DNA of 64,000 bases from Candidatus Saccharimonas sp. (GTDB lineage: Bacteria; Patescibacteriota; Saccharimonadia; Saccharimonadales; Saccharimonadaceae), in NCBI GenBank assembly GCA_022736555.1, contig DZCW01000001.1, positions 1 through 64,000 on the forward strand, written 5' to 3'. How positions within the stretch are numbered: position 1 is the stretch's first letter; each line of letters begins with the position of its first letter. Of the stretch, positions 1 through 64,000 are shown piece after piece. The translations under genes were made by a program, and so were the position numbers. Below the pieces are notes generated by a model that saw only the letters and a program-made list of their open reading frames with translations, was not told where the DNA came from and did not search any database.

Positions 1-2
1 TC

Positions 3-62
3 TGGGAAAACCTCAAAACCGACGGCAAAGTCGCTCAGTCTATTGCTAAGTATAATGGGTAG
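3..62 (+). CDS. C-terminal tail of an unidentified protein
   Basis: Only the last 19 codons and a TAG stop lie inside the window; the gene begins upstream. The tail reads WENLKTDGKVAQSIAKYNG. It has no recognisable motif and no function can be assigned. It is called coding because the frame is open from the window edge, its composition is protein-like, and it is followed by strong hairpins as expected at the end of a transcription unit. Confidence 0.45.
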   Translation, partial: WENLKTDGKVAQSIAKYNG

Positions 63-102
63 GGGGTACGATCAAAACCTAATTAACTAACAGGTTAATT
101 GC

Positions 103-134
103 AATATAGACCACCGATTTAGGTGGTCTATATT
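103..134. terminator. 13-bp perfect hairpin after the first gene tail
   Basis: Positions 103-115 and 122-134 are exact reverse complements around a 6-nt loop. No T-run follows on the plus strand, so it could be a bidirectional terminator or an RNA-stabilising structure. A smaller 7-bp hairpin (81-87 with 94-100) lies just before it. Confidence 0.5.
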
Positions 135-393
135 AGTTGTTGATGGTTTGAAGTGGCGGGGTTTTTATAGGAGGGCTATCACCTAGGTTTACTAGAAAAG
201 ATACCTTTAGGCCAAACAGGTTAAAGATATAAGCAGGTAAGGGGATTATATAAAAAACGACCAATCTCGCAGATGTGGTCGTTTTATTTTGTCTGAATCG
301 ATTTTTGGATTCAAACAGGTGCTTAATCATAGTATAGCACAGGCGGTATATTTGCAACACTATATATAAAATAAAAAGATGCTTATGTACATA
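135..393. other. gene-poor stretch with no convincing coding signal
   Basis: This stretch lies between the hairpin at 103-134 and the promoter at 394. It contains one terminator-like hairpin (254-285) and a minus-strand promoter-like box (TATACT, read leftward, around 330-335). A minus-strand frame is open through it, but it has no ribosome site, no family likeness and a stem-loop terminator inside it, so it is not called. A small RNA is possible, but no known RNA family was recognised. Confidence 0.4.
254..290. terminator. bidirectional intrinsic terminator
   Basis: A 10-bp stem (254-263 with 276-285) has a 12-nt loop. T-rich sequence follows on the plus strand, and a better six-T tract follows when it is read leftward. 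It separates the gene-poor stretch from the KGG-protein promoter. Confidence 0.6.
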
Positions 394-422
394 TTGACAT
401 AAAGCATAAGCTATGGTAATAT
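394..422 (+). promoter_or_regulatory. consensus promoter for the KGG protein gene
   Basis: TTGACA at 394-399, 17-bp spacer, TAATAT at 417-422. Predicted start of transcription is near 429, leaving an 89-nt leader before the gene. The leader holds a possible 18-codon upstream ORF (ATG 441, stop 495-497) with its own internal SD-ATG at 456-470. Confidence 0.8.
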
Positions 423-517
423 AAGAGTCATACACATATCATGTGTGAGGTAAAAAGAGGGGTTTTCATGTTTGAATTGACGTGGAAATCTTTTTAATTA
501 AGAGGAGAACTAAAATC

Positions 518-721
518 ATGGCAGGAACAAAAACTGGTGGACAAAAAGCAGCCGCTAAAAATTTAGCTCGTGATCCTTTGTTTTATGCAAAGATCGGTGC
601 TAAAGGTGGTCGTAATGGTAATACTGGTGGCTTTGCCGCTAACCCAGAACTAGCACGTATTGCTGGCGCCAAGGGTGGCCGTATCAGCCGTCGTAAAAAA
701 GTCGTTACAACCGAAGCCTAA
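518..721 (+). CDS. KGG-repeat general stress protein
   Basis: A small basic protein of 67 aa with two copies of a K/R-GG repeat (GAKGGRNGN near residue 27 and GAKGGRISR near residue 50). This is the pattern of the KGG/GsiB/Con-10 stress-induced family, thought to be hydrophilic desiccation or stress proteins; molecular function is unknown. An in-frame ATG-like extension begins at 482, but the start at 518 is chosen because AGGAGA lies 9-15 nt upstream and the repeat family begins with MAGTKTGGQ. It has its own strong promoter and terminator, so it is a monocistronic and probably highly expressed gene. Confidence 0.85.
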   Translation: MAGTKTGGQKAAAKNLARDPLFYAKIGAKGGRNGNTGGFAANPELARIAGAKGGRISRRKKVVTTEA

Positions 722-742
722 TCTAGATTAGATAACTTCAAT

Positions 743-772
743 AAAAAACGCACATTAAATTGTGCGTTTTTT
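743..772. terminator. bidirectional terminator between convergent genes
   Basis: Stem CGCACA/TGTGCG (749-754 with 761-766) is flanked by six A on the left and six T on the right, so it works in both directions. It ends the KGG gene and, read leftward, the minus-strand pair; its right arm overlaps the stop codon of the minus-strand gene. Confidence 0.85.
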
Positions 773-1247
773 ATTTTACTTTTTTACTGTAGCGTTTTAG
801 GGCGCAAGTCCTGGCTTCGTTGACTGTCCATTTATGGTTGCAGGCTAGGCATGAATAAATATTTGGTTTAGTCTGCATTCCAGTTGCATTACATTTTGGG
901 CAAGTACTGCGTGCATGTAGCCAATCGCGATAAGTGTCTAGGTTAGATTGAATAAAATTATTATCAATCACTAAATTATACTTATCCGTGAGTTCTTTGG
1001 CTTTATCCCAAGCCTCTCGTTCCATGGCGATTAATTCGATGTCGCGTTTATAGTCGACGTGGTCAAGCAACCCGTGCGCTAATTCGTGCAGTATCAAACT
1101 AACGCTGTCAGGACCGGCATTGTAGTATATGGTTTTTTCATCATGCGACCAATAAGAATCAGGCGACTCCTTGAATATGAACTGAGGATAATCGGATCTA
1201 AGCTGATTTATTAACGGGGTTATCGAGGGCATAGTAATAACATCCAT
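771..1247 (-). CDS. HExxH putative metallopeptidase with C-terminal zinc ribbon
   Basis: A protein of 158 aa. LILHELAHGLLDH near residue 54 is an HExxH zinc-metallopeptidase signature, and the setting resembles IrrE/ImmA-like and SprT-like domains. The C-terminus carries CPKC and CLAC pairs about 16 residues apart, a zinc ribbon. Substrate is unknown. It overlaps the end of the upstream ROK kinase gene by 50 nt, so translation is probably coupled. An internal ATG (1230-1232, MPSITPLI) is an equally plausible start and would shorten the overlap to 35 nt; neither start has a clear SD. Confidence 0.7.
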   Translation of the reverse strand: MDVITMPSITPLINQLRSDYPQFIFKESPDSYWSHDEKTIYYNAGPDSVSLILHELAHGLLDHVDYKRDIELIAMEREAWDKAKELTDKYNLVIDNNFIQSNLDTYRDWLHARSTCPKCNATGMQTKPNIYSCLACNHKWTVNEARTCALKRYSKKVK

Positions 1248-2019
1248 AAATTACGGCTAATTCGGGATATTTTGCCTGTACGAACGGCGGGCAGGGGATA
1301 TGGTTTGGTAATTTATCTCTTAATATGGATTGTAACTCTTCGCCGTATCTCTCGAAATAAGTGCCTACGCTACCACCAATGATGATAATATCGGGTTGTA
1401 AAATGGGGATTACAGCCAAAAATCCACGGCTAATTCGATCAGCGATTTTATGCCAAGTGCGTTTACTGGTTATATCGTGAGCGTATTTATGGTAAGTTTT
1501 TACGATGGCCTTACCAGAGGCAAAATCTTGCCATTCGCGTACTTTACCACGATATTCAATAAGGGCATGACCGGCTTCGCTGTTCCTTAGATCTGGGTTG
1601 ATATGTCCCTCGGTTATAATACCCGTGCCAATACCGGTGCTAATTGTTACATATAATGACTGGGCTGGTATGGTTTTTAAGAATCTAGTTTCGGATAAAC
1701 CAGCTAATTTAGCGTCATTTTCAATGAAAGTAGGTACATTATCTAAAAGCCCTTTTAAAGCTGATGCGACATTAAAATTTTCCCATGGCAGATTGCCACA
1801 CCAAACAACTACACCGTTTTTAATAACACCAGGAATCGCTACGACGATAGCCTCGACTGCTTTTCCTGTATATTTTTCCTGGATTATATTTTTTAGTGTT
1901 TTTATGTATTCTTTTGTGTCGTGCGGAGTTGCGAATTTTACTTGTTCGCCCAAAACGCCGTCTTTGTCAAAGCTAGCGACTAATGTTTTTGTTCCACCTG
2001 TATCAACTGCTATTATCAT
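1198..2019 (-). CDS. ROK-family sugar kinase-like protein
   Basis: A protein of 273 aa with the actin-like ATPase fold of ROK proteins: DTGGTKT phosphate-1 loop at residues 6-12, STGIGTGI phosphate-2 at about 126-134, and IIGGSVG near residue 213. Family members phosphorylate glucose, N-acetylmannosamine and similar sugars, or act as repressors; this one has no N-terminal HTH, so a kinase is likelier. The usual zinc-binding CxCGxxGC segment after EAGH is missing, so substrate cannot be told. TATGAT at 2031-2036 (read leftward) gives a predicted +1 five nt before the ATG, with no SD: a likely leaderless start. Confidence 0.8.
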   Translation of the reverse strand: MIIAVDTGGTKTLVASFDKDGVLGEQVKFATPHDTKEYIKTLKNIIQEKYTGKAVEAIVVAIPGVIKNGVVVWCGNLPWENFNVASALKGLLDNVPTFIENDAKLAGLSETRFLKTIPAQSLYVTISTGIGTGIITEGHINPDLRNSEAGHALIEYRGKVREWQDFASGKAIVKTYHKYAHDITSKRTWHKIADRISRGFLAVIPILQPDIIIIGGSVGTYFERYGEELQSILRDKLPNHIPCPPFVQAKYPELAVIYGCYYYALDNPVNKSA

Positions 2020-2030
2020 GTTTCTAGTTT

Positions 2031-2083
2031 ATCATAATGAGCTAATGTTGCTTTTTATTTGAAATAGATACATAATAACATTA
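2031..2083. promoter_or_regulatory. divergent promoter region, ROK gene / LPXTG-like protein
   Basis: Leftward: TATGAT at 2036-2031 for the ROK gene. Rightward: TTGCTT (2049-2054), 16-bp spacer, CATAAT (2071-2076), predicted +1 near 2083. The two units share only about 80 bp of control DNA. Confidence 0.5.
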
Positions 2084-2099
2084 TAAACAGAGGTAGTGC

Positions 2100-2492
2100 A
2101 TGAGTTTAACTAAACGGACAAATCAAATTGGTTCAATCACAGGCTATATATTTATAGGCGTTATTTTAGCATTTGGTTTAATGATAGCCGTTTATTACGT
2201 CAGACAACATAGTGAACAGGCGCGCAAAGATCAGGCAATAGCTATCTATGAAAAACAACAGGCTGACAAAAAGGCGACCGAAGCAAAAAATCAAAAGAAA
2301 CCAGTTGTCGTGACTGATGACTCTGATAGTTCCAGCAAGGCGAATGGTCAGCTAGCAACCACTGGCGCTGCACAATTAATGCCAGAAACTGGTATCGAAA
2401 TTGGTTTTAGTAAATTATTTGGTACTTTTGCGCTAACTACTGCGATAGTTGGATATATATCGTCGAGGTATCGGCTATCGCGTTCTCTTTGA
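2100..2492 (+). CDS. membrane-spanning small protein with LPXTG-like C-terminus
   Basis: A protein of 130 aa. Residues about 15-33 form a hydrophobic segment (N-terminal anchor or signal), followed by a Lys/Gln/Ala-rich coiled linker, a Ser/Asp stretch, then LMPETG near residue 93, a second hydrophobic stretch and a basic tail (SSRYRLSRS). That order (LPXTG-like box, hydrophobic helix, positive tail) is the cell-wall sorting signal layout, although the first Leu-Pro is Met-Pro. No sortase gene is in the window. The SD-like AGAGGTAG lies 6-10 nt before the ATG. No homologue family is recognised. Confidence 0.7.
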   Translation: MSLTKRTNQIGSITGYIFIGVILAFGLMIAVYYVRQHSEQARKDQAIAIYEKQQADKKATEAKNQKKPVVVTDDSDSSSKANGQLATTGAAQLMPETGIEIGFSKLFGTFALTTAIVGYISSRYRLSRSL

Positions 2493-2517
2493 CTTGTATC
2501 TGTATCTGAGGTACAAT
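2489..2517 (+). promoter_or_regulatory. rpsA operon promoter
   Basis: TTGACT (2489-2494), 17-bp spacer, TACAAT (2512-2517). The TGA stop of the preceding gene (2490-2492) sits inside the -35 box. The leader of about 68 nt contains a short stem-loop (AGGCA near 2530 with TGCCT near 2554). Confidence 0.75.
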
Positions 2518-2591
2518 GTAAGTAATCGTAGGCAACTGTTTTGCATGTGCCTCGAAAATATTAATTTAAGGAAGGAGTCTGAATAAGACTT

Positions 2592-3668
2592 ATGGCAACA
2601 AAAGCCACAACAATGGATGAATTGCTCGCTGCCGAAGGCGACAGTGTCAAGCAATTAACACAAGGTGAATCAGTCACCGGAACTGTTCTAACAATTCGTA
2701 AACATGAAGTACTAGTTGATCTAGGTGCGCAAGGCATCGGTCTAGTCCCACGCCGTGAAGTCGGCTTTTATCGAAATTTAAATATTGGTGATGAAATATC
2801 GGCAAGTATCGTTGATACCGAGCTTGATAATGGTTACTCGTTGCTATCACTCCGCAAGGCTGCCAAAGACCGCGGTTGGGATGAAGTTATCGCTAAAATG
2901 GAATCTGGCGATATTATCGAAGTTTCGCCATATGATGCAAACCGTGGTGGTTTGTTAGTTGAATATGATGGTGTTCGTGGTTTCTTGCCTGTCTCACAAT
3001 TATCGGCCGAGCATTATCCTCGCGTTGGTAGCAGTGACAAGGATGAGATCTTGCAACGTTTGAACGTATTGATCGGTAAAAAACTTATCGTTCGTATTTT
3101 AGACTGTGATCGCAAAGCTAATAAATTAATTTTTAGCGAAAAAGAAGCCATCAAAGACGGTCTAGCTGCTAGATTTGAAAAACTAGCCGTAGGCGACAAA
3201 GTCAAAGGTGTTGTAACTGGTGTTGTTGATTTCGGCGTATTCGTTAATGTTGACGGTATCGAAGGATTAGTCCACATCAGCGAAATTAGTTGGGAACGTG
3301 TTAATAATCCAGCCGACTACGTAAAAGTAGGCGACACGATCGATGCTAAGATAATTGCTATCGACAAAGACCGCCTAAGCCTAAGTATTAAACAATTGTC
3401 CGAAGACCCATGGATGACCGAAGTTGACCAATTCAAACCTGGCGACAAAGTCAAAGGTACGATTACTCGTATCACACCATTCGGCGCATTCGTCCAGATT
3501 AGTCCAGCCGTCGAAGCCTTGGTTCACATCAGTGAATTAGGTGGTGGTGACGATGTTGATCCTGAAAAAGTATTTACGCTAAATGAACGCAAAGAATTTG
3601 TAGTTCTAGAGATCGAAAAAGAGAGTCGCAAGATTTCCCTTAGTTTGACTAGCAAACCTAAAAAATAA
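2592..3668 (+). CDS. rpsA: ribosomal protein S1 (four S1 domains)
   Basis: A 358-aa protein with four consecutive S1 RNA-binding domains at roughly residues 22-88, 104-185, 200-270 and 285-355; domains 3 and 4 carry the typical GxxxFGVFV/GAFV...LVHISE signature. S1 helps the 30S subunit bind structured mRNAs with leaders. The E. coli protein has six domains; four is usual in Actinobacteria, Firmicutes and CPR. SD AAGGAAGGAG lies at 2569-2578. It heads a co-directional set with infB (41-nt gap) and a DUF5663 gene (39-nt gap). Confidence 0.92.
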   Translation: MATKATTMDELLAAEGDSVKQLTQGESVTGTVLTIRKHEVLVDLGAQGIGLVPRREVGFYRNLNIGDEISASIVDTELDNGYSLLSLRKAAKDRGWDEVIAKMESGDIIEVSPYDANRGGLLVEYDGVRGFLPVSQLSAEHYPRVGSSDKDEILQRLNVLIGKKLIVRILDCDRKANKLIFSEKEAIKDGLAARFEKLAVGDKVKGVVTGVVDFGVFVNVDGIEGLVHISEISWERVNNPADYVKVGDTIDAKIIAIDKDRLSLSIKQLSEDPWMTEVDQFKPGDKVKGTITRITPFGAFVQISPAVEALVHISELGGGDDVDPEKVFTLNERKEFVVLEIEKESRKISLSLTSKPKK

Positions 3669-3709
3669 ACGTAACATTAGCCTCTAGGGGCAGAAGGAGC
3701 TTTCAGAAT

Positions 3710-5482
3710 ATGGCCGAGAAAGTTATTTTTATCGCCGATTCAATCACCGTAGGTGAACTTGCTGAAAAGCTTAATCTGCCCGTTACGAATTTGGTTGGTG
3801 AATTATTTAAAAACGGTATTGTTGCTACGATCAATCAGCGTATTGATTTTGAAACAGCTACGATCATCGTTGAAGAATTAGGTATTTTAGACACCGAAGT
3901 CCGTAAAAAGGTTGCCGAGACAAAAAGTCTTCGTAAGGTTCATGAATTATCTGACAAAGCCGTCGCTAGACCACCGATCGTGGCAGTTATGGGTCACGTT
4001 GACCATGGCAAGACGACTCTACTGGATGCGATTTTGAAAACCAAGGTTGCCGAAGGTGAAGCTGGTGGTATTACTCAGCATATTAGTGCGTATCAAACGG
4101 TTCATAGTGGCCGTTCGATAACTTTACTCGATACCCCTGGACACGAAGCTTTTGCGGCTTTGCGCCAACACGGTGCCGAGCTAACTGACGTCGTAGTTAT
4201 TGTGGTCGCAGCCGATGATGGCGTGAAACCTCAAACGATCGAAGCTATCCGTTTTGCTAAATCAGCCAATGCGAAAATTGTTGTTGCTATCAATAAAATT
4301 GACAAAGAAGCCGCTGATTCTGCTAGGGTCAAGGCTCAACTGGCTAGTGAACATGGTCTAAACCCCGAAGAATGGGGTGGTGATACGGTTATGGTCGAAG
4401 TTAGTGCTAAAACTGGCAAGAATATTGATAAATTGCTAGACCTAGTGCTGTTAGTCGCTGACCTAGAGGACTTAAAGGCCGACATCGACACACCAGCAGA
4501 AGGTTTAGTAATTGAATCACATATGGAGACTGGGCGTGGGCCAGTTGTTGGTCTGTTAGTAAAACAAGGTGTGTTAAAGCCAGGCAACTTTCTAGTTGCT
4601 GGTACTACCTATGGTAAAATTCGTACCTTGCTTGATTTTATGGGTAAACCGCTCAAAGAAGCCGGTCCATCAACTCCAGCTAACGTTACTGGGTTCAAGG
4701 AATTACCTCAATTTGGTGATAACTTCGTAATCGTAAAAAGCGAAAAAGAAGCGCGCCAACAGGTATCGATGGTTCAAATCGAGCGTGATAAAAACGCTGC
4801 CAGCACGAATATTACCGGTGCCGATCTGCTAAGAATGATGAATCAACAACATGAATCACAGGATTTGAACGTAATTGTAAAAGCCGATGTTCAGGGTTCT
4901 CTGACGTCTGTTGTTGATAGCTTGAAACTTATTAATACCGAAGGCGAAATTATGTTGCACGTTGTTAGTAGTGGTGTGGGCAATATTACAGAAACCGATA
5001 TTCGGTTAGCGACTGATAGAAATACCATAATTTATGGGTTCAATGTTGATATGTCGACTGCGGTCAAACAATTAGCGATGCGTGACCATATCCAAGTTAG
5101 GATGTTCAAGGTAATTTATAAATTACTGGATGATGCTCGCGAAACAATGGAAGCTATGCTACAACCTGAAGTTATTGAAACCGAAGTAGGTAAGCTAACT
5201 ATCAAGGGTATATTCAGAACCCTCAAGGATGAAGTTATTGTTGGGGGTGAAGTTACTAGCGGTAAAGTTGCTGCTGGACTACTTGCCAGAGTAAAACGTA
5301 AAAATGAACAATTATTCGAGGCCGAGGTCAGTAATGTCCAGCGCCAACAACAGGAAGCCAAAGAAGTTTTCGAGGGTGAAATGTGTGGGCTTAGCCTAAA
5401 GACTAATAAAAAAATAACACTCGAAGAGGGTGACAAGCTTGAACTATTTACTCGTGAACTCGTAAAGCGTAAACTAAAATAA
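3710..5482 (+). CDS. infB: translation initiation factor IF-2
   Basis: A protein of 590 aa. The G domain starts at about residue 88, with G1 GHVDHGKT, G3 DTPGH, G4 NKID and G5 SAK all intact, followed by the beta-barrel domain II, domain III and the C-terminal fMet-tRNA-binding domain. Only a short N-terminal IF2_N-like helical domain (residues about 1-52) precedes it, so the long low-complexity N-terminus of E. coli IF-2 is absent. IF-2 places initiator tRNA on the 30S subunit. It matters here because fmt and def are nearby and many genes look leaderless. SD AGAAGGAG precedes the ATG. Confidence 0.97.
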   Translation: MAEKVIFIADSITVGELAEKLNLPVTNLVGELFKNGIVATINQRIDFETATIIVEELGILDTEVRKKVAETKSLRKVHELSDKAVARPPIVAVMGHVDHGKTTLLDAILKTKVAEGEAGGITQHISAYQTVHSGRSITLLDTPGHEAFAALRQHGAELTDVVVIVVAADDGVKPQTIEAIRFAKSANAKIVVAINKIDKEAADSARVKAQLASEHGLNPEEWGGDTVMVEVSAKTGKNIDKLLDLVLLVADLEDLKADIDTPAEGLVIESHMETGRGPVVGLLVKQGVLKPGNFLVAGTTYGKIRTLLDFMGKPLKEAGPSTPANVTGFKELPQFGDNFVIVKSEKEARQQVSMVQIERDKNAASTNITGADLLRMMNQQHESQDLNVIVKADVQGSLTSVVDSLKLINTEGEIMLHVVSSGVGNITETDIRLATDRNTIIYGFNVDMSTAVKQLAMRDHIQVRMFKVIYKLLDDARETMEAMLQPEVIETEVGKLTIKGIFRTLKDEVIVGGEVTSGKVAAGLLARVKRKNEQLFEAEVSNVQRQQQEAKEVFEGEMCGLSLKTNKKITLEEGDKLELFTRELVKRKLK

Positions 5483-5521
5483 AGTAAGATTTAAAAATAG
5501 GGCGAAGGGTAAAAAACCGAT

Positions 5522-5950
5522 ATGTTCCAACTAGATGACAAATTTCTACAAGATATTGGATTAAATGATCTGCCAGAAGAACAAAAAAAGCCATTCTTGC
5601 AACATATTTACGACGAGCTAGAGCTTCGGGTAGGTACTAAATTGTCCGATGGTATGAATGATGATCAGTTAGAAGAGTTTGAATCAATTATTGATCATAA
5701 TGATGACGTTGTGGTTGATTGGTTAGCAAAAAATGCCCCTGACTATCATAATGATGACGTATTTATGCAACTACAGACTTCGACTGATTTGGATGTTAAC
5801 AACCCGGACCTACGTGCCGAGTATGCTGCCACTAAATGGCTAAGTGTGAACCGACCAGATTATCGAAATGTAGTTACTCAAGTGCTGGACGAGATAAAGG
5901 CTGAAGTTATTGCTGGTCGTGATGTGATTCTCGACAAAAACCTTGCCTAG
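5522..5950 (+). CDS. DUF5663-like acidic protein
   Basis: A 142-aa acidic helical protein beginning MFQLDDKFLQDIGLNDLP and containing EEQKKPFLQHIYDELELRVG, a pattern I recognise from the CPR-associated DUF5663 family of unknown function. It has no catalytic motif, signal peptide or membrane helix. It follows infB by 39 nt on the same strand. Its TAG stop (5948-5950) overlaps the stop of the convergent fmt gene (5947-5949): the palindrome CTAG serves both strands. Confidence 0.8.
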   Translation: MFQLDDKFLQDIGLNDLPEEQKKPFLQHIYDELELRVGTKLSDGMNDDQLEEFESIIDHNDDVVVDWLAKNAPDYHNDDVFMQLQTSTDLDVNNPDLRAEYAATKWLSVNRPDYRNVVTQVLDEIKAEVIAGRDVILDKNLA

Positions 5951-6834
5951 ATATAGCCATTTATAAAATTTTTAGCCGACATTATTCGCCCACTAGGTGC
6001 GATTAGTTCATCGATCGATAGATATTTACCGTCTTGGCATAATATGTCGAGTGGGGTTTCGTGTGTTTCTGAGACATGTGCTTTTAGGATCACGATTTGA
6101 TGTCCATAGATATTAATTTTTGTTTTTGGAAAGCTTAAATGGGCTCTAATCAAACGCTCGGCTGCTGTTGCTGTAATTTCGTCGGGTTTTAGCCAAGTTT
6201 CGGATTTATCGATCAATTTACAATAAGTGGCCTGAGTGTCATCTTGTGGGGTTGGCTGTAACGAACCATCAAATATACCAGGCAGTAATGCTAGCAAAAC
6301 TGCTGCGCCAGCTTGGGCTAATGTTTTATATAATTCTGGGCTTGTTTCTGTGCCCGACAGTTCGTGAATTATTTGTCCATAAACTGGTCCGGCATCCATG
6401 CCAGCGGTAAGTTTCATAATTGATACGCCAGTTTGCTTATCGCCATTTTGAATAGCGGTTTCGATAGGTGATGGTCCGCGGTATTTTGGCAAAAGTGATG
6501 GGTGGACATTAATAATTCCCGGATTGAACAAATTAATAATTGATTTGGGGATGATTTTTCCAAAGCTAACTAACACCCCAGCTGGATTAGTCCCGATGCT
6601 TTTAACATTATTATCTATATCTGACACTTTAGTTGGCTGCCAAACAGCTATGTTGTTTTCGACGGCAAATTTTTTGACACTTGGGGCTACTAATGATTGT
6701 CCGCGACCACTTTTGCTATCAGGTTTCGTAACGACGGCTGTAATATTATAGCCAAACGCAACTAGGCTACGTAAAACTTCTAAACTGAAATCATCAGTCC
6801 CAAAGAATACTATTGTTTTTGACGTATTTTTCAT
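5947..6834 (-). CDS. fmt: methionyl-tRNA formyltransferase
   Basis: A protein of 295 aa that formylates Met-tRNA(fMet) with 10-formyl-tetrahydrofolate. N-terminal FFGTDDFSLEVL, central NVHPSLLPKYRGPSPI (catalytic Asn/His region, about residues 109-124) and TGVSIMKLTAGMDAGPV are diagnostic, followed by the smaller C-terminal tRNA-binding barrel. Its start overlaps the end of def by 41 nt, so the two are translationally coupled in the order priA-def-fmt. Confidence 0.96.
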   Translation of the reverse strand: MKNTSKTIVFFGTDDFSLEVLRSLVAFGYNITAVVTKPDSKSGRGQSLVAPSVKKFAVENNIAVWQPTKVSDIDNNVKSIGTNPAGVLVSFGKIIPKSIINLFNPGIINVHPSLLPKYRGPSPIETAIQNGDKQTGVSIMKLTAGMDAGPVYGQIIHELSGTETSPELYKTLAQAGAAVLLALLPGIFDGSLQPTPQDDTQATYCKLIDKSETWLKPDEITATAAERLIRAHLSFPKTKINIYGHQIVILKAHVSETHETPLDILCQDGKYLSIDELIAPSGRIMSAKNFINGYI

Positions 6835-7369
6835 AGTCCAACGGTCTTAGTTCACCTTTATTATCTAATTTGTAGAATGCATCCTTATTGTCACGAATGT
6901 GGTCAATAAAAACAATTCCATTTATATGATCGATTTCGTGTTGAATGATTCTAGCCAAGAAATCTTCGGCTTTGAAACGAACTTCATTACCATCGATATC
7001 CACAGCCTTAACGCGGACTTTAGTATGGCGGGGGACTTTGCCGTAAACGTCCGGCACACTCAGGCAGCCTTCGTAGTCGTATACTATGTCACCCTCAAAT
7101 TTTACAATTTGCGGATTAATAAGTGCCGTAAAATCACGTACGGCTTTATCGTCGAAGTCGCTACGTATAATAACCACGCGATCCATATGTCCAATTTGTA
7201 CTGCCGATATGGCAGCGCTAATCTCGTGTGGGCGAGTGTCTTCCCAATCAAGGGCGACATTTGTCAGATTATCAACCAACTCTAAGATTTCAGGTGTTAC
7301 CACATGAACTTTCTTGGATCTTTCGCGTAAACGTGGATCCGGCAGAGCTATGATGCTTTCTTTTTTCAT
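6794..7369 (-). CDS. def: peptide deformylase
   Basis: A 191-aa metallohydrolase that removes formyl from nascent N-terminal Met. Motif 1 appears as SAAISAVQIG (usually GxGxAAxQ), motif 2 as EGCLS with the metal-binding Cys, and motif 3 as QHEIDH with the HExxH ligands. Motif 1 is slightly degenerate but its key Gln is present. It lies 23 nt after priA and overlaps fmt, so formylation and deformylation genes are in one operon. Confidence 0.95.
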   Translation of the reverse strand: MKKESIIALPDPRLRERSKKVHVVTPEILELVDNLTNVALDWEDTRPHEISAAISAVQIGHMDRVVIIRSDFDDKAVRDFTALINPQIVKFEGDIVYDYEGCLSVPDVYGKVPRHTKVRVKAVDIDGNEVRFKAEDFLARIIQHEIDHINGIVFIDHIRDNKDAFYKLDNKGELRPLDYEKYVKNNSILWD

Positions 7370-7392
7370 TGTTTTTATTATACCAGGGGCGG

Positions 7393-9333
7393 TCAGAGTA
7401 AACTAGTCGGATCAAGCTCGGATTGCCAGTGTGTGGCTGGAACTAATTTTAATATGTCGATTAAATATTCGCGTTTAGGACTTTTTAGGATTAATTGCCA
7501 CCGATAAGTATCGTGTTGTCGCTCGTAAAAAGCCGGTGCGGGTCCTAGTATTCTTACGGACTTATCGGCTTTATCACGTAATTCCTGAGCAAGTTTTTTG
7601 CTATTTTTAATAGCGTCGGCTTCGGTTTTATAAATACAGGTTAGTTTTAATAGATGCGTAAAAGGAGGAAAAAGTCCTTTTTTACGTTCATTGAGGGTAT
7701 GGTCGTAAAATGATTCGTAATCTTGGGTTAGGCCATATTTAATACTTGGGTGGGTGGGCTGATATGATTGGACTATAACCTGAGTTTCATGCTCATTTCG
7801 ACCAACTCGACCTATAACCTGGGCTAATAATTGAAAAGTTCTCTCATTAGTGTTGAAATCAGGTATAGCCAGGCCCGCATCAGCTTGGATTACGCCAATA
7901 GTGCGCAGGTGCGGTAGATCTAGTCCCTTGGCGACGACCTGTGTGCCTATGGCTATATCTATTACTCCACTATACAGATCATCATAGCGGGAATTTATAG
8001 CTTCGTCGTTAGTATTGTCGGCATCAAAACGAGCTATATTGGTGTCGGGAAATAGCTTTCTCAGTTCAGATTCAATCAGTTTCGTACCGATACCTTTATG
8101 AATTATATCCGTACTATGGCAGTTCGGACATGATGTTGGTATATCGGAATTGTAGCCACAAATATGACAACTAAGCCTATGTTTGTCGGCATGTAAGGTT
8201 AGCGGTAGAAAGCATTTAGGACATTGAGCCATCCAGCCACAGTCCTTACATAGGGTAGTACTAGTACTGCCGCGACGATTATGGAATATTAAGACCTGCT
8301 TACCTAGCTGTATGGTTTTGGTTATTTGATTGATTAATTCATTAGATAAAAAACGATGATTGCTGAAATTACTTCTTTTTGTCATATCAACTAGAGTTAC
8401 AATCGGTTTTATACTGCCGGTTCGCGCTAGGCTAGTCAGCTTCAGAATTGGGCGCATAGATCTCTCGGCAAGGAAACGATCGGCGACACTAGGAGTGGCG
8501 CTACCGAATATAACTTTGGCATTATGAAAACGTCCTAACATTGTTGCTACACGTAGGGCAGAATATTTTGGTGCTTGATCTTGTTTTAGGCTTGGTTCGT
8601 GAGCCTCGTCGATAATAATTGCTCCGATATTCTTTAGTGGTGCGAATAAGGCCGATCGTGGGCCAATAATTATCCTTGGTGTTTGGCTATTTAGCGCTTC
8701 AGCCCAAACTAGATGTCTGGCCGCTTCTGTCATTTTAGAATGGGTGGCTAATATGTCGCTGAAGTGGTTTGATAATTCGGAAATTATCTGAGACGTGAGG
8801 GCGATTTCGGGAATAATTATAATTACCGACTTGTTATCGGTGATTGCCTGTTTTGCAATATTTATATATATTTCGGTTTTTCCGGAACCAGTAATTCCTT
8901 GCAATAGGAAGGTCCCATCGTCGTATTTTGCTAATGTGGCGATCGTTTCAGACTGTTCTTTGTTGAATAAAATATTTGTTCGATCTCGTTTAGTTATACT
9001 GTTAGCTTGGTTTTGTGGACGACGTTTTTTGAGCAAACCATTAGGTAACGTTGTTTGTAGTACAACAGCTAGTGGTGTCACGTAATATCCCGATAGCCAC
9101 AATGCTAATTTAACTAGCTGGGTTGGTATAGGGGCTTGTTCAATAATTGAAATCACAGGTTTAGTGGCGTAGGACGGTTCCGAGACTTCGCGTAAAACCA
9201 GCCCAATTATTTGTTTTTTACCCACTTCAACCAATACTATTTGCCCAACTAATAATGGATCGGTCGAGGCATAAGTAAATGATTCGCTACCTGCGCGAAT
9301 AATATTGTTTGGGGCCACCTCGTAGTAGTGCAT
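7393..9333 (-). CDS. priA: primosomal protein N' (replication restart helicase)
   Basis: A protein of 646 aa. It has an N-terminal 3'-DNA-end-binding domain, then helicase motifs GITGSGKTEIY (Walker A) and IIDEAHE (Walker B), and a zinc-binding insertion with paired cysteines (CKDCGWMAQCPKC, CHICG, CPNC). PriA reloads the replisome at stalled forks. The start at 9333 (MHYYEVAPNN) is preferred over an upstream in-frame ATG at 9453, because PriA begins here and TATACT read leftward puts +1 one nt before this ATG. First gene of priA-def-fmt. Confidence 0.94.
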   Translation of the reverse strand: MHYYEVAPNNIIRAGSESFTYASTDPLLVGQIVLVEVGKKQIIGLVLREVSEPSYATKPVISIIEQAPIPTQLVKLALWLSGYYVTPLAVVLQTTLPNGLLKKRRPQNQANSITKRDRTNILFNKEQSETIATLAKYDDGTFLLQGITGSGKTEIYINIAKQAITDNKSVIIIIPEIALTSQIISELSNHFSDILATHSKMTEAARHLVWAEALNSQTPRIIIGPRSALFAPLKNIGAIIIDEAHEPSLKQDQAPKYSALRVATMLGRFHNAKVIFGSATPSVADRFLAERSMRPILKLTSLARTGSIKPIVTLVDMTKRSNFSNHRFLSNELINQITKTIQLGKQVLIFHNRRGSTSTTLCKDCGWMAQCPKCFLPLTLHADKHRLSCHICGYNSDIPTSCPNCHSTDIIHKGIGTKLIESELRKLFPDTNIARFDADNTNDEAINSRYDDLYSGVIDIAIGTQVVAKGLDLPHLRTIGVIQADAGLAIPDFNTNERTFQLLAQVIGRVGRNEHETQVIVQSYQPTHPSIKYGLTQDYESFYDHTLNERKKGLFPPFTHLLKLTCIYKTEADAIKNSKKLAQELRDKADKSVRILGPAPAFYERQHDTYRWQLILKSPKREYLIDILKLVPATHWQSELDPTSLL

Positions 9334-9340
9334 AAGTATT

Positions 9341-9348
9341 AGTATACT
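9341..9348. promoter_or_regulatory. shared palindromic -10 for priA and a PRTase gene
   Basis: AGTATACT is self-complementary, so TATACT can act as -10 on both strands. Predicted +1 is 9334 leftward (1 nt before the priA ATG) and 9355 rightward (8 nt before the next ATG). No good -35 is visible in either direction. Confidence 0.55.
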
Positions 9349-9362
9349 GCTAAACTGATTGT

Positions 9363-10019
9363 ATGTATTTCGAGAATAGAACTCAGGCTGGACAAATTCT
9401 AGCTGCCGAGTTGTTAGAAAAGTATCACTATGAGGATTGTGCCGTAGTGGCACTTAGTGATGGCGGAGTTATTGTTGGTGAGCAAATTGCGGCAGCACTG
9501 CACTGTATTTTGACTATGTTATTAGTCGAAGAAATAGCGGTTCCAGGTGAAGGTGTCAGTTTTGGCGGTGTGTCTCAGAACGGTAATTTTACTTATAATG
9601 GTATGTTTTCGGCTGGTGAAATAGAAGAATATAATAGCGAATATCACGGTTATCTAGAGGAGCAACAACGGCAGGCTTTTCAGAGAATAAATCGGCTGCT
9701 CGGTGATGGCGGGTTAATTAATAACGATATGTTGCGTGATCGGGTAGTCATATTAGTATCCGATGGTCTGACTACGGGAGCTTCGTTGGACGTGGTGGTT
9801 GATTTTCTAAAACCAATTCGAATTAAGAGGCTAGTTGTTGCCACCCCTATATCTACAATCCAGGCAGTTGATAGATTACACATTCTGGCTGACGAGCTAC
9901 ATATATTAGACGTTAAGGATAATTTTTTAGGCGTTGACCACTATTACGAGCAGAATGATATACCGTCCCACGAGGATACGATTGCGAAAATTAACCAAAT
10001 AGTATTGAATTGGCAATAA
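9363..10019 (+). CDS. phosphoribosyltransferase-domain protein
   Basis: A protein of 218 aa with a type I PRTase fold. The PRPP-binding loop appears as VILVSDGLTTGAS near residue 127 (usual form hhhhDDhxxTGxT), with one of the two acidic residues replaced by Ser. ALSDGGVIVGEQIA near residue 30 is the loop that in PRTases binds pyrophosphate. The substrate is not clear; such proteins are often annotated only as phosphoribosyltransferase. No SD is visible and the predicted leader is about 8 nt. Confidence 0.75.
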   Translation: MYFENRTQAGQILAAELLEKYHYEDCAVVALSDGGVIVGEQIAAALHCILTMLLVEEIAVPGEGVSFGGVSQNGNFTYNGMFSAGEIEEYNSEYHGYLEEQQRQAFQRINRLLGDGGLINNDMLRDRVVILVSDGLTTGASLDVVVDFLKPIRIKRLVVATPISTIQAVDRLHILADELHILDVKDNFLGVDHYYEQNDIPSHEDTIAKINQIVLNWQ

Positions 10020-10020
10020 T

Positions 10021-10056
10021 TTATCGTTGCGTATCGTTGTAAGATTGTGATACGAT
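10021..10056 (+). promoter_or_regulatory. promoter/operator region before the winged-helix gene
   Basis: A TATCGTTG word is repeated at 10022 and 10032, and GTATC...GATAC forms an interrupted inverted repeat reaching into the candidate -10 TACGAT (10051-10056). A -35-like TTGCGT lies 18 bp upstream. The repeats could be an operator for the downstream regulator. Confidence 0.4.
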
Positions 10057-10100
10057 AAATAACAGCAAAAAGAGATACTTAGTTAAGTTCAAGGGAGACT

Positions 10101-10400
10101 ATGTTAGACGTTTTTATTACATCTAGGGTAAGGCGAAAAATTGTTGTAGTTTATGCTAAGTATCCTGACTTTCATACTCATGTTCGTGGGCTCGCTAAAT
10201 TAATCAAAGAAGACCCAGGCAATATCCAGCGTGAGTTAAAACGTTTAGAAAAAGTTGGTTTCTTAGTTAGCGAAAAACAAGGTAATACTAAAATCTACTC
10301 GACTAATAAGCAGTTCCCGATTTTCAAAGAACTTCAGAGCATAGTTATCAAATCCCAGCAGCAGGCTGGTCGACCTAAGCGCTCTTCTTCTGATTTCTAG
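10101..10400 (+). CDS. winged-helix DNA-binding protein
   Basis: A 99-aa protein with one wHTH domain: the helix-turn-helix is at about residues 25-60 (HTHVRGLAKLIKEDPGNIQRELKRLEKVGFL), and the wing follows (SEKQGNTKIYSTN). It resembles ArsR-like and MarR-like minimal regulators with no sensing domain. It ends 2 nt before the recJ start, so the two are co-transcribed. SD AAGGGAG precedes the ATG. Its targets are unknown; autoregulation is possible given the repeats at its promoter. Confidence 0.75.
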   Translation: MLDVFITSRVRRKIVVVYAKYPDFHTHVRGLAKLIKEDPGNIQRELKRLEKVGFLVSEKQGNTKIYSTNKQFPIFKELQSIVIKSQQQAGRPKRSSSDF

Positions 10401-10402
10401 AA

Positions 10403-12031
10403 ATGTCATTATTCGATAAAATCCTTGCCGCTAGAGGCCTAACCGCCGAATCAAAAGCGGCATTTTTAGCGCCAGATTATTCACTGGTTTATGATCCATT
10501 TTTATTACCCGATATGGACAAAGCTGTGAATCGGTTAGTCACCGCACGGCAGTTACAAGAAAAGATTACAATTTATGGCGACTATGATATTGATGGGCTA
10601 ACGGCTTCGACATTATTGCTAGATGCTTTTGGTAGTTTTGGTTTTAGCGAAGTAAGTGTGGTAGTTCCTAGTCGCTTTATTGAAGGGTTCGGTTTAACAC
10701 TAGATGCTGTTAAAAAAATTGCGGCTGATGGAACTAAATTAATCGTCACGGTGGACTGCGGTAGTCTGAGTGAAAAAGAAATAATCTATGCTAATAAGCT
10801 AGGTATCGATGTAATTGTGACTGATCATCATAATGCCGCAGTAAATCAGCCACCAGCGGTTGCGGTGGTTAATCCTAAGCGGCTAGATAATAAATATCCT
10901 TTTATAAATTTAGCCGGTGTGGGCGTGGCATTTAAATTAGTCCAAGCTTTGCAAACGAAACTAGACGGTTTACCCGAAGGTCATGAGAAATGGTTATTAG
11001 ATTTGGTAGCACTTGGGACGGTTTGTGACGTAGTTGATCTGATCGACGAAAATCGTACTACTGTTTTTTGGGGACTAAAGGTTTTAGCTAAGGCGAAGCG
11101 ACCTGGACTAAAGGCTTTAATGGCTGTTGCTGGGGTTGATCCCAGAATTGTCAACACTCGGTCGTTAGGATTTATGTTAGGTCCCAGAATGAATGCTGCT
11201 GGCAGATTAGAAACAGCACAGCATGCTTTGGATTTATTATTGACTGGCGATCCGATGTCGGCGCTCGAAAAGGCGCAATATTTAGATGACCTAAATAAAT
11301 CAAGGCAATTCGATCAAAAAAAGATTCTCAAAGAGGCTATAGCCGAGGCGGACAAATATACCGACGATCCAGTATTAGTTGTTAGTGGTGCCGATTGGAA
11401 CCACGGGGTTGTAGGGATAGTAGCCAGTAAATTATTAGAGAGATATAAAAAACCAGCTTTTGTGCTACAGGAGATGGGGGATGAATCCAAGGGCTCAGCT
11501 AGAAGTTATGGTGATTTTAGCGCAGCCGATGCAATTTCAGCTAGCGAGGATATTATTATAAAAGGCGGTGGTCATAAATTAGCCGCCGGTATAACTTTGC
11601 CTACTAAAAACATTTCGGTTTTTCGCGAACGGGTCAATGAATTCTATAAAAGCCAAAATTTGACTAATCAACGGTCATTATTATTGCCACAGGCTGATGC
11701 GCTAGCTGAATTACGCGAGGTCACCGAAGAATTAGTTGATTTGATTAATCAACTAGAACCATTTGGGTGTGGTAATTCGCAGCCGATACTACGAAGCGAT
11801 AATTTAACGGTCGCAAATGTTCGTGAAATGGGCACTGATGCTAGACATGTGAAACTTGAGCTTTGTGATGATTCTGGTTGCAAAATGCAATTTATAGCAT
11901 TTAATGCTCCAGATTATTTTTTTGTTAAAACTGGCATTAATTTATCGGTTTGGTATCAGCCTGATATTAACGAATGGCAAGGTAGACATTCTGTCGAAGG
12001 GCGATTATTGCATTTGGAAATCACAGACTAG
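10403..12031 (+). CDS. recJ: single-stranded-DNA-specific 5'-3' exonuclease RecJ
   Basis: A protein of 542 aa. DHH-family motifs are present: YGDYDIDGLTAS near residue 54 (metal-binding Asp residues), VTVDCGS, DHHNAA, and RMNAAGRLETA; the DHHA1 domain carries GGGHKLAAGI near residue 382, and a C-terminal OB-like segment follows. RecJ degrades 5' single strands in recombination and mismatch repair. The ATG follows the regulator's TAG with only 2 nt between. Confidence 0.95.
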   Translation: MSLFDKILAARGLTAESKAAFLAPDYSLVYDPFLLPDMDKAVNRLVTARQLQEKITIYGDYDIDGLTASTLLLDAFGSFGFSEVSVVVPSRFIEGFGLTLDAVKKIAADGTKLIVTVDCGSLSEKEIIYANKLGIDVIVTDHHNAAVNQPPAVAVVNPKRLDNKYPFINLAGVGVAFKLVQALQTKLDGLPEGHEKWLLDLVALGTVCDVVDLIDENRTTVFWGLKVLAKAKRPGLKALMAVAGVDPRIVNTRSLGFMLGPRMNAAGRLETAQHALDLLLTGDPMSALEKAQYLDDLNKSRQFDQKKILKEAIAEADKYTDDPVLVVSGADWNHGVVGIVASKLLERYKKPAFVLQEMGDESKGSARSYGDFSAADAISASEDIIIKGGGHKLAAGITLPTKNISVFRERVNEFYKSQNLTNQRSLLLPQADALAELREVTEELVDLINQLEPFGCGNSQPILRSDNLTVANVREMGTDARHVKLELCDDSGCKMQFIAFNAPDYFFVKTGINLSVWYQPDINEWQGRHSVEGRLLHLEITD

Positions 12032-12060
12032 TTGCATACAGGCTGTATCTCTGTTACAAT
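12032..12060 (+). promoter_or_regulatory. rpsU promoter
   Basis: TTGCAT (12032-12037), 17-bp spacer, TACAAT (12055-12060). Predicted +1 at 12067 is only 3 nt before the ATG, so the mRNA should be leaderless. Confidence 0.8.
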
Positions 12061-12069
12061 ACACTTCAT

Positions 12070-12285
12070 ATGGTACAAGTAATACGAAAAGATGAACGAG
12101 AAGCTAACGAGAATATTATTCGTCGTTTTAATCGCAAGGTTTTACAGAGTGGCGTATTAGCCGAAGCAAAGGCTGTTATGCGATTCGAAAAACCAATTTC
12201 CAAGACGGAACGTCGCGTTAAAGCGATTATTCGCAAAGCACGCAAAGCTGATAAACTGGATAAAACTCGTCTAGGACTAAAGTAA
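12070..12285 (+). CDS. rpsU: ribosomal protein S21
   Basis: A 71-aa basic protein with the S21 core (RRFNRKVLQSGVLAEAKAVMRFEKP), which binds the 30S platform near the anti-SD end of 16S rRNA and supports initiation. No SD is found and the promoter position predicts a leaderless message, which is notable for a protein that itself tunes SD recognition. It pairs with yqeY immediately downstream (2-nt gap), a common bacterial arrangement. Confidence 0.93.
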   Translation: MVQVIRKDEREANENIIRRFNRKVLQSGVLAEAKAVMRFEKPISKTERRVKAIIRKARKADKLDKTRLGLK

Positions 12286-12287
12286 AG

Positions 12288-12740
12288 GTGTTCCTAAAAG
12301 ACAAAATCAGTAACGATCTAAAAGCCGCTCTACTGAGCGGCGATCGTTTTATGGGTGAAGTTTTACGTGGGCTAAAAGCTGTTATTCTAAACGAAGAAAT
12401 AGTCCAAGGTAAGCGCGAAACTGGTTTAGACGATTCAGTAATTGAACAGTTGATTGCTCGTGAAGTTAAAAAACGCAACGAAAGTGCTAGTTTATATGAC
12501 GATGCTAATCGACCAGAACTTTCAGCTAACGAACGTGCTGAGGCAAAAATCATCATGAATTATTTGCCGGCACAATTATCAGAAGACGATATTAATACTG
12601 TTGTAAACCGTGTTATCAGTGATCTAAGTGCTACTGATCCTAGCCAAATGGGTCAAGTAATCGGAGCCGTCAAAAAAGAACTTGGCAATACTGCCGACGG
12701 AGCTTTGATCGCTAAACTTGTTAAAAACGCGCTAAGCTAA
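12288..12740 (+). CDS. yqeY: YqeY/GatB-related protein
   Basis: A 150-aa helical protein matching the YqeY family, related to the tail domain of the GatB subunit of the tRNA-dependent amidotransferase: starts FLKDKISNDLKAALLSGD and contains REVKKRNESASLYDDANRPELSANE-type sequence and NYLPAQLSEDDI. It probably interacts with tRNA, but no reaction is established. The start codon is GTG at 12288, just after the rpsU stop; the AAAGG at the rpsU end can serve as SD. Confidence 0.9.
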   Translation: MFLKDKISNDLKAALLSGDRFMGEVLRGLKAVILNEEIVQGKRETGLDDSVIEQLIAREVKKRNESASLYDDANRPELSANERAEAKIIMNYLPAQLSEDDINTVVNRVISDLSATDPSQMGQVIGAVKKELGNTADGALIAKLVKNALS

Positions 12741-12761
12741 AATAAAAAGGAGGGGCAAGTT

Positions 12762-13307
12762 ATGATTATATTTTTCGGTCCAGCTGGTGCTGGTAAGAGT
12801 ATCCAGGGTCAAATACTAGCAGCTCGTCAGGGTTGGCGTTGGTTATCCATGGGTCAATTATTGCGAGATACTCGCGACACTGAAACGTTTAGTATTATGC
12901 AAAAAGGCGAATTAGTGTCTGACGATAAAATCTATGGGATTGTTAGCAACGCGCTTAATAATGTTGCCAATATTAATAATGTAATTCTAGATGGTTTTCC
13001 ACGCCAATTAGAGCAAGCTCGTTGGTTAATCGATAACCAACTGCCTAACGGTTATTCGATTGATTTAGTTGTGGTGCTGGACGTTCCAAAGGACGAGTTG
13101 ATGAAGCGCCTAGAATTACGCGGTCGTGCCGATGATACGTCGCAGGCGATTGATGAACGGTTGCAAACTTATCAGAATGAAATGTCCCCAATTTTAGATT
13201 ATTTTAATGAAAAAAACGTGAATATTGCGCATGTTGATGGCGTGGGGACTGTAGGCCAAGTTCACGATAGAATTATAGAGGAATTAGCAGCGTGCAAGCT
13301 CGTGTAA
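12762..13307 (+). CDS. adk: adenylate kinase family nucleoside monophosphate kinase
   Basis: A protein of 181 aa. GPAGAGKS P-loop at residues 6-13, LDGFPRQ near residue 75 and RADDT near residue 125 are adenylate kinase signatures; it interconverts AMP, ADP and ATP. The LID is short, without zinc Cys residues. A strong SD (AAGGAGGGG, from 12747) precedes the ATG. Its 3' end overlaps map by 16 nt, the classical adk-map pair, though without the usual secY neighbour. Confidence 0.92.
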   Translation: MIIFFGPAGAGKSIQGQILAARQGWRWLSMGQLLRDTRDTETFSIMQKGELVSDDKIYGIVSNALNNVANINNVILDGFPRQLEQARWLIDNQLPNGYSIDLVVVLDVPKDELMKRLELRGRADDTSQAIDERLQTYQNEMSPILDYFNEKNVNIAHVDGVGTVGQVHDRIIEELAACKLV

Positions 13308-14047
13308 AAACTCCATCAGAAATTGAGGCAATGCGTGAATGTGGCAAAATTCTAGCAACTATTCTTGATGGTCTTAAAAAACAAGTAGTTGTTGGTATGA
13401 GCGAGATAGAAGCTGATGCTTGGGTGGCTAATGAAATCAAGGCGCTAGGGGCGACTGCTACTTATAAAACCCCCGAAGTTAGATTCCCGGCTGTGATTTG
13501 TATATCGACCAACGAACAAATTGTTCATAGCATTCCGACCGATTATAGATTTGAAAAAGGTGATGTAGTTAGTTTCGATCTAGTTATAACATACAAGGGT
13601 ATGAAAACCGACAGCGCCTTTACTATGGTTGTTGGCGAAAAACCGACCGGTGCTAAAAAACACTTACTTAGTTTCACTGAACGCAGTTTGTATGCCGGAA
13701 TTGATGCTATAAAAGGGCCAGTTCACACTGGTGATATAGGTGCTGCGGTCGAAAAAGTTTTAAATGAAGGCAAATTAGGAATTATTCGAGAATTAGTCGG
13801 TCACGGTATCGGCCATAAAATGCAACAAGCCCCAGAAGTGCCAAATTATGGTCGCAAAGGCTCTGGCGTTTTATTAGTACCGGGGGACACAATTGCGATT
13901 GAACCGATGGCGACCCTAGGTGGTGAAGCTATAAAAAATGATGATGACGGTTGGACGATATCAACTCGTGACGGTAGTCTAGCTGCACATTTTGAGCATA
14001 CGGTAATGATCACCGAAAACGGTGCCGAAATTCTAACTCAGTTGTAA
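13292..14047 (+). CDS. map: methionine aminopeptidase type I
   Basis: A 251-aa metalloprotease that removes the initiator Met after deformylation. Metal ligands are visible: D in VSFDLVITYKG, D in KTDSAF, H in GHGIGHKMQQAPEVPNYG, E in IEPMATLG and E in HFEHTVMIT. No N-terminal extension or SH3 motif is present. The GTG start at 13292 lies inside adk, with AGAGGAATT as SD. The 3' end overlaps convergent murI by 15 nt. Confidence 0.96.
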   Translation: MQARVKTPSEIEAMRECGKILATILDGLKKQVVVGMSEIEADAWVANEIKALGATATYKTPEVRFPAVICISTNEQIVHSIPTDYRFEKGDVVSFDLVITYKGMKTDSAFTMVVGEKPTGAKKHLLSFTERSLYAGIDAIKGPVHTGDIGAAVEKVLNEGKLGIIRELVGHGIGHKMQQAPEVPNYGRKGSGVLLVPGDTIAIEPMATLGGEAIKNDDDGWTISTRDGSLAAHFEHTVMITENGAEILTQL

Positions 14048-14680
14048 TAGCTGCTTAACGCGATTGCCGATAGCAGATGAAGGTTCGATGACTTGGGCGC
14101 GACCATCGACTATTTTTATGATTGAATCTTTGATCCAATTATAATGTGTGCAACCCAACACGATCACGTCAGCGCCGCGATCACATACATCGTTAATCGT
14201 TTTATCAATTAGCTGATGATTTATTTGGTTGTTTTCTATCATTTGAGCCCAGTCACTGCAATCTGGTTCGATAATACTAATGCCGTCACCAAAATTCTTA
14301 ACTAATTTACTGTATCTATCGCTAGCCAATGTGGCTGGTGTGGCGCAAACAGCGATAGTATGAGATTTAGTTAGTTCAGCGGCTGTTTTTATCATTGGTT
14401 CGATGCCAATAAATTTTTGGTTGGGGTATTTTGCTCGCAAAGTTTCAATAGCAACCGCAGTAGCGGTGTTACACGCCAAGATTATAACGTCGCAGTTAGC
14501 ATTAATTAGAGGTTGTATGGCGATGTCGGTTAAATTGATAATTTCACTGGGTGTTTTACTGCCATACGGCACATTTTCGTGATCGTTTACTGTAGTGATT
14601 ATTGCTGTCGGAAAAACTAATCGTAAAGCGGCGGCAATTGCTTCGCCATCAATACCACTATCAAATACGCCGAGTTTCAT
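14033..14680 (-). CDS. murI: glutamate racemase
   Basis: A 215-aa cofactor-independent racemase supplying D-Glu for peptidoglycan. FDSGIDG at the N-terminus, ACNTAT (first catalytic Cys) near residue 69 and LGCTHY (second catalytic Cys) near residue 174 are all present. It is shorter than most MurI (about 260 aa). TAGAAT read leftward (14692-14687) puts +1 exactly on the A of the ATG and there is no SD, so it is predicted leaderless. Divergent from ftsA. Confidence 0.92.
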   Translation of the reverse strand: MKLGVFDSGIDGEAIAAALRLVFPTAIITTVNDHENVPYGSKTPSEIINLTDIAIQPLINANCDVIILACNTATAVAIETLRAKYPNQKFIGIEPMIKTAAELTKSHTIAVCATPATLASDRYSKLVKNFGDGISIIEPDCSDWAQMIENNQINHQLIDKTINDVCDRGADVIVLGCTHYNWIKDSIIKIVDGRAQVIEPSSAIGNRVKQLLQLS

Positions 14681-14686
14681 AACCCT

Positions 14687-14736
14687 ATTCTAGCGTGTTA
14701 TTCAAACTAGGCAAAATGTCGCATAAGCGATATACT
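14687..14736. promoter_or_regulatory. divergent murI / ftsA promoters
   Basis: Leftward TAGAAT with TTTGCC 17 bp upstream (14715-14710) serves murI. Rightward TATACT (14731-14736) serves ftsA, with +1 at 14743. Both predicted starts fall within 1 nt of the ATGs. Confidence 0.55.
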
Positions 14737-14743
14737 TTATGAT

Positions 14744-15976
14744 ATGCAAGAAGCCCTATCTAAATATGCAGTCGGAATCGATATTGGTACGACAACAGTT
14801 CGTTGCGTAGTGGGTCATATCGATGGGACGACGGGCGTACCAACTATTGTTGGCGTCGGCGCAGCTCTTAATACGGGTATGCGCAAAGGTAATGTTGTAA
14901 ATTTAACTGGTCCAGCCCAAGCGATCGATGATGCCTTGGGTGAAGCAGAGCGAATGAGTGGCTATCAGGTTGATACTGCCACTATTAGTATCAACGGTAC
15001 ACATATTCTCAGCACGCACGCCGATGGTATGATTGCGGTTGGTAGTGCTAATCATGAAATCACCGACGAAGATTTGGCCAGGATCGAAGAGGTCGCAACA
15101 CTAGGCAAGGTTCCGGCAAACCGTGAAATCTTAGAGGTTATTCCGCATAATTATAAACTTGATGGGCAAGGTAATATAAAGAGTCCGATTGGTATGACTG
15201 GCACGCGCCTAGAAATTGATGCGCATGTCGTATCGGTTTTAACTCCACACTTATCGAATCTACAGAAAGTTGCTGAATCTGCCAAAGTGATACCTAATTC
15301 GATTATTGTCGCTGGAGTAGCCGCGGCTCGCTCGGTTTTGAATGAAAAACAAATTGAAAACGGTGTAGCCCTGATTGATATCGGTGGTGCAACGACCAAT
15401 ATTGCTATTTACGAAGAAGGCGATTTACAATTTGCGGCAGTTATCCCGATCGGCGGTAATAATATTACCAACGATCTAGCGATTGGGCTAAAAACCGATC
15501 CTGAAATAGCCGAAAAACTAAAAATCGAACACGCCTCGGCCTTATCGCGTGGTGACATGTCTGGTATTAGTCTAGAAAATAACGGTGAAATCTATAGCTT
15601 TACAACTACTGATATTGATGAAATTGTCGAAGCCCGACTAGAAGAATTATTTGAAGCGATTAATCACGAATTAAAACGTGCCGGCAGGGCAGGTAAACTT
15701 CCGAGCGGTGCTGTTTTATCTGGTGGAACGGCTAATCTAAAGGGGATTGCGGATTACGCCAAAGAATCCTTAGGTTTAGCGGTTCGTATTGGCGTAGTGT
15801 CTGGTTATGGTGGCATTGCTGATGATATAGAAAAACCACAATTCGCTACGGCTGTTGGCTTGATGTTGATTGATGCTGATTCTAGTATTGCATCAAAGCG
15901 CAGTGGTAAAAATGGCGGAAAAAATAATTTATTGAGTAAATTTGGCCTATTTTCAAAGCTAATTCGGCGATCTTAA
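14744..15976 (+). CDS. ftsA: cell division protein FtsA
   Basis: A 410-aa actin-like ATPase that tethers FtsZ to the membrane. Phosphate-1 IDIGTTTVR is at residues 13-21, the SHS2/1C domain is in the middle (TISINGTHILS), phosphate-2 is LIDIGGATTNIAIY near 209-222, and adenosine motif LSGGTANLKG lies near residue 325. The C-terminus LLSKFGLFSKLIRRS is the amphipathic membrane-targeting helix. It lies directly upstream of ftsZ. No SD; -10 TATACT predicts a 1-nt leader. Confidence 0.95.
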   Translation: MQEALSKYAVGIDIGTTTVRCVVGHIDGTTGVPTIVGVGAALNTGMRKGNVVNLTGPAQAIDDALGEAERMSGYQVDTATISINGTHILSTHADGMIAVGSANHEITDEDLARIEEVATLGKVPANREILEVIPHNYKLDGQGNIKSPIGMTGTRLEIDAHVVSVLTPHLSNLQKVAESAKVIPNSIIVAGVAAARSVLNEKQIENGVALIDIGGATTNIAIYEEGDLQFAAVIPIGGNNITNDLAIGLKTDPEIAEKLKIEHASALSRGDMSGISLENNGEIYSFTTTDIDEIVEARLEELFEAINHELKRAGRAGKLPSGAVLSGGTANLKGIADYAKESLGLAVRIGVVSGYGGIADDIEKPQFATAVGLMLIDADSSIASKRSGKNGGKNNLLSKFGLFSKLIRRS

Positions 15977-15977
15977 A

Positions 15978-16006
15978 TTGAGTGTTTTTTAATCTAGTGT
16001 TATACT
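15978..16006 (+). promoter_or_regulatory. ftsZ promoter
   Basis: TTGAGT (15978-15983), 17-bp spacer, TATACT (16001-16006), located just after the ftsA stop. ftsZ can therefore be transcribed independently of ftsA. Predicted +1 is about 16013. Confidence 0.8.
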
Positions 16007-16011
16007 AGGAC

Positions 16012-16050
16012 ATGAATAAGAATATGGGAGATATCAGATATAATGCCTGA
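16012..16050 (+). CDS. possible leaderless upstream ORF overlapping the ftsZ start
   Basis: Twelve codons (MNKNMGDIRYNA) begin at the predicted transcription start and end in TGA at 16048-16050, overlapping the ftsZ ATG (16043) by 8 nt. The ftsZ SD (GGGAG, 16026-16030) lies inside it. It could couple leaderless initiation to ftsZ translation. Coding is inferred from position only. Confidence 0.35.
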   Translation: MNKNMGDIRYNA

Positions 16051-17227
16051 AGTAAAACCGAGTGATATACAATCGTTTGCTAGTATAAAAGTCGTAGGTG
16101 TCGGTGGAGCCGGTGGTTCAGCCGTTAACCGTATGAAAGATGCTGGGCTTACTGGCGTGCAATTTATTGCTATGAATACCGATGCGCAGGCTTTACATAA
16201 TAGTAAGGCTGATATCAAATTACATTTAGGTAAAATGACCACTAATGGTCTAGGCGCTGGTGCTGATCCTGCAACGGGTGAGGCGGCTGCTAATGAATCA
16301 CGTGATGAAATTCGTGAAGCTCTTACCGGTGCTGATATGGTATTTGTAACTATTGGTGCTGGTGGTGGTACCGGCAGTGGTGCTGGCTATGTTGTGGCTG
16401 AAATTGCTCGCGAACTAGGTATTCTAGTTGTTGGTGTGGCTACTAAACCGTTTAGTTTTGAGGGTGAAAAACGTCGTCAAAACGCTGAATGGGCAATCTC
16501 GCAATTAGGCCGTCAGGTTGATACATTGATCACTATTCCAAATGATAGACTACTACAGACAATTGATCGTCGTACGCCGCTACTAGAAACTTTCAAGATC
16601 GCTGATGACGTACTCCGCCAAGGTGTTCAAGGTATTTCAGAACTTATCACCGAACATGGTTTGATTAATCTGGACTTTGCTGATGTCAAGGCGATTATGA
16701 GTAATGCTGGATCGGCGCTAATGGGTATCGGACGTGCTAGTGGCGACAATCGCGCCGCTCAGGCTGCACAGCAAGCTATTGAATCACCACTCATCGAAGT
16801 ATCGATTGATGGCGCCAAGGGTGTCCTGTTCAACGTCACGGGTGGTTATGATATGAGTATGAGCGAGATCCAGGAAGCAGCCGAGATTATAACTAGCGCC
16901 GTCTCACCTGATGCTAACATTATCTTTGGTGCAACCCTCAAGGCCGACCTGGATGACGAACTGATTATAACTGTGATTGCTACGGGTTTTGATTCAGCCT
17001 ATTTCCACACTCAGGCTGCAACAACGTTAGGCGATAATAAACCAGAAAACACTCCACAATTGAACGAAGAAACAGTTGGTGACATTGATCTAGACTTAGA
17101 TACTAACGAATCTGCTGCTATTTTTGCCGAAGAAAACCAGAATGATATCTGGAACCAGCCCGAAGACAATGATGATAAATCTGATATTCCAGCGTTCTTG
17201 CGCCGTCGCAAAAAGAACAAAAAATAA
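16043..17227 (+). CDS. ftsZ: cell division GTPase FtsZ
   Basis: A 394-aa tubulin-like GTPase. GVGGAGGSAVNRM near residue 15, GAGGGTGSGAG near residue 109 (tubulin signature), and the T7 loop NLDFADVKAIM near residue 212 are intact. After the globular core there is an acidic, variable linker and a C-terminal DIPAFLRRRKKNKK peptide, the conserved tail that binds FtsA and other membrane tethers. Start MPEVKPSD fits the SD GGGAG 12 nt upstream. Confidence 0.97.
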   Translation: MPEVKPSDIQSFASIKVVGVGGAGGSAVNRMKDAGLTGVQFIAMNTDAQALHNSKADIKLHLGKMTTNGLGAGADPATGEAAANESRDEIREALTGADMVFVTIGAGGGTGSGAGYVVAEIARELGILVVGVATKPFSFEGEKRRQNAEWAISQLGRQVDTLITIPNDRLLQTIDRRTPLLETFKIADDVLRQGVQGISELITEHGLINLDFADVKAIMSNAGSALMGIGRASGDNRAAQAAQQAIESPLIEVSIDGAKGVLFNVTGGYDMSMSEIQEAAEIITSAVSPDANIIFGATLKADLDDELIITVIATGFDSAYFHTQAATTLGDNKPENTPQLNEETVGDIDLDLDTNESAAIFAEENQNDIWNQPEDNDDKSDIPAFLRRRKKNKK

Positions 17228-17250
17228 CACGGCAGAAGGTAAGTTTTGTA

Positions 17251-17703
17251 ATGGCTAAGTATAATATCGGTGACAGTCGGGTTATTGAATCTCGTGAAGT
17301 AAGTGACGGCGTTACGATCCGTCGTCGTCGTGAATCACCTGATGGCAAGCGCTTTACTACTTATGAACGTATCGAACGTCCAAATTTAGCGGTTATTAAA
17401 AAGAGCGGTGCTCGTGAATTATTCGATCGGGATAAATTGTCGATTGCTATTAAACGTTCGGTTGGTAAATTCTTTGAATCAGAAGTTGAAGTCGAATCAA
17501 TGATCGCTGACATCGAAGATGCTGTTTATGCCATAGGCGAAAACGAAGTTACTTCCAAGCAAATTGGTTACAAAGTTTTAGATGAACTATTGGCACGTAA
17601 CGAAGTCGCCTATGTTCGTTTTGCAAGTGTTTTTCATAAATTCAAAACACTTGATGATTTTGTGAAAATCTTAGAACAACGTCGCGAACAAAAGAATAAG
17701 TAA
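17251..17703 (+). CDS. nrdR: NrdR-like ATP-cone regulator lacking the zinc ribbon cysteines
   Basis: A protein of 150 aa. It has RVIESREVSDGVTIRRRRES-type sequence at the N-terminus followed by the RFTTYERIE core and an ATP-cone (VIKKSGARELFDRDKL, residues about 48-138), the layout of NrdR, the ATP/dATP-sensing repressor of ribonucleotide reductase genes. Normal NrdR begins with CPxC and has CxxC before RFTTYE; here all four Cys are gone (ESPDGKRF replaces ECxxCxKRF). The Arg-rich DNA-contacting strand remains. It follows ftsZ by 23 nt. Confidence 0.88.
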   Translation: MAKYNIGDSRVIESREVSDGVTIRRRRESPDGKRFTTYERIERPNLAVIKKSGARELFDRDKLSIAIKRSVGKFFESEVEVESMIADIEDAVYAIGENEVTSKQIGYKVLDELLARNEVAYVRFASVFHKFKTLDDFVKILEQRREQKNK

Positions 17704-17713
17704 GGGGGTATTT

Positions 17714-17974
17714 ATGCGAGTAGTAGTTATTTACAAAGACCAAACTGACTATACACGCGCAGTTACTGATTTTCTCCGTGATTTTCAACACCAAACCGGT
17801 CATGAACTCGAAACACTTGATCCTGACACGGTCGACGGATCGCAATTCTGCGAAACTTATGACATTGTCGAATATCCCACAATTATTGCGATCAGTGATA
17901 ATAGCACGTTGCAAAATTCATGGAGTGGTTTGCCGTTACCAACGATCAGCGAAGTTAGTTATTACGTTCAGTAA
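17714..17974 (+). CDS. thioredoxin-fold protein without a CXXC active site
   Basis: An 86-aa protein with a beta-alpha-beta start (RVVVIYKDQTDYTRAVTDFL) and YDIVEYPTIIAI near residue 50, which matches the cis-Pro loop of thioredoxins and glutaredoxins. The redox CXXC is absent; the only Cys is in QFCETYDIVEYPT just before that loop. It may be a structural or binding relative. It lies 10 nt after the NrdR gene, preceded by AAGGGGG. Confidence 0.65.
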   Translation: MRVVVIYKDQTDYTRAVTDFLRDFQHQTGHELETLDPDTVDGSQFCETYDIVEYPTIIAISDNSTLQNSWSGLPLPTISEVSYYVQ

Positions 17975-17982
17975 ATCATAAC

Positions 17983-18011
17983 TTGCAACAATTTACGCAA
18001 CTAGCTATACT
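17983..18011 (+). promoter_or_regulatory. promoter of the T-box leader
   Basis: TTGCAA (17983-17988), 17-bp spacer, TATACT (18006-18011), predicted +1 near 18018. It drives the structured leader ahead of the CYTH and ileS genes. Confidence 0.8.
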
Positions 18012-18017
18012 GATGAC

Positions 18018-18217
18018 TAGAGCGCTCTCTTATAGAGAATAGTGGCTATCAACCGCAAATGTTCTTTCGGAAGAAATCTATATAGAAATTAGAACCGAAC
18101 GGTAATCGACTCGTCAGATCGAAAACTAAGCGCTAAAAGAATCACTTCTTTTGGAAGTCAGATGGTACCGTCCCGCTAACGCAGGATTCTGACAGACAAA
18201 AGTAGTGATTTTTTATT
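18018..18217 (+). ncRNA. isoleucine T-box leader with ultrashort Stem I
   Basis: Stem I is a 4-bp helix (18042-18045 with 18053-18056) closing a 7-nt loop that contains ATC (18048-18050), an Ile codon. An outer AGAA/TTCT helix (18036-18039, 18062-18065) supports it. The antiterminator has helix A1 (18157-18162 with 18188-18193), a 7-nt TGGTACC bulge (18163-18169) and helix A2 (18170-18173 with 18184-18187). TGGT matches the ACCA end of tRNA-Ile. A 14-nt near-perfect stem (18140-18153 with 18197-18210) ends in a T-run, like a terminator. This is the plan of actinobacterial ileS T-boxes; how the terminator-like stem is switched is unclear because it encloses the antiterminator. Confidence 0.85.
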
Positions 18218-18238
18218 TAACAAAAAAAAGGAGTAGTC

Positions 18239-18772
18239 ATGGCCACCGAGATTGAATATGAGAAAACCTATCTATTAAAATCCCTACCAGTTGGTATAGA
18301 AACGGCAAATTCGGTTTTAATTCGAGATATCTATATACCGCAAACTTCTAGCCATGCACATCTTCGTTTACGACAAAAAGATGACACTTACGTTATTACG
18401 AAAAAACAACCAGTTGCTGGCAGTGATTCATCTATGCAATATGAACACACTATTGAACTAGAAAAAGATGAATTTGAGGCTATTACTGGTTGTTCGAACA
18501 AGAGATTTATAAAAAGGCGTTATTTTATGAATTTGTCTGGTAGACCTGCCGAAGTAGATATTTATCATGAAATGCTAGATGGTTTGGCCGTAGTAGATTT
18601 CGAGTTTGACAGTGAGATTGAGGAAGATGAGTTCGTAACGCCTGATTTTGTGCTTGCTGATGTGACTCAGGATGAGGAAATTGCTGGTGGTTTTTTGGCT
18701 GGTAAATCGATTGAGGATATTATGCCGTTACTTGAAAAATATGGATATAAAAAGTTAGGGAGTAACTTATGA
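18239..18772 (+). CDS. CYTH-domain protein (triphosphate tunnel enzyme family)
   Basis: A 177-aa CYTH protein. It begins with the ExExK signature (EIEYEKTY, residues 4-11) and has LRLRQKDDTYVITKKQP, a tunnel strand with basic residues, and acidic strands EVDIYHEM and VVDFEFD. Family members include class IV adenylate cyclase, thiamine triphosphatase and inorganic triphosphatase, so the substrate is a triphosphate but not known. It sits between the T-box and ileS and overlaps ileS by 4 nt (ATGA), so it is under the same Ile-tRNA control. SD AAGGAG at 18228-18233. Confidence 0.85.
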   Translation: MATEIEYEKTYLLKSLPVGIETANSVLIRDIYIPQTSSHAHLRLRQKDDTYVITKKQPVAGSDSSMQYEHTIELEKDEFEAITGCSNKRFIKRRYFMNLSGRPAEVDIYHEMLDGLAVVDFEFDSEIEEDEFVTPDFVLADVTQDEEIAGGFLAGKSIEDIMPLLEKYGYKKLGSNL

Positions 18773-21633
18773 AATTCAAATCAAACACTCGTAGACGTGC
18801 AATTGAATATGAAAAAGCCTTAGTCCAGCAATGGAAAGATAATAAAACTTTCGAGAAATCGATCGCTCAGCGCTCGGTTGATGATACTTTTGTGTTTTAT
18901 GACGGCCCGCCGTTTATTACTGGTGTGCCACATCATGGCACTCTACTTAGTAGCATTGTCAAAGATGCCATTCCTCGTTACCAGACAATGAAAGGCAAAT
19001 ATGTCGAGCGTACTTGGGGTTGGGATTGTCATGGACTACCTGCTGAAAACTTTATCGAGAAAAAACTTGGCATCACAGATCGTCACGACATCGGTACTAA
19101 AATCAGTTTAGAGGATTATATTACAACTGCTCGGGACGGTATGGTTGAAACCAGCAGCCTATGGCAGGATACGATTGATCGAATTGGTCGTTGGGTTGAT
19201 TTCGATGGCGCTTACAAAACCATGGACAAAGATTTCATGGAATCCGTTTGGTGGGCTTTCAAGGAATTGTATGGAAAAGGCAAAATCTATGAGGGCGAGC
19301 GTGTCCTGATGTACGACACGAAATGGGCAACACCATTATCAAAGGCCGAAGTTACGATGGATGCCGGTGCCTATCAAATGGTGACCGACCCTAGTGTTTA
19401 TGTGAAATTTAAATTAGTTGATGAGAACGCATACCTACTAGCCTGGACAACAACGCCTTGGACTTTGCCTGGTAATACGGCATTAGCCATCAACAAAGAT
19501 ATTAAATATGTCGAAATCGAAATTAACGGTGAACGATTAATCTTGGCCAAAGATATGGTCAAAACCGTCTTAACTGACGAAAAACATCAGCCTTTGGAAT
19601 ATAAATTTATTCGTGATGTTGATAATAGCGATTTGATTGGCAAAAAATACGAACCACTATTTGGCGACCGTGGCGATAATGCTCATAAAATCTGGGCTGC
19701 TGATTACGTAACCACAGAATCTGGTACTGGCATCGTGCATTTAGCACCAGCTTATGGCGAGGAAGATTTCGAACTAGCTCGCAAAAATAATATTCCAGTC
19801 GTGCATGTTTTGGACGAATATGGCAAATACCTAGAAACCGAATGGAAGGGCGAGGACGTATGGGAAATCAATAAAACCATCGCCAAAACCCTGCATGAGC
19901 GTAAAGTAGTTTGGAAAATCGACTATATCCGCCACGAATATCCACATAACCCACGTACCGGTAGTCGTCTGATGTATCGGGCGCACCCTAGCTGGTTTAT
20001 GGATATTGATGGTCAACGCGCCGAAATGCTCGAGGAAAACACCGAACACATCAATTGGTTTCCTGATCATATCAAACACGGTCGTTTCGAAAATAACATT
20101 AAACAAGCGCCCGATTGGAACTTGTCGCGTGATCGTTTCTGGGCGACAGCTATGCCAGTTTGGAAGGGTACTGATCAGGACGGTAACGAACATGTCAAAG
20201 TTATCGGCAGCTACGCCGAGCTCAAGGATCTAAGTGGCGTTGAATTGGATGACTATCATCGTCCATGGGTTGACGATATTACATTTGAAATCGACGGCGT
20301 GAAATATACGCGTGTTGATAAGGTTTTGGATGGTTGGTTCGAGAGCGGCAGTATGCCATTCGCTCAATTCCATTATCCGTTTGAGAATGTCGAAAAGTTT
20401 GAGCGTAATTTCCCAGGTGATTTCATCGTTGAATACGTTGGTCAAGTCCGCGCTTGGTTTTACTATGTGCATGCCGTTAGCGTGGGCTTGTTCGGCCACA
20501 ACGCTTTCAAAAACGTCATCGTAACTGGCATTATCGCCGGTAATGATGGTCGCAAAATGAGCAAAAGTTATGGTAATTATACCGATCCAAACGAATTAAT
20601 GGACAAGTTCAGCGCCGACAGTTTGCGCTTCCTACTATTATCCAGCCCGCTTTTAAACGGCGAAGATTTTGCCCTGCAGGACAAAGAGGTTGGCGATGTG
20701 GCTCGCAAACTAAGTATGATTTGGAATATGTATGATTTCTTTACGATGTACGCCGAAGTCGATAAATGGGAATTTGACGGTGATTTGTCTGATCCAACCG
20801 AATCGTTACATAACTCTCTGGACCAATGGATTGTCAGTCGGGTTCATCAGCTCACTACCGAAGTTGAAAAGTATATGGATGCCTATGATGTCCAGAATGC
20901 GCTAAAGCCAATTCTGCCATTCATCGAAGATGCCAGCAACTGGTATGTTCGTCGTAGCCGTCGTCGTTTCTGGAAATCAGACGATACTGATGACAAAAAT
21001 AACGCCTATCGCACACTGCATTACGTATTAGTCCAACTGAGCCAAATCCTAGCACCATTTACGCCTTTCCTAGCCGAAGAGCTTTACCAGAAATTGACAG
21101 GCGGCGAAAGTGTTCATTTATTAGATTGGCCACATACTGGCTATGTCAACGAGTTAGTTGTTAGCGAAATGGAACTAGTTCGTGAATACGTCAATCAGGG
21201 CCTGGGCATCCGTGCCCGTGAACATCAAAAAGTCCGCCAGCCACTAGCTAGTGTCACGGTTACTTCGCTCGGAAAATTTGTCGATTTCCAGGATATTTTG
21301 TGCGAAGAATTGAACGTTAAATCGGTCAAACTAGGTAATGAATTTAGTTTGGATCTAACTATCACTCCAGAACTCAAGAGCGAGGGGATCGCTAGGGAAG
21401 TGGTCCGCCATATCCAAAGCGCCCGCAAAGAGGCTGGCCTAAACGTCGATGACAGAATCCAGCTAGTTTTAATTACTGATGATGTCGAATTAAAACAGGC
21501 TATAAAAACACATGGCCAGGTAATTTGTAATGAGACTTTAGCGGTTGAGCTGGACGATAGTGGGTCCCGTGATTTTACGGCAAAGGTCCAAGTCGACGGT
21601 GTAGACTTAACCGTTTCGCTTCAAAAAGCCTAG
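18769..21633 (+). CDS. ileS: isoleucyl-tRNA synthetase
   Basis: A protein of 954 aa. Class I signatures: GPPFITGVPHHGT near residue 45 (the HIGH motif reads HHGT) and GRKMSKSYGNY near residue 590. The editing CP1 domain contains WTTTPWTLPGNTAL near residue 226. The C-terminal region has an anticodon-binding domain and no zinc-finger cluster, and the overall sequence (GWDCHGLPAE, WFESGSMPF) resembles the eukaryote-like IleRS2 clade that is often mupirocin-insensitive. Controlled by the T-box upstream; translationally coupled to the CYTH gene. Confidence 0.96.
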   Translation: MKFKSNTRRRAIEYEKALVQQWKDNKTFEKSIAQRSVDDTFVFYDGPPFITGVPHHGTLLSSIVKDAIPRYQTMKGKYVERTWGWDCHGLPAENFIEKKLGITDRHDIGTKISLEDYITTARDGMVETSSLWQDTIDRIGRWVDFDGAYKTMDKDFMESVWWAFKELYGKGKIYEGERVLMYDTKWATPLSKAEVTMDAGAYQMVTDPSVYVKFKLVDENAYLLAWTTTPWTLPGNTALAINKDIKYVEIEINGERLILAKDMVKTVLTDEKHQPLEYKFIRDVDNSDLIGKKYEPLFGDRGDNAHKIWAADYVTTESGTGIVHLAPAYGEEDFELARKNNIPVVHVLDEYGKYLETEWKGEDVWEINKTIAKTLHERKVVWKIDYIRHEYPHNPRTGSRLMYRAHPSWFMDIDGQRAEMLEENTEHINWFPDHIKHGRFENNIKQAPDWNLSRDRFWATAMPVWKGTDQDGNEHVKVIGSYAELKDLSGVELDDYHRPWVDDITFEIDGVKYTRVDKVLDGWFESGSMPFAQFHYPFENVEKFERNFPGDFIVEYVGQVRAWFYYVHAVSVGLFGHNAFKNVIVTGIIAGNDGRKMSKSYGNYTDPNELMDKFSADSLRFLLLSSPLLNGEDFALQDKEVGDVARKLSMIWNMYDFFTMYAEVDKWEFDGDLSDPTESLHNSLDQWIVSRVHQLTTEVEKYMDAYDVQNALKPILPFIEDASNWYVRRSRRRFWKSDDTDDKNNAYRTLHYVLVQLSQILAPFTPFLAEELYQKLTGGESVHLLDWPHTGYVNELVVSEMELVREYVNQGLGIRAREHQKVRQPLASVTVTSLGKFVDFQDILCEELNVKSVKLGNEFSLDLTITPELKSEGIAREVVRHIQSARKEAGLNVDDRIQLVLITDDVELKQAIKTHGQVICNETLAVELDDSGSRDFTAKVQVDGVDLTVSLQKA

Positions 21634-21650
21634 CTAACTGCTCAACATAG

Positions 21651-21679
21651 TTGACATTTAATAATGTTTATGCTAATGT
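21651..21679 (+). promoter_or_regulatory. promoter of a small acidic protein gene
   Basis: Perfect TTGACA (21651-21656), 17-bp spacer, TAATGT (21674-21679). A second -10-like TATAGT lies at 21682. The leader is A-rich and has no SD. Confidence 0.7.
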
Positions 21680-21718
21680 TATATAGTAAACATTTAAAAA
21701 TAAACAAGAAAAATAAAA

Positions 21719-21910
21719 ATGTCACTATTAGATCACCTAGAATTTCAAAGAATAGATACTTCATCTGACGATATCTCATCTAACCATAGTCAACAGGATG
21801 ATATCTTTTTAAATGATCAGATCGACGAAGCCGAACTCGAGAATTTCTGGGCGAAAGTTGTCGATGATATTCACCATGATCCAGAATGGTTCTCGTTTAC
21901 TGATGAATAA
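21719..21910 (+). CDS. small acidic protein of unknown function
   Basis: A protein of 63 aa, strongly acidic, with the Ser/Asp/Gln-rich segment RIDTSSDDISSNHSQQDD and an acidic C-terminal helix ending EWFSFTDE. No known family, signal or membrane segment. It is supported by the consensus promoter upstream and by its tight position 23 nt before the next gene; there is no SD, so the start is less certain. Confidence 0.5.
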   Translation: MSLLDHLEFQRIDTSSDDISSNHSQQDDIFLNDQIDEAELENFWAKVVDDIHHDPEWFSFTDE

Positions 21911-21933
21911 TCGGTTGATGTTAATATAATAGA

Positions 21934-22299
21934 ATGACTGATTCTGAATTTGATATTTTAATTACTCGGGCAATGAATGAATTGCCCGATAAATATATTA
22001 GTGGTCTACAAAACGTAGCTATTGTCATGGCCGACGAGCCAACCGTCGAACAGAAACGCAAAATGCGTATCGACGACGAACATTTGTTGTTAGGACTATA
22101 TGAAGGAATCCCGTTAACCAAACGGGGTTCTAATTATAATTTCGTGTTGCCTGATAAAATAACATTATTCAAAAACCAAATCCTAGCCGCATCCAGTAAT
22201 CAAACGGAATTATTCGAATCAATCAAACGTACCCTCTGGCACGAGATTGCCCATTATTATGGGCTCGATCACGACAGGATAAAATCCCTACAAGATTAG
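21934..22299 (+). CDS. zincin-like metallopeptidase family protein
   Basis: A 121-aa protein of the Zincin_1 / metallopeptidase (PF06262-like) family. LWHEIAHYYGLDHDRI near residue 102 gives HExxHxxGxxH with three His ligands and the catalytic Glu. The N-terminal FDILITRAMNELPDKYISGL and VAIVMADEP also fit the family. Substrate unknown. TAATAT at 21922-21927 puts +1 on the ATG itself, so it may be leaderless; part of it could also be read through from the gene before. Confidence 0.85.
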   Translation: MTDSEFDILITRAMNELPDKYISGLQNVAIVMADEPTVEQKRKMRIDDEHLLLGLYEGIPLTKRGSNYNFVLPDKITLFKNQILAASSNQTELFESIKRTLWHEIAHYYGLDHDRIKSLQD

Positions 22300-22311
22300 C
22301 CTATGCCTAGT

Positions 22312-22338
22312 TTGATTCTGTAAAAAAGATGTTATAAT
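22312..22338 (+). promoter_or_regulatory. pyrFE promoter
   Basis: TATAAT at 22333-22338 with a TTTGAT-like -35 about 16 bp upstream. Predicted +1 near 22345, giving a 77-nt leader that includes a 6-bp hairpin (CCCATA/TATGGG, 22369-22383). Confidence 0.65.
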
Positions 22339-22358
22339 ATTGATAGTCTCAGGTGAGG

Positions 22359-22421
22359 ATGAGAAGATCCCATAAAATATGGGTATTTTATAATTTGGAA
22401 AGAAGAAAGGATGTGGTTTAG
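22359..22421 (+). CDS. possible leader peptide upstream of pyrF
   Basis: A 20-codon ORF beginning ATG at 22359 (MRRSHKIWVFYN...) ends TAG at 22419-22421, directly abutting the TTG start of pyrF at 22422. An AGGTGAGG SD overlaps its start. It spans the CCCATA/TATGGG hairpin. Attenuation or translational coupling is possible; coding is inferred from position only. Confidence 0.35.
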   Translation: MRRSHKIWVFYNLERRKDVV

Positions 22422-23174
22422 TTGTTTAAGAACTTCAAAGGCCAAATTATTTGGTCAGCAGATGGTGTATTCCTGGAGTATATACTCAAAATGATCGACA
22501 GTGGCAAATTTCCAAAAGATGTTGCCATCAAACTCGACAGGTTATTTCTGACAATCTATGGTCTACAATCCATTACTGAGATTCAAAATCGGGGAGTCCC
22601 TGTCTTTGCTGATGCAAAGATAGTGGAAATACCGTCCAAATCCCTCGAGCTTACAAAGTTGCATCTTCAGTATCAACCTTGGATGCTCAATGCTATGGCC
22701 GACATTTGCAACACAGGCGTTACACCGTCCAGCGACTCAAATCCAGAAAATTACAATCCGGATGTACTAAACGATTTTGCAGGGCTATGTAAAGATGCGG
22801 GAACGCTATCTTGCGCAGTAACGGTTCTTACTAGTAAGACTGATGAACTTGTGAGAAAAGAGTTTGGTAAATCGGCGCTGGATGCAGTTTTGTTTTTGTC
22901 TGAACTTGCAATTGATTGTGGTATCACTGACATCGTATGTTCGCCCATCGAGGCAAAAAGCGTGCGGGTACTTAGTAGTCTGACGGGTATTAACACCCCA
23001 GGCGTTAGATTGCCCGAAAGTAGTGCAGATGATCAAGCTCGCATTATGACTCCTGCTAAAGCACTGGAAAATGGTGCAACGAGACTGGTAACTGGTAGAG
23101 ACCTTAGTCGTGACGGTATGTTCGCAGAGAACTACCTCAAGATTATGGCAAATATTGAAGGGAAGGTGTTCTGA
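22422..23174 (+). CDS. pyrF: orotidine 5'-phosphate decarboxylase
   Basis: A 250-aa TIM-barrel enzyme converting OMP to UMP. It has AIKLDRLFL near residue 35, VFADAKIVEIPSKS near residue 61 (catalytic DxKxxD motif, with Glu in place of the second Asp), and the phosphate-binding TPGVRLPESSADDQARIMTP and GATRLVTGRDLS near the C-terminus. The start is TTG at 22422, supported by GAAAGGATGTG (22405-22415) 6 nt upstream and by lack of an in-frame ATG until residue 24. The stop overlaps the pyrE ATG by 1 nt. Confidence 0.88.
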   Translation: MFKNFKGQIIWSADGVFLEYILKMIDSGKFPKDVAIKLDRLFLTIYGLQSITEIQNRGVPVFADAKIVEIPSKSLELTKLHLQYQPWMLNAMADICNTGVTPSSDSNPENYNPDVLNDFAGLCKDAGTLSCAVTVLTSKTDELVRKEFGKSALDAVLFLSELAIDCGITDIVCSPIEAKSVRVLSSLTGINTPGVRLPESSADDQARIMTPAKALENGATRLVTGRDLSRDGMFAENYLKIMANIEGKVF

Positions 23175-23881
23175 TGAAAGATTCAACATGGCTCGAACAA
23201 CAACTGAATGAATTCAATGCTGTCATTACAAACAGCCACCTCGTATTAACAAGCGGCAAGCATTCTGATGGTTATATTAATCTCAGAGTTCTAGCTGGGC
23301 ACGTTGACGTGTTGTACGAGATAGGTGAAATGATAGCAGCCGCAATCGATGAGCGCGAAAACGAGATCGAGAACGACATTTCTGACGGCGACTATGAAAA
23401 AAATATTGTTATCGTTGGTCCTGAAACACTTGGACGAACACTTGCGGAATTTACCGCTGTTGCGGGAGGTTTTACTAGCTTTGCCTGGTGTGATATGAAG
23501 AAGGATTCGGAAGGTAACGATATTGCAGAATGGAACCCGAAATTGAATTTCGCCGAGATGATCGATGGAGCGCGATGTTATATTGTTGACGATTTGCTGA
23601 CAACAGCAAAAAGCGTGAAATTAGCAAAGCAGCTTATTGAAGCAACTGGTGGAAAAGTCGAAGGTGTTGTTGTTGTGGTCCGGAGATCTCAGGAGGTAAC
23701 TGCAGAAGCTGCAGATGTCCCTTGGCTCTATGCTCTACTTGATGTCGATGGATTCAATACCTGGGCGGCGAATGAGAATGAGCCTTGCGTTCTATGTCAG
23801 GCGCTAGTCCCAATGAAACTGCGGCCTGGACATGGTCACGAGTGGGTCAAAGGCCATCCAGACTATCCAACAACTAGCTGA
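23174..23881 (+). CDS. pyrE: orotate phosphoribosyltransferase
   Basis: A 235-aa type I PRTase adding orotate to PRPP to form OMP. SGKHSDGYINLR near residue 27 is the orotate-site strand of PyrE, VIVGPETLGRTLAEFTA is the pyrophosphate loop, and YIVDDLLTTAKSVKLAKQLI near residue 136 is the PRPP loop. The C-terminus has CVLC and a His-rich tail of unclear role. With pyrF it forms a complete orotate-to-UMP module; codon choice looks less CTA-rich than in neighbouring housekeeping genes. Confidence 0.9.
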   Translation: MKDSTWLEQQLNEFNAVITNSHLVLTSGKHSDGYINLRVLAGHVDVLYEIGEMIAAAIDERENEIENDISDGDYEKNIVIVGPETLGRTLAEFTAVAGGFTSFAWCDMKKDSEGNDIAEWNPKLNFAEMIDGARCYIVDDLLTTAKSVKLAKQLIEATGGKVEGVVVVVRRSQEVTAEAADVPWLYALLDVDGFNTWAANENEPCVLCQALVPMKLRPGHGHEWVKGHPDYPTTS

Positions 23882-23902
23882 CTTCTTTCCAAAATATTAC
23901 AC

Positions 23903-23947
23903 AGCCCCGACCCCACGCATCCAACGTGGATAAGTCGGGGCTTTTTT
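23903..23947 (+). terminator. strong intrinsic terminator after pyrFE
   Basis: A 9-bp GC-rich stem (23903-23911 with 23934-23942) with an inner CCACG/CGTGG helix, followed by a T-run. Confidence 0.92.
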
Positions 23948-24010
23948 AAATGAGACTGCACGGATAACTTATCGGGCTGGTCATACAACGATATGCTAAA
24001 ATTGGGCTAC

Positions 24011-24847
24011 ATGATTTTAAAGATCGCTTCCTGGAATATTGAAACTCGGCTAAGTAATACTAATACGAAACGGCGCAATAACTTGTCTTTGATTATAAAA
24101 ACAATCAAAGAGATCGATGCGGATATTTTAGTTTTACCCGAAGCTCATAGCGAATCTTCGTTAGACTTTTTAAAACCGCGCCAACAATTACTCGATATGG
24201 GGTATAAAGTTTATAATGTACCATACCGAGACGACACTCCATTACGAGCGGATGCGATTGCTCGGCAGGTGTCTCTGGTGCTACTGAGTAAGTTTCCTGT
24301 AGAGCATTTCGATATTGTTAGACTTGGTGATTTTCGCGACGTATTTATAGCGACAGTAGGGCTTGAGCCCGACCAATTTTTCAGAGTTATCGGGTTACAC
24401 CTTGATGATCGTTCTGAAATCACTAGACTAAAACAAGTTACCGACTTAGTCGAAATTGTTAATAGGTCTCGGTTACCAACGGTAGTACCGGGCGATTTCA
24501 ATTCTATGCACGGCGAAGACTTGTGGCCATCAAAGTTTTTACGTAGTCGACTAGCTAGGTTGTTTTCACATATAGTGTTGTCTAGTATTTCACTGAGAGC
24601 TATTGAGATGGCACGTGGTGAAGCTCTAAAGCTCCTAGAAACTAGTACTAATTTAATTGACGCTGACACAAAGCACAGTCCAACAACAACGCCTAAAATG
24701 CTAGGGCGTGAATGGCTGCCTAGTATACGGTTAATCCAAATTGACCATATATTCGTCTCGAAAGACATAAAAGTTAATCAATTTTATGTTGCTTCAGATG
24801 GTGGGGCAGACCATCGTGCGATTGTTGCACGGCTATCCATTAAGTAG
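24011..24847 (+). CDS. endonuclease/exonuclease/phosphatase-family protein
   Basis: A protein of 278 aa from the ATG at 24011. EEP-fold motifs: IASWNIE at the N-terminus (Asn metal site), VLPEAH near residue 40 (catalytic Glu), VPGDFNS near residue 159 (D-x-N) and IDHIFVS plus GGADHRAI at the C-terminus (active-site Asp/His). Members cleave DNA, RNA, phospholipids or phosphoinositides, so the substrate is unknown. No signal peptide. The extended-type -10 TGCTAAAAT (23994-24002) predicts +1 at 24009, so the in-frame ATG at 23993 is rejected. Confidence 0.85.
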   Translation: MILKIASWNIETRLSNTNTKRRNNLSLIIKTIKEIDADILVLPEAHSESSLDFLKPRQQLLDMGYKVYNVPYRDDTPLRADAIARQVSLVLLSKFPVEHFDIVRLGDFRDVFIATVGLEPDQFFRVIGLHLDDRSEITRLKQVTDLVEIVNRSRLPTVVPGDFNSMHGEDLWPSKFLRSRLARLFSHIVLSSISLRAIEMARGEALKLLETSTNLIDADTKHSPTTTPKMLGREWLPSIRLIQIDHIFVSKDIKVNQFYVASDGGADHRAIVARLSIK

Positions 24848-24961
24848 TGATATAGCTTGTAAAAACACATTGTTTTACGGCGATACAATGGGCGTGATCA
24901 CGATAAGATATGACCACCGCAAAATCACGATTATATAAATCAAAAGCTTATTAATTGCTGA

Positions 24962-24990
24962 TTGTTTTAAAAACAGTCTGGTGCTATAGT
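24962..24990 (+). promoter_or_regulatory. promoter of the giant surface protein gene
   Basis: TTGTTT (24962-24967), 17-bp spacer, TATAGT (24985-24990). The leader is about 83 nt, ending with SD AAAGGGAG. The 24848-24961 stretch otherwise holds only a weak hairpin (GTAAAA/TTTTAC near 24861-24880). Confidence 0.65.
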
Positions 24991-25079
24991 GATGAAAAAT
25001 ACAAACACATAAGTTGTTTAAATATTATTATCATAAATCTGTTTAGTCGGTGGTGCGGCTAGCGAAAGGGAGTTTTTGG

Positions 25080-28000
25080 ATGAGGGTATCTACTGGTGGA
25101 TTTTTTAAACGAGTAAATCTATTGGCGATTTCGTTTGTTTTGGCGGTAAGCAGTTTAAGCGCCGTTGTGCCGCAATTCTTTGGTCAGGTGGCACATGCCG
25201 CAGGTACAGTAGAAATCTCGAATATAGCCGATCTGCGTAATGCGGTCGAGCATCAAGCCGATGGTCAAACGTGGACAATTAATGCTGGTAATTACGGTCT
25301 TGACCGTTTTAATGGTATTACCGCTAGTAGTCAGACCGGTTGGTATTTACCGATTACAGCTAGTAACCTTACTATCAACGGTGTTGGCAATCCAACGCTA
25401 TTTGGCCAAGAATATTCAGCTAATGACAACTGGTCAAGCCAGGATCTTATCGCTATCTTTGGCGATAATGTGACTATAAACGGCCTAACCCTAATGCCAA
25501 AAGTTAAGCCGAATAAAACAATTGAGGTACTTGGCGATAGTGCGACTATCAAAAATGTTATCATTACTCCGAATACACTAGTTGATCCGAGTTTATATGA
25601 TAATATTTCGGACCCGACAGATCCAGCGTGGACACAATATGCAAAAACCTGGGGTGGATCGATCTATTATAATAATGCTACGGGCACTCAGACACTTGAT
25701 AATGTATCGATAATTAACGGTGGTGTATCAGTTCACGCTCCAGGCACGACATTTAATACTAATGCCGTGCAGCTTTCGTATACATCAGACATTGATTGGA
25801 TTAATGATTATCGTTTCTATGTTGCCACTCCGACCAGTATTATTAATGGGGCTCCAACCTATACTTATCATGTTAATAGTACGCTCAATAATTTTGACAG
25901 TGTTCTTGCTGCCGTTGGTGATCCCACTACTGTGGTTGGTACTGAAGCAATCTCACTTGATTCAGACATAACTACGACAAAACAAATTACATTAACGAAA
26001 CCATTAATATTAGATGGTAATGGGCATATTATTACCCCGACTTTTACTAAAACTGACAACAGCAATAACTCGGCACTTAGTATCCAGTCTAATGATGTTA
26101 CGGTTAATAACCTTATTGAGAATGGTGTAGGCGGTATAAATCTACATGGTATTAACGTTTATTCGGCAAATAATATTAACCTAAACAATGTCACCGTTAA
26201 AAACAACAGTCGTGATGGGCTAGTAGTAAATGGCTCGAATGTAGTTGTAAGTAACCTTACGACTTCGAGCAATGGCTGGGGCGGTGTGGATGTTGACCAG
26301 GGCAGCGGAGTGACTAACCCCGCGGTTCTCACGATTAATGGGCATAGCACTCAAACCGAATCAGTAGCGGATATATTAGTTGATAACAGCACTAACCCAA
26401 ATGTTACTGTAAACGATCCGGGCAACCAATATAGTTACACTGCTAACGGTATCGTGGGAATATATAAACTCAAACTTGCAGTTCCAACGAGCCTAACACC
26501 TATAAATAACACCTTTACTAATAATCCAGCATTTGTAAATACGTGGTCGAACGTTGCGGATGCAACCGGCTACGAATATCGTACATCTAACACTATGAAT
26601 GGTAATGCTCTTGGCCCTATTATCTATAGTGACAGTAATTTAACGCAACCCGGACGATATAGTATTGATGGCGGTACTGTAACTCGTCAAAATGGAAGTG
26701 CTCCGCAAGGAACTTATTATTGGCAGGTTCGCGCAACCGGTCTTAACGGCAGAGTGAGTGATTGGAGTCAGATTAATAAAGTCGTTGTAGACACGACCGC
26801 ACCGACAACTCCAGTGCCACTAACGCCATTCAATAATGGGTTTGAAATAACTAACGATTTTAACTTCACATGGTCGGGCTCTACTGATAATAGCTCTCCT
26901 GTGACATACGAATTTCAATCAGATAGTAACGGTTCTTTCGCTAATCCATGGGATTCCATTGCTAATGGTAATAGTGAACAGAATAATCTAACGACTCCAC
27001 AGATTCACTCCACAGGAGCACCTGATGGCGTATATTACTGGAGAGTTCGAGCTATAGACGCCGCTGGTAATAAAAGCGCGTGGACTGCCTCGTGGAAAAT
27101 GACAATTGATACGAAAGCACCGGTTGGTTTAGCTAATAGCTATCCAAGCGATGGTACCATCACTACAACGGCTGGTTTAACTAATATTCAATGGATTGGT
27201 GCCACGGATGCTACGAGTAATCCAGTCGTTTATTATTATGAGAGTTCTTTGTCGTCGGCTGTTAACTTGGACGGCTCATTTAAAAATGCAGCATATAAAT
27301 CTGGTGCGTTAGCTGCACTTAAAATACCAACATCTGGAACTCCAGCGGGAACTTATTATTGGCATGTTCGTGCTATTGACAATGTAGGCAATACTACAGC
27401 CTGGACTTCGCCTTGGAAAGTAGTAGTCGATAATACTGCGCCAACCGCTAGTTTTATTTTTCCAACCCCTGGACCAAGTGCGACTGGTTTTCAGGTTCAA
27501 TATAGTGAAGCGGTTAACGCTAGTGATGTTACTAACCCCGCAAATTATTATCTAGAAAACTGGCCAGGTGCCGGTGGTTCTGGGGATTTGATTGGGGATG
27601 CAGCTATAACATACAATGCCGCAAGCCATATCGCTACGGTTAACTTTACAAATGCTGGCTGGTATATATCGGCCGAGCAAAGGTGGAAAATTACTAATAT
27701 CCATGATCTAGCTGGTAATCTAATTACTCCTAATCCAACTAGCAAATACTCGACCGACCTGGCAAGTCCTTTAATTCCAGGTATTCCAACTGCCGCTACA
27801 CCTACTAATAAATCAGCGGTTAATTGGTTATGGACGGCAGCGACCGATCCCGGTGGTGTTAATGCCTCTGGAATTAAGGGTTATTATTATAAACTAACCC
27901 AAGGTGCAAATACTGTACTGGATTGGTCATTTACAACATCGGCTATAGCTACGACTAGCGTTGTTAATGATGGTGTTTATACTTTGCATGTTTATGCAGT

Positions 28001-28937
28001 TGATAATGCTGGAAACATTGGGGCTGAAGTCACTGGTAATGTTACTTATGACAAGACTGCGCCAGTTGTTACAATTACATCACCAAAAGATGGTGATGTT
28101 GTACACGGCAAGATCGATATTACTGGCACAATAGCAGACGTTAACCCGGATCATTATTATTTAGTAGTTAAGGATTCCCATAATACTGTGGTTGCGGGTC
28201 CCGGAACTGTTTATGGGACATCTGTCAGTGATTGGAATTGGGATACTACGAAATTAGCTGATGGTTTATATACTATCGATCTAGAAGCTCGTGACGCAGC
28301 TAATAACAAAGATAGCAATTCTGCTAAAGTGATTACCGTGACTGTCGATAATAATTCTCCTGTAGTAACAATCAATGGGTATGGTCAGGACGGAAAATCG
28401 ATCAAGCCGAGTGTTGACGTGGTGGATCAGACTTCTGCTAGCGATTTGATCTACTCATGGGCTACATCGGTTCCTAGCTCTGATGTTACGATTTCGGACT
28501 CATCGATTTTAGAGCCAACCTTTACGGTTAATAAGGATGGAACTTATGAGTTTAATTTAACTGTTACTGACTTGGCTGGTAATGCGACTGTTAATAAATT
28601 CTCATTCACATATACAACTCCTGTTGTGGTTATTCCAGCGCCGACAACGCAATTCGTGAATGTAGCTACGACGGGTGGTGCCAATAACACCGAAACCGTT
28701 CCTCTGGTTGATAATGAGCAAGGTGTCCTTGGTGCGCAGACCACTAAAGATACTAGTGACAATAAATCTAATACTTCAGTTAAGGATACCACCTCAGTCT
28801 TAGGTGACGCGGCTTCAAAAGATAAAAACAATTTTTGGGGATTAGCCTGGTATTGGTGGTTGGCAATTCTTGCGCTGGCTGGGATTGTCGGTGGTTGGTT
28901 GATCACCGCAGTGCGCCGTCGAAGTATCGATAAATAA
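25080..28937 (+). CDS. large secreted cell-surface protein, beta-helix plus Ig-like repeats
   Basis: A protein of 1285 aa. It has a Sec signal peptide (FKRVNLLAISFVLAVSS, cut after AHA near residue 40). Residues about 45-470 have the NNVTVNNL/GDNVTINGL pattern of a right-handed parallel beta-helix. Three or more Ig/FN3-like repeats of about 100 aa follow, each ending in YYWxVRAxDxxGN...W...VDTxAP, then further Big-like domains. The C-terminus is a membrane helix (WYWWLAILALAGIVGGWLI) and a basic RRRS tail. Probably an adhesin or host-contact protein; no enzyme residues can be shown. Start 25080 is chosen for SD and signal peptide; an in-frame GTG is at 25050. Confidence 0.85.
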   Translation: MRVSTGGFFKRVNLLAISFVLAVSSLSAVVPQFFGQVAHAAGTVEISNIADLRNAVEHQADGQTWTINAGNYGLDRFNGITASSQTGWYLPITASNLTINGVGNPTLFGQEYSANDNWSSQDLIAIFGDNVTINGLTLMPKVKPNKTIEVLGDSATIKNVIITPNTLVDPSLYDNISDPTDPAWTQYAKTWGGSIYYNNATGTQTLDNVSIINGGVSVHAPGTTFNTNAVQLSYTSDIDWINDYRFYVATPTSIINGAPTYTYHVNSTLNNFDSVLAAVGDPTTVVGTEAISLDSDITTTKQITLTKPLILDGNGHIITPTFTKTDNSNNSALSIQSNDVTVNNLIENGVGGINLHGINVYSANNINLNNVTVKNNSRDGLVVNGSNVVVSNLTTSSNGWGGVDVDQGSGVTNPAVLTINGHSTQTESVADILVDNSTNPNVTVNDPGNQYSYTANGIVGIYKLKLAVPTSLTPINNTFTNNPAFVNTWSNVADATGYEYRTSNTMNGNALGPIIYSDSNLTQPGRYSIDGGTVTRQNGSAPQGTYYWQVRATGLNGRVSDWSQINKVVVDTTAPTTPVPLTPFNNGFEITNDFNFTWSGSTDNSSPVTYEFQSDSNGSFANPWDSIANGNSEQNNLTTPQIHSTGAPDGVYYWRVRAIDAAGNKSAWTASWKMTIDTKAPVGLANSYPSDGTITTTAGLTNIQWIGATDATSNPVVYYYESSLSSAVNLDGSFKNAAYKSGALAALKIPTSGTPAGTYYWHVRAIDNVGNTTAWTSPWKVVVDNTAPTASFIFPTPGPSATGFQVQYSEAVNASDVTNPANYYLENWPGAGGSGDLIGDAAITYNAASHIATVNFTNAGWYISAEQRWKITNIHDLAGNLITPNPTSKYSTDLASPLIPGIPTAATPTNKSAVNWLWTAATDPGGVNASGIKGYYYKLTQGANTVLDWSFTTSAIATTSVVNDGVYTLHVYAVDNAGNIGAEVTGNVTYDKTAPVVTITSPKDGDVVHGKIDITGTIADVNPDHYYLVVKDSHNTVVAGPGTVYGTSVSDWNWDTTKLADGLYTIDLEARDAANNKDSNSAKVITVTVDNNSPVVTINGYGQDGKSIKPSVDVVDQTSASDLIYSWATSVPSSDVTISDSSILEPTFTVNKDGTYEFNLTVTDLAGNATVNKFSFTYTTPVVVIPAPTTQFVNVATTGGANNTETVPLVDNEQGVLGAQTTKDTSDNKSNTSVKDTTSVLGDAASKDKNNFWGLAWYWWLAILALAGIVGGWLITAVRRRSIDK

Positions 28938-28971
28938 AAATCTTAATATTGTAGATATAGTATAGAATTAG

Positions 28972-29007
28972 CGAGCCCTAGGTTGTAATGATCGGGGCTC
29001 ACTTTTA
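28972..29007 (+). terminator. terminator after the surface protein gene
   Basis: Stem GAGCCC/GGGCTC (28972-28977 with 28996-29001), followed by ACTTTTATT. Moderate T-run. Confidence 0.65.
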
Positions 29008-29105
29008 TTATGACCGAATATGGACCATTGGGAAATATTATGTTAAACTGCTGCCAGATCTTTATAAGATGTTCTTCAAAATTCAAAAGAGAGGATGTGA
29101 TCGTA

Positions 29106-29978
29106 GTGTCTGATGAAATTCTGAATAAATCAGAATCGATTATTCGGCAAGCGGCTCGAAAATTTCTTGACAAGATTGATGGCTATGACTTTGAGGACCT
29201 AATGCAAATTGGACGTGTTCTCGTTTGGCAATTAATCAACGAAAAGAATATCAGTAACGACAACTTCGAAAGTTTCTCTGGTTATTTATATAAAGCTTTG
29301 ATCTATTGTTACAATAACGACTATAACAAGTCTAAAGCTAAGAAAAGAATTAGGCTATCTGAAACGACTTCTCTAGACAAGGTAATTGGCTTCGATGATA
29401 ATAGATCACTTCATGAAGTTATACCCGCTAAGGACGACGAAGGCGATATCACTCGCGAAACCCTTGATTCCATAAAGAATGCGGCGATTAAGGGTAGAGA
29501 CCCGAAGGTAATAAAAGGCGTAGTCTATTGTCTGGTTGATTTTTTGGCTATATCACCGGAGAAAGTGCCAACGAAAATAAATTATCATACTTTTGTTAGT
29601 TATGGACTTCAGTATTATCTCTGGATATTTTTCAACAATTCCCCATATCGAGCTCTTCGTTTTGCTTTTCCTAATCTAAATCCGACGGATATGAAAAAAG
29701 TTCCCAACGGATATTGGAATGGCAAAGTGGGGAAACGAAGGGCAATTGCTATCCTAGAGAAATCCCTCATAGAAAGTGGTTACGAGAAAACGGATTACCC
29801 CCTGATAGTGAACGAGAGATTTATTGAGAGTCTCGGGCTAAGTACGCCACACCAAAAGCATTTTTATTCAAGCCCGTATGCTTTCTTAGATGCTGCTTTC
29901 CCTAAGATTTTCAAACCATGGGAAATGCCGCATACGCCAAATGGGTATTTTGGAAAAAATGAAAACCTAGCTAAGTAA
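29106..29978 (+). CDS. sigma-region-2-like protein with C-terminal repeats, cut by an in-frame stop
   Basis: A 290-aa open frame. Residues about 1-100 resemble sigma-70 region 2: IIRQAARKFLDKIDGYDFEDLMQIGRV, then a helix with ALIYCYNNDYNKSKAKKR. No region 4 follows; instead there are about 70-80-aa repeats, each with SSPYxALxxAFPxxxPWxMxxxPNGYW. Two repeats are complete, then TAA at 29976-29978 cuts into a third. The same frame continues to 30413 with the rest of repeat 3 and repeat 4. Start GTG 29106 is chosen because GAGAGGATGTG (29089-29099) lies 6 nt upstream; an ATG at 29010 is less likely. Function unknown. Confidence 0.65.
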   Translation: MSDEILNKSESIIRQAARKFLDKIDGYDFEDLMQIGRVLVWQLINEKNISNDNFESFSGYLYKALIYCYNNDYNKSKAKKRIRLSETTSLDKVIGFDDNRSLHEVIPAKDDEGDITRETLDSIKNAAIKGRDPKVIKGVVYCLVDFLAISPEKVPTKINYHTFVSYGLQYYLWIFFNNSPYRALRFAFPNLNPTDMKKVPNGYWNGKVGKRRAIAILEKSLIESGYEKTDYPLIVNERFIESLGLSTPHQKHFYSSPYAFLDAAFPKIFKPWEMPHTPNGYFGKNENLAK

Positions 29979-30413
29979 GCTGTGCGGTGGCTAGTGGAAG
30001 AAAAATTAGCAATTCCTTTGTCGGATATGGGTGAAAAAGAAGTCTGGCGTCAAGAGATTAGTAAAAAGATTACCAAAAAGGAGATGGAGGATCACGGGTT
30101 ACGGGGCTTGATGTCGACATATGGCAACTGTCCGGAACCTTTAATGAGACTCGCTTATCCTGGTAAGTTCCAGCCCTGGGATTTCAGACATGGCACTAAA
30201 TGGCAAGGTGATGCGGGTCTTGAACTTGCAGCTAAAGCGACGAGGTGGGTTATTGAAGAATACGCAGGCCTGACACCGATTTCTGCGGGAATCGGATATA
30301 GATTTTTTATAGAAAATGGTCTGCGCGGAATGATAACTTCGAAAAGCCTTGGTTTTAATTCCTCTCCGAGAGCCGCTCTCAAGAATGCTTATCCTGATCT
30401 TTTAATACCTTAA
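29979..30413 (+). pseudogene. in-frame continuation of the repeat protein after the TAA
   Basis: Same reading frame as the preceding gene, directly after its TAA. AVRWLVEEKLAIPL completes the repeat begun by GYFGKNENLAK before the stop, and LAAKATRWVIEEYAGLTP starts the next. Repeat hallmarks AYPGKFQPWDF and SSPRAALKNAYPDL are present. A GTG at 29982 could restart translation, but no SD precedes it. Best read as the 3' part of one 435-codon gene broken by a nonsense mutation, or a recoded stop. Confidence 0.6.
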
Positions 30414-30441
30414 TGCAACTTGCATTGAGGTATTTTCTTTT
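30404..30441 (+). terminator. terminator overlapping the repeat-gene stop codon
   Basis: AATACCT...AGGTATT (30404-30410 with 30428-30434), with an inner TGCA/TGCA pairing, followed by TTCTTTTTT. The stop TAA (30411-30413) is inside the stem-loop. Confidence 0.85.
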
Positions 30442-30494
30442 TTATGTCAAGAGCATTCGCTTTTTATTACTAATTGTCTTATATTAGTAATATC

Positions 30495-31400
30495 GTGAAA
30501 ACGAAAACAAAAAATAGTAAAAAGAGTACAAAAACGGTCATAGGGCATATTCGGCACGGTTTCAGGATGGCGGTTATTCCGCATGCCAAGAATAACTATC
30601 GACCACATTTAGCGCGTAGTTATGGATTAGTAGCTATGCTTTTTGTCGTTATTGGTTTGCAGTTTGGCTATAACGCGGCGACGACCGGTAATGTTCTCGG
30701 GCGTGAATCTAATGTAACGATTAGCTCATTGTTAGATGGTACGAACAAGGCACGAGCCCAGGTGGGTGAGTCGGCATTAACTCTGAATGATAAATTGAAT
30801 CAAGCGGCATATCTAAAAGCTCAGAATATGTTCGTCAAGCAATATTGGGCTCATAACGCCCCTGACGGAACTCAACCATGGAAGTGGTTTGGTAGTGTTA
30901 GCTATGATTATGATGAAGCGGGCGAGAACTTGGCAAAGAATTTCACATCACCCGATGCGGTTATGACGGCTTGGCTAAATTCACCAGAACATAGGGCTAA
31001 TATCTTGAGGAACGGTTATCAGGATGTTGGGTTCGCGATTATGGATGGCGATTTAAATGGCAAGCCAACGTCTATTATTGTGGCATTATATGGCAGGCCA
31101 GCCGAAAGTGCGGTTGCGGGTGTATCCACGACGTCATTTACCGAGGCTAGCACGAGTGGTCAAATAAACCCATTAACTCAGTTCGCCGTGGCAGTTCAAT
31201 CAATCAATGTCGTTACATATATAGGACTATTCATGATAGGTATGGCATTCATCGCCGCTGCTTTTGCGCATAAATATCGTCATAAATTGCCAAAGCCACT
31301 ACGAAAAACTTGGTATCGCCATCATGGATTATATAAATCAATTGGGCTAGCGGCCTTCAGTGTATTGTTCGTATTTTTGTGCGGTGGTGGACAAATTTAA
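30495..31400 (+). CDS. CAP (SCP/PR1) domain membrane protein
   Basis: A 301-aa protein. A basic cytoplasmic N-terminus is followed by a membrane helix (YGLVAMLFVVIGLQFGY, about residues 43-60), a CAP domain at about 75-205 (LLDGTNKARAQVGESAL, YWAHNAPDGTQPW, AGENLAKNF, AWLNSPEHRANIL), and two C-terminal helices with a Lys/Arg-rich loop. The CAP His/Glu site residues (H in WAHNA, E in GENL, H in PEHR) are present. Extracellular, role unknown. GTG start at 30495 with TATATT at 30479-30484 predicts a 4-nt leader. Confidence 0.88.
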   Translation: MKTKTKNSKKSTKTVIGHIRHGFRMAVIPHAKNNYRPHLARSYGLVAMLFVVIGLQFGYNAATTGNVLGRESNVTISSLLDGTNKARAQVGESALTLNDKLNQAAYLKAQNMFVKQYWAHNAPDGTQPWKWFGSVSYDYDEAGENLAKNFTSPDAVMTAWLNSPEHRANILRNGYQDVGFAIMDGDLNGKPTSIIVALYGRPAESAVAGVSTTSFTEASTSGQINPLTQFAVAVQSINVVTYIGLFMIGMAFIAAAFAHKYRHKLPKPLRKTWYRHHGLYKSIGLAAFSVLFVFLCGGGQI

Positions 31401-31407
31401 CCAGCTA

Positions 31408-31436
31408 TTTACCATCAGTGACATATCTGTTATAAT
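31408..31436 (+). promoter_or_regulatory. rplU promoter
   Basis: TTTACC (31408-31413), 17-bp spacer, TATAAT (31431-31436). Leader about 31 nt with SD AAGGAA. Confidence 0.75.
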
Positions 31437-31473
31437 CGACAACTGATTATTTAAAGTAACAAGGAATTATTAA

Positions 31474-31782
31474 ATGGTAAAAGCAGTCGTTAAGATCGGT
31501 GGCAAACAATTTATTGTCGCCGAAAAAGAGACCCTACTGGTGGACCTCCTCCAGGAAGGCACAAAAGAGCTCACGCTTGATGCACTGTTGGTTATCGATG
31601 GCGAAAAAACGCAAGTCGGCAAACCAACTGTCAAAGGTATCAAAGTAACCGCTACGGTTATCGAAGACCTAGTCAAAGGTGACAAGATCCGCGTAATTCG
31701 CTACAAAGCTAAAAAGCGTGTCCACAAAGAAAACGGACATCGCCAAAAGTACAGCAAGATCGAGATTACTTCGATCAAATAA
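31474..31782 (+). CDS. rplU: ribosomal protein L21
   Basis: A 102-aa 23S rRNA-binding protein with the L21 core: VVKIGGKQFIVAEKETLLVDLL, KPTVKGIKVTATVI and YKAKKRVHKENGHRQKYSKIEI. It is transcribed alone between its own promoter and terminator. The usual partner rpmA (L27) is not downstream, so the canonical rplU-rpmA operon is broken here. Confidence 0.97.
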   Translation: MVKAVVKIGGKQFIVAEKETLLVDLLQEGTKELTLDALLVIDGEKTQVGKPTVKGIKVTATVIEDLVKGDKIRVIRYKAKKRVHKENGHRQKYSKIEITSIK

Positions 31783-31784
31783 AT

Positions 31785-31816
31785 AAAAAATCCCCGATAC
31801 TAATCGGGGATTTTTT
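31785..31816 (+). terminator. rplU terminator
   Basis: Stem TCCCCGAT/ATCGGGGA (31791-31798 with 31803-31810), preceded by six A and followed by six T; also suited to the reverse direction. Confidence 0.95.
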
Positions 31817-31886
31817 ATATTTGGTTGATGACGATTCTGCTTAGTTCAGTTATAATAGGGCAAAAGGGAAGAGGGAATATCAAAAC

Positions 31887-32654
31887 GTGGCGACTGTAAT
31901 ATCAGTGACTAACCAAAAGGGTGGAGTCGGTAAAACGACAACGACTGTTAATTTGGCATATTATATTGCCAAAGCTGGTAAAAAGACATTATTAATCGAT
32001 TTTGACCCTCAGGGTAACGCCACTAGCGGTCTAGGTATAAATAAACAAGATTTGCAGTTAACTATGGCTGATGTGGTTATGGAACAGGCGACTTTGGACC
32101 AAATTATCTTGCCGACCGCTTATCCGAATTTTTTTATAGCGCCAACCACGCCTTTTTTGGCTGATACTGAGGTCAAGTTAGCTCAGGCTGATCATAAATT
32201 TTCTCGTTTGAAAAATGCAATTGAATCGAGCATGGGTGAATATGATGTAATTATAATTGACAACCCGCCGAGTCTTAGCCTACTGACTGTCAATGGGCTG
32301 GTTGCTGCTAAATATGTATTGTTACCTGTTCAGGCCGAGTTTTATGCTCTAGAGGGTCTAGGACAGCTGCTAGAGACTATGAAATTAGTGCGCAAAGCTA
32401 TGAATCCAACCCTGGAATTAATTGGGGTGTTGCCAACGATGATGGATTCGCGCACCACACTTAGCGGTCAGGTTCACGAAGAGATTAAAAAACATTTCCC
32501 TGGCAAAGTATTTATTAACACGATTCCTCGTAATATTCGTTTAGCCGAAGCTCCGAGTCACGGTTTACCAATCGGTGCATATGATAGGTTTTCAAAGGGA
32601 GCGCGAGCTTATAAAGCGTTTGCAAAGGAGGTGATTAGTCGTGCCAGTATCTAA
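31887..32654 (+). CDS. parA: chromosome partitioning ATPase ParA/Soj
   Basis: A 255-aa Walker-type ATPase. Deviant Walker A QKGGVGKTTTTVNLA is at residues 9-23 with the signature first Lys; LIDFDPQGNATSGLG and IIIDNPPSLSLLT are Walker A' and B. It drives segregation of the origin with ParB. GTG start at 31887 with SD GAAGAGGGA; TATAAT at 31851-31856 is the likely -10. It overlaps parB by 14 nt. Confidence 0.96.
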   Translation: MATVISVTNQKGGVGKTTTTVNLAYYIAKAGKKTLLIDFDPQGNATSGLGINKQDLQLTMADVVMEQATLDQIILPTAYPNFFIAPTTPFLADTEVKLAQADHKFSRLKNAIESSMGEYDVIIIDNPPSLSLLTVNGLVAAKYVLLPVQAEFYALEGLGQLLETMKLVRKAMNPTLELIGVLPTMMDSRTTLSGQVHEEIKKHFPGKVFINTIPRNIRLAEAPSHGLPIGAYDRFSKGARAYKAFAKEVISRASI

Positions 32655-33534
32655 GAATTTACACGGTTTAGGCCGTGGTTTTGAATCATTAATTCCAACC
32701 GACCTATTAGATGAATCATTTGATCCAACAGCTTCGCAGGATCAACAGGTTAGTGAACTGCGACAGATTAAAATTGATCAGATAACCGTTGATCCGAACC
32801 AACCTCGCAAACAATTTGTTCAAGAGGATTTGGATAATTTAGCTGCTTCAATTAGCGAGCATGGCGTTTTACAGCCGATTATCGTTACGCCATTTAATGG
32901 TGGTTATCAAATAGTGGCCGGCGAACGACGATTTCATGCCTCTAAACTAGCTGGATTAGATAAAATTCCGGCTTTGGTGCGAACTCTGACGGGGCAACAT
33001 AAATTAGAAGTTTCATTGATCGAGAATCTGCAGCGCAAAGATCTAAATGTAATGGAAACAGCCACAGCCTATTTGAAGCTACGTAGCCAATTTAACCTGA
33101 GTCTAGAACAAATCGGCAAAAGGGTTGGGAATTGTTCAATTAGTGCTGTTAGTAATAAATTACGATTGCTAAAACTTCCTAGTATTGTTCGCGATAAGTT
33201 AGTTAGTGGTGAAATGACCGAAGGCCAGGCTAGACCATTGATCGTGTTAGAAGAATCTATTATCAAAAAAGTTCTACCTAAAATTATCAACGAAGAGTGG
33301 AGTTCGCGCAAAATCGAGCAATTTATTGTCGATTTAAAGAAAAATCGCGCTAATACCGAAATGTCGTCGGCCAGACAAATCAAGGAACAGCCGTACAAAA
33401 AACAGCTCGAATCCCTAAAAACACACTTAAAAACTGAGGTCAGTATTAATACTAATTCGCGCGGATCAGGCCGAATCACAATCAAGTTCAAAAACGAAAA
33501 AGAATTTGAGCGTTTGCAAAAATTGCTAGGTTAG
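32641..33534 (+). CDS. parB: chromosome partitioning protein ParB
   Basis: A protein of 297 aa. The N-terminal ParA-activating segment (LGRGFESLI) is followed by the CTPase/ParB_N domain with QPRKQF, GVLQPIIV and GERRFHAS near residue 99, then ENLQRKDLNVMETATAY, an HTH (LSLEQIGKRVGNCSISAVSNKLRLLKLP) and a C-terminal dimerisation domain. It spreads from parS sites as a CTP-dependent clamp. GTG start inside parA. No canonical parS palindrome was noticed in the window. Confidence 0.95.
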   Translation: MPVSKNLHGLGRGFESLIPTDLLDESFDPTASQDQQVSELRQIKIDQITVDPNQPRKQFVQEDLDNLAASISEHGVLQPIIVTPFNGGYQIVAGERRFHASKLAGLDKIPALVRTLTGQHKLEVSLIENLQRKDLNVMETATAYLKLRSQFNLSLEQIGKRVGNCSISAVSNKLRLLKLPSIVRDKLVSGEMTEGQARPLIVLEESIIKKVLPKIINEEWSSRKIEQFIVDLKKNRANTEMSSARQIKEQPYKKQLESLKTHLKTEVSINTNSRGSGRITIKFKNEKEFERLQKLLG

Positions 33535-33538
33535 TTAT

Positions 33539-34135
33539 TTAGAATAAGCGAATTTTATCGAATGGGAATACGCGTATTCCAACTGGTCCGACAACATCGT
33601 AGAGTGGGATTGTGCCTAGGCCATTTCGTGAATCGTACGAATAAGTTCCTTGGCGGTGGTCGCCCGATACAAATAATTCATTGGTAGGCACGACTGTGTC
33701 GATCTCACCGCTAGTTGGACTACCGGGTTCGCCTTTGTTGGTGTCGTCTGGGTTAAAACCGTTCGGATGAGCGTAATTATACACGGTGTATTTGCCGTCT
33801 TTTAGCACGACACGTTCGCCAGGGAATGCGATCACACGTTTAACAATATATTCGTCGCCCATGCCGCTAGTATATTGAGGATTTTTAAATACGATAACCT
33901 GACCGCGGTCGGGGATATAAGTTTTGTTTTGTAGTTGAGTTATGGTTACGGGTATGCGATTGACTATTAATCGATCACCTGTGTATAGGGTAGTTTCCAT
34001 ACTTGGCCCAATAACACTAAAACTACGGAATATAAACGTATTGATGAACAGCGTGCCGACCAGAACACATACTATAAAAATAATAATATTGATGGCATCT
34101 TTAAAGAAAAGGTGACGTTTAAAAAATGATTCCAT
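33539..34135 (-). CDS. lepB: signal peptidase I
   Basis: A 198-aa membrane-anchored serine protease. One N-terminal membrane helix (INIIIFIVCVLVGTLFI) is followed by box B GPSMETTLYTGDRLIVNR with the catalytic Ser, box D KRVIAFPGERV with the catalytic Lys, and box E SGDHRQGTYSYDSRNGLG. It removes Sec signal peptides, for example from the large surface protein. Convergent with parB (4-nt gap). TATAGT (34151-34146, leftward) predicts a 4-nt leader; no SD. Confidence 0.95.
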   Translation of the reverse strand: MESFFKRHLFFKDAINIIIFIVCVLVGTLFINTFIFRSFSVIGPSMETTLYTGDRLIVNRIPVTITQLQNKTYIPDRGQVIVFKNPQYTSGMGDEYIVKRVIAFPGERVVLKDGKYTVYNYAHPNGFNPDDTNKGEPGSPTSGEIDTVVPTNELFVSGDHRQGTYSYDSRNGLGTIPLYDVVGPVGIRVFPFDKIRLF

Positions 34136-34238
34136 ATTTAAAACTACTATACACTATTTTTTATCCACATATTTGATAAAGTTTATGGTTATTGGGTTTT
34201 AATAAGGCTCTAAGTTAGTTATAGTAGTATGAGTATTT

Positions 34239-35879
34239 ATGAAAAAGCAGCATTCTTCTATTGATGGTTTTATTCCTAGGCGGTCCGGTGGTCAGTTGGG
34301 TGCTTTGCATGACGAGCACAAGAGGCCAAATTTGGCCGATGTGCCTAATCGCAAATTAATCCATACCACTGGTAACGATGAGATGCGAATTATAGGTAAA
34401 GAGCAACCAGGTTTAGACATTGGACGTTCTGAATTAGATGATTCACTGCGCGATATTGACGATGGTTTAGCAGAATTACCTAAAAAACTCAGCCGCAAAC
34501 AACGCCGGTTGATGAAAAAACTAGCGAGAAAGCCTCGCAGTAAAGTTCGCCGTATTATTAAATGGTTGTTAATCATTATTTTATTAGCTGGACTCTCGGT
34601 TGGTGGCTATATGGTCTATAAATTCTTGTCGGCTAGCCATAATATATTACAAGGTAATGTTCTGGATTTATTCCAAACCCAGCCATTGAAACAGGATAGT
34701 AATGGGCGCAGCAATTTCCTAGTTCTCGGGACTTCCGAAGACGATCCAGGACACCCTGGATCTACTTTGACCGATTCAATGATGGTCATTAGTGTCGACC
34801 AAAAAAACAAGGATATTTATATGTTCAGTATTCCTAGGGATTTGTACGTAGAATATGGTACGGCATGTGATTCTGGGTATTCTGGCAAGATAAATGTTTA
34901 TTTTAGCTGTTCTGACGAAGGTACAGATACTCAGGCCGAGCAGAATCGCTTAACTAGAACACAAAAGTTAATTGGTGATATATTCGGGTTAGATATTCAG
35001 TATGGCATCCATATTAACCAAACAGTATTACGCCAGGCTGTTGATGCGGTCGGTGGTATTGATGTCGATATCCAGGGTAGTAATGGTGATTCCGGTGTTT
35101 TTGATCGTAACTTTGACTGGCGCTGTAATTACACATGTTATTTAGTGAAATATGTAAATGGTGTTCATCATTTGGATGGTGCGCATGCCCTATACCTATC
35201 CCAGGCTAGGGGTGATATAGCGCCAACCTACGGCTTAGGTAACTCTAATTTTGATCGAGAAAAAAATCAGCAAAAAATCCTGATGGCGTTAAAAGAAAAA
35301 GCAATGACAACCGGCGTTCTGACTAATTTAAGTGCTGTAACTCAGTTAATTGATGCCCTCGGTAGTAATCTAAGGACAAATATTCAAGCTAATGAGATAC
35401 GGACCTTGATGCAGGTTGCCAGCAGTATAAAATCAGGTGACGTACACACAGTTAGTTTAGTTGATGATGGTAATTCTGTAGTTAAATCGGGTAATTATAA
35501 TGGAGCTAGTGTGGTTATGCCTGCTGCGGGTATATACGATTATAGTGAAATCCAGACGTATATCCAAAAGAACATCAGTAACAACCCTGTAACCCGTGAA
35601 GCTGCTCCGATAGTTGTGTTGAATGGTACTGGTACGGCTGGATTCGGTCAGACCAAAGCCGACGAATTAACGGCGGCTGGGTATAACGTAACTTTGGTTG
35701 ATAATGCCCCTGACGGTACATACGACACAGTCGAAGTTTACCAAATAGGCACAGAGGATAGTGCCACGGCTGCAAAGTTAGCTAGTTTATATGGTGTCAC
35801 GATCAAAACAACAACTCCGCCTATATCTGTCGATAGCACTATTAGGTTCGTTGTTGTCTTTGGGTCTACTGCTAGTTGA
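34239..35879 (+). CDS. LytR-CpsA-Psr (LCP) family protein
   Basis: A protein of 546 aa. A long basic cytoplasmic N-terminus (about 105 aa) leads to a membrane helix (WLLIIILLAGLSVGGYMVY), then an LCP domain with LGTSEDD...LTDSMMVISVD, SIPRDLYVEY and the ARGD loop (LSQARGDIAPTYGLGNSNFDREKNQQKIL). The C-terminus is a LytR_C domain (VVLNGTGTAGFGQTKADELTAAGY). LCP enzymes attach polymers from lipid carriers to peptidoglycan. TATAGT at 34220-34225 predicts a 7-nt leader. Confidence 0.93.
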   Translation: MKKQHSSIDGFIPRRSGGQLGALHDEHKRPNLADVPNRKLIHTTGNDEMRIIGKEQPGLDIGRSELDDSLRDIDDGLAELPKKLSRKQRRLMKKLARKPRSKVRRIIKWLLIIILLAGLSVGGYMVYKFLSASHNILQGNVLDLFQTQPLKQDSNGRSNFLVLGTSEDDPGHPGSTLTDSMMVISVDQKNKDIYMFSIPRDLYVEYGTACDSGYSGKINVYFSCSDEGTDTQAEQNRLTRTQKLIGDIFGLDIQYGIHINQTVLRQAVDAVGGIDVDIQGSNGDSGVFDRNFDWRCNYTCYLVKYVNGVHHLDGAHALYLSQARGDIAPTYGLGNSNFDREKNQQKILMALKEKAMTTGVLTNLSAVTQLIDALGSNLRTNIQANEIRTLMQVASSIKSGDVHTVSLVDDGNSVVKSGNYNGASVVMPAAGIYDYSEIQTYIQKNISNNPVTREAAPIVVLNGTGTAGFGQTKADELTAAGYNVTLVDNAPDGTYDTVEVYQIGTEDSATAAKLASLYGVTIKTTTPPISVDSTIRFVVVFGSTAS

Positions 35880-35888
35880 TGATATACT
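35861..35888 (+). promoter_or_regulatory. promoter of a polytopic membrane protein gene
   Basis: TTGGGT (35861-35866), 16-bp spacer, TATACT (35883-35888). The -35 lies within the 3' end of the LCP gene; predicted +1 is 5 nt before the next ATG. Confidence 0.6.
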
Positions 35889-35899
35889 GGTAGGCATAT

Positions 35900-36703
35900 A
35901 TGGAGTTTCTCAAGATCATAAAACGGCGTTCGTTTATCAACGAATCTATCTATGTAATTCTAAATATCGGCTTGGCTGTTGCGCTATTGTTCATTATCAG
36001 AGCTACTAGTTCATTATGGTTAGCTTTTTTATTAATATTACTTAGTAAATGGCGAGTTTTTGCAGTTCGTCCGCGGTTTTGGTTTGCTCATGTTCAGGCT
36101 GACTTAGTTAGTCTAATTGTGAGCATTAGTTTTGTGGTATTTTTATATGTCGCTAATACGAATAACATAACTGATTCCAGAGTTTTGGCGGTTCAGATAA
36201 TCTTGGTTTTGTTCTATATTGGTTGGTTGGTATTTTTGAAATCACAATCCAAACGAGTATATATTGTTGCTCAGGCCAGTATAGCTCTGTTCGTCGGAAC
36301 GTCGGCTATTTATGCTATGTCGTATGGTTGGATAGCTTCGCCGGTTGTGTTATTAATGTGGTTGGTTGGTTACGCGACCGCCAAACACATACTAGGTAGT
36401 TACGAGGAAGAAAAACACATAGTCCAGCTTAGCTTGGCTTGGGGTTTGGTGCTGGCTGAAATTGGCTGGCTGGCGTATCACTGGACAATTGCGTATCAAC
36501 TACCGATTTTTACCAACGTATTGCTGCCACAGGTATCGATCATAGCGCTGGCAGTTGGTTTTGTAGTTTATAAATCTTATGACTCGTATTATCATCATCA
36601 AATAGTTAGATTGAACGATATAATCTTGCCTCTGTTATTTTCGATCGGCATTATTATTATGTTAGTCTTGGCATTCAATGGGGTTAGTACGACTAACGTT
36701 TAA
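35900..36703 (+). CDS. polytopic membrane protein of unknown function
   Basis: A 267-aa protein with about seven or eight hydrophobic helices (for example ESIYVILNIGLAVALLFII, LVSLIVSISFVVFLYVA, IILPLLFSIGIIIMLVLAF). Charged loops such as SKWRVFAVRPRFWF and SYEEEKHI separate them. No transporter or enzyme motif was recognised. Predicted leaderless start. It is convergent with prmC and its stop overlaps that of prmC by 4 nt. Confidence 0.75.
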   Translation: MEFLKIIKRRSFINESIYVILNIGLAVALLFIIRATSSLWLAFLLILLSKWRVFAVRPRFWFAHVQADLVSLIVSISFVVFLYVANTNNITDSRVLAVQIILVLFYIGWLVFLKSQSKRVYIVAQASIALFVGTSAIYAMSYGWIASPVVLLMWLVGYATAKHILGSYEEEKHIVQLSLAWGLVLAEIGWLAYHWTIAYQLPIFTNVLLPQVSIIALAVGFVVYKSYDSYYHHQIVRLNDIILPLLFSIGIIIMLVLAFNGVSTTNV

Positions 36704-37524
36704 CCTTTAGTAAAATCCAAAACGTAGTTTAGCTGTTGGGTTTTAGCGAAATTATTTGTTTCGGCATATTCGATTAATGATTGATGTTGATCTGGGTCAG
36801 CTTCGATGATTAGGTGAGCCCCCATATTTAATAAATCTTTTGCTTCGGAAATCAATTCCTTAATAAGTGATTGGCCGTTATCGTCGGCGAACAGTGCCGA
36901 TTCTGGCTCGTAATCGGTTTCTGGCGAACGGTCCCAGCTTCGATCGACATATGGCAGATTAGCGATAATAATATCGGGTCTTACGGCGTATTCTTTTAAT
37001 AAATTACTATGAATTATATCCACATCAGCTGCAAGGTTAGCGGCATTTTTAGCGGCAATTTTGAGCGCCTCGTCGCTGATATCTATAAGGGTCACGTCTA
37101 GATTAGGAAGCTCTAATTTAGCGGTTATACCTAGACAACCACTGCCTGTGCCGACATCAACGAGCCTAGCGGACGGTAGATGGTAGGTGGTAGTTAGTAG
37201 GATCTCTTTAAGGATTGTAATTATATCTTCGGATTCTGGACGGGGGATTAGGGTGGCTGGTGTGACTGTGAATTGTCTACCGTAGAATTCTTTTCGTCCA
37301 ACAATGTAGGCGATAGGTGTGTGTTTAAGGCGTGAGGCTAGCGATTTATTTGCAATTTCGAGCACCTTGTCGTCAATGGTTTGGTCGGGGTAGGCGTGTA
37401 AATAGGTGCGGTCTTTACCTAGGGCAAATGCTAAAATAATCTCGGCATCTAATCGAGCGCTAGATATGGTGATCTCTGATAATTGGCTAGTTGAATTAGC
37501 TAGCCACTCGTTAATTGCTAGCAT
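36700..37524 (-). CDS. prmC: release factor glutamine methyltransferase
   Basis: A 274-aa SAM-dependent methyltransferase that methylates the Gln of the GGQ motif in RF1/RF2. An N-terminal helical RF-binding domain is followed by [12 protein letters not shown], motif [14 protein letters not shown] near residue 112 and the catalytic-site strand ANLPYVD near residue 178. The usual NPPY reads NLPY here. Its ATG lies inside prfA (14-nt overlap), the classical prfA-prmC pair. Confidence 0.93.
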
Positions 37525-38581
37525 TGGCGGCTGCTAGCTCACGCTCATAATTTTGCAATTGTTCGATTAAATCGTCGATGCCGCCATTCATGGCGCCTGG
37601 AATATTACTGCGTGAATAGTTGATTCGGTGATCAGTAATACGATCCTGGGGGAAATTATAGGTTCGGATTTTTTCAGAACGATCGCCGCTGCCGATCAAA
37701 CTACGTCGCTCGGCGGTAAGTTTTGTCTGCTCGGCATCGATTTTTTGTTGTAACAAGCGGCTACGTAGAACACTCATAGCTTTTAGCTTATTTTTGAGTT
37801 GCGATTTTTCATCCTGGTTAATAACAACCATACCGCTAGGTATATGAGTGATACGGACAGCACTGTCGGTAGTGTTGACACTTTGTCCGCCATGACCGCC
37901 TGAACGATAAATATCAATACGAAGGTCGTTCGGATCTATCTCTAAATCAGTTTCTTCGGCTTCTGGTAAAACCGCGACAGTCACGGTACTAGTATGAATA
38001 CGACCTTGTGATTCAGTGGAGGGGATTCGTTGTACGCGGTGAACACCTGATTCAAACTTTAATTTTGAATAAGGAGCATCGCCTTTGACTCCAAAAATAA
38101 CTTCCTTGTAGCCGCCGGTGTCGTTCATGCTTTCGCTAATTAATTCCACGCGCAGAGAATGGGTTTCACAGTAGCGTAAATACATACGATATAGTTCGGT
38201 GGCGAATAAACTAGCTTCGTCGCCGCCAGCTCCGGCGCGGATCTCAAAGATGATGTTCTTTTCGTCATTCGGATCCTTGGGCGCGAGCATAGCGAATAAA
38301 TTATCTTCGAGTTTTTGAAGTTGATCTTTGATATCTTCCATTTCTTGTTTGGCGATTTCGGCCAGCTCGTCATTACCATTTGCTAATTCCTTGGCTTCGT
38401 TGAACTGATTTTCTAGGGTTTGCCGCAGTAGGGCTTTGCCTAAAATATTATCTAATTCAGCCAGGCGTTTATTCTTGGTGGAAAAATTCGGATCGGAATA
38501 GGCTGAGGGTGACGATAAGAACGAAGTTAATTCGGCTTTTTCAAGTTGTAGATCGTGTATGTTTAGTGATATCTTTGCCAT
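37511..38581 (-). CDS. prfA: peptide chain release factor RF1
   Basis: A 356-aa class I release factor for UAA/UAG. The stop-recognition PxT motif appears as [14 protein letters not shown] near residue 180, and the catalytic GGQ is in [18 protein letters not shown] near residue 227. It lies upstream of and overlaps prmC, which modifies this Gln. TACAAT (38610-38605, leftward) gives a short leader of about 17 nt. Confidence 0.97.
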
Positions 38582-38613
38582 AAAATCCCATTTATTTTAA
38601 CATTATTGTAACA

Positions 38614-38646
38614 AAAAAGAGGCTACCTTAATGATAACCTCTTTTT
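38614..38646. terminator. bidirectional terminator between rpmE and prfA
   Basis: AAAAAGAGG (38614-38622) pairs with CCTCTTTTT (38638-38646). Read leftward it ends the rpmE transcript with a T-run. Confidence 0.88.
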
Positions 38647-38655
38647 GAAATAACG

Positions 38656-38967
38656 CTATCGTTCAGCTTTTTTGGCTTTGGCTTTTATAGCTTTGCTAGC
38701 AAGTTCAACTTTGCGAGCTTCGGCAGCAGCAAATTTAGCCTTGAATCGGTCAACGCGACCTTCGGTGTCGATAATCTTTTCTTCACCGGTAAAGAATGGG
38801 TGAGAAGCAGACGAAATATGCATCTTAATTAATGGATACTCGTTGCCGTCTTCCCATTTAATAGTTTCGTTGGTCTGCGCAGTAGACTGTGTCAAAAACG
38901 CAAACCCAGCCACCTCGTCGCTAAATACGACAGGGCGATAATCGGTTGGGTGTATATTGTTTTTCAT
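38656..38967 (-). CDS. rpmE: ribosomal protein L31, type B-like
   Basis: A 103-aa L31 with [15 protein letters not shown] at the start and [28 protein letters not shown] at the end, followed by an Ala/Lys-rich tail. It has no zinc-binding Cys residues, so it is the zinc-independent (C-minus, YkgM-like) form. A longer in-frame start (39039) is rejected because TACAAT with TTTACA (leftward, 38982-38977 and 39005-39000) predicts +1 3 nt before the ATG at 38967. Confidence 0.93.
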
Positions 38968-38976
38968 AATTCGATA

Positions 38977-39005
38977 ATTGTATCTGTTTTTTGGTGATTT
39001 GTAAA
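38977..39005 (-). promoter_or_regulatory. rpmE promoter
   Basis: Leftward TTTACA (39005-39000), 17-bp spacer, TACAAT (38982-38977); +1 about 38970, leaderless. Confidence 0.8.
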
Positions 39006-39027
39006 GGATTATATATGACACACTTAC

Positions 39028-39057
39028 TTGACAAAACATAAGCTTTTATAGTATAGT
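39028..39057 (+). promoter_or_regulatory. consensus promoter of an unexplained short unit
   Basis: TTGACA (39028-39033), 18-bp spacer, TATAGT (39052-39057), predicted +1 near 39064. It faces away from rpmE and drives the roughly 190-nt unit that ends at the terminator near 39250. Confidence 0.75.
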
Positions 39058-39080
39058 AATGATATAGATCATAAAAATAA

Positions 39081-39203
39081 AAAAAGGAACCGTCTCCGGA
39101 TTTTAGCGAAGACAAGGTCAGGCAGGCTGCTGAAGATTACGTGACTAAAATGGTTATTCGTCAGGATGCGGCGGCGAATACTAACGAGTCGCAGTTCAAC
39201 TAG
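39081..39203 (+). pseudogene. start-less ORF or small RNA between promoter and terminator
   Basis: After an SD-like AAAAAGGAA (39081-39089) a frame runs PDFSEDKVRQAAEDYVTKM and on to NTNESQFN, with TAG at 39201-39203. It looks protein-like (amphipathic helix, balanced charge) but has no ATG, GTG or TTG at a suitable distance from the SD; the first in-frame GTG is at about 39141. It may be a 5'-truncated gene remnant, use a rare start, or be a small RNA. The reverse strand is also open here but has no signals. Confidence 0.4.
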
Positions 39204-39218
39204 AATATTTTGTTTTTT

Positions 39219-39250
39219 AAAAGCGCCACGTTTAATGTGGCGCTTTTTTA
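39219..39250 (+). terminator. terminator of the short unit
   Basis: AAAAGCGCCAC (39219-39229) pairs with GTGGCGCTTTT (39237-39247), followed by more T. The strong stem confirms a transcript ends here just before the rpsB promoter. Confidence 0.92.
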
Positions 39251-39268
39251 TTTTTTGCATGTTTGCTA

Positions 39269-39297
39269 TTGAATTTTCATCTGTAAAAGTCTATAAT
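39269..39297 (+). promoter_or_regulatory. rpsB-tsf promoter
   Basis: TTGAAT (39269-39274), 17-bp spacer, TATAAT (39292-39297); +1 about 39304 with an 81-nt structured leader. Confidence 0.88.
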
Positions 39298-39323
39298 GAT
39301 CAGGTAAATAAATTAAAGAAACA

Positions 39324-39378
39324 ACCTATGTGGTAACTCCTGATTATAATCGGACACATAGGTGAAGAAAAAGGAGTT
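39324..39378 (+). promoter_or_regulatory. rpsB leader hairpin with possible SD-pairing loop
   Basis: ACCTATGTG (39324-39332) pairs perfectly with CACATAGGT (39355-39363). The enclosed loop holds AACTCCT (39335-39341), which is exactly complementary to AGGAGTT (39372-39378), the rpsB SD. A loop-to-SD pseudoknot could hide the ribosome site, as in autoregulated ribosomal protein leaders. Confidence 0.6.
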
Positions 39379-39384
39379 CAGATC

Positions 39385-40119
39385 ATGACATCTAATGTCG
39401 ATATCAAAGCCCTGTTTGAAGCAGGCGTACACTTCGGTCACAAGACTAGCCATTGGAATCCTAAAATGGCAAAATATATTCACAGTAAACGCCAGGAAAG
39501 CCACATCATTGATTTGGCGAAAACTGTCGAAGGTCTAAACGTGGCATTGCCATTCTTGACCAGCGTAGTTGCTAGTGGCAAACAAGTTCTATTTGTTGGC
39601 ACTAAAAAGCACACCAAAGATATCATTCGTGAAGCTGCTCAGGCAGTTAATCAGCCATACGTTACTGAACGTTGGTTAGGTGGTACTTTGACTAATGTCG
39701 CTACTGTTACTAAACAGATTAAAAAATTAAAAGACCTAGAAAAACGCATGGCATCAGGTGACCTAGAAAAACGCTATTCTAAATTAGAAGTTCAACGTTT
39801 CCAGGAAGAAATTGATGATCTAAATAATAAATACCTAGGTATCAAAGATCTAAATGGTAAACCAGGCGCTGTGTTTATTATTGACGTTATCGGTGATATG
39901 AATGCTATCAAAGAGGCTAAAACCCTTAATGTTCCAGTTGTTGCGGTTGTCGATACTAACGCCGATCCAACTTTGGTTGATTATATTATTCCTGGTAATG
40001 ATGATGCTATAAAGGGCGTTCAATTACTATTAGATTACGTAAAGACTGCCGTCATTGATGGCGCAGCGGGTGCTAGTAAAGTAACTGATAATATTAAGGC
40101 TGATACAAAGGAGAAATAA
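39385..40119 (+). CDS. rpsB: ribosomal protein S2
   Basis: A 244-aa S2 protein. Signatures: ALFEAGVHFGHKTSHWNPKMAKYI near residue 8, LFVGTKKHTKDIIREAA, RWLGGTLTNVATV and PGAVFIIDV...AIKEAKTLNVPVVAVVDTNADP. S2 joins the 30S head late and is needed for S1 binding. First gene of rpsB-tsf. SD AAGGAG at 39371-39376. Confidence 0.98.
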   Translation: MTSNVDIKALFEAGVHFGHKTSHWNPKMAKYIHSKRQESHIIDLAKTVEGLNVALPFLTSVVASGKQVLFVGTKKHTKDIIREAAQAVNQPYVTERWLGGTLTNVATVTKQIKKLKDLEKRMASGDLEKRYSKLEVQRFQEEIDDLNNKYLGIKDLNGKPGAVFIIDVIGDMNAIKEAKTLNVPVVAVVDTNADPTLVDYIIPGNDDAIKGVQLLLDYVKTAVIDGAAGASKVTDNIKADTKEK

Positions 40120-40123
40120 AGCG

Positions 40124-40720
40124 ATGGGCGTATCAATTGACGATATTAGAAAACTCAAGGAATTGACCGGTATCGGTCTAACTGATGCCAAAGCTGCATT
40201 AGTTGGTGCTGATGGCGATTTCGATAAGGCACTAGAGGTATTACGCAAAAAAGGCGTTACCAAAGCCGAGAAAAAAGGCGACCGCGAAGCTCGCGAAGGT
40301 CTAGTCGATGGTTATATCCACGGTGGCCGTATTGGTGTTGTTGTTGAAGTTAACTGCGAGACTGATTTCGTAGCTCGAACTGACGGTTTCAAGTCGTTTG
40401 TTCACGAAATTGCTTTGCAGATCGCTTCTATGTCACCTCAATATATTAACGAGTCTGAAATTCCAGCCGAAGAAATGGCTCGTGTTCGTGCCGAAGCCGA
40501 AGAACGTGCTAAAAACGAAGGCAAACCAGCTGCTATGCTAGAAAAAATAGTTGATGGTCAGGTTAAAAAACACTTTGCTGAAAAAGTTTTGATGAGTCAA
40601 GAATATATCAAAAACGACAAGCAAACTGTCGAAGATTTCGTCAAAGAGAATATCTCGAAAACTGGTGAAAATCTAATAATTCGCCAATTCAAACGTATTG
40701 AGCTCGGCGTTAACGAATAG
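40124..40720 (+). CDS. tsf: elongation factor Ts
   Basis: A 198-aa nucleotide exchange factor for EF-Tu. The UBA-like N-terminus IDDIRKLKELTGIGLTDAKAAL and the exchange motif EVNCETDFVARTDGFKSFVHEIALQIAS (Asp-Phe near residue 84) are intact. It is short, with one core subdomain as in many reduced or thermophilic bacteria. Four nt after rpsB. Confidence 0.97.
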   Translation: MGVSIDDIRKLKELTGIGLTDAKAALVGADGDFDKALEVLRKKGVTKAEKKGDREAREGLVDGYIHGGRIGVVVEVNCETDFVARTDGFKSFVHEIALQIASMSPQYINESEIPAEEMARVRAEAEERAKNEGKPAAMLEKIVDGQVKKHFAEKVLMSQEYIKNDKQTVEDFVKENISKTGENLIIRQFKRIELGVNE

Positions 40721-40738
40721 AACCTGAGTTCTGACACT

Positions 40739-40772
40739 AAAATAACCATGTAGAGATTACATGGTTATTTTG
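40739..40772 (+). terminator. tsf terminator
   Basis: A 14-bp perfect stem (40739-40752 with 40758-40771) with a 5-nt loop, ending in TTTT. It overlaps the upstream part of the frr promoter. Confidence 0.9.
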
Positions 40773-40773
40773 T

Positions 40774-40779
40774 TACAAT
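40774..40779 (+). promoter_or_regulatory. frr -10 box
   Basis: TACAAT; predicted +1 at 40786, 3 nt before the frr ATG. The -35 position falls within the tsf terminator stem and is not recognisable. Confidence 0.6.
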
Positions 40780-40788
40780 AAGATTACT

Positions 40789-41343
40789 ATGTTTGATACG
40801 AAACCTTATGAACAGAAATTTGACCAAGTTATTGCCCGTTTCGAAGAAGAGTTAAAAAAAGTTCGCACTGGTCGTGCGCACCCAGGTCAGCTAGATGGTG
40901 TTAGGGTTGAAGTTTATGGAAGTTTGATGCCACTCAACCAAGTCGCTAATATCACTGCACCAGAGGCGCAGATGCTACTTATAACGCCATTTGATCCTAG
41001 TAATATTCAACCAATTAGTGCGGCAATTCGAGCCGATCAGAGCCTAGGTTTTAACCCAAGTGATGATGGTCGTGTTGTTCGCGTACCTGTTCCGGCACTT
41101 ACCGAAGAACGCCGTAAATTGCTAGTTAAACAGGGTAGTGAAAAAGTCGAAGAAACCAGAATTGCACTTCGAAACATCCGCCAAGATGCACTCAAGGATG
41201 CGAAACGCAAAAAAGAATCCAAGGAATTATCCGAAGATGACGTAAAGCGTGTCGAAAAGGTGATTGATGGGACTATGGCAGCTATCAATACTAAAATTGA
41301 TGAAATATTCCGAGCCAAAGAGAAAGAAATACTTACAATCTAA
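40789..41343 (+). CDS. frr: ribosome recycling factor
   Basis: A 184-aa tRNA-mimic that splits post-termination ribosomes with EF-G. Conserved VRTGRAHPGQLDGVRVEVYG near residue 26, ITAPEAQMLLITPFDPS, and EERRKLLVKQGSEKVEETRIALRNIRQDA at domain I. Predicted leaderless. Its TAA shares bases with the uppS ATG (TAATG), so frr-uppS-rseP is one operon. Confidence 0.97.
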   Translation: MFDTKPYEQKFDQVIARFEEELKKVRTGRAHPGQLDGVRVEVYGSLMPLNQVANITAPEAQMLLITPFDPSNIQPISAAIRADQSLGFNPSDDGRVVRVPVPALTEERRKLLVKQGSEKVEETRIALRNIRQDALKDAKRKKESKELSEDDVKRVEKVIDGTMAAINTKIDEIFRAKEKEILTI

Positions 41344-42035
41344 TGACCGAGCTAACTGTCCCGAAGCATATAGGCTATATTGTCGATGGTAATCGCCGTT
41401 GGGCTAAAAAACATGGCTTGCCGGCATACGAAGGCCACTTGGCTGGTTATAATGTCCTAAAAGATATCGTTATAGATACAATCACCGCTGGTGTCGAGTA
41501 TGTGTCGGTATATATTTTCAGTACTGAAAATTGGAAACGCAGCGAAGAAGAAGTTAGTAAATTAATGGGTTTAGTGTTAAAGCTATTAACTTCTGATTTA
41601 CCAATACTCGACGATAATAATATTAAATTACGAGTTTTAGGTTCGCGTGACAGGCTAAGCGACCGTATTATAAAAGCCATCGACGAGGCTGAATCGCGAA
41701 CTGCTGATAACACAGCCGGTACGTTAGCGTTATGTTTCAACTATGGTGGTCAACTAGAAATCGTCGATGCGGTCAAAAAAATTATAGAATCTGGCGTATC
41801 TGCTGATGCGGTTACGGCCGATTTAGTTAGCCAAAACTTGTATGCCCCCGAAGTGCCGCCACTTGATTTAGTCGTTCGTACTAGTGGCGAACAACGGTTG
41901 TCTAACTTTATGCTATGGCGAGTGGCTTATAGCGAAATAATGTTTATTGAAAAAACATGGCCTGATATAACTAAGGAAGAGATTGCGAATATAATTTCAG
42001 ATTTCAGCAAGCGTTCCAGGCGTTTTGGGGGCTAG
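41343..42035 (+). CDS. uppS: undecaprenyl diphosphate synthase
   Basis: A 230-aa cis-prenyltransferase making the C55 lipid carrier for the cell wall. IVDGNRRWAKKHGLPAYEGH near residue 13 holds the catalytic Asp; FSTENWKRSEEEV and VVRTSGEQRLSNFMLWRVAYSE near the C-terminus are substrate-binding motifs. It sits between frr and rseP; the cdsA and dxr genes usually found in this cluster are absent. Confidence 0.96.
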   Translation: MTELTVPKHIGYIVDGNRRWAKKHGLPAYEGHLAGYNVLKDIVIDTITAGVEYVSVYIFSTENWKRSEEEVSKLMGLVLKLLTSDLPILDDNNIKLRVLGSRDRLSDRIIKAIDEAESRTADNTAGTLALCFNYGGQLEIVDAVKKIIESGVSADAVTADLVSQNLYAPEVPPLDLVVRTSGEQRLSNFMLWRVAYSEIMFIEKTWPDITKEEIANIISDFSKRSRRFGG

Positions 42036-43175
42036 ATGGGATTAATCTTTGAAATAATCACAGGCTTATTTATATTAATGGCATTGGTCGTAGCCCACGA
42101 ACTTGGGCATGCAATAATTGCTAAACGTAATGGGGTCGTGGTCGAAGAATTCGGCGTAGGTTTTCCTCCGACTTTTTGGTCTAGAAAACTTAAAAACGGC
42201 GTTCTGCTCACATTAAATTGGCTACCGCTTGGCGGTTTTGTCAAGATGAAGGGCGAACACGATGCTGCTGATAAAAAAGGTGATTATGGCGCTGCAACTT
42301 TCTGGGGAAAGACTAGGATTTTATTAGCCGGTGTGATGGTCAATTGGCTGGTGGCGATTGTATTATTAACTGGTTTAGCAGTGGTTGGGTTGCCAAAAGT
42401 ATTACCTAATCAAGTAACTGTTCCTAGTGATACAACGCTCATCACTAAACCAGTTGAAATTTCGGTCATTATGAAAGACTATCCCGCAGACAAAGCTGGG
42501 TTAAAAACGGGTGATAAAGTCATGAGGCTGGCTGGTCAATTGACTCCGACAATTAGTCGTTTGACGGAACTCACTAAAAAATACAAAGGTCAGAACGTAA
42601 TGATAGTTTATGACCGTAACGGCACCGAATACAGCCAACAAGTTGACCTGCGGAATAGTAACGATGGTAATTATTTAGGTGTTGGCCTAGACCAAAGTGA
42701 ATTAATCAAAGCTACTTGGTCGGCGCCAATTGTTGGTGTTGCTGCTACTGCGCAATTCACATGGCTGACAATCCAGGGGATTGGTGATTTGTTTTCGAAT
42801 TTATTCAGTGGCATGGTTATGCAATTTAGTTCCAACACCAGTGTTCGTCAGCGAGCTTCGTCGGATTTGACATCAGCTAGCAATAGCGTATCTGGTCCCA
42901 TTGGTATCTTGGGTATGATTTTTCCGGCTGCCGTAAAGGCTGGCCCAACCCAACTGATGTTCTTGACAGCCATAGTCTCGATTTCATTAGCTGTTATGAA
43001 TATTTTACCTATTCCGGCGCTTGATGGCGGTAGGTGGTTCGTAATGACGATTTACAAAATATCAAAAAAGAAATTAACCAAGGAACGGGAAGAAAAAATC
43101 CAAACGATAGGATTTTCGATTCTGATGGGCTTGGTGTTGTTGGTGACATTTGCTGATGTTTCGAAATTGTTCTAA
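42036..43175 (+). CDS. rseP: RIP metalloprotease RseP (site-2 protease)
   Basis: A 379-aa intramembrane zinc protease (M50). AHELGHAIIAKRNG near residue 20 gives HExxH; a PDZ-like domain (VIMKDYPADKAGLKTGDKVMRL) lies near residues 148-170; MNILPIPALDGGRW near residue 323 supplies the third metal ligand. It cleaves membrane proteins such as anti-sigma factors and remnant signal peptides. The ATG follows the uppS stop with no gap. Confidence 0.95.
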   Translation: MGLIFEIITGLFILMALVVAHELGHAIIAKRNGVVVEEFGVGFPPTFWSRKLKNGVLLTLNWLPLGGFVKMKGEHDAADKKGDYGAATFWGKTRILLAGVMVNWLVAIVLLTGLAVVGLPKVLPNQVTVPSDTTLITKPVEISVIMKDYPADKAGLKTGDKVMRLAGQLTPTISRLTELTKKYKGQNVMIVYDRNGTEYSQQVDLRNSNDGNYLGVGLDQSELIKATWSAPIVGVAATAQFTWLTIQGIGDLFSNLFSGMVMQFSSNTSVRQRASSDLTSASNSVSGPIGILGMIFPAAVKAGPTQLMFLTAIVSISLAVMNILPIPALDGGRWFVMTIYKISKKKLTKEREEKIQTIGFSILMGLVLLVTFADVSKLF

Positions 43176-43902
43176 TTCGGAAGATTCAAATAAGGCCAAA
43201 TCTAAATGGTGGATTTTGTTGGCACTGCCAGCTTGGATCGTTATTGGTTTTTTCATGTCGGAATTAATAGTTAGCGGATTAGTAGCCTATACGCCAATGT
43301 CATCGTTAAACCCAACGCTACTCAGTACGATGTGTGGTGGGCTGATTTATACAATTACGCTTGCTTTTATTATAGGGCTACCTTGGTTCATCAAAAAATC
43401 AAAAACCAGTCGAGCTGATATTGGGTTAACTAGGTTGCCGTCTTGGACTGATATATTAATAGCTCCAGCGGGCTTGATAGTGTATTTGATAATTTCGTCA
43501 GGCTTGATGCTATTGGCCGTACATTTATTACCAAACTTTAATATCAACCAAGCTCAAGACACTGGATTCCAGCAGTTAAATGTGCGCTATGAATATATTT
43601 TGGCATTTATAACCCTAGTGATCATTGCCCCCATTGCAGAAGAGATTCTATTTCGTGGGTATTTATATGGTAAGTTGAAAAAATATTTTCCGGTTTGGGT
43701 GGCGATATTAGCGACTAGTTTGCTGTTTGGGGCTTTGCACGGTGCTTGGAACCTGGCGATTGATACTTTTGCCCTTAGTTTAGTGTTATGCATAATGCGC
43801 GAATCAACCGGCAATATTTGGGCATCGATATTATTGCATATGACAAAAAACGGTATCGCGTTCTATTTCCTCTTTATTAATTCGCTATTACTGATACACT
43901 AG
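43156..43902 (+). CDS. CPBP-family intramembrane metalloprotease
   Basis: A 248-aa protein with about seven membrane helices. CPBP (CAAX protease / bacteriocin-processing) motifs are APIAEEILFRGYLYG (EExxxR) near residue 161, SLLFGALHGAWN (FxxxH) and LLHMTKNGIAF (HxxxN-like) near the C-terminus. Substrate unknown. It overlaps the end of rseP, so two intramembrane proteases are coupled. ATG 43150 is two codons upstream and also possible. Confidence 0.88.
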   Translation: MFRNCSNSEDSNKAKSKWWILLALPAWIVIGFFMSELIVSGLVAYTPMSSLNPTLLSTMCGGLIYTITLAFIIGLPWFIKKSKTSRADIGLTRLPSWTDILIAPAGLIVYLIISSGLMLLAVHLLPNFNINQAQDTGFQQLNVRYEYILAFITLVIIAPIAEEILFRGYLYGKLKKYFPVWVAILATSLLFGALHGAWNLAIDTFALSLVLCIMRESTGNIWASILLHMTKNGIAFYFLFINSLLLIH

Positions 43903-43910
43903 TATGTACT

Positions 43911-45155
43911 ATGCGTGTATCCAATTTATTTACTAAGACTAGCAAAAACGCACCAGCCGACGAAGTTGCCAAGAACGCGCAGCTCTTGAGTCGTGCCGGT
44001 TTTATACATAAGGAAATGGCTGGTGTTTATACATATTTGCCGCTCGGCAAGATTGTAATTGATAAAATTATCCAGATCGTTCGTGAAGAGATGAATGCTG
44101 TCGGTGGCTTAGAAATGAGCCTAACTGCGCTACAAGCCAAAGATACTTGGGAAGCATCGGGTCGTTGGGATGATAAAGTTATGGATGTTTGGTTCAAAAC
44201 TAAATTAGCTAGCGGTAGTGAAGTGGGTCTAGCGCCAACTCACGAAGAACCACTAACCAAGCTAATGAAAGATTTCATTCACAGCTACAAAGATCTACCC
44301 GCTTATCCATATCAATTTCAGATAAAATTTCGTAATGAACTGCGAAGCAAGAGTGGGCTGATGCGCGGTCGTGAATTCTGGATGAAGGATTTATACAGTT
44401 TTAGCCGTGATCGTAACGAGCATGATGCATTTTATGAAAAAATTAGTAAGGCCTACGAAAAGGTCTATAGTCGCTTCGGAATAGGTGATATAACCTACAA
44501 GACATTTGCTAGCGGCGGTAGTTTTTCGAAATATAGTCATGAATTTCAAACACTAAGTGATGTCGGTGAAGATACTATATATGTTCATGAAGGCAGACGA
44601 ATAGCTATCAACGAAGAGGTGTATAACGACGAAGTATTGGCTGATTTAGACATCAAAAAAGAGGAACTTGTCGAGAAAAAAGCCGTTGAAGTTGGTAATA
44701 TATTTACTCTTGGTACTAAATTCTCGGATGCGTTTGATTTAAAGTATACCGACGAAGATGGTGCGTCAAAACCTGTATTTATGGGTAGTTATGGCATTGG
44801 CCCAAGTCGTATTATGGGTTTAATCGCCGAGTTATTCTCGGACGAAAAAGGGCTTGTTTGGCCAGAAAATATTGCACCATATAAGGTCTATCTAGTGCAA
44901 ATTGGCGGTGAATTGTCTATAGAATGTGCCGATGAATTATATGAAGAGCTAAAAAAACGAAATATCGAAGTGCTTTATGATGATCGTGATGTCCGTCCAG
45001 GACAAAAATTCGCCGATAGTGAACTTATGGGTATACCGTATCGTGTCACTGTGAGTGATCGTATGTTGGCTGATAAAGTTTATGAGTTTGTAGTGAGAAG
45101 TGACGGGCAAAAAAACCTGTTGACACATGAGCAACTGCTTGATAAACTGAGCTAA
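43911..45155 (+). CDS. proS: prolyl-tRNA synthetase without editing domain
   Basis: A 414-aa class II synthetase. LLSRAGFIHKEMAGVYTYLPLG near residue 25, motif 2 FRNELRSKSGLMRGREFWMKDLYSFSRD near residue 141 and motif 3 GSYGIGPSRIMG near residue 293, then an anticodon-binding domain. The YbaK-like editing insertion between motifs 2 and 3 is absent (a bacterial-type protein with it is about 570 aa). TACACT (43895-43900), overlapping the upstream stop codon, predicts a 4-nt leader. Confidence 0.96.
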   Translation: MRVSNLFTKTSKNAPADEVAKNAQLLSRAGFIHKEMAGVYTYLPLGKIVIDKIIQIVREEMNAVGGLEMSLTALQAKDTWEASGRWDDKVMDVWFKTKLASGSEVGLAPTHEEPLTKLMKDFIHSYKDLPAYPYQFQIKFRNELRSKSGLMRGREFWMKDLYSFSRDRNEHDAFYEKISKAYEKVYSRFGIGDITYKTFASGGSFSKYSHEFQTLSDVGEDTIYVHEGRRIAINEEVYNDEVLADLDIKKEELVEKKAVEVGNIFTLGTKFSDAFDLKYTDEDGASKPVFMGSYGIGPSRIMGLIAELFSDEKGLVWPENIAPYKVYLVQIGGELSIECADELYEELKKRNIEVLYDDRDVRPGQKFADSELMGIPYRVTVSDRMLADKVYEFVVRSDGQKNLLTHEQLLDKLS

Positions 45156-45177
45156 TTGTAGAAAAATGTACAAGATT

Positions 45178-45209
45178 TACGCTATATGTAGCGTATACAA
45201 TGATATAAT
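45178..45209 (+). promoter_or_regulatory. greA promoter with inverted repeat
   Basis: ACGCTA-TATG-TAGCGT (45178-45193) is a perfect inverted repeat covering the expected -35 region; TATAAT is at 45204-45209, and an overlapping TACAAT at 45196-45201. Either an operator or part of the promoter. Confidence 0.55.
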
Positions 45210-45216
45210 AAGCACT

Positions 45217-45246
45217 ATGGATGCAAGGGAATTGAAACACGTATGA
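45217..45246 (+). CDS. possible leaderless upstream ORF overlapping the greA start
   Basis: Nine codons (MDARELKHV) start 1 nt after the predicted +1 (45216) and end in TGA at 45244-45246, overlapping the greA ATG (45243) as ATGA. The greA SD (AAGGGAA, from 45225) lies inside it. Same layout as at ftsZ. Position-based call. Confidence 0.4.
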   Translation: MDARELKHV

Positions 45247-45698
45247 AAAAAAAGTTCAAAATCACCCTAAACGGTAAAAAAGAGCTAGAAAAAGAGCTCG
45301 GTGAACTAATAGGTCGTCGCGGTCATATAGCCGATAAAATTGCTGAGGCTCGCGATTTTGGTGATCTTAGCGAGAATGCTGAATATGACGTTGCTCGTGA
45401 AGAGCAGGGTTTAATTGAGACTCGTATTGCTGAGATCGAGGATATTATAACTAATGCTGAGATTATAAAAAGCAGTGATTCTTCAAAAGTTACCCTAGGC
45501 AGCCAGGTTGAACTAAAAGTTGGTAAAAAACACGTTACCTATGCTATCGTTGGCCCTGTCGAAGCGGACCCACTAGAGGGTAAAATCAGTAACGAATCAC
45601 CAATCGGCGTTGCTCTTATGGGTAAAAAGAGTGGTGATAAAATTGACATTACAACCCTCAAGGGCAGTGTAACTTACGAAATTGTAAAAATTTCATAA
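45243..45698 (+). CDS. greA: transcription elongation factor GreA
   Basis: A 151-aa Gre factor that rescues backtracked RNA polymerase by stimulating transcript cleavage. The N-terminal coiled coil carries EARDFGDLSENAEYDVAREEQG near residue 35, with the two acidic tip residues; the C-terminal FKBP-like domain has VGPVEADPLEGKISNESPIGVALMGKKSGD. Monocistronic; a possible weak hairpin terminator (45724-45743) follows. Confidence 0.96.
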   Translation: MKKKFKITLNGKKELEKELGELIGRRGHIADKIAEARDFGDLSENAEYDVAREEQGLIETRIAEIEDIITNAEIIKSSDSSKVTLGSQVELKVGKKHVTYAIVGPVEADPLEGKISNESPIGVALMGKKSGDKIDITTLKGSVTYEIVKIS

Positions 45699-45723
45699 AA
45701 TATTTAAACATTAAATACCACAG

Positions 45724-45755
45724 CCCATCTCCGCCGAGGTGGGTTATGTTATAAT
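45724..45755 (+). promoter_or_regulatory. hairpin and -10 box before lysS
   Basis: CCCATCTC (45724-45731) pairs with GAGGTGGG (45736-45743), possibly ending greA; TATAAT at 45750-45755 predicts +1 at 45762, 4 nt before the lysS ATG. Confidence 0.6.
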
Positions 45756-45765
45756 TTAGGATATT

Positions 45766-47277
45766 ATGGCAACACTAAAAGATTTTCGCGATGAGCGACT
45801 ACGCAAACTTAAGGCTTTACGAGATTTAGGTATTAATCCTTATCCAGCAGAGTCTAATCGGACACATAACCTAGCGGATATTACCGACCAATTCGATAGC
45901 CTAAATGGTCAAATCGTCAGGGTTGTTGGGCGAATTATCAGTATCCGTAAATTTGGCAAATTAGCCTTTGTCGTTATTAAGGATTTTAGTGGCAAGGTTC
46001 AATTAGTACTTTATGCTGATGTTGTACTACCGCTCGATGTTAGCAATAACCGAATTGGCATTACTGAACTACCGTTACTAGACACGGGTGATTTTATTGA
46101 AGCAACTGGTAAAGTAGTAAAAAGCAAAACCAACGAAACGTCAGTCGAAGTGACTAACTTGCGAATACTAACTAAATCTCTCCGACCGATGCCTAGTATT
46201 ATTGACGGATTTACTAACAAAGAAGAACGTTTACGTCGTCGTTATATAGATATGAATATTAATGAAAGCGTGCGTGACCGATTTGTTAGGCGCAGCAAAT
46301 TTTGGCAGGTGACACGTGATTTTCTTAATCAGCATGGTTTTATCGAAATCAATATTCCGGTCCTAGAACATACTACCGGTGGGGCGGATGCTAACCCATT
46401 TGTAACTCATATGGATTCATTGGACCAGGATTTCTATTTGCGCATTAGCCACGAATTGCCATTAAAGAGATTACTGGGTGCTGGTTACGAAAAAGTTTAC
46501 GATATTGGTCCCCGTTTTAGAAATGAAAATTATAGCGATGAACACTTGCCAGAGCACGTTGCGATGGAGTGGTACCAAGCCTATGCTAATTGGCAAGATG
46601 GCATGAAATTCATGGAAGAAATGTATAAATACGTCTTAGAACAGACATTCGGAACATTGAAGTTTCATATTAACGACCAGGATATTGATATGGGTGGCGA
46701 TTGGGAAGTCTGGGATTATGCGACGGTAATCAAAGACCGCTATGGTATCGATGTTTATAATAGTTCGCTTGATGATGTCAAAAAAGCTTTGATCGATAAC
46801 AAACTCGAAGTTCAACAAACCGAAAACCGTGCTCGTGGTATTGATAAACTTTGGAAGAATATTCGCAAAGATGTCTCTGGACCAGTCTGGCTAATTAATA
46901 CGCCGAAATTTATCAGTCCTCTAGCCAAAAGTAATCCTAATGATGATCGAACAGTACAACGTTTCCAACCAGTTATTGCTGGGAGTGAATTAGGCAATGG
47001 TTTCTCAGAGTTAAACGACCCAGTTGATCAATTAAATCGCTTTGTCGAACAACAAAATATGCGCGAAGCTGGCGATGACGAAGCTATGATGCTAGACGTT
47101 GATTTTGTCGAGATGCTCGAATACGGTATGCCACCAGCTTGTGGTTGGGGTTACAGCGAGCGTGTTTTTTGGATATTCGAAGGCGTAACTGCCCGTGAGG
47201 GTGTGCCATTTCCACAACTTCGTGCTGAAATCGATAGCACAACGCGCGAAATATATTCTGATATTAAAATAGGTTAA
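45766..47277 (+). CDS. lysS: lysyl-tRNA synthetase (class II)
   Basis: A protein of 503 aa. The N-terminal OB fold binds the anticodon (VRVVGRIISIRKFGKLAFVVIKD). Catalytic domain: RRRYIDMN, motif 2 RFRNENYSDEHLPEHVAMEWYQAY near residue 245, and a motif 3 region CGWGYSERVFWIFEG near residue 464, which departs from the usual GxGxGxDR form. Predicted leaderless. Confidence 0.93.
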   Translation: MATLKDFRDERLRKLKALRDLGINPYPAESNRTHNLADITDQFDSLNGQIVRVVGRIISIRKFGKLAFVVIKDFSGKVQLVLYADVVLPLDVSNNRIGITELPLLDTGDFIEATGKVVKSKTNETSVEVTNLRILTKSLRPMPSIIDGFTNKEERLRRRYIDMNINESVRDRFVRRSKFWQVTRDFLNQHGFIEINIPVLEHTTGGADANPFVTHMDSLDQDFYLRISHELPLKRLLGAGYEKVYDIGPRFRNENYSDEHLPEHVAMEWYQAYANWQDGMKFMEEMYKYVLEQTFGTLKFHINDQDIDMGGDWEVWDYATVIKDRYGIDVYNSSLDDVKKALIDNKLEVQQTENRARGIDKLWKNIRKDVSGPVWLINTPKFISPLAKSNPNDDRTVQRFQPVIAGSELGNGFSELNDPVDQLNRFVEQQNMREAGDDEAMMLDVDFVEMLEYGMPPACGWGYSERVFWIFEGVTAREGVPFPQLRAEIDSTTREIYSDIKIG

Positions 47278-47301
47278 ATTAGTTTGCTACAATAAGGTCA
47301 T

Positions 47302-49056
47302 ATGAAACGACTATTCTTGGGTTTGGGTGTAGCAATATTGATATCATTATCGCAGTTTGGGTGGGTTAATGCTTCAGTAAACGATTTCACTATAGCTGAT
47401 TTCACGGCTGATTATTATCTAGATAAGGATAGTGACAGTCGTTCAACACTAAAAACTATTGAACATATTACTGCTGAATTTCCAAATTTTGATCAGAATC
47501 ATGGTATTGAACGTGCCATCCCGCTATCTTATGATGGTCACGATGTCAGTTTGAATATTCAGTCTGTTACAGATCAAAATAACGTTGCTATAAATTACTC
47601 GACATACACTAGTAATGGCAACCTTGTATTGAGAATAGGCGATTCGGATACTTACGTTCATGGTTCAAGGATTTATGTAATATCTTATACTCAACGTGAT
47701 GTTACAAAATTCTTTACCGATACCAATAGCGATGAGTTTTATTGGGATATTAACGGTACTGAGTGGTCACAACTATTCAAGCATGTAGAGGCACGGTTGC
47801 ATGTTAGTGCTGATCTCCAGAACTCTTTGACCGGCAAACAATCGTGTTATTTTGGCGTTAACGGATCAACAAATCAGTGTAATATTAAAAATCAAGATAA
47901 TATTATAATCGCAGATACCACAAATTTAGGTGCTGGGGAAAATATGACTATTGCTGTTGGTTTTGTGCCGCATACGTTTAGTGAGTATAAGATTTCAGCA
48001 TCCGAATCGATATGGCTAATTATTATTGGAATATACGCTATTTTAGCCGTAATCGCTTGTATTGTGACGATGATATTATTGATCTTCATGTTGGTGTTGA
48101 AAAATAAAAAAGGCAAAGGTGCGCCAGGTAGGGGAACGATTATTGCCGAGTATCTGCCACCCAAAGGTGTCGATGTAGCCTTATCGTCAGTTATTGTAAA
48201 AAAAGGCAGTAATTGGACGGCGGCTACGTATATTGATTTGGCGGTTCGTCATAATATAAAAATTTTTGAAGCTGTAAAGGGTGCCATATTCAAAAGGACT
48301 ATTTATAGTTTCGAGCTTGTATCTACGGAAGGCCTAACGGGCGCCGAAATGGCAGTTATTGAAGCTTTATTTGGTAGAAATCCGCAGACGGGCGCAAGGC
48401 ATGATTTAAATACTGGTTCTAGCGATTATAAATTGGTATCCGCGATTACAAAGATTTATAAAAAAACCAAATTATCGGCTACGACCGATGGGTACTACGA
48501 AGTTAACAAAGAATTGCGCGGCACTATGATAAAAATCACAGTGGTGATTGCCATCCTGGGTATATTCACTACGTTTTTTGGGATTATTAGTCTAATTATA
48601 GCTATTTCAATAATAATGACCACAAAACCACTATCCGTAAAAGGACGTGATCTGCTGGACTATCTGAAAGGTCTTGAGTTGTATATAAAAACTGCCGAGC
48701 AGGACAGAATTAAAATATTGCAAAGTCCTCAGGGTGCTGAAAAAACGCCAGTAGATGTAAATGATTCTAGAATGCTTGTGCGCCTTTACGAAAGAGTATT
48801 GCCTTATGCGGTATTATTTGGCAATGAAAAAGAGTGGTCTAAGGTTTTGGGTAAATTTTATGAACAGCAAGGCACGTCACCTGATTGGTACGTCGGAAAC
48901 GGTGTATTTAATGCTATACTATTTAGCTCAACTATGTCAAGTTTTGCATCAAGTGCCAATAGTTATTCATCTCCTAGCAGTTCGTCATCTGGTGGATCGG
49001 GTGGTGGTGGATTCTCTGGTGGCGGTGGTGGAGGTGGCGGAGGCGGAGGCTGGTAA
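47302..49056 (+). CDS. DUF2207-family membrane protein with Gly-rich tail
   Basis: A 584-aa protein. A signal peptide (LFLGLGVAILISLSQFGWVNA) precedes an extracellular beta-rich domain of about 210 aa (DUF2207), a membrane helix (IWLIIIGIYAILAVIACIVTMILL-type near residue 235), a cytoplasmic region and two further helices near 415-445, ending in a Ser-rich stretch and a Gly-rich (SGGGGGG...W) tail. DUF2207 proteins are common in Gram-positives and CPR; function unknown. TACAAT at 47288-47293 predicts a 2-nt leader. Confidence 0.88.
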   Translation: MKRLFLGLGVAILISLSQFGWVNASVNDFTIADFTADYYLDKDSDSRSTLKTIEHITAEFPNFDQNHGIERAIPLSYDGHDVSLNIQSVTDQNNVAINYSTYTSNGNLVLRIGDSDTYVHGSRIYVISYTQRDVTKFFTDTNSDEFYWDINGTEWSQLFKHVEARLHVSADLQNSLTGKQSCYFGVNGSTNQCNIKNQDNIIIADTTNLGAGENMTIAVGFVPHTFSEYKISASESIWLIIIGIYAILAVIACIVTMILLIFMLVLKNKKGKGAPGRGTIIAEYLPPKGVDVALSSVIVKKGSNWTAATYIDLAVRHNIKIFEAVKGAIFKRTIYSFELVSTEGLTGAEMAVIEALFGRNPQTGARHDLNTGSSDYKLVSAITKIYKKTKLSATTDGYYEVNKELRGTMIKITVVIAILGIFTTFFGIISLIIAISIIMTTKPLSVKGRDLLDYLKGLELYIKTAEQDRIKILQSPQGAEKTPVDVNDSRMLVRLYERVLPYAVLFGNEKEWSKVLGKFYEQQGTSPDWYVGNGVFNAILFSSTMSSFASSANSYSSPSSSSSGGSGGGGFSGGGGGGGGGGGW

Positions 49057-49083
49057 GGATTGTGTTTATGATATCATTAATAG

Positions 49084-49764
49084 ATGATTGAGGTTAAACA
49101 CATTACTAAAACGTACGGTAAAAAGGACAGTGTTTTTGTGGCACTGAGCGATATTAGCTTTGTAATTCCAGATGGCGCAAGTGTTGCAATATTGGGCAAA
49201 TCCGGTAGTGGTAAATCGACACTTATGCACACTATGAGTGGGCTTGACCATCCGGAAACAGGCGAAGTGATCATTGATGGTCAAAATATATTAGCCCTAA
49301 GTCAAAAAGAGATTGATAAATTTCGTTCGCATAAAATGAGCTTTATTTTCCAGAGTTTTTTTGTACAGGCAAAAGAGACTTGTTATGACAACGTTAGCTT
49401 ACCACTCGAGATTGCTGGTGTGGCACCGTCTAGGCGCAGGTCCAAGATCGAGGCAGCTTTAACGGCAGTAGAGCTGATCGACAAGAAAAAATCAAAAGCT
49501 CGTACTTTGTCTGGTGGTCAAAAGCAACGTTTAGCTGTCGCACGAGCAATCGTCAATAGTCCGCAGATTTTGTTTGCTGATGAACCCACAGGAAATCTAG
49601 ATAGTGTTACTGGTGCGGTTGTTGAGGATTTGCTTTTTAATTACAATAAACAGAATAAGATTACTTTGATAGTTGTAACGCATGATCCAGATTTAGCTAA
49701 CAGGTGTGATATCCAAATCCATATCAAAGATGGCAAAATTGAATCAATCGAGGGGTTAAAATAA
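49084..49764 (+). CDS. ABC transporter ATP-binding protein, MacB/LolD type
   Basis: A 226-aa ATPase: Walker A GKSGSGKST near residue 39, Q-loop IFQSFF, signature LSGGQKQRLAVARAI near residue 139, Walker B ILFADEPTGNLDS and H-loop VTHD. It powers a type VII (MacB-like) ABC system acting on envelope substrates, signals or peptides. The TAA shares its last A with the ATG of the permease. TATGAT at 49067-49072 predicts a 5-nt leader. Confidence 0.93.
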   Translation: MIEVKHITKTYGKKDSVFVALSDISFVIPDGASVAILGKSGSGKSTLMHTMSGLDHPETGEVIIDGQNILALSQKEIDKFRSHKMSFIFQSFFVQAKETCYDNVSLPLEIAGVAPSRRRSKIEAALTAVELIDKKKSKARTLSGGQKQRLAVARAIVNSPQILFADEPTGNLDSVTGAVVEDLLFNYNKQNKITLIVVTHDPDLANRCDIQIHIKDGKIESIEGLK

Positions 49765-51044
49765 TGAAAATTCGTGATATAGCAATTCGCGCCGGGCGTA
49801 GCTTAAGGCAGGCAAAGGCGCGCACATTACTAACTAGTTTAGCTATTGGCGTTGGTGCATTTACGATCGTCCTTAGTTTGGCCGTAGGTGCTGGTGGTAG
49901 GACGTATGTATCTAATATTATTTCCAGTAATACAAATATCCACGAGATTATAGTTCAGCCAAAACAAGACAAAATCAACGGTGCCGCGAAACCGCAGAAA
50001 TATACAGACGATGCTGTTATTGATTATGGCGCAGGCTACACGATGAAGCTATTGAAACAGTCGGATTTGGATAAAATTTCTAAAATTTCAGGTGTTAAAT
50101 CAATAACTCCCGATTATATAGTGACCGCTAAATATATTACTGGTATTAACAATGAAAAATACAGGGTCGGTGTGACTACGATATTAGAGGGTCTTAAATT
50201 AGAATTTGAAGCCGGTAGCAAAGATGGAGTTGAAAATGGTGGGATTATTATTTCTGATAGATATGTAAGCGTTTTGGGTTATAAAAACGCTACGGATATG
50301 ATTGGTAAAAATATCCAGATTGCTGTCGAAAAAGGTAGTGATAGCCCACTAAACCCAGAGACTAAGCTGTTTGAATTTAAAGTTGTTGGAGTGACTAAAA
50401 AATCTGCGATGGCTATTATGCCGAGTAATGGTGTTCAGCTCGCTCCATCGGAAATGGAAAAACTCTTCAATTATAATCAGGGTGGAACAAGTCTTGCTAA
50501 TTCATACCCCGATGTAGTAGTGATTACTGATGATAACGTTAATTCAAAAGATATAAAGAATATAATTAATGACATGGGCTATGATGCCCAGACGGCCGAA
50601 GACTTAATGAGTTTTATATTCCAGTTTATTAATGTATTACAAGGAATATTAATCGGTTTCGGTGCCTTGGCGGTATTGACGTCAGTTTTTGGAATTATTA
50701 ATACCCAGTATATTAGTGTTCTAGAACGAACTCAGCAGATTGGCCTAATGAAAGCGTTAGGTATGCGACGACGTGATATTGGTCGTTTATTCAAATTAGA
50801 GGCTGCCTGGATCGGATTATTGGGTGGATCTATTGGCGCCGGCCTCGCCGTTATCGGCGGCATGATTGCGAATCCACATATTAGTAAATGGCTTGGAATC
50901 GGAAACATTAGTTTGATAATATTTGAGCCACTCAGTGTTACTATCGTGATTATTGGTCTAGTTATTGTATCGGTGACTTCTGGTATCTTGCCGGCTCGTA
51001 AAGCTGCCAAACTTGATCCAATCGAAGCACTCCGAACCGAATAG
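49764..51044 (+). CDS. ABC transporter permease, MacB/FtsX type
   Basis: A 426-aa protein with an N-terminal helix (ARTLLTSLAIGVGAFTIVLSLAVG), a large extracytoplasmic MacB_PCD domain (about residues 45-270) and three C-terminal helices with the FtsX signature around GIINTQYISVLERTQQIGLMKALGMRRRDIGRLF. It ends RKAAKLDPIEALRTE, as is typical. Forms a mechanotransmission ABC pair with the preceding ATPase; no periplasmic adaptor is nearby, so efflux of a small molecule is not proved. Confidence 0.93.
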   Translation: MKIRDIAIRAGRSLRQAKARTLLTSLAIGVGAFTIVLSLAVGAGGRTYVSNIISSNTNIHEIIVQPKQDKINGAAKPQKYTDDAVIDYGAGYTMKLLKQSDLDKISKISGVKSITPDYIVTAKYITGINNEKYRVGVTTILEGLKLEFEAGSKDGVENGGIIISDRYVSVLGYKNATDMIGKNIQIAVEKGSDSPLNPETKLFEFKVVGVTKKSAMAIMPSNGVQLAPSEMEKLFNYNQGGTSLANSYPDVVVITDDNVNSKDIKNIINDMGYDAQTAEDLMSFIFQFINVLQGILIGFGALAVLTSVFGIINTQYISVLERTQQIGLMKALGMRRRDIGRLFKLEAAWIGLLGGSIGAGLAVIGGMIANPHISKWLGIGNISLIIFEPLSVTIVIIGLVIVSVTSGILPARKAAKLDPIEALRTE

Positions 51045-51057
51045 GGTTAGATATTTT

Positions 51058-51086
51058 TTGAAACTGATCAGTCAATCTGATATGAT
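51058..51086 (+). promoter_or_regulatory. serS promoter
   Basis: TTGAAA (51058-51063), 17-bp spacer, TATGAT (51081-51086). Predicted +1 is 51093, the A of the serS ATG: the clearest leaderless start in the window. Confidence 0.82.
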
Positions 51087-51092
51087 GGGTAT

Positions 51093-52391
51093 ATGTTAGA
51101 TATACGTTTTATTCGCGAGCACGCAGAGGAAGTACAAAAAAATGCTATTAACAAGGGCTGCAATATCGATATCAGTTCGCTGTTAGAGCTAGATTCCAAG
51201 CGTCGCGATCTACAATCAAAAGTAGAAGAGTTGCGAACGAAACGTAACGAGAATGTGTCACAAGCAAAGGGTAGCCGTCCAACCGATCAAATGATTGCCG
51301 AAGGCAAGGTTATCAAGGACCAAATTGCCGAAATCGAAGCCCAATTCAAAGATGTTGATGTTGATTATACAACGCTACTGAAAAAAGTACCAAATATGGC
51401 GATGGATGACGTGCCAATCGGTGCTAGTGAAGATGAAAATGTCGTCATAAAAAAAGTTGGTGATTTACCGAAATTTGATTTTACCCCACGAAATCATGCC
51501 GACATTGCTAATGAACGTGGTTGGCTAGACAAAGAACGTGCCGCCAAAGTTACCGGCAGCCGGTTCGCTTATATAAAAGGCGATATGGTCAAATTACAAA
51601 TGGCAATCGTCCAATTTGTAATCAACACACTTAGTGATGATGCTGAAATTGCTAAAATCGCCAAGGGAGCAGGCCTAAAAGTTTCGACGAAAGCATTTAT
51701 TCCAGTTTTACCACCTTTGATGATTAGAACTGAAATGTATGATGCTATGGATCGTTTAGAGCCAAGTGACGATCGGTATAAGCTAGAAGGTGATGATTTA
51801 TGGTTGCAGGGCAGTGCCGAGCATGTGCTGGGCAGCATGCACGCCGACGAATCTTTTGATGAGTCGCAACTGCCAATTCGCTATTTGGGGTATGCCACTA
51901 GTTTCAGGCGTGAAGCTGGTACCTACGGCAAAGATATGGAAGGCATTCTACGAATGCATCAGTTTGATAAATTGGAAATGGAGAGTTTTACGACTGCCGA
52001 CGATAGCTTGAATGAGCATTTATTATTTGTTGCGATTCAAGAATATCTACTACAGCAACTAAAATTACCCTATCAAGTTATTCAAAAGTGTACTTTTGAT
52101 ATCGGTAAACCTAACGCTAGGGGTATTGATATGGAGACTTGGCTACCAGGACAAGACAAATACCGTGAAACCCACACGGCTGATTATATGACCGACTATC
52201 AATCTCGCCGTTTAAATACCCGCGTAAAGCGTGAATCTGGTAATTTGGAATTAGTACATACTAACGATGCTACGGCTTTTGCACTTGGACGAATTATGAT
52301 CGCGATTATCGAGAATAATCAAACTGCCGATGGCAAGGTTAATATCCCGGTCGTTTTGCAACCTTACTTAGCCGGTAAAACGGTTTTATAA
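51093..52391 (+). CDS. serS: seryl-tRNA synthetase
   Basis: A 432-aa class II synthetase. The N-terminal tRNA-binding coiled coil (residues about 25-105) is followed by motif 1 around LPPLMIRTEMYD, motif 2 TSFRREAGTYGKDMEGILRMHQFDKLE near residue 270, and motif 3 HTNDATAFALGRIMIAIIENNQ near residue 386. Leaderless by promoter position. Followed by a hairpin (52412-52436) and convergent with the next gene. Confidence 0.97.
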   Translation: MLDIRFIREHAEEVQKNAINKGCNIDISSLLELDSKRRDLQSKVEELRTKRNENVSQAKGSRPTDQMIAEGKVIKDQIAEIEAQFKDVDVDYTTLLKKVPNMAMDDVPIGASEDENVVIKKVGDLPKFDFTPRNHADIANERGWLDKERAAKVTGSRFAYIKGDMVKLQMAIVQFVINTLSDDAEIAKIAKGAGLKVSTKAFIPVLPPLMIRTEMYDAMDRLEPSDDRYKLEGDDLWLQGSAEHVLGSMHADESFDESQLPIRYLGYATSFRREAGTYGKDMEGILRMHQFDKLEMESFTTADDSLNEHLLFVAIQEYLLQQLKLPYQVIQKCTFDIGKPNARGIDMETWLPGQDKYRETHTADYMTDYQSRRLNTRVKRESGNLELVHTNDATAFALGRIMIAIIENNQTADGKVNIPVVLQPYLAGKTVL

Positions 52392-52411
52392 TAAAGCCCG
52401 ACAAATAAAAG

Positions 52412-52450
52412 ACCCTCCAACTTTGAGTTGAAGGGTGGTCGTTATATTTT
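52412..52450 (+). terminator. serS terminator
   Basis: ACCCT-CAACT pairs with AGTTG-AGGGT (52412-52422 with 52426-52436, one internal mismatch); the T-run is weak (GTTATATTTT). Confidence 0.65.
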
Positions 52451-52925
52451 AAGAGTGGGATATATTGTAGCTGATTCTTTTAAAGTCATCGTGGTAATCG
52501 AGAAAATTCCGTATTTTATGCAGAAATGTTCGTGCCTTTTCCTCTGTACCGTTTTGGCATTCAGACTCATTTAGCCTAACTAGATTTAGGCTTTTAAGTT
52601 TACTATCTCCCCATTTATGGTTGGGTATATTTATCATATGCCCAAAGGTATTAAGGGTATATAAATCTCCATTCTCGATGAACATCTCCATATCCGGATA
52701 TATCTCCGAAATCCATGTTATATAGTTGCCAAGAATGTTGACGACATATTCTTCGCCGCCTTCTACTGTTAACCCAAATTGGTCTACGATATGCCCAGGG
52801 CAGTCTTTTATTGTTCCGGAAAACTTCCTAACAACTTGGATGTCGGGAAAACCATGTATTATGACTCGGATTATCGTGTCGTTTGGGCTAGTACAGGCAA
52901 AAAGCATACAGATATTGTTTGTCAT
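52449..52925 (-). CDS. hypothetical protein beside an IS element
   Basis: A 158-aa protein with no recognised family. The N-terminus (NNICMLFACTSPNDTIIRVII) is moderately hydrophobic, the middle contains GEEYVVNILGNYITWISEIYPDMEMFIENGDL, and the C-terminus is charged (KARTFLHKIRNFLDYHDDFKRI). Start ATG 52925 is preferred over TTG 52949 because GTGAAGGGTG lies about 10 nt upstream. It is on the minus strand next to the IS; its sequence style differs from housekeeping genes, so it may be accessory DNA. Confidence 0.55.
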   Translation of the reverse strand: MTNNICMLFACTSPNDTIIRVIIHGFPDIQVVRKFSGTIKDCPGHIVDQFGLTVEGGEEYVVNILGNYITWISEIYPDMEMFIENGDLYTLNTFGHMINIPNHKWGDSKLKSLNLVRLNESECQNGTEEKARTFLHKIRNFLDYHDDFKRISYNISHS

Positions 52926-53036
52926 AAAAACAACACACCCTTCACTCAAAATTTAACGAACGCCGATAAATCGGAACAATCTCATGATACCACATATGCA
53001 GCTGCCCGGTAGAATGGGGTAGTCCATTACGTATAA

Positions 53037-53057
53037 AACTCAAGACCTTTGCAACAT
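53037..53057. repeat. left terminal inverted repeat of the IS
   Basis: Matches the reverse complement of 54065-54085 at 19 of 21 positions; the common core is CCTTTGCAACAT. It overlaps the transposase 3' end (stop at 53040). Confidence 0.85.
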
Positions 53058-54011
53058 CCCAGCGGGTGTTCGCAACTGTATACCTAAGTGTACACGTTCT
53101 TGGTTGTAATAGTCTAGATATTTATTAAGATTGGTTGTCTGGCGGGAGAGCGGAACGCTCTTACGCCAGTAATAACCAATACATTCGGTTTGGATTGTAC
53201 AGTTGAAGCGTTCGATGTGAGCATTGTCGTTTGGCCTATGTAATCTAGAATGTCTAGTCTGGATATTGTGGCTTTGTAGTTGTTGCTCAAAGTAATGTCC
53301 GTATTCTGGCCCGTTGTCACTTTGAACCATAGAGAAGCTAAAGCCAAACATCTTTTGAGCTTCAAACACAGCTTCAGCGGCCAAGCCTGGTCGTAGTTTT
53401 ATAGCCATCTTGGCATAGGCCAGGCGCGTATGAAGATCTATGACTGTATAGAAATACAGCCTTCTGCCACTGGATGGATCGACATGATGGATAGTATCTG
53501 TTTGAACTAATTCTCCAGGGTATGTTGGTCTTGGACGTCTTGGGTTGTCTGGTCGAACACGTTTCTTCCTGGCGCCGTCGAAGCAGTGATGACGGCGCAG
53601 GATGCGCCGGACACTACTGAGCGACACAGTTACGCTAAGAACGGTGATTAAGTGATGCCAAATTACCTCGGCGCAGCGCTTTAGTTTTTCGCGAACCGTC
53701 AGGACTAATCTTACGGTTTCGTCTGGTACTGACCACAGATGATGGTATGGTTTTGAAGTTGTAGTCGGTATATGCCAGGTGCAGGCTGCAAGGCGGAACG
53801 AAGAGACGGTTGCTGATCGATTCGGACGATTGCTGTTGGTCAATTGGACATTGGCATTAATTTTGTTCCACTTTCGCTTCCAGCGCCAGACAGTGCTACG
53901 GTGCACACCGCAGCGATTAGCTACTACCGAGAGAGGTAGACCCTCTCGGATGAGTAGTTGCATGGCAATTGCTCTCGCTTTTGGTAGGTTAGGGTTGATA
54001 GAATAGGCCAT
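53040..54011 (-). CDS. IS481-family DDE transposase
   Basis: A protein of 323 aa. The N-terminal HTH (LPLSVVANRCGVHRSTVWRWKRKW) is followed by an integrase core with catalytic D in QTDTIHHVD, second D in VQSDNGPEYG, and E in NDNAHIERFN. The tail YNQERVHLGIQLRTPAGML is typical of IS481 and IS3 relatives. SD AAGGAG lies 9 nt before the ATG. It is one intact frame with no frameshift. Confidence 0.93.
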   Translation of the reverse strand: MAYSINPNLPKARAIAMQLLIREGLPLSVVANRCGVHRSTVWRWKRKWNKINANVQLTNSNRPNRSATVSSFRLAACTWHIPTTTSKPYHHLWSVPDETVRLVLTVREKLKRCAEVIWHHLITVLSVTVSLSSVRRILRRHHCFDGARKKRVRPDNPRRPRPTYPGELVQTDTIHHVDPSSGRRLYFYTVIDLHTRLAYAKMAIKLRPGLAAEAVFEAQKMFGFSFSMVQSDNGPEYGHYFEQQLQSHNIQTRHSRLHRPNDNAHIERFNCTIQTECIGYYWRKSVPLSRQTTNLNKYLDYYNQERVHLGIQLRTPAGMLQRS

Positions 54012-54064
54012 AGCAGGTCTCCTTATTGTTTGGTTAGTACTTACAGTTTAGGATGCCTGCTTTT

Positions 54065-54085
54065 ATGTTGCAAAGGTTGTGAGTT
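54065..54085. repeat. right terminal inverted repeat of the IS
   Basis: Partner of 53037-53057. It ends 12 bp before a consensus -35 (54098), so the insertion sits at the upstream edge of a working promoter. Confidence 0.85.
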
Positions 54086-54097
54086 ATTACGCCATTA

Positions 54098-54126
54098 TTG
54101 ACATTACAACAATTATATGATAGTAT
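54098..54126 (+). promoter_or_regulatory. promoter next to the IS right end
   Basis: TTGACA (54098-54103), 17-bp spacer, TAGTAT (54121-54126). The leader before the next gene is about 137 nt long. Confidence 0.72.
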
Positions 54127-54269
54127 ATTAGCATTCAGATCAGAGATTAATAATATCGTCTGGTTAGTACCTTTATATAACGAGATATATTATTAGTCAC
54201 TGACTGTACGCTTAAGAGTGTCCGAGAGGATAATTCCAACTCTTGAGTAGGAAAGGATGTGCGAATCTA

Positions 54270-54668
54270 ATGGGTAATATCAAGTTTATAAGACCCTCTA
54301 CTACTAGCAATAGACAAGACCCTGTAATTCAGTGGGCTGTGAAAAATATTAAGTATCATATTCAAAATGTTATGAAATACGATGGGGATCTTAAAATTTC
54401 TTTTGGCGACTGGATGGAGCGTGAATTTGACGAATCGTCAGAATCACCATTCATAGGTTTGTCGTCGGCAAGTATATTCTTGGTTTCTCCGATCGATGGT
54501 GTAACGCCCGAAATGATAAACCCCAAAGGCCTTAAAAAGACCGAGGATGGTTATTTCGTGTCTTGCGCTGTGAGAACTCCGTTGTCATCCAATAGTTTTA
54601 TGTATTTATATGTAAACATCGATCCTGACCTTGATTCCCACCTATGCTACACCTTAGTAAAAGACTAA
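54270..54668 (+). CDS. hypothetical protein of an accessory island
   Basis: A 132-aa protein without a recognised family. Contains FIRPSTTSNRQDPVIQWAVKN, an acidic middle (WMEREFDESSESPF), and a beta-rich end (FMYLYVNIDPDLDSHLCYTLV). No signal peptide. The ATG at 54270 is preferred over an upstream TTG (54243), with GAAAGGATGTG (54251-54261) as a ribosome site 8 nt away. A six-codon ORF (ATG 54257) overlaps its start. Neighbouring IS suggests accessory DNA. Confidence 0.6.
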   Translation: MGNIKFIRPSTTSNRQDPVIQWAVKNIKYHIQNVMKYDGDLKISFGDWMEREFDESSESPFIGLSSASIFLVSPIDGVTPEMINPKGLKKTEDGYFVSCAVRTPLSSNSFMYLYVNIDPDLDSHLCYTLVKD

Positions 54669-54734
54669 TATATTTATCGCTACACCATAGCTCTATGGAA
54701 TTAAAATTATGAGCTGCGAGATTTATCTCACACT

Positions 54735-54763
54735 GGACCCTGCATCAACGGGTCCTTTTTTAT
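54735..54763 (+). terminator. terminator after the accessory gene
   Basis: GGACCC (54735-54740) pairs with GGGTCC (54750-54755), followed by six T. Confidence 0.92.
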
Positions 54764-54794
54764 TTGCCATAAAATCCTAGTTGCTATCCATTAC

Positions 54795-54803
54795 TGTTAT
54801 AAT
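54795..54803 (+). promoter_or_regulatory. extended -10 promoter of hpf
   Basis: TGTTATAAT (TGn plus TATAAT at 54798-54803), with no good -35. +1 about 54810; SD AGGAGGGC before the ATG. Confidence 0.65.
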
Positions 54804-54839
54804 AGAATTAACCGACTAATAAGTGAATAGGAGGGCAAT

Positions 54840-55211
54840 ATGACTACATCAGTAAAAATTACCGGTATTAATTATGAAATTGACGAGGCAACTCATAAAT
54901 ATGTTACGAAGAAAGTTGGGCGTTTAAACCGCTATTTAACTAGCCACGCGCGCAAAAGCGTGTTTGTCGAGGTTAAATTAGAACAGGTCAATCACGATCA
55001 TGGCAATAAATATGAAGTCGAAATTATTATGAATATCCCTGGGGAGGTTATAACTGCCAGTGATTCGACCAGTAATATGTTGGCGGCTTTTGATATAGTA
55101 CAAGCTAAAATAGTTTCGCAATTACGTTCGTATAAACAAACTAAGATTAAGCATATCGCTAACCGTGGCATCATGGGTCGTTTCAAGCGCAGCTTCAAAC
55201 GTGAATTATAG
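54840..55211 (+). CDS. hpf: ribosome hibernation promoting factor (short form)
   Basis: A 123-aa protein of the HPF/YfiA (RaiA) family. VKITGINYEIDEATHKYVTKKVGRLNRYL at the N-terminus and KYEVEIIMNIPGEVITASDSTSNMLAAFDIVQAKIVSQLRSYK form the beta-alpha-beta-beta-beta-alpha fold, with the basic tail RFKRSFKREL. It binds the 30S decoding groove in resting cells. It lacks the C-terminal dimerisation domain of long HPF. Confidence 0.93.
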   Translation: MTTSVKITGINYEIDEATHKYVTKKVGRLNRYLTSHARKSVFVEVKLEQVNHDHGNKYEVEIIMNIPGEVITASDSTSNMLAAFDIVQAKIVSQLRSYKQTKIKHIANRGIMGRFKRSFKREL

Positions 55212-55221
55212 CGATTGTTTC

Positions 55222-55250
55222 TTGTCTAATTGCTATCTTGGTATTATAAT
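55222..55250 (+). promoter_or_regulatory. secA promoter
   Basis: TTGTCT (55222-55227), 17-bp spacer, TATAAT (55245-55250); leader about 56 nt. Confidence 0.78.
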
Positions 55251-55312
55251 AAGTCGCAGTATTTTATTTATTAGAACTTTATTGTGAGGGATAGGAGCAA
55301 CGGTTTTTAGCT

Positions 55313-57934
55313 ATGGCGAGTACTACTAAGGTTCTGACCAAGATTTTCGGTGATCCGCAGCTACGTTTGTTAAAAGGTCTTCAAAAAAAAGTTGCATCCA
55401 TCAATGCGCTTTCGGATAAATATAAAAAATTATCCAAACCAGAGCTTCGAAAACAGACTGATATTTTGAAACAAAAATTGCATAAAAAAGGCACGACCAT
55501 CGATGATATTATGCCCGATGCTTTTGCGTTGGTTCGTGAAGCTAGTGATCGAGTGCTGGGTATGCGACACTTCGATGTTCAGCTGGTTGGTGGAATGGCT
55601 CTACACGAGGGAAATGTCGCCGAGATGAAAACTGGTGAAGGTAAGACTCTGGTCGCGACTCTACCGGTTTATTTAAATGCGCTCGAAGGTAAGGGTGTAC
55701 ATGTTGTGACCGTCAACGATTACTTGGCACAGCGCGATGCTAGTTGGATGGGCGGAGTATACAATTTCCTAGGTATGTCGACGGGCGTTATTATCAATGA
55801 AGCTTCATTCTTATATGATCCAGAATTCGATAACGAAAATCATGATGATGCTCGTATGAAACATCTGCGACCAGTTACGCGCAAAGAGGCATATGCGGCA
55901 GATATTACTTACGGCACTAATAATGAGTTCGGGTTCGATTATTTACGCGATAACATGGTTAACGAGGTTGACCTATTACGCCAGCGCGAACTTAATTTTG
56001 CGATTGTGGATGAGGTTGATAGTATTTTGATTGATGAGGCTAGGACTCCGTTGATTATCAGCGCGCCGGCTGCCGAAAATCCTGATAGCTATTATCAATT
56101 TTCTAAAATTGCTGCCAAATTAGTACCCGAAGATTACATTATGGATGAGAAACACCGTACTGTTTCATTGAGCGACGAAGGCACCGAGAAAATCCAGAAA
56201 ATGCTAGGTATTAAGAATTTGTATAGTCCAGATTATGTGCGTTCGGTATATCACATGGATCAGGCGCTTAGAGCACAGACACTATTCAAACGCGATAAAG
56301 ACTACGTCGTAACCAAAGATGGCGAAGTTATCATCGTCGATGAATTTACGGGACGTTTAATGCAGGGTCGCCGTTATAACGAAGGCCTTCACCAGGCTAT
56401 CGAAGCCAAAGAGGGTGTGTCAGTACTGCAGGAGAGTATGACTCTGGCAACCATTTCCTTCCAGAACTATTTCCGTCTATATAAAAAATTGTCTGGTATG
56501 ACCGGTACGGCATTCACCGAGGCCGAGGAATTTCAACAAATTTATAGCCTGGATGTCATTCAGATTCCGTCAAATCGTCCATTGATCCGCGCTGACAAAC
56601 CAGACCTAATTTTTAAAACCGAAAAAGCAAAACTCAAGGCTGTGGCTGATGCAATTTCCGAATATCACACCAAGGGTCGCCCAGTGCTGGTTGGTTCGGC
56701 CTCAATTTCCAAAAACGATTTAATTGCTTCGTGGTTGGATAGTGCTGGTGTTCCTTATGAAATATTAAATGCTAAAAATAACGAACGTGAAGCTGCGATT
56801 ATTGGAAAAGCTGGTGAAAAAGGTGCGATTACCTTGGCTACTAATATTGCTGGTCGTGGTACTGATATTAAATTAGGCGAAGGTGTCAAGGAACTAGGTG
56901 GTTTAGTTGTGATTGGTTCAGAACGTCACGAATCACGCCGTATCGACAATCAGCTACGTGGTCGCGGTGGTCGCCAAGGTGATCCAGGCGAAACACAGTT
57001 CTATGTTTCAACCGAAGATGACCTAATGCGTATTTTCCAAGGTGAGCGTATTGCTAGCCTAATGGATCGTTTAGGTGTCCCTGATGATATGCCGATTCAA
57101 AACAAGGCAGTTTCGAAAACACTAGAATCAGCTCAGAAGCGAGTTGAAGGTTTCAATTTCGATACGCGCAAAAATGTTGTTCAATATGATAATGTGATTA
57201 ATCGTCATCGTCGAGTTGTTTATACTGTACGCCGCAAGATATTAGAGGGTGGCGATATCAAGCCCGAAATCAAGGCTTTGATAGAATCTAAATTGCGTGA
57301 GCTTACTGATGTGCCTGCTAAAAATAACAAGAACTTTGTCGAAGAATTCGAAACGATGTTCCCAATGTCAGCTGATAAAATCAAGCTGATTGGTTTAGAA
57401 AAAAATGATAAAGCCAGGTTTGAGCTAGCTTGTAAGGAAGTTGATATTCTATACAAAGCCAAAGAAGCGGAACTAGAAGCCGATATCGTCCGTAAAATTG
57501 AGCGTGAAGTTTATCTGCAAGTGTTAGACACTCTATGGATGCAACACCTCGAGAATATGCAACATTTGCGCGAAGGTATACATTGGCGTAGCGTAGGGCA
57601 GCGCGATCCTCTGGTAGAATATCGTAGTGAATCACAAAAACTATTCGATAGTTTGCAGGCAACTCTGCGTGATGAAGTGTTGCGTGCGGTTATGCATGTT
57701 CATAAAACTGACGTTATCGCTAAGACTAACGAAGAATATGAAACCGAGTTAACACGTTTGGCGGAAAGCGCTGTTGAAAAAGGTGTTAATGAAGTGACTG
57801 ACGGTGAGGAAAATCGCGATAGCGATTTCCGTGTCAAGAAAGCACCTACATTAAATAGTGCTGGTCAGAAAAAAAATAATGTTCGCAGAAAAAAGAAATC
57901 GGAACGTCAGAATCGCAAAAAAAATCGAAAATAA
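55313..57934 (+). CDS. secA: preprotein translocase ATPase SecA
   Basis: A protein of 873 aa. NBD1 with MKTGEGKTLVATLP near residue 104 and DEVDSILIDEARTP near 225; PPXD and NBD2 with IAGRGTDIKLG and QLRGRGGRQGDPG near residue 545; then the helical scaffold, wing and 2-helix finger (VLDTLWMQHLENMQHLREGIHWR). The C-terminal zinc-finger linker is replaced by a Lys/Arg-rich tail. It pushes unfolded proteins through SecYEG. The SD AGGAG is about 17 nt upstream, an unusually long spacing. Confidence 0.97.
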   Translation: MASTTKVLTKIFGDPQLRLLKGLQKKVASINALSDKYKKLSKPELRKQTDILKQKLHKKGTTIDDIMPDAFALVREASDRVLGMRHFDVQLVGGMALHEGNVAEMKTGEGKTLVATLPVYLNALEGKGVHVVTVNDYLAQRDASWMGGVYNFLGMSTGVIINEASFLYDPEFDNENHDDARMKHLRPVTRKEAYAADITYGTNNEFGFDYLRDNMVNEVDLLRQRELNFAIVDEVDSILIDEARTPLIISAPAAENPDSYYQFSKIAAKLVPEDYIMDEKHRTVSLSDEGTEKIQKMLGIKNLYSPDYVRSVYHMDQALRAQTLFKRDKDYVVTKDGEVIIVDEFTGRLMQGRRYNEGLHQAIEAKEGVSVLQESMTLATISFQNYFRLYKKLSGMTGTAFTEAEEFQQIYSLDVIQIPSNRPLIRADKPDLIFKTEKAKLKAVADAISEYHTKGRPVLVGSASISKNDLIASWLDSAGVPYEILNAKNNEREAAIIGKAGEKGAITLATNIAGRGTDIKLGEGVKELGGLVVIGSERHESRRIDNQLRGRGGRQGDPGETQFYVSTEDDLMRIFQGERIASLMDRLGVPDDMPIQNKAVSKTLESAQKRVEGFNFDTRKNVVQYDNVINRHRRVVYTVRRKILEGGDIKPEIKALIESKLRELTDVPAKNNKNFVEEFETMFPMSADKIKLIGLEKNDKARFELACKEVDILYKAKEAELEADIVRKIEREVYLQVLDTLWMQHLENMQHLREGIHWRSVGQRDPLVEYRSESQKLFDSLQATLRDEVLRAVMHVHKTDVIAKTNEEYETELTRLAESAVEKGVNEVTDGEENRDSDFRVKKAPTLNSAGQKKNNVRRKKKSERQNRKKNRK

Positions 57935-57958
57935 CGGGGTGGCAGGAAGTGTCGGTAT

Positions 57959-59245
57959 ATGAAGCATAGTGTTGAAGAAATACGATTAAAAAATGGAGCT
58001 CGTGGGCTATTAATTGACGTGCCAGATGCGACAACAATGAGCATGCAATTTCATTTTAGGGCTGGTAATCGCTATGCAAAATCCAAGGATATCGAGCAGG
58101 TTGCTCATATTATGGAGCATATGGCTTTTGGGGCCAATGCGCGTTTTAAAAACGAATCTGAATTCGAATTCGAGTTTACTAAAAACGGTGCTTATCGTAA
58201 TGCCTATACTAGTGATTTATCGATGGTTTACGAAGCCGACTGTGCTGATTTCGAATGGGATCGCATCCTGGATCTGCAAAAACTAGCTATCTGTCAGCCT
58301 AAATTTAACGAATCTGAACTTAATGCTGAAAAGGGCAATGTTCGTAGTGAGCTAACTAATTATCTAAATGATCATCAACGTATTTTATGGCCAAGAGTTC
58401 AACAATTATTAGGAGAGGATGTACTGACTTATCGTCAATCATTGCCGACTATTAGTGCCGTAACACTGGCTGATGTTCGTGAGCATCACCGCCGTACTCA
58501 TACGACTAAAAATCTGAGATTTGTGATTGCAGGCAAACTAAAAGGCCGTAAGGGCGAGATAAAACAACAACTCGAAGATTTCAAACTAACTCCAGGTGAG
58601 CGTTTCGAAGTCCCTAGGGATGAATTAGTCAAAGCCAACCCTACTATAATCCGTCGCAAGGATGCTACTAATCTGACGTTCGGTCTATTTATGGTAATAC
58701 CGAAAGAGCTGAGTGACGAAGAGCTAGATGCTATGCATTATCTGAATCATTTATTAACCGGTACAATGCACTCACGCATTTTTGGTGCGGCTCGACAAAA
58801 AGGGCTCGCATATAATATTAACGCTTATGCTGATGCTGGTTTTTACGATAGTAGCTGGGACATAACTGGTCAAGTTAATCACGAATCGGCAGGCGAATTG
58901 TTTGATATTATTACTCGTGAATTAGGTAATGTTTTGGATGGTAAAATAAGTGAGGAAGAAGTCAAAGCCGCTAAATCATTTGCCCTTGGTCGCTACCAAA
59001 TGGGGGCGCAAACTGTATCGCAAATCAGTGGTTTTTATACGGGACGATATTTTGCCGACGGCTTTATAAAAGATTATGATCGTGTGCCTGATATGATCAA
59101 GAACGTAAATTTGGATCGTATGGTTACCACTGCTCGTAGTTTTATTAATGAGGACAAGTGGGTTCTAGCAGCCGTCAGTAGTGGCGATCGTCAAGAATTA
59201 GTTGATTTGAACAATAAAGTAGCAACATTATTCGAACCACGTTAG
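57959..59245 (+). CDS. M16-family zinc peptidase
   Basis: A 428-aa peptidase. HIMEHMAFG near residue 50 is the inverted HxxEH zinc site, with the third Glu in LNAEKGNVRSEL near residue 125. The second half (GLAYNINAYADAGFYDSSWDITG) is the paired non-catalytic lobe of pitrilysin-like proteins. Cytoplasmic, with no signal peptide; likely degrades small peptides. SD CAGGAAG. It ends 10 nt before murD. Confidence 0.92.
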   Translation: MKHSVEEIRLKNGARGLLIDVPDATTMSMQFHFRAGNRYAKSKDIEQVAHIMEHMAFGANARFKNESEFEFEFTKNGAYRNAYTSDLSMVYEADCADFEWDRILDLQKLAICQPKFNESELNAEKGNVRSELTNYLNDHQRILWPRVQQLLGEDVLTYRQSLPTISAVTLADVREHHRRTHTTKNLRFVIAGKLKGRKGEIKQQLEDFKLTPGERFEVPRDELVKANPTIIRRKDATNLTFGLFMVIPKELSDEELDAMHYLNHLLTGTMHSRIFGAARQKGLAYNINAYADAGFYDSSWDITGQVNHESAGELFDIITRELGNVLDGKISEEEVKAAKSFALGRYQMGAQTVSQISGFYTGRYFADGFIKDYDRVPDMIKNVNLDRMVTTARSFINEDKWVLAAVSSGDRQELVDLNNKVATLFEPR

Positions 59246-59255
59246 AATAGATGAT

Positions 59256-60551
59256 ATGAAAGTCGCTATTGCAGGATATGGACTAGAAGGCGAATCTAAT
59301 TATCGCTATTGGGCTGCTGATAAAAATAATCAATTAACGATTATCGACCAAAAACAACCAGAGCGTGATATTCCATCGGGCGCGGCTACTATTATTGGCG
59401 ATGAAGCCTTTGAGAAATTACAAGATTTTGATTTAGTAGTTAGAACTGCTGGTTTAGCGCCACGAAAAATTAAGACCAACGGTAAAATCTGGTCGGCTAC
59501 TAATGAATTTTTCGCCAATTGCCCAGCTCAAATTATTGGTGTTACTGGTAGTAAGGGTAAGGGTACGACTGCTAGCTTAATAATTAGTATATTAAAACAG
59601 GCTGGTAAAAGAGTCTGGCTAGTTGGTAATATCGGGTTGCCACCACTGGACGTTATAGCTGATATTCAGCCTGATGACATTGTGGTTTATGAACTATCTA
59701 GCTTTCAATTATGGGATTTAGAAAAATCGCCGTATATTGCAGTTATTTTATTTATCGAGCAAGAACATTTGGATGTTCATATCGATATGGCGGAATATGT
59801 TGCTGCCAAGGCTAATATAACTAAATATCAAACTCCGGATGATATTCTAATTTATAATCAGTCGAACCTATATGCGCAAAATATTGCCAAACAATCTAGG
59901 GCAATCCTAGTTGGTTACCCAGATGCCGCCAAGGCTCACGTTTCGGATGGTTATTTTTATTATGGCGATAACCGTATTTGTTCGGTTGATGCATTACAGT
60001 TAATCGGTCAGCATAACCTAGATAATGCCTGTGCGGCTATTGATGCGACATGGCCGTTCGTTAGTGACATATCCGTAATCCAAGAGGGTCTGCACGCGTT
60101 TACTGGGCTACCTCATCGCTTGCAATTTGTGAGTGAAGTTGACGGTGTTAAATATTACGATGATAGTATTGCGACTACTCCTAGTTCGGCTATTGCGGCA
60201 CTAAGGGCATTTAGCGGTCCGAAAGTTATTATTTTAGGCGGCTCATCAAAAGGTGCAGATTTCTCTGATTTGGCCTTGGAATTGATAAAGCATGAAGTAA
60301 GGGCGATTTTAATTGGTGATGAGGCAGAGAAAATAGCCCGAGCTTGTCAGGCGGTTGGTTTTTCTGATTATGAAATAATCAATAATCCGACTATGGGCAC
60401 AGTAGTTAATCGTGCGAGTTTTTTAGTGCAACCTGGCGGTGTGGTTTTACTCAGCCCGGCCAGTGCTAGTTTTGGTCTATTCAAAAATTATGTTGATAGA
60501 GGCAACCAGTTCCAGGCAGCCGTAAAAGCGCTTGGGTCTAATTCAAAATAA
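59256..60551 (+). CDS. murD: UDP-N-acetylmuramoyl-L-alanine:D-glutamate ligase
   Basis: A 431-aa Mur ligase that adds D-Glu to UDP-MurNAc-L-Ala. GVTGSKGKGTTASLI near residue 94 is the ATP loop; ELSSFQLWD, EQEHLDVH and LPHRLQFVSEVDGVKYYDDSIATTPSSAIAAL are MurD motifs. It needs the D-Glu that murI would supply. TAGAAT (59243-59248), containing the upstream stop codon, predicts a 1-nt leader. Confidence 0.95.
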   Translation: MKVAIAGYGLEGESNYRYWAADKNNQLTIIDQKQPERDIPSGAATIIGDEAFEKLQDFDLVVRTAGLAPRKIKTNGKIWSATNEFFANCPAQIIGVTGSKGKGTTASLIISILKQAGKRVWLVGNIGLPPLDVIADIQPDDIVVYELSSFQLWDLEKSPYIAVILFIEQEHLDVHIDMAEYVAAKANITKYQTPDDILIYNQSNLYAQNIAKQSRAILVGYPDAAKAHVSDGYFYYGDNRICSVDALQLIGQHNLDNACAAIDATWPFVSDISVIQEGLHAFTGLPHRLQFVSEVDGVKYYDDSIATTPSSAIAALRAFSGPKVIILGGSSKGADFSDLALELIKHEVRAILIGDEAEKIARACQAVGFSDYEIINNPTMGTVVNRASFLVQPGGVVLLSPASASFGLFKNYVDRGNQFQAAVKALGSNSK

Positions 60552-60555
60552 GTTT

Positions 60556-61638
60556 ATGCAGCCGATTATTAAACGCCTTTCTGGCATACTAGTGCAGATT
60601 GACACGGCTTTTTCCAGATTAAATATTGCCGAAAAACGAGAAAACGTCGCTATTTTAGAACAACAATTAGCTCAACCTGATGTTTGGAATAATCCGACCG
60701 AAGCTCAATCAAAAAATAAACAACTATCGGCGCTATCCGGTATCGTTGACCCATGGATTACTTTGCGAGCACAGGTGGCGGATATGATTGAATTTGTAAA
60801 ATTAGGCGACGAAAGCCTACTACCTGAATTTGAAAAAGAAGTGAGCGCTCTAGAAAATGATTTCTCTAGGATGCGCAAAGACCTATTGTTTCGAGGTAAG
60901 TATGACGATCGTAACGCGATCATACGGCTAAGTGCTGGAGTTGGCGGAACTGATGCGCAGGATTGGACGGAAATATTAGAACGTATGTATTTGCGCTGGG
61001 CTGATAAATCTAATATGCAGACCAATATTATCGAACGATCCGTGTCCGAAGAGGCGGGGATTAAATCGAGCGTAATTGAGATTTCTGGGCCATATGCTTA
61101 TGGAAAATTACGTAGTGAACATGGCGTTCATAGATTAGTACGATTAAGCCCATTCAATAGCGACAATTTACGCCAAACTAGTTTTGCATTAGTTGAAATC
61201 TTACCGCAAATCGATACGCCAGACGAAGCTCAGATTGATGCCAAAGACATAAAGGTAGATGTTTATCGCGCTGGTGGGCACGGTGGTCAATCAGTTAATA
61301 CAACTGACAGTGCGGTGCGAATTACGCACATACCAACTGGAATTGTCGTGGCAATCCAAAACGAACGTTCGCAATTACAAAATCGTGAAACAGCTATGAA
61401 AATCTTGCGCTCAAAATTAATACAACTACAACTTGAGCAGCGGGCTGCTAGTATTACTGATTTACAAGCAGGCGAGTCGGCTAATTGGGGATCGCAAATT
61501 AGAAATTATGTCATGCAGCCATACACTATGGTCAAAGATGCCCGAACTAAATACGAAGACCGCGACATTCAATCTGTTTTAGATGGTAAGATTGATGGTT
61601 TTATTGAAGCCTTTTTAGAGCAAGACCAGATTGCGTAA
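60556..61638 (+). CDS. prfB: peptide chain release factor RF2
   Basis: A 360-aa class I release factor reading UGA and UAA. The SPF recognition tripeptide is in RLSPFNSDNLRQTSFA near residue 195 and the GGQ in [18 protein letters not shown] near residue 241. The frame is continuous from ATG 60556, so the programmed frameshift of E. coli prfB is not present. Its existence with RF1 indicates UGA is a stop codon here. An in-frame TTG at 60532 inside murD is rejected. Confidence 0.96.
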   Translation: MQPIIKRLSGILVQIDTAFSRLNIAEKRENVAILEQQLAQPDVWNNPTEAQSKNKQLSALSGIVDPWITLRAQVADMIEFVKLGDESLLPEFEKEVSALENDFSRMRKDLLFRGKYDDRNAIIRLSAGVGGTDAQDWTEILERMYLRWADKSNMQTNIIERSVSEEAGIKSSVIEISGPYAYGKLRSEHGVHRLVRLSPFNSDNLRQTSFALVEILPQIDTPDEAQIDAKDIKVDVYRAGGHGGQSVNTTDSAVRITHIPTGIVVAIQNERSQLQNRETAMKILRSKLIQLQLEQRAASITDLQAGESANWGSQIRNYVMQPYTMVKDARTKYEDRDIQSVLDGKIDGFIEAFLEQDQIA

Positions 61639-61650
61639 CGGTTTAAAACA

Positions 61651-61679
61651 TTTACATTCCCCCTGGGCTTTGTTACGAT
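61651..61679 (+). promoter_or_regulatory. pilin promoter
   Basis: TTTACA (61651-61656), 17-bp spacer, TACGAT (61674-61679). Predicted +1 is the A of the pilin ATG (61686). Confidence 0.78.
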
Positions 61680-61685
61680 TGCCAC

Positions 61686-62060
61686 ATGCGTAAAAACATA
61701 AACGGTTACAGTTTAATTGAACTAGTAGTAGTAATTTGTATTATCGGTATTCTTTCTTCTATCGCTATCATAAGCTATAACGGCTGGAAACAATCCACAA
61801 CATTCACGCAGCTAAGCAGTGACTTAAACGGCGTATCGACCGCGATGGAGAGTGCGCGCACTTTTAGTAATAGCTATCCATCAACGATTCCTTCGACATT
61901 TACGCCTAGCAATGGCGTTACACTTAGCGGCGGCGGCAGGGTAGATGGTAAGAGTTTTTGCATCCAAGCTGTCAGTGTTGGCTATCCAACATTAATCTAT
62001 TCAATTGACAGCTCAGATAGCAATATGCAAGTTAAATCTGGTGCATGCCCGGTAAACTAA
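61686..62060 (+). CDS. type IV pilin-like protein
   Basis: A 124-aa prepilin: short basic leader ending in Gly, then YSLIELVVVICIIGILSSIA with Glu at +5, the class III signal cleaved by prepilin peptidase. The globular domain has two Cys (SFCIQAV and SGACPVN) that may form a D-region disulfide. It could be a pilus or pseudopilus subunit for attachment, twitching or DNA uptake. No other pilus genes are in the window, so it stands alone. Leaderless. Confidence 0.88.
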   Translation: MRKNINGYSLIELVVVICIIGILSSIAIISYNGWKQSTTFTQLSSDLNGVSTAMESARTFSNSYPSTIPSTFTPSNGVTLSGGGRVDGKSFCIQAVSVGYPTLIYSIDSSDSNMQVKSGACPVN

Positions 62061-62095
62061 AGTTGTTTAATGATCTTAAAACTTGAAATACTTAT

Positions 62096-62103
62096 GCTAT
62101 AAT
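62096..62103 (+). promoter_or_regulatory. extended -10 promoter of ftsEX
   Basis: TGCTATAAT (TGn at 62095-62097, TATAAT 62098-62103), +1 about 62110, 3 nt before the ftsE ATG. Confidence 0.68.
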
Positions 62104-62112
62104 TGATCAGGA

Positions 62113-62796
62113 ATGATATTACTTGATCGAGTCACTAAATCCTACGGCAAGGATGCGAAACCGGCGATTGACCGTGTTAGTTTATTCATAGAACCACGCG
62201 AATTCGTTATTCTGGTTGGGACTAGCGGTGCTGGTAAATCGACATTATTTAAATTATTAACCCGCGAAGAAAAACCAACTAGTGGCAAAATTGTTGTTGG
62301 CGGAATTGATTACGACACATTAAAGGATAACAATATTCCGCTCCTTAGATGCAAAATCGGAGTTGTTTTCCAGGATTTTAAATTATTACCGCAACGTACG
62401 GTGTTTGAGAATATTGCTTTTGCACTCGAGATCGCTGGCATGACGCGCCGTGAAATACGCAGTACTGTGCCAAAAGTTATCGAACTAGTTGGTCTAACGG
62501 GTAAGGAAAAGCAATTTCCTCATCAATTATCGGGTGGTGAACGCCAACGTGTGGCGATCGCTAGGGCAGTAGTTCGTCAGCCTAAAATCCTGATTGCCGA
62601 TGAGCCGACCGGAAACCTGGACCCTAAACACAGTTGGGATATTATTAGGTTACTAGAAAAGATTAATAAATACGGTACGACAGTCCTACTGACCACACAT
62701 AATGCCGAGATAGTCGACAAGTTAAAACGTCGCGTTATTACACTTGACCACGGCACTATTACTAGTGATCAAGCGGTCGGGAGCTATAGACAATGA
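62113..62796 (+). CDS. ftsE: cell division ATP-binding protein FtsE
   Basis: A 227-aa ABC ATPase. Walker A GTSGAGKST near residue 37, LSGGERQRVAIARAVVRQP near residue 140, Walker B ILIADEPTGNLDP and TTHN are present. FtsE with FtsX transmits ATP-driven motion to a peptidoglycan hydrolase regulator outside the cell. It overlaps ftsX by 4 nt (ATGA). No SD; leaderless. Confidence 0.95.
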   Translation: MILLDRVTKSYGKDAKPAIDRVSLFIEPREFVILVGTSGAGKSTLFKLLTREEKPTSGKIVVGGIDYDTLKDNNIPLLRCKIGVVFQDFKLLPQRTVFENIAFALEIAGMTRREIRSTVPKVIELVGLTGKEKQFPHQLSGGERQRVAIARAVVRQPKILIADEPTGNLDPKHSWDIIRLLEKINKYGTTVLLTTHNAEIVDKLKRRVITLDHGTITSDQAVGSYRQ

Positions 62797-63776
62797 GCGC
62801 CAAGAAAAAAGTTGATTCAAAAGTAGTATCCAGCCAAAAACGCTATAGGCGTCAGTTGCTGACATTTGCCCGTGTATTAAAATACGGGTTGGATAGTTTT
62901 ATCAGGAATTCATGGCTGTCAGTGGCAGCCACTGCGGTAATGACGATCACACTGTTGATTATATTTACGACTTTTGTGGCGCAGAATATCCTAACTGATA
63001 CTATTGGCGATCTAAGAAACAAAGTCGATATGTCTATATATCTAAAAACTGATACGACCGACAAAGTAGGTAATGATTTGATAGCCGAACTCAAAAAGCT
63101 ATCGTCTGTTCGTTCTGTGACTTATATTAATGCGGCTAAAGCTCGCGAACAAGTAGCCCAAGCTAATAGTGGTGATTCTAGTGTCATTGCCGCCATTAAT
63201 GAGGCAACTAATAAAACTCCGGCTACACTCCGAGTAGTAGTAAGTGATATCAATAATACTACCCAACTAGAGCATTTCGTAAGTACCGATACTCTGCTAA
63301 AACAAAATATTAGCCCAGACTATAAACCGTCATTCGCTGGTGAGCGACGTAATACTATTCAGTCAATTGGTCGAGCAGTTAATTTTGCTCAAAAGGTCGG
63401 GATAGCTGCCGGTTTAGTATTTGTTATAATATCAGCGCTTATTATATTTAACACTATTAGAATGGCAATATTTAATCGCAAAGAGGAAATTCAGATGATG
63501 AAACTGATTGGGGCTAACCAATCATTTATACGTGGGCCGTTTTTGATAGAGGCAACTATATATGGTTTCATTGCGGCATTGATTGCTACCGGTGTTGGTT
63601 TGTTTGGATTATATAAATCATCAGCAACTCTGGCTAGCTATCAAATATCAGTACAGCCAACTATCGATTTAATAACACATGATATTGCCATTGTAATAGT
63701 TAGCATGATTGTGATTGGCGCGCTGATCGGTGTGGTCTCATCAATATTAGCAACCCGTAGATATTTAAAGCTGTAG
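62793..63776 (+). CDS. ftsX: cell division protein FtsX
   Basis: A 327-aa permease-like protein. Membrane helices: WLSVAATAVMTITLLIIFTT near residue 46, and three near residues 210-320 (GIAAGLVFVIISALIIFNTI and others). The extracytoplasmic domain (about residues 75-195; VDMSIYLKTDTTDKVGNDLIAEL) interacts with hydrolase activators. MAIFNRKEEIQMMKLIGANQSFIRGPFLIEA is the FtsX signature. Confidence 0.95.
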   Translation: MSAKKKVDSKVVSSQKRYRRQLLTFARVLKYGLDSFIRNSWLSVAATAVMTITLLIIFTTFVAQNILTDTIGDLRNKVDMSIYLKTDTTDKVGNDLIAELKKLSSVRSVTYINAAKAREQVAQANSGDSSVIAAINEATNKTPATLRVVVSDINNTTQLEHFVSTDTLLKQNISPDYKPSFAGERRNTIQSIGRAVNFAQKVGIAAGLVFVIISALIIFNTIRMAIFNRKEEIQMMKLIGANQSFIRGPFLIEATIYGFIAALIATGVGLFGLYKSSATLASYQISVQPTIDLITHDIAIVIVSMIVIGALIGVVSSILATRRYLKL

Positions 63777-63805
63777 TTAGGTATGGGTTTAATGTTTATC
63801 ATGAT

Positions 63806-63816
63806 TATGGTAATAT
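63806..63816 (+). promoter_or_regulatory. -10 promoter of the FtsEX partner gene
   Basis: TGG followed by TAATAT (63811-63816), an extended -10. +1 is about 63823, 4 nt before the ATG. Confidence 0.55.
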
Positions 63817-63826
63817 CAGCATCAGT

Positions 63827-64000
63827 ATGAAACTGTGTAATATTAAACCAGCCTCAACCTCTATAACCACTAAGTTGGTGCTAGTTTTTATTAGTTTATT
63901 GATGGCAGTTATCACGCCTATACAGATGGTTCAGATAGCGCATGCCGATCAGTACGATGATCAAATTAGTACACTTCAGCAGAATATCGATGCCTATAAC
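63827..64000 (+). CDS. secreted coiled-coil protein, probable FtsEX-dependent hydrolase activator (5' part)
   Basis: Only 58 codons are in the window. A Sec signal (TKLVLVFISLLMAVI, cleavage after AHA near residue 40) is followed by DQYDDQISTLQQNIDAYN, the start of a coiled coil. Position right after ftsEX and this layout match EnvC/CwlO/PcsB-type proteins, whose coiled coil binds FtsX and whose C-terminus (outside the window) holds a peptidase or amidase-regulating domain. The domain itself cannot be seen here. Confidence 0.7.
   Translation, partial: MKLCNIKPASTSITTKLVLVFISLLMAVITPIQMVQIAHADQYDDQISTLQQNIDAYN

Follow-up and report, generated by a model that had tools for sequence, protein, structure and literature searches.

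DUF4046 (PF13255) is a repeat family with no function assigned in Pfam, and a literature search found no paper naming it. Its members in Bacillota (Priestia, Paenibacillus, Alicyclobacillus) are often encoded on plasmids, several of them near spore-germination genes; among the plasmid loci, such genes lie near DUF4046-type genes in four of four (L003, L004 and L005 from Priestia, L002 from Alicyclobacillus). The Bacillota repeat is built from a long helix with the pattern A-x-RWLxEE, short helices, the stretch SPYxALxxAYPxxFKPWE and a PxGYW ending. The second system of relevance is the sigma-70 family, where region 2 of ECF or SigB-SigF type factors displays a three-helix pattern with a D/E-L-x-Q motif, and region 4 serves in -35 recognition. 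Here we describe a gene from Candidatus Saccharimonas sp. that combines a sigma-region-2-like domain with an array of DUF4046-type repeats and is interrupted by an in-frame stop codon.

The gene lies within a 64,000-nucleotide stretch of DNA (the window), which was previously interpreted from its letters and open reading frames (the sequence-only reading). That reading had placed a single TAA inside an otherwise open frame, and translation of 29106-30413 confirmed it: 290 residues are followed by TAA at 29976-29978, the only internal stop across the frame, then by 144 residues and a final TAA at 30411-30413. The start codon is GTG 29106, with a Shine-Dalgarno-like AGAGAGG upstream, and GTG 29097 is an in-frame alternative. 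The features of the locus are collected in Table 1.

Table 1. Features of the interrupted DUF4046-type repeat gene and its surroundings (window coordinates).
Feature	Position	Strand	Description	Basis
Variable slot, zincin to CAP	22422-30413		pyrF and pyrE (names assigned by eye from translations), endonuclease/phosphatase-family gene, 1295-aa Ig-like protein, this gene; rplU beyond CAP	
Sigma-70 region-2-like N-terminal domain	29106-29345	+	residues 1-80	PF04542, TIGR02937, three-helix prediction
Poorly ordered linker	29346-29489	+	residues 81-128; little conserved	pLDDT <50 at 74-110
DUF4046-like unit 1	29490-29729	+	residues 129-208; C-terminal end VPNGYWNG	DUF4046 alignment, tblastn
DUF4046-like unit 2	29730-29960	+	residues 209-285; ...YSSPYAFLDAAFPKIFKPWE...PNGYF	tblastn, alignment, pLDDT ~90
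DUF4046-like unit 3	29961-30206	+	residues 286-367; TAA inside its first helix	tblastn, alignment, model
Premature in-frame stop TAA	29976-29978	+	codon position 291, within predicted helix 286-300	translation, alignment, model
Post-stop frame	29982-30413	+	GTG 29982, 3 nt past TAA, conceivable restart; no good Shine-Dalgarno	
DUF4046-like unit 4	30207-30410	+	residues 368-435; ends after ...SSPRAALKNAYP half-unit, like many full-length relatives	
Intrinsic terminator	30404-30434	+	14 bp stem, T-rich tail; overlaps final stop	fold z=-6.6

The four repeat units proposed from the sequence were borne out, and they correspond to a described family, DUF4046, that had gone unrecognised at that stage. 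Each unit spans about 75-80 aa and is about 25-36% identical to the others, and an alignment with 14 relatives places the four in register. When the part preceding the stop was compared with plasmid records by tblastn, the best match had E 7e-11; the proteins found come from Alicyclobacillus and Priestia, several are annotated as DUF4046, and the four plasmid matches that we fetched all carry PF13255. The part following the stop also matches DUF4046 proteins by itself (tblastn, best E 4e-11). Homologues are colinear across the stop site, each in a single frame, and the Bacillota repeats are colinear with units 1-4; in contrast, the examined Bacillota proteins have no sigma-2-like domain, and the window protein has diverged so far that the Pfam model does not report it. 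Indeed, PF13255 gave no match in the window protein, nor in its genome at E<=1, and because the model itself fails to recognise it we treat the protein as a diverged member of the family on the basis of alignment. An AlphaFold2 model of the frame read through the stop (mean pLDDT 75.6) predicts long helices opening units 2-4 at residues 206-224, 286-300 and 368-386, the second of which holds the stop. Searches of the PDB by sequence, and by fold with two models, returned nothing significant; three sigma-H rows among the fold matches had a probability of about 0.1 and were rejected as evidence.

The N-terminal domain is predicted to form helices at residues 3-21, 29-47 and 51-77, with FEDLMQIGRVLVW standing where sigma region 2.2 would be, and it shares the predicted three-helix pattern and the D/E-L-x-Q motif with region 2 of sigma-70 family factors. 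Sigma-70 region 2 is its best family match, yet it falls under every curated cut-off: E=0.022 against Pfam PF04542, at 15 bits for a cut-off of 24 bits, and E=0.0018 against NCBIfam TIGR02937. A homologue in an archaeal contig (L012, described below) comes closer to the PF04542 cut-off (E=5e-5, 23.4 bits against 24), and the paralogue of that protein matches sigma region 2 with E 0.006. The resemblance claimed by the sequence-only reading is thus upheld weakly, and so is some similarity to sigma factors, the lack of which would have spoken against it. Its further claim that repeats stand in place of sigma region 4 agrees with our searches, as region 4 found no match in the window protein by Pfam, NCBIfam or alignment and the remainder of the protein consists of repeats. 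We call the N-terminus sigma-region-2-like; that the protein is a sigma factor is not established, because region 4 is replaced, the scores lie under the cut-offs and the closest relatives are encoded in an archaeal genome.

These relatives are two tandem, uninterrupted genes with the whole architecture in Candidatus Woesearchaeota CG1_02_57_44 (MNWW01000008.1; L012, 2917-4293 and 4983-6371), where the match to the window protein reaches E 8e-26 over residues 10-435. The pair is flanked by genes for RNase J, PCNA and a P-type ATPase, and a profile search of that genome found just these two copies. In an archaeal genome one would not expect an RNA polymerase that depends on sigma factors. Both genes run through four units and end shortly past the same half-unit as the frame in the window, and because of this continuation the full-length form is most simply original and probably ancestral, as judged from these sequences. 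The combination of a sigma-region-2-like domain with a DUF4046 array is rare, with one instance among the relatives searched and two in the archaeal contig.

We did not find the gene in the other genomes searched from the family (295), order (393), class (393) and phylum (380), which are overlapping samples, so that it is seen in the window genome only; likewise, no homologue appeared in the searched genomes of the same genus, family, order and class, and the genome contigs searched with the window protein alone gave no match. Viral contigs returned nothing for the window protein, the archaeal protein or one alignment profile, and a single contig for a second alignment profile. Phage records gave no match and a defence library no meaningful one. 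In the same phylum but another family, genome G716 encodes a distantly related protein with DUF4046 (L033, 566-1936; Pfam E 8e-9) behind a different N-terminal domain and without the sigma domain. The gene occupies a slot that varies within the genus: at three same-genus loci (L096, L098 and L099) zincin adjoins CAP directly and the slot is empty, while at two others (L095 and L100) matches to the Ig-like protein lie between them. From this variability and the narrow distribution we infer that the DUF4046-repeat gene was probably acquired by transfer and is sporadic. A search for flanking repeats marking a mobile element found just short, chance-like ones. At the distal end, the terminator overlaps the final stop, which puts the end of the transcription unit at that of the full-length frame; the C-terminal end coincides with a natural repeat boundary as well as with a terminator.

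The segment following the stop has the properties of genuine coding sequence. Its 144-codon frame was open in only 1 of 20,000 dinucleotide shuffles, and the codon signal of the neighbouring genes is positive in this frame only (+0.08 bits/codon), the other five being negative. The residues after the stop, AVRWLVEEKL, correspond to the conserved first helix of the repeat; the sequence-only reading had called this continuation a perfect match, which is too strong for units of such limited mutual identity, although the correspondence itself stands. The alanine beside the TAA is invariant in the 15-sequence alignment and the relatives have a sense codon at the stop site. Intact homologues run in frame past this position, and the segment downstream of it is homologous coding sequence. 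Both whole-architecture homologues lack an in-frame stop, no closer orthologue was found, and no homologue that we found ends at the same stop. Our best reading is therefore a nonsense mutation that leaves a 290-aa product with two repeats, or else a strain variant or consensus error. The mutation can be read as recent because the downstream frame is otherwise undecayed; the intact copies are distant homologues only, none having been found in the searched close relatives. Of the options offered from the sequence, a nonsense mutation is well supported by the uninterrupted full-length homologues, the genuine coding sequence past the stop and the absence of signs of recoding machinery, and taken as a whole we consider an acquired, nucleic-acid-binding repeat protein interrupted by such a mutation to be the likely explanation.

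An intact downstream frame is, however, equally what a functional two-piece gene would give, which counts against this explanation. In such a gene, termination and reinitiation at GTG 29982 would yield the 290-aa N-terminal part and a 143-aa protein of two repeats, which may act together. The start codon is in the same frame and only 3 nt from the TAA, and DUF4046 proteins with few repeats do exist (L030, for example, has 168 aa). Nevertheless, GTG 29982 is not preceded by a convincing Shine-Dalgarno sequence, a restart there would begin within the first helix of unit 3 and no homologue was seen split at this site, so we give two separate proteins a slim chance. Since the frame is otherwise undamaged, one wrong base call would suffice to create the stop, and the gene could really be intact in most cells, the TAA being an artefact of sequencing, assembly or population consensus. 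This is unlikely for a contig of 253 kb in a nine-contig assembly with an estimated contamination of 0%, in which no other error sign was seen nearby. Finally, the sequence-only reading had raised a recoded stop or a switch, that is, programmed readthrough of the TAA that would yield the full-length protein alongside a short one. The intact downstream frame would fit, the extension consisting of two further repeats, but the 16 neighbouring genes use all three stop codons and TAA ends 9 of them, no tRNA with anticodon UUA is among the tRNAs found, and the sequence after the stop shows no RNA structure (z=+0.54). Recoding of the TAA is unlikely for these reasons, and programmed readthrough, with homologues that lack the stop altogether, is highly improbable; a literature search on readthrough found nothing relevant. 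Genome-wide recoding was rejected on the tRNA set and stop usage.

Coming back to the nonsense mutation, its single codon would stop the ribosome within the helix that opens unit 3, leaving a product made of the N-terminal domain plus two complete repeats, and we infer loss or reduction of function. The gene would then be either a pseudogene of recent origin or an allele that is truncated but still works in part, provided that the TAA is neither a strain variant nor an error of the consensus. The protein, with its three-helix sigma-region-2-like domain and four alpha-helical DUF4046-type repeats, may be regarded as cargo specific to its lineage, placed in the variable slot of a small genome whose size and gene content fit the Patescibacteria, probably Saccharimonadia. 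The intact protein would most likely use its repeat array to bind nucleic acid, and the N-terminal domain may provide a second contact, to DNA or to the polymerase clamp. The proposal of an unusual regulator or RNA/DNA-binding scaffold made by the sequence-only reading holds in one respect, as the two kinds of domain do occur together here and again in the archaeal contig, and its functional part is plausible in view of the viral nuclease-like relatives described below. A bolder version would see an unnamed regulator class common to reduced-genome bacteria and an archaeon, with DUF4046 repeats reading DNA sequence in place of sigma region 4 and the sigma-2-like domain making the contact to promoter DNA or to the polymerase clamp; it is speculative and rather unlikely. 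A literature search on sigma factors in Saccharibacteria found nothing relevant. The stop itself is probably ordinary, and the architecture, a sigma-region-2-like domain joined to a DUF4046 array, is the more interesting part.

DUF4046-type repeats were also seen in other contexts, which provide testable leads. In Riflebacteria and apparent relatives (L008, L009, L010, L013, L014, L017, L018, L020 and L029) a DUF4046-like array is found at the C-terminal end of a PilB/GspE-type ATPase, and how this type II/IV secretion ATPase context would fit with DNA binding is not obvious. Heimdallarchaeota MAGs (L016, L021, L022, L023 and L027, the last one partial) encode standalone DUF4046-like repeat proteins of about 256-264 codons. 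A 146-kb IMG/VR contig combines DUF4046-type repeats with a putative endonuclease domain twice (L034, 4527-5933; L038, 1147-2496). In these viral proteins the repeats lie between N-terminal and C-terminal segments, the N-terminal one being zinc-finger-like in L038 and the C-terminal one showing weak endonuclease similarity (phrog_945, E 0.0009; Phage_endo_I, E 0.017), and no fold match to endonucleases reached E 0.001.

The nuclease context points to a nucleic-acid-recognition repeat. By analogy with phage endonucleases that have DNA-recognition repeats, the DUF4046-type repeats of L034 and L038 precede a nuclease-like domain, and because the viral contig thereby joins them to a putative nuclease, as a nuclease with its recognition array, the repeats may bind DNA. 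The window protein differs from these viral proteins in having no nuclease domain, and the nuclease assignment is itself weak; from sigma-70 family factors it differs in having repeats where region 4 would be and scores under the curated cut-offs. The Woesearchaeota tandem proteins are 20-24% identical to the window protein and differ from it in being uninterrupted and in belonging to an archaeal genome, while they share with it the whole architecture, a similar length and the last half-unit.
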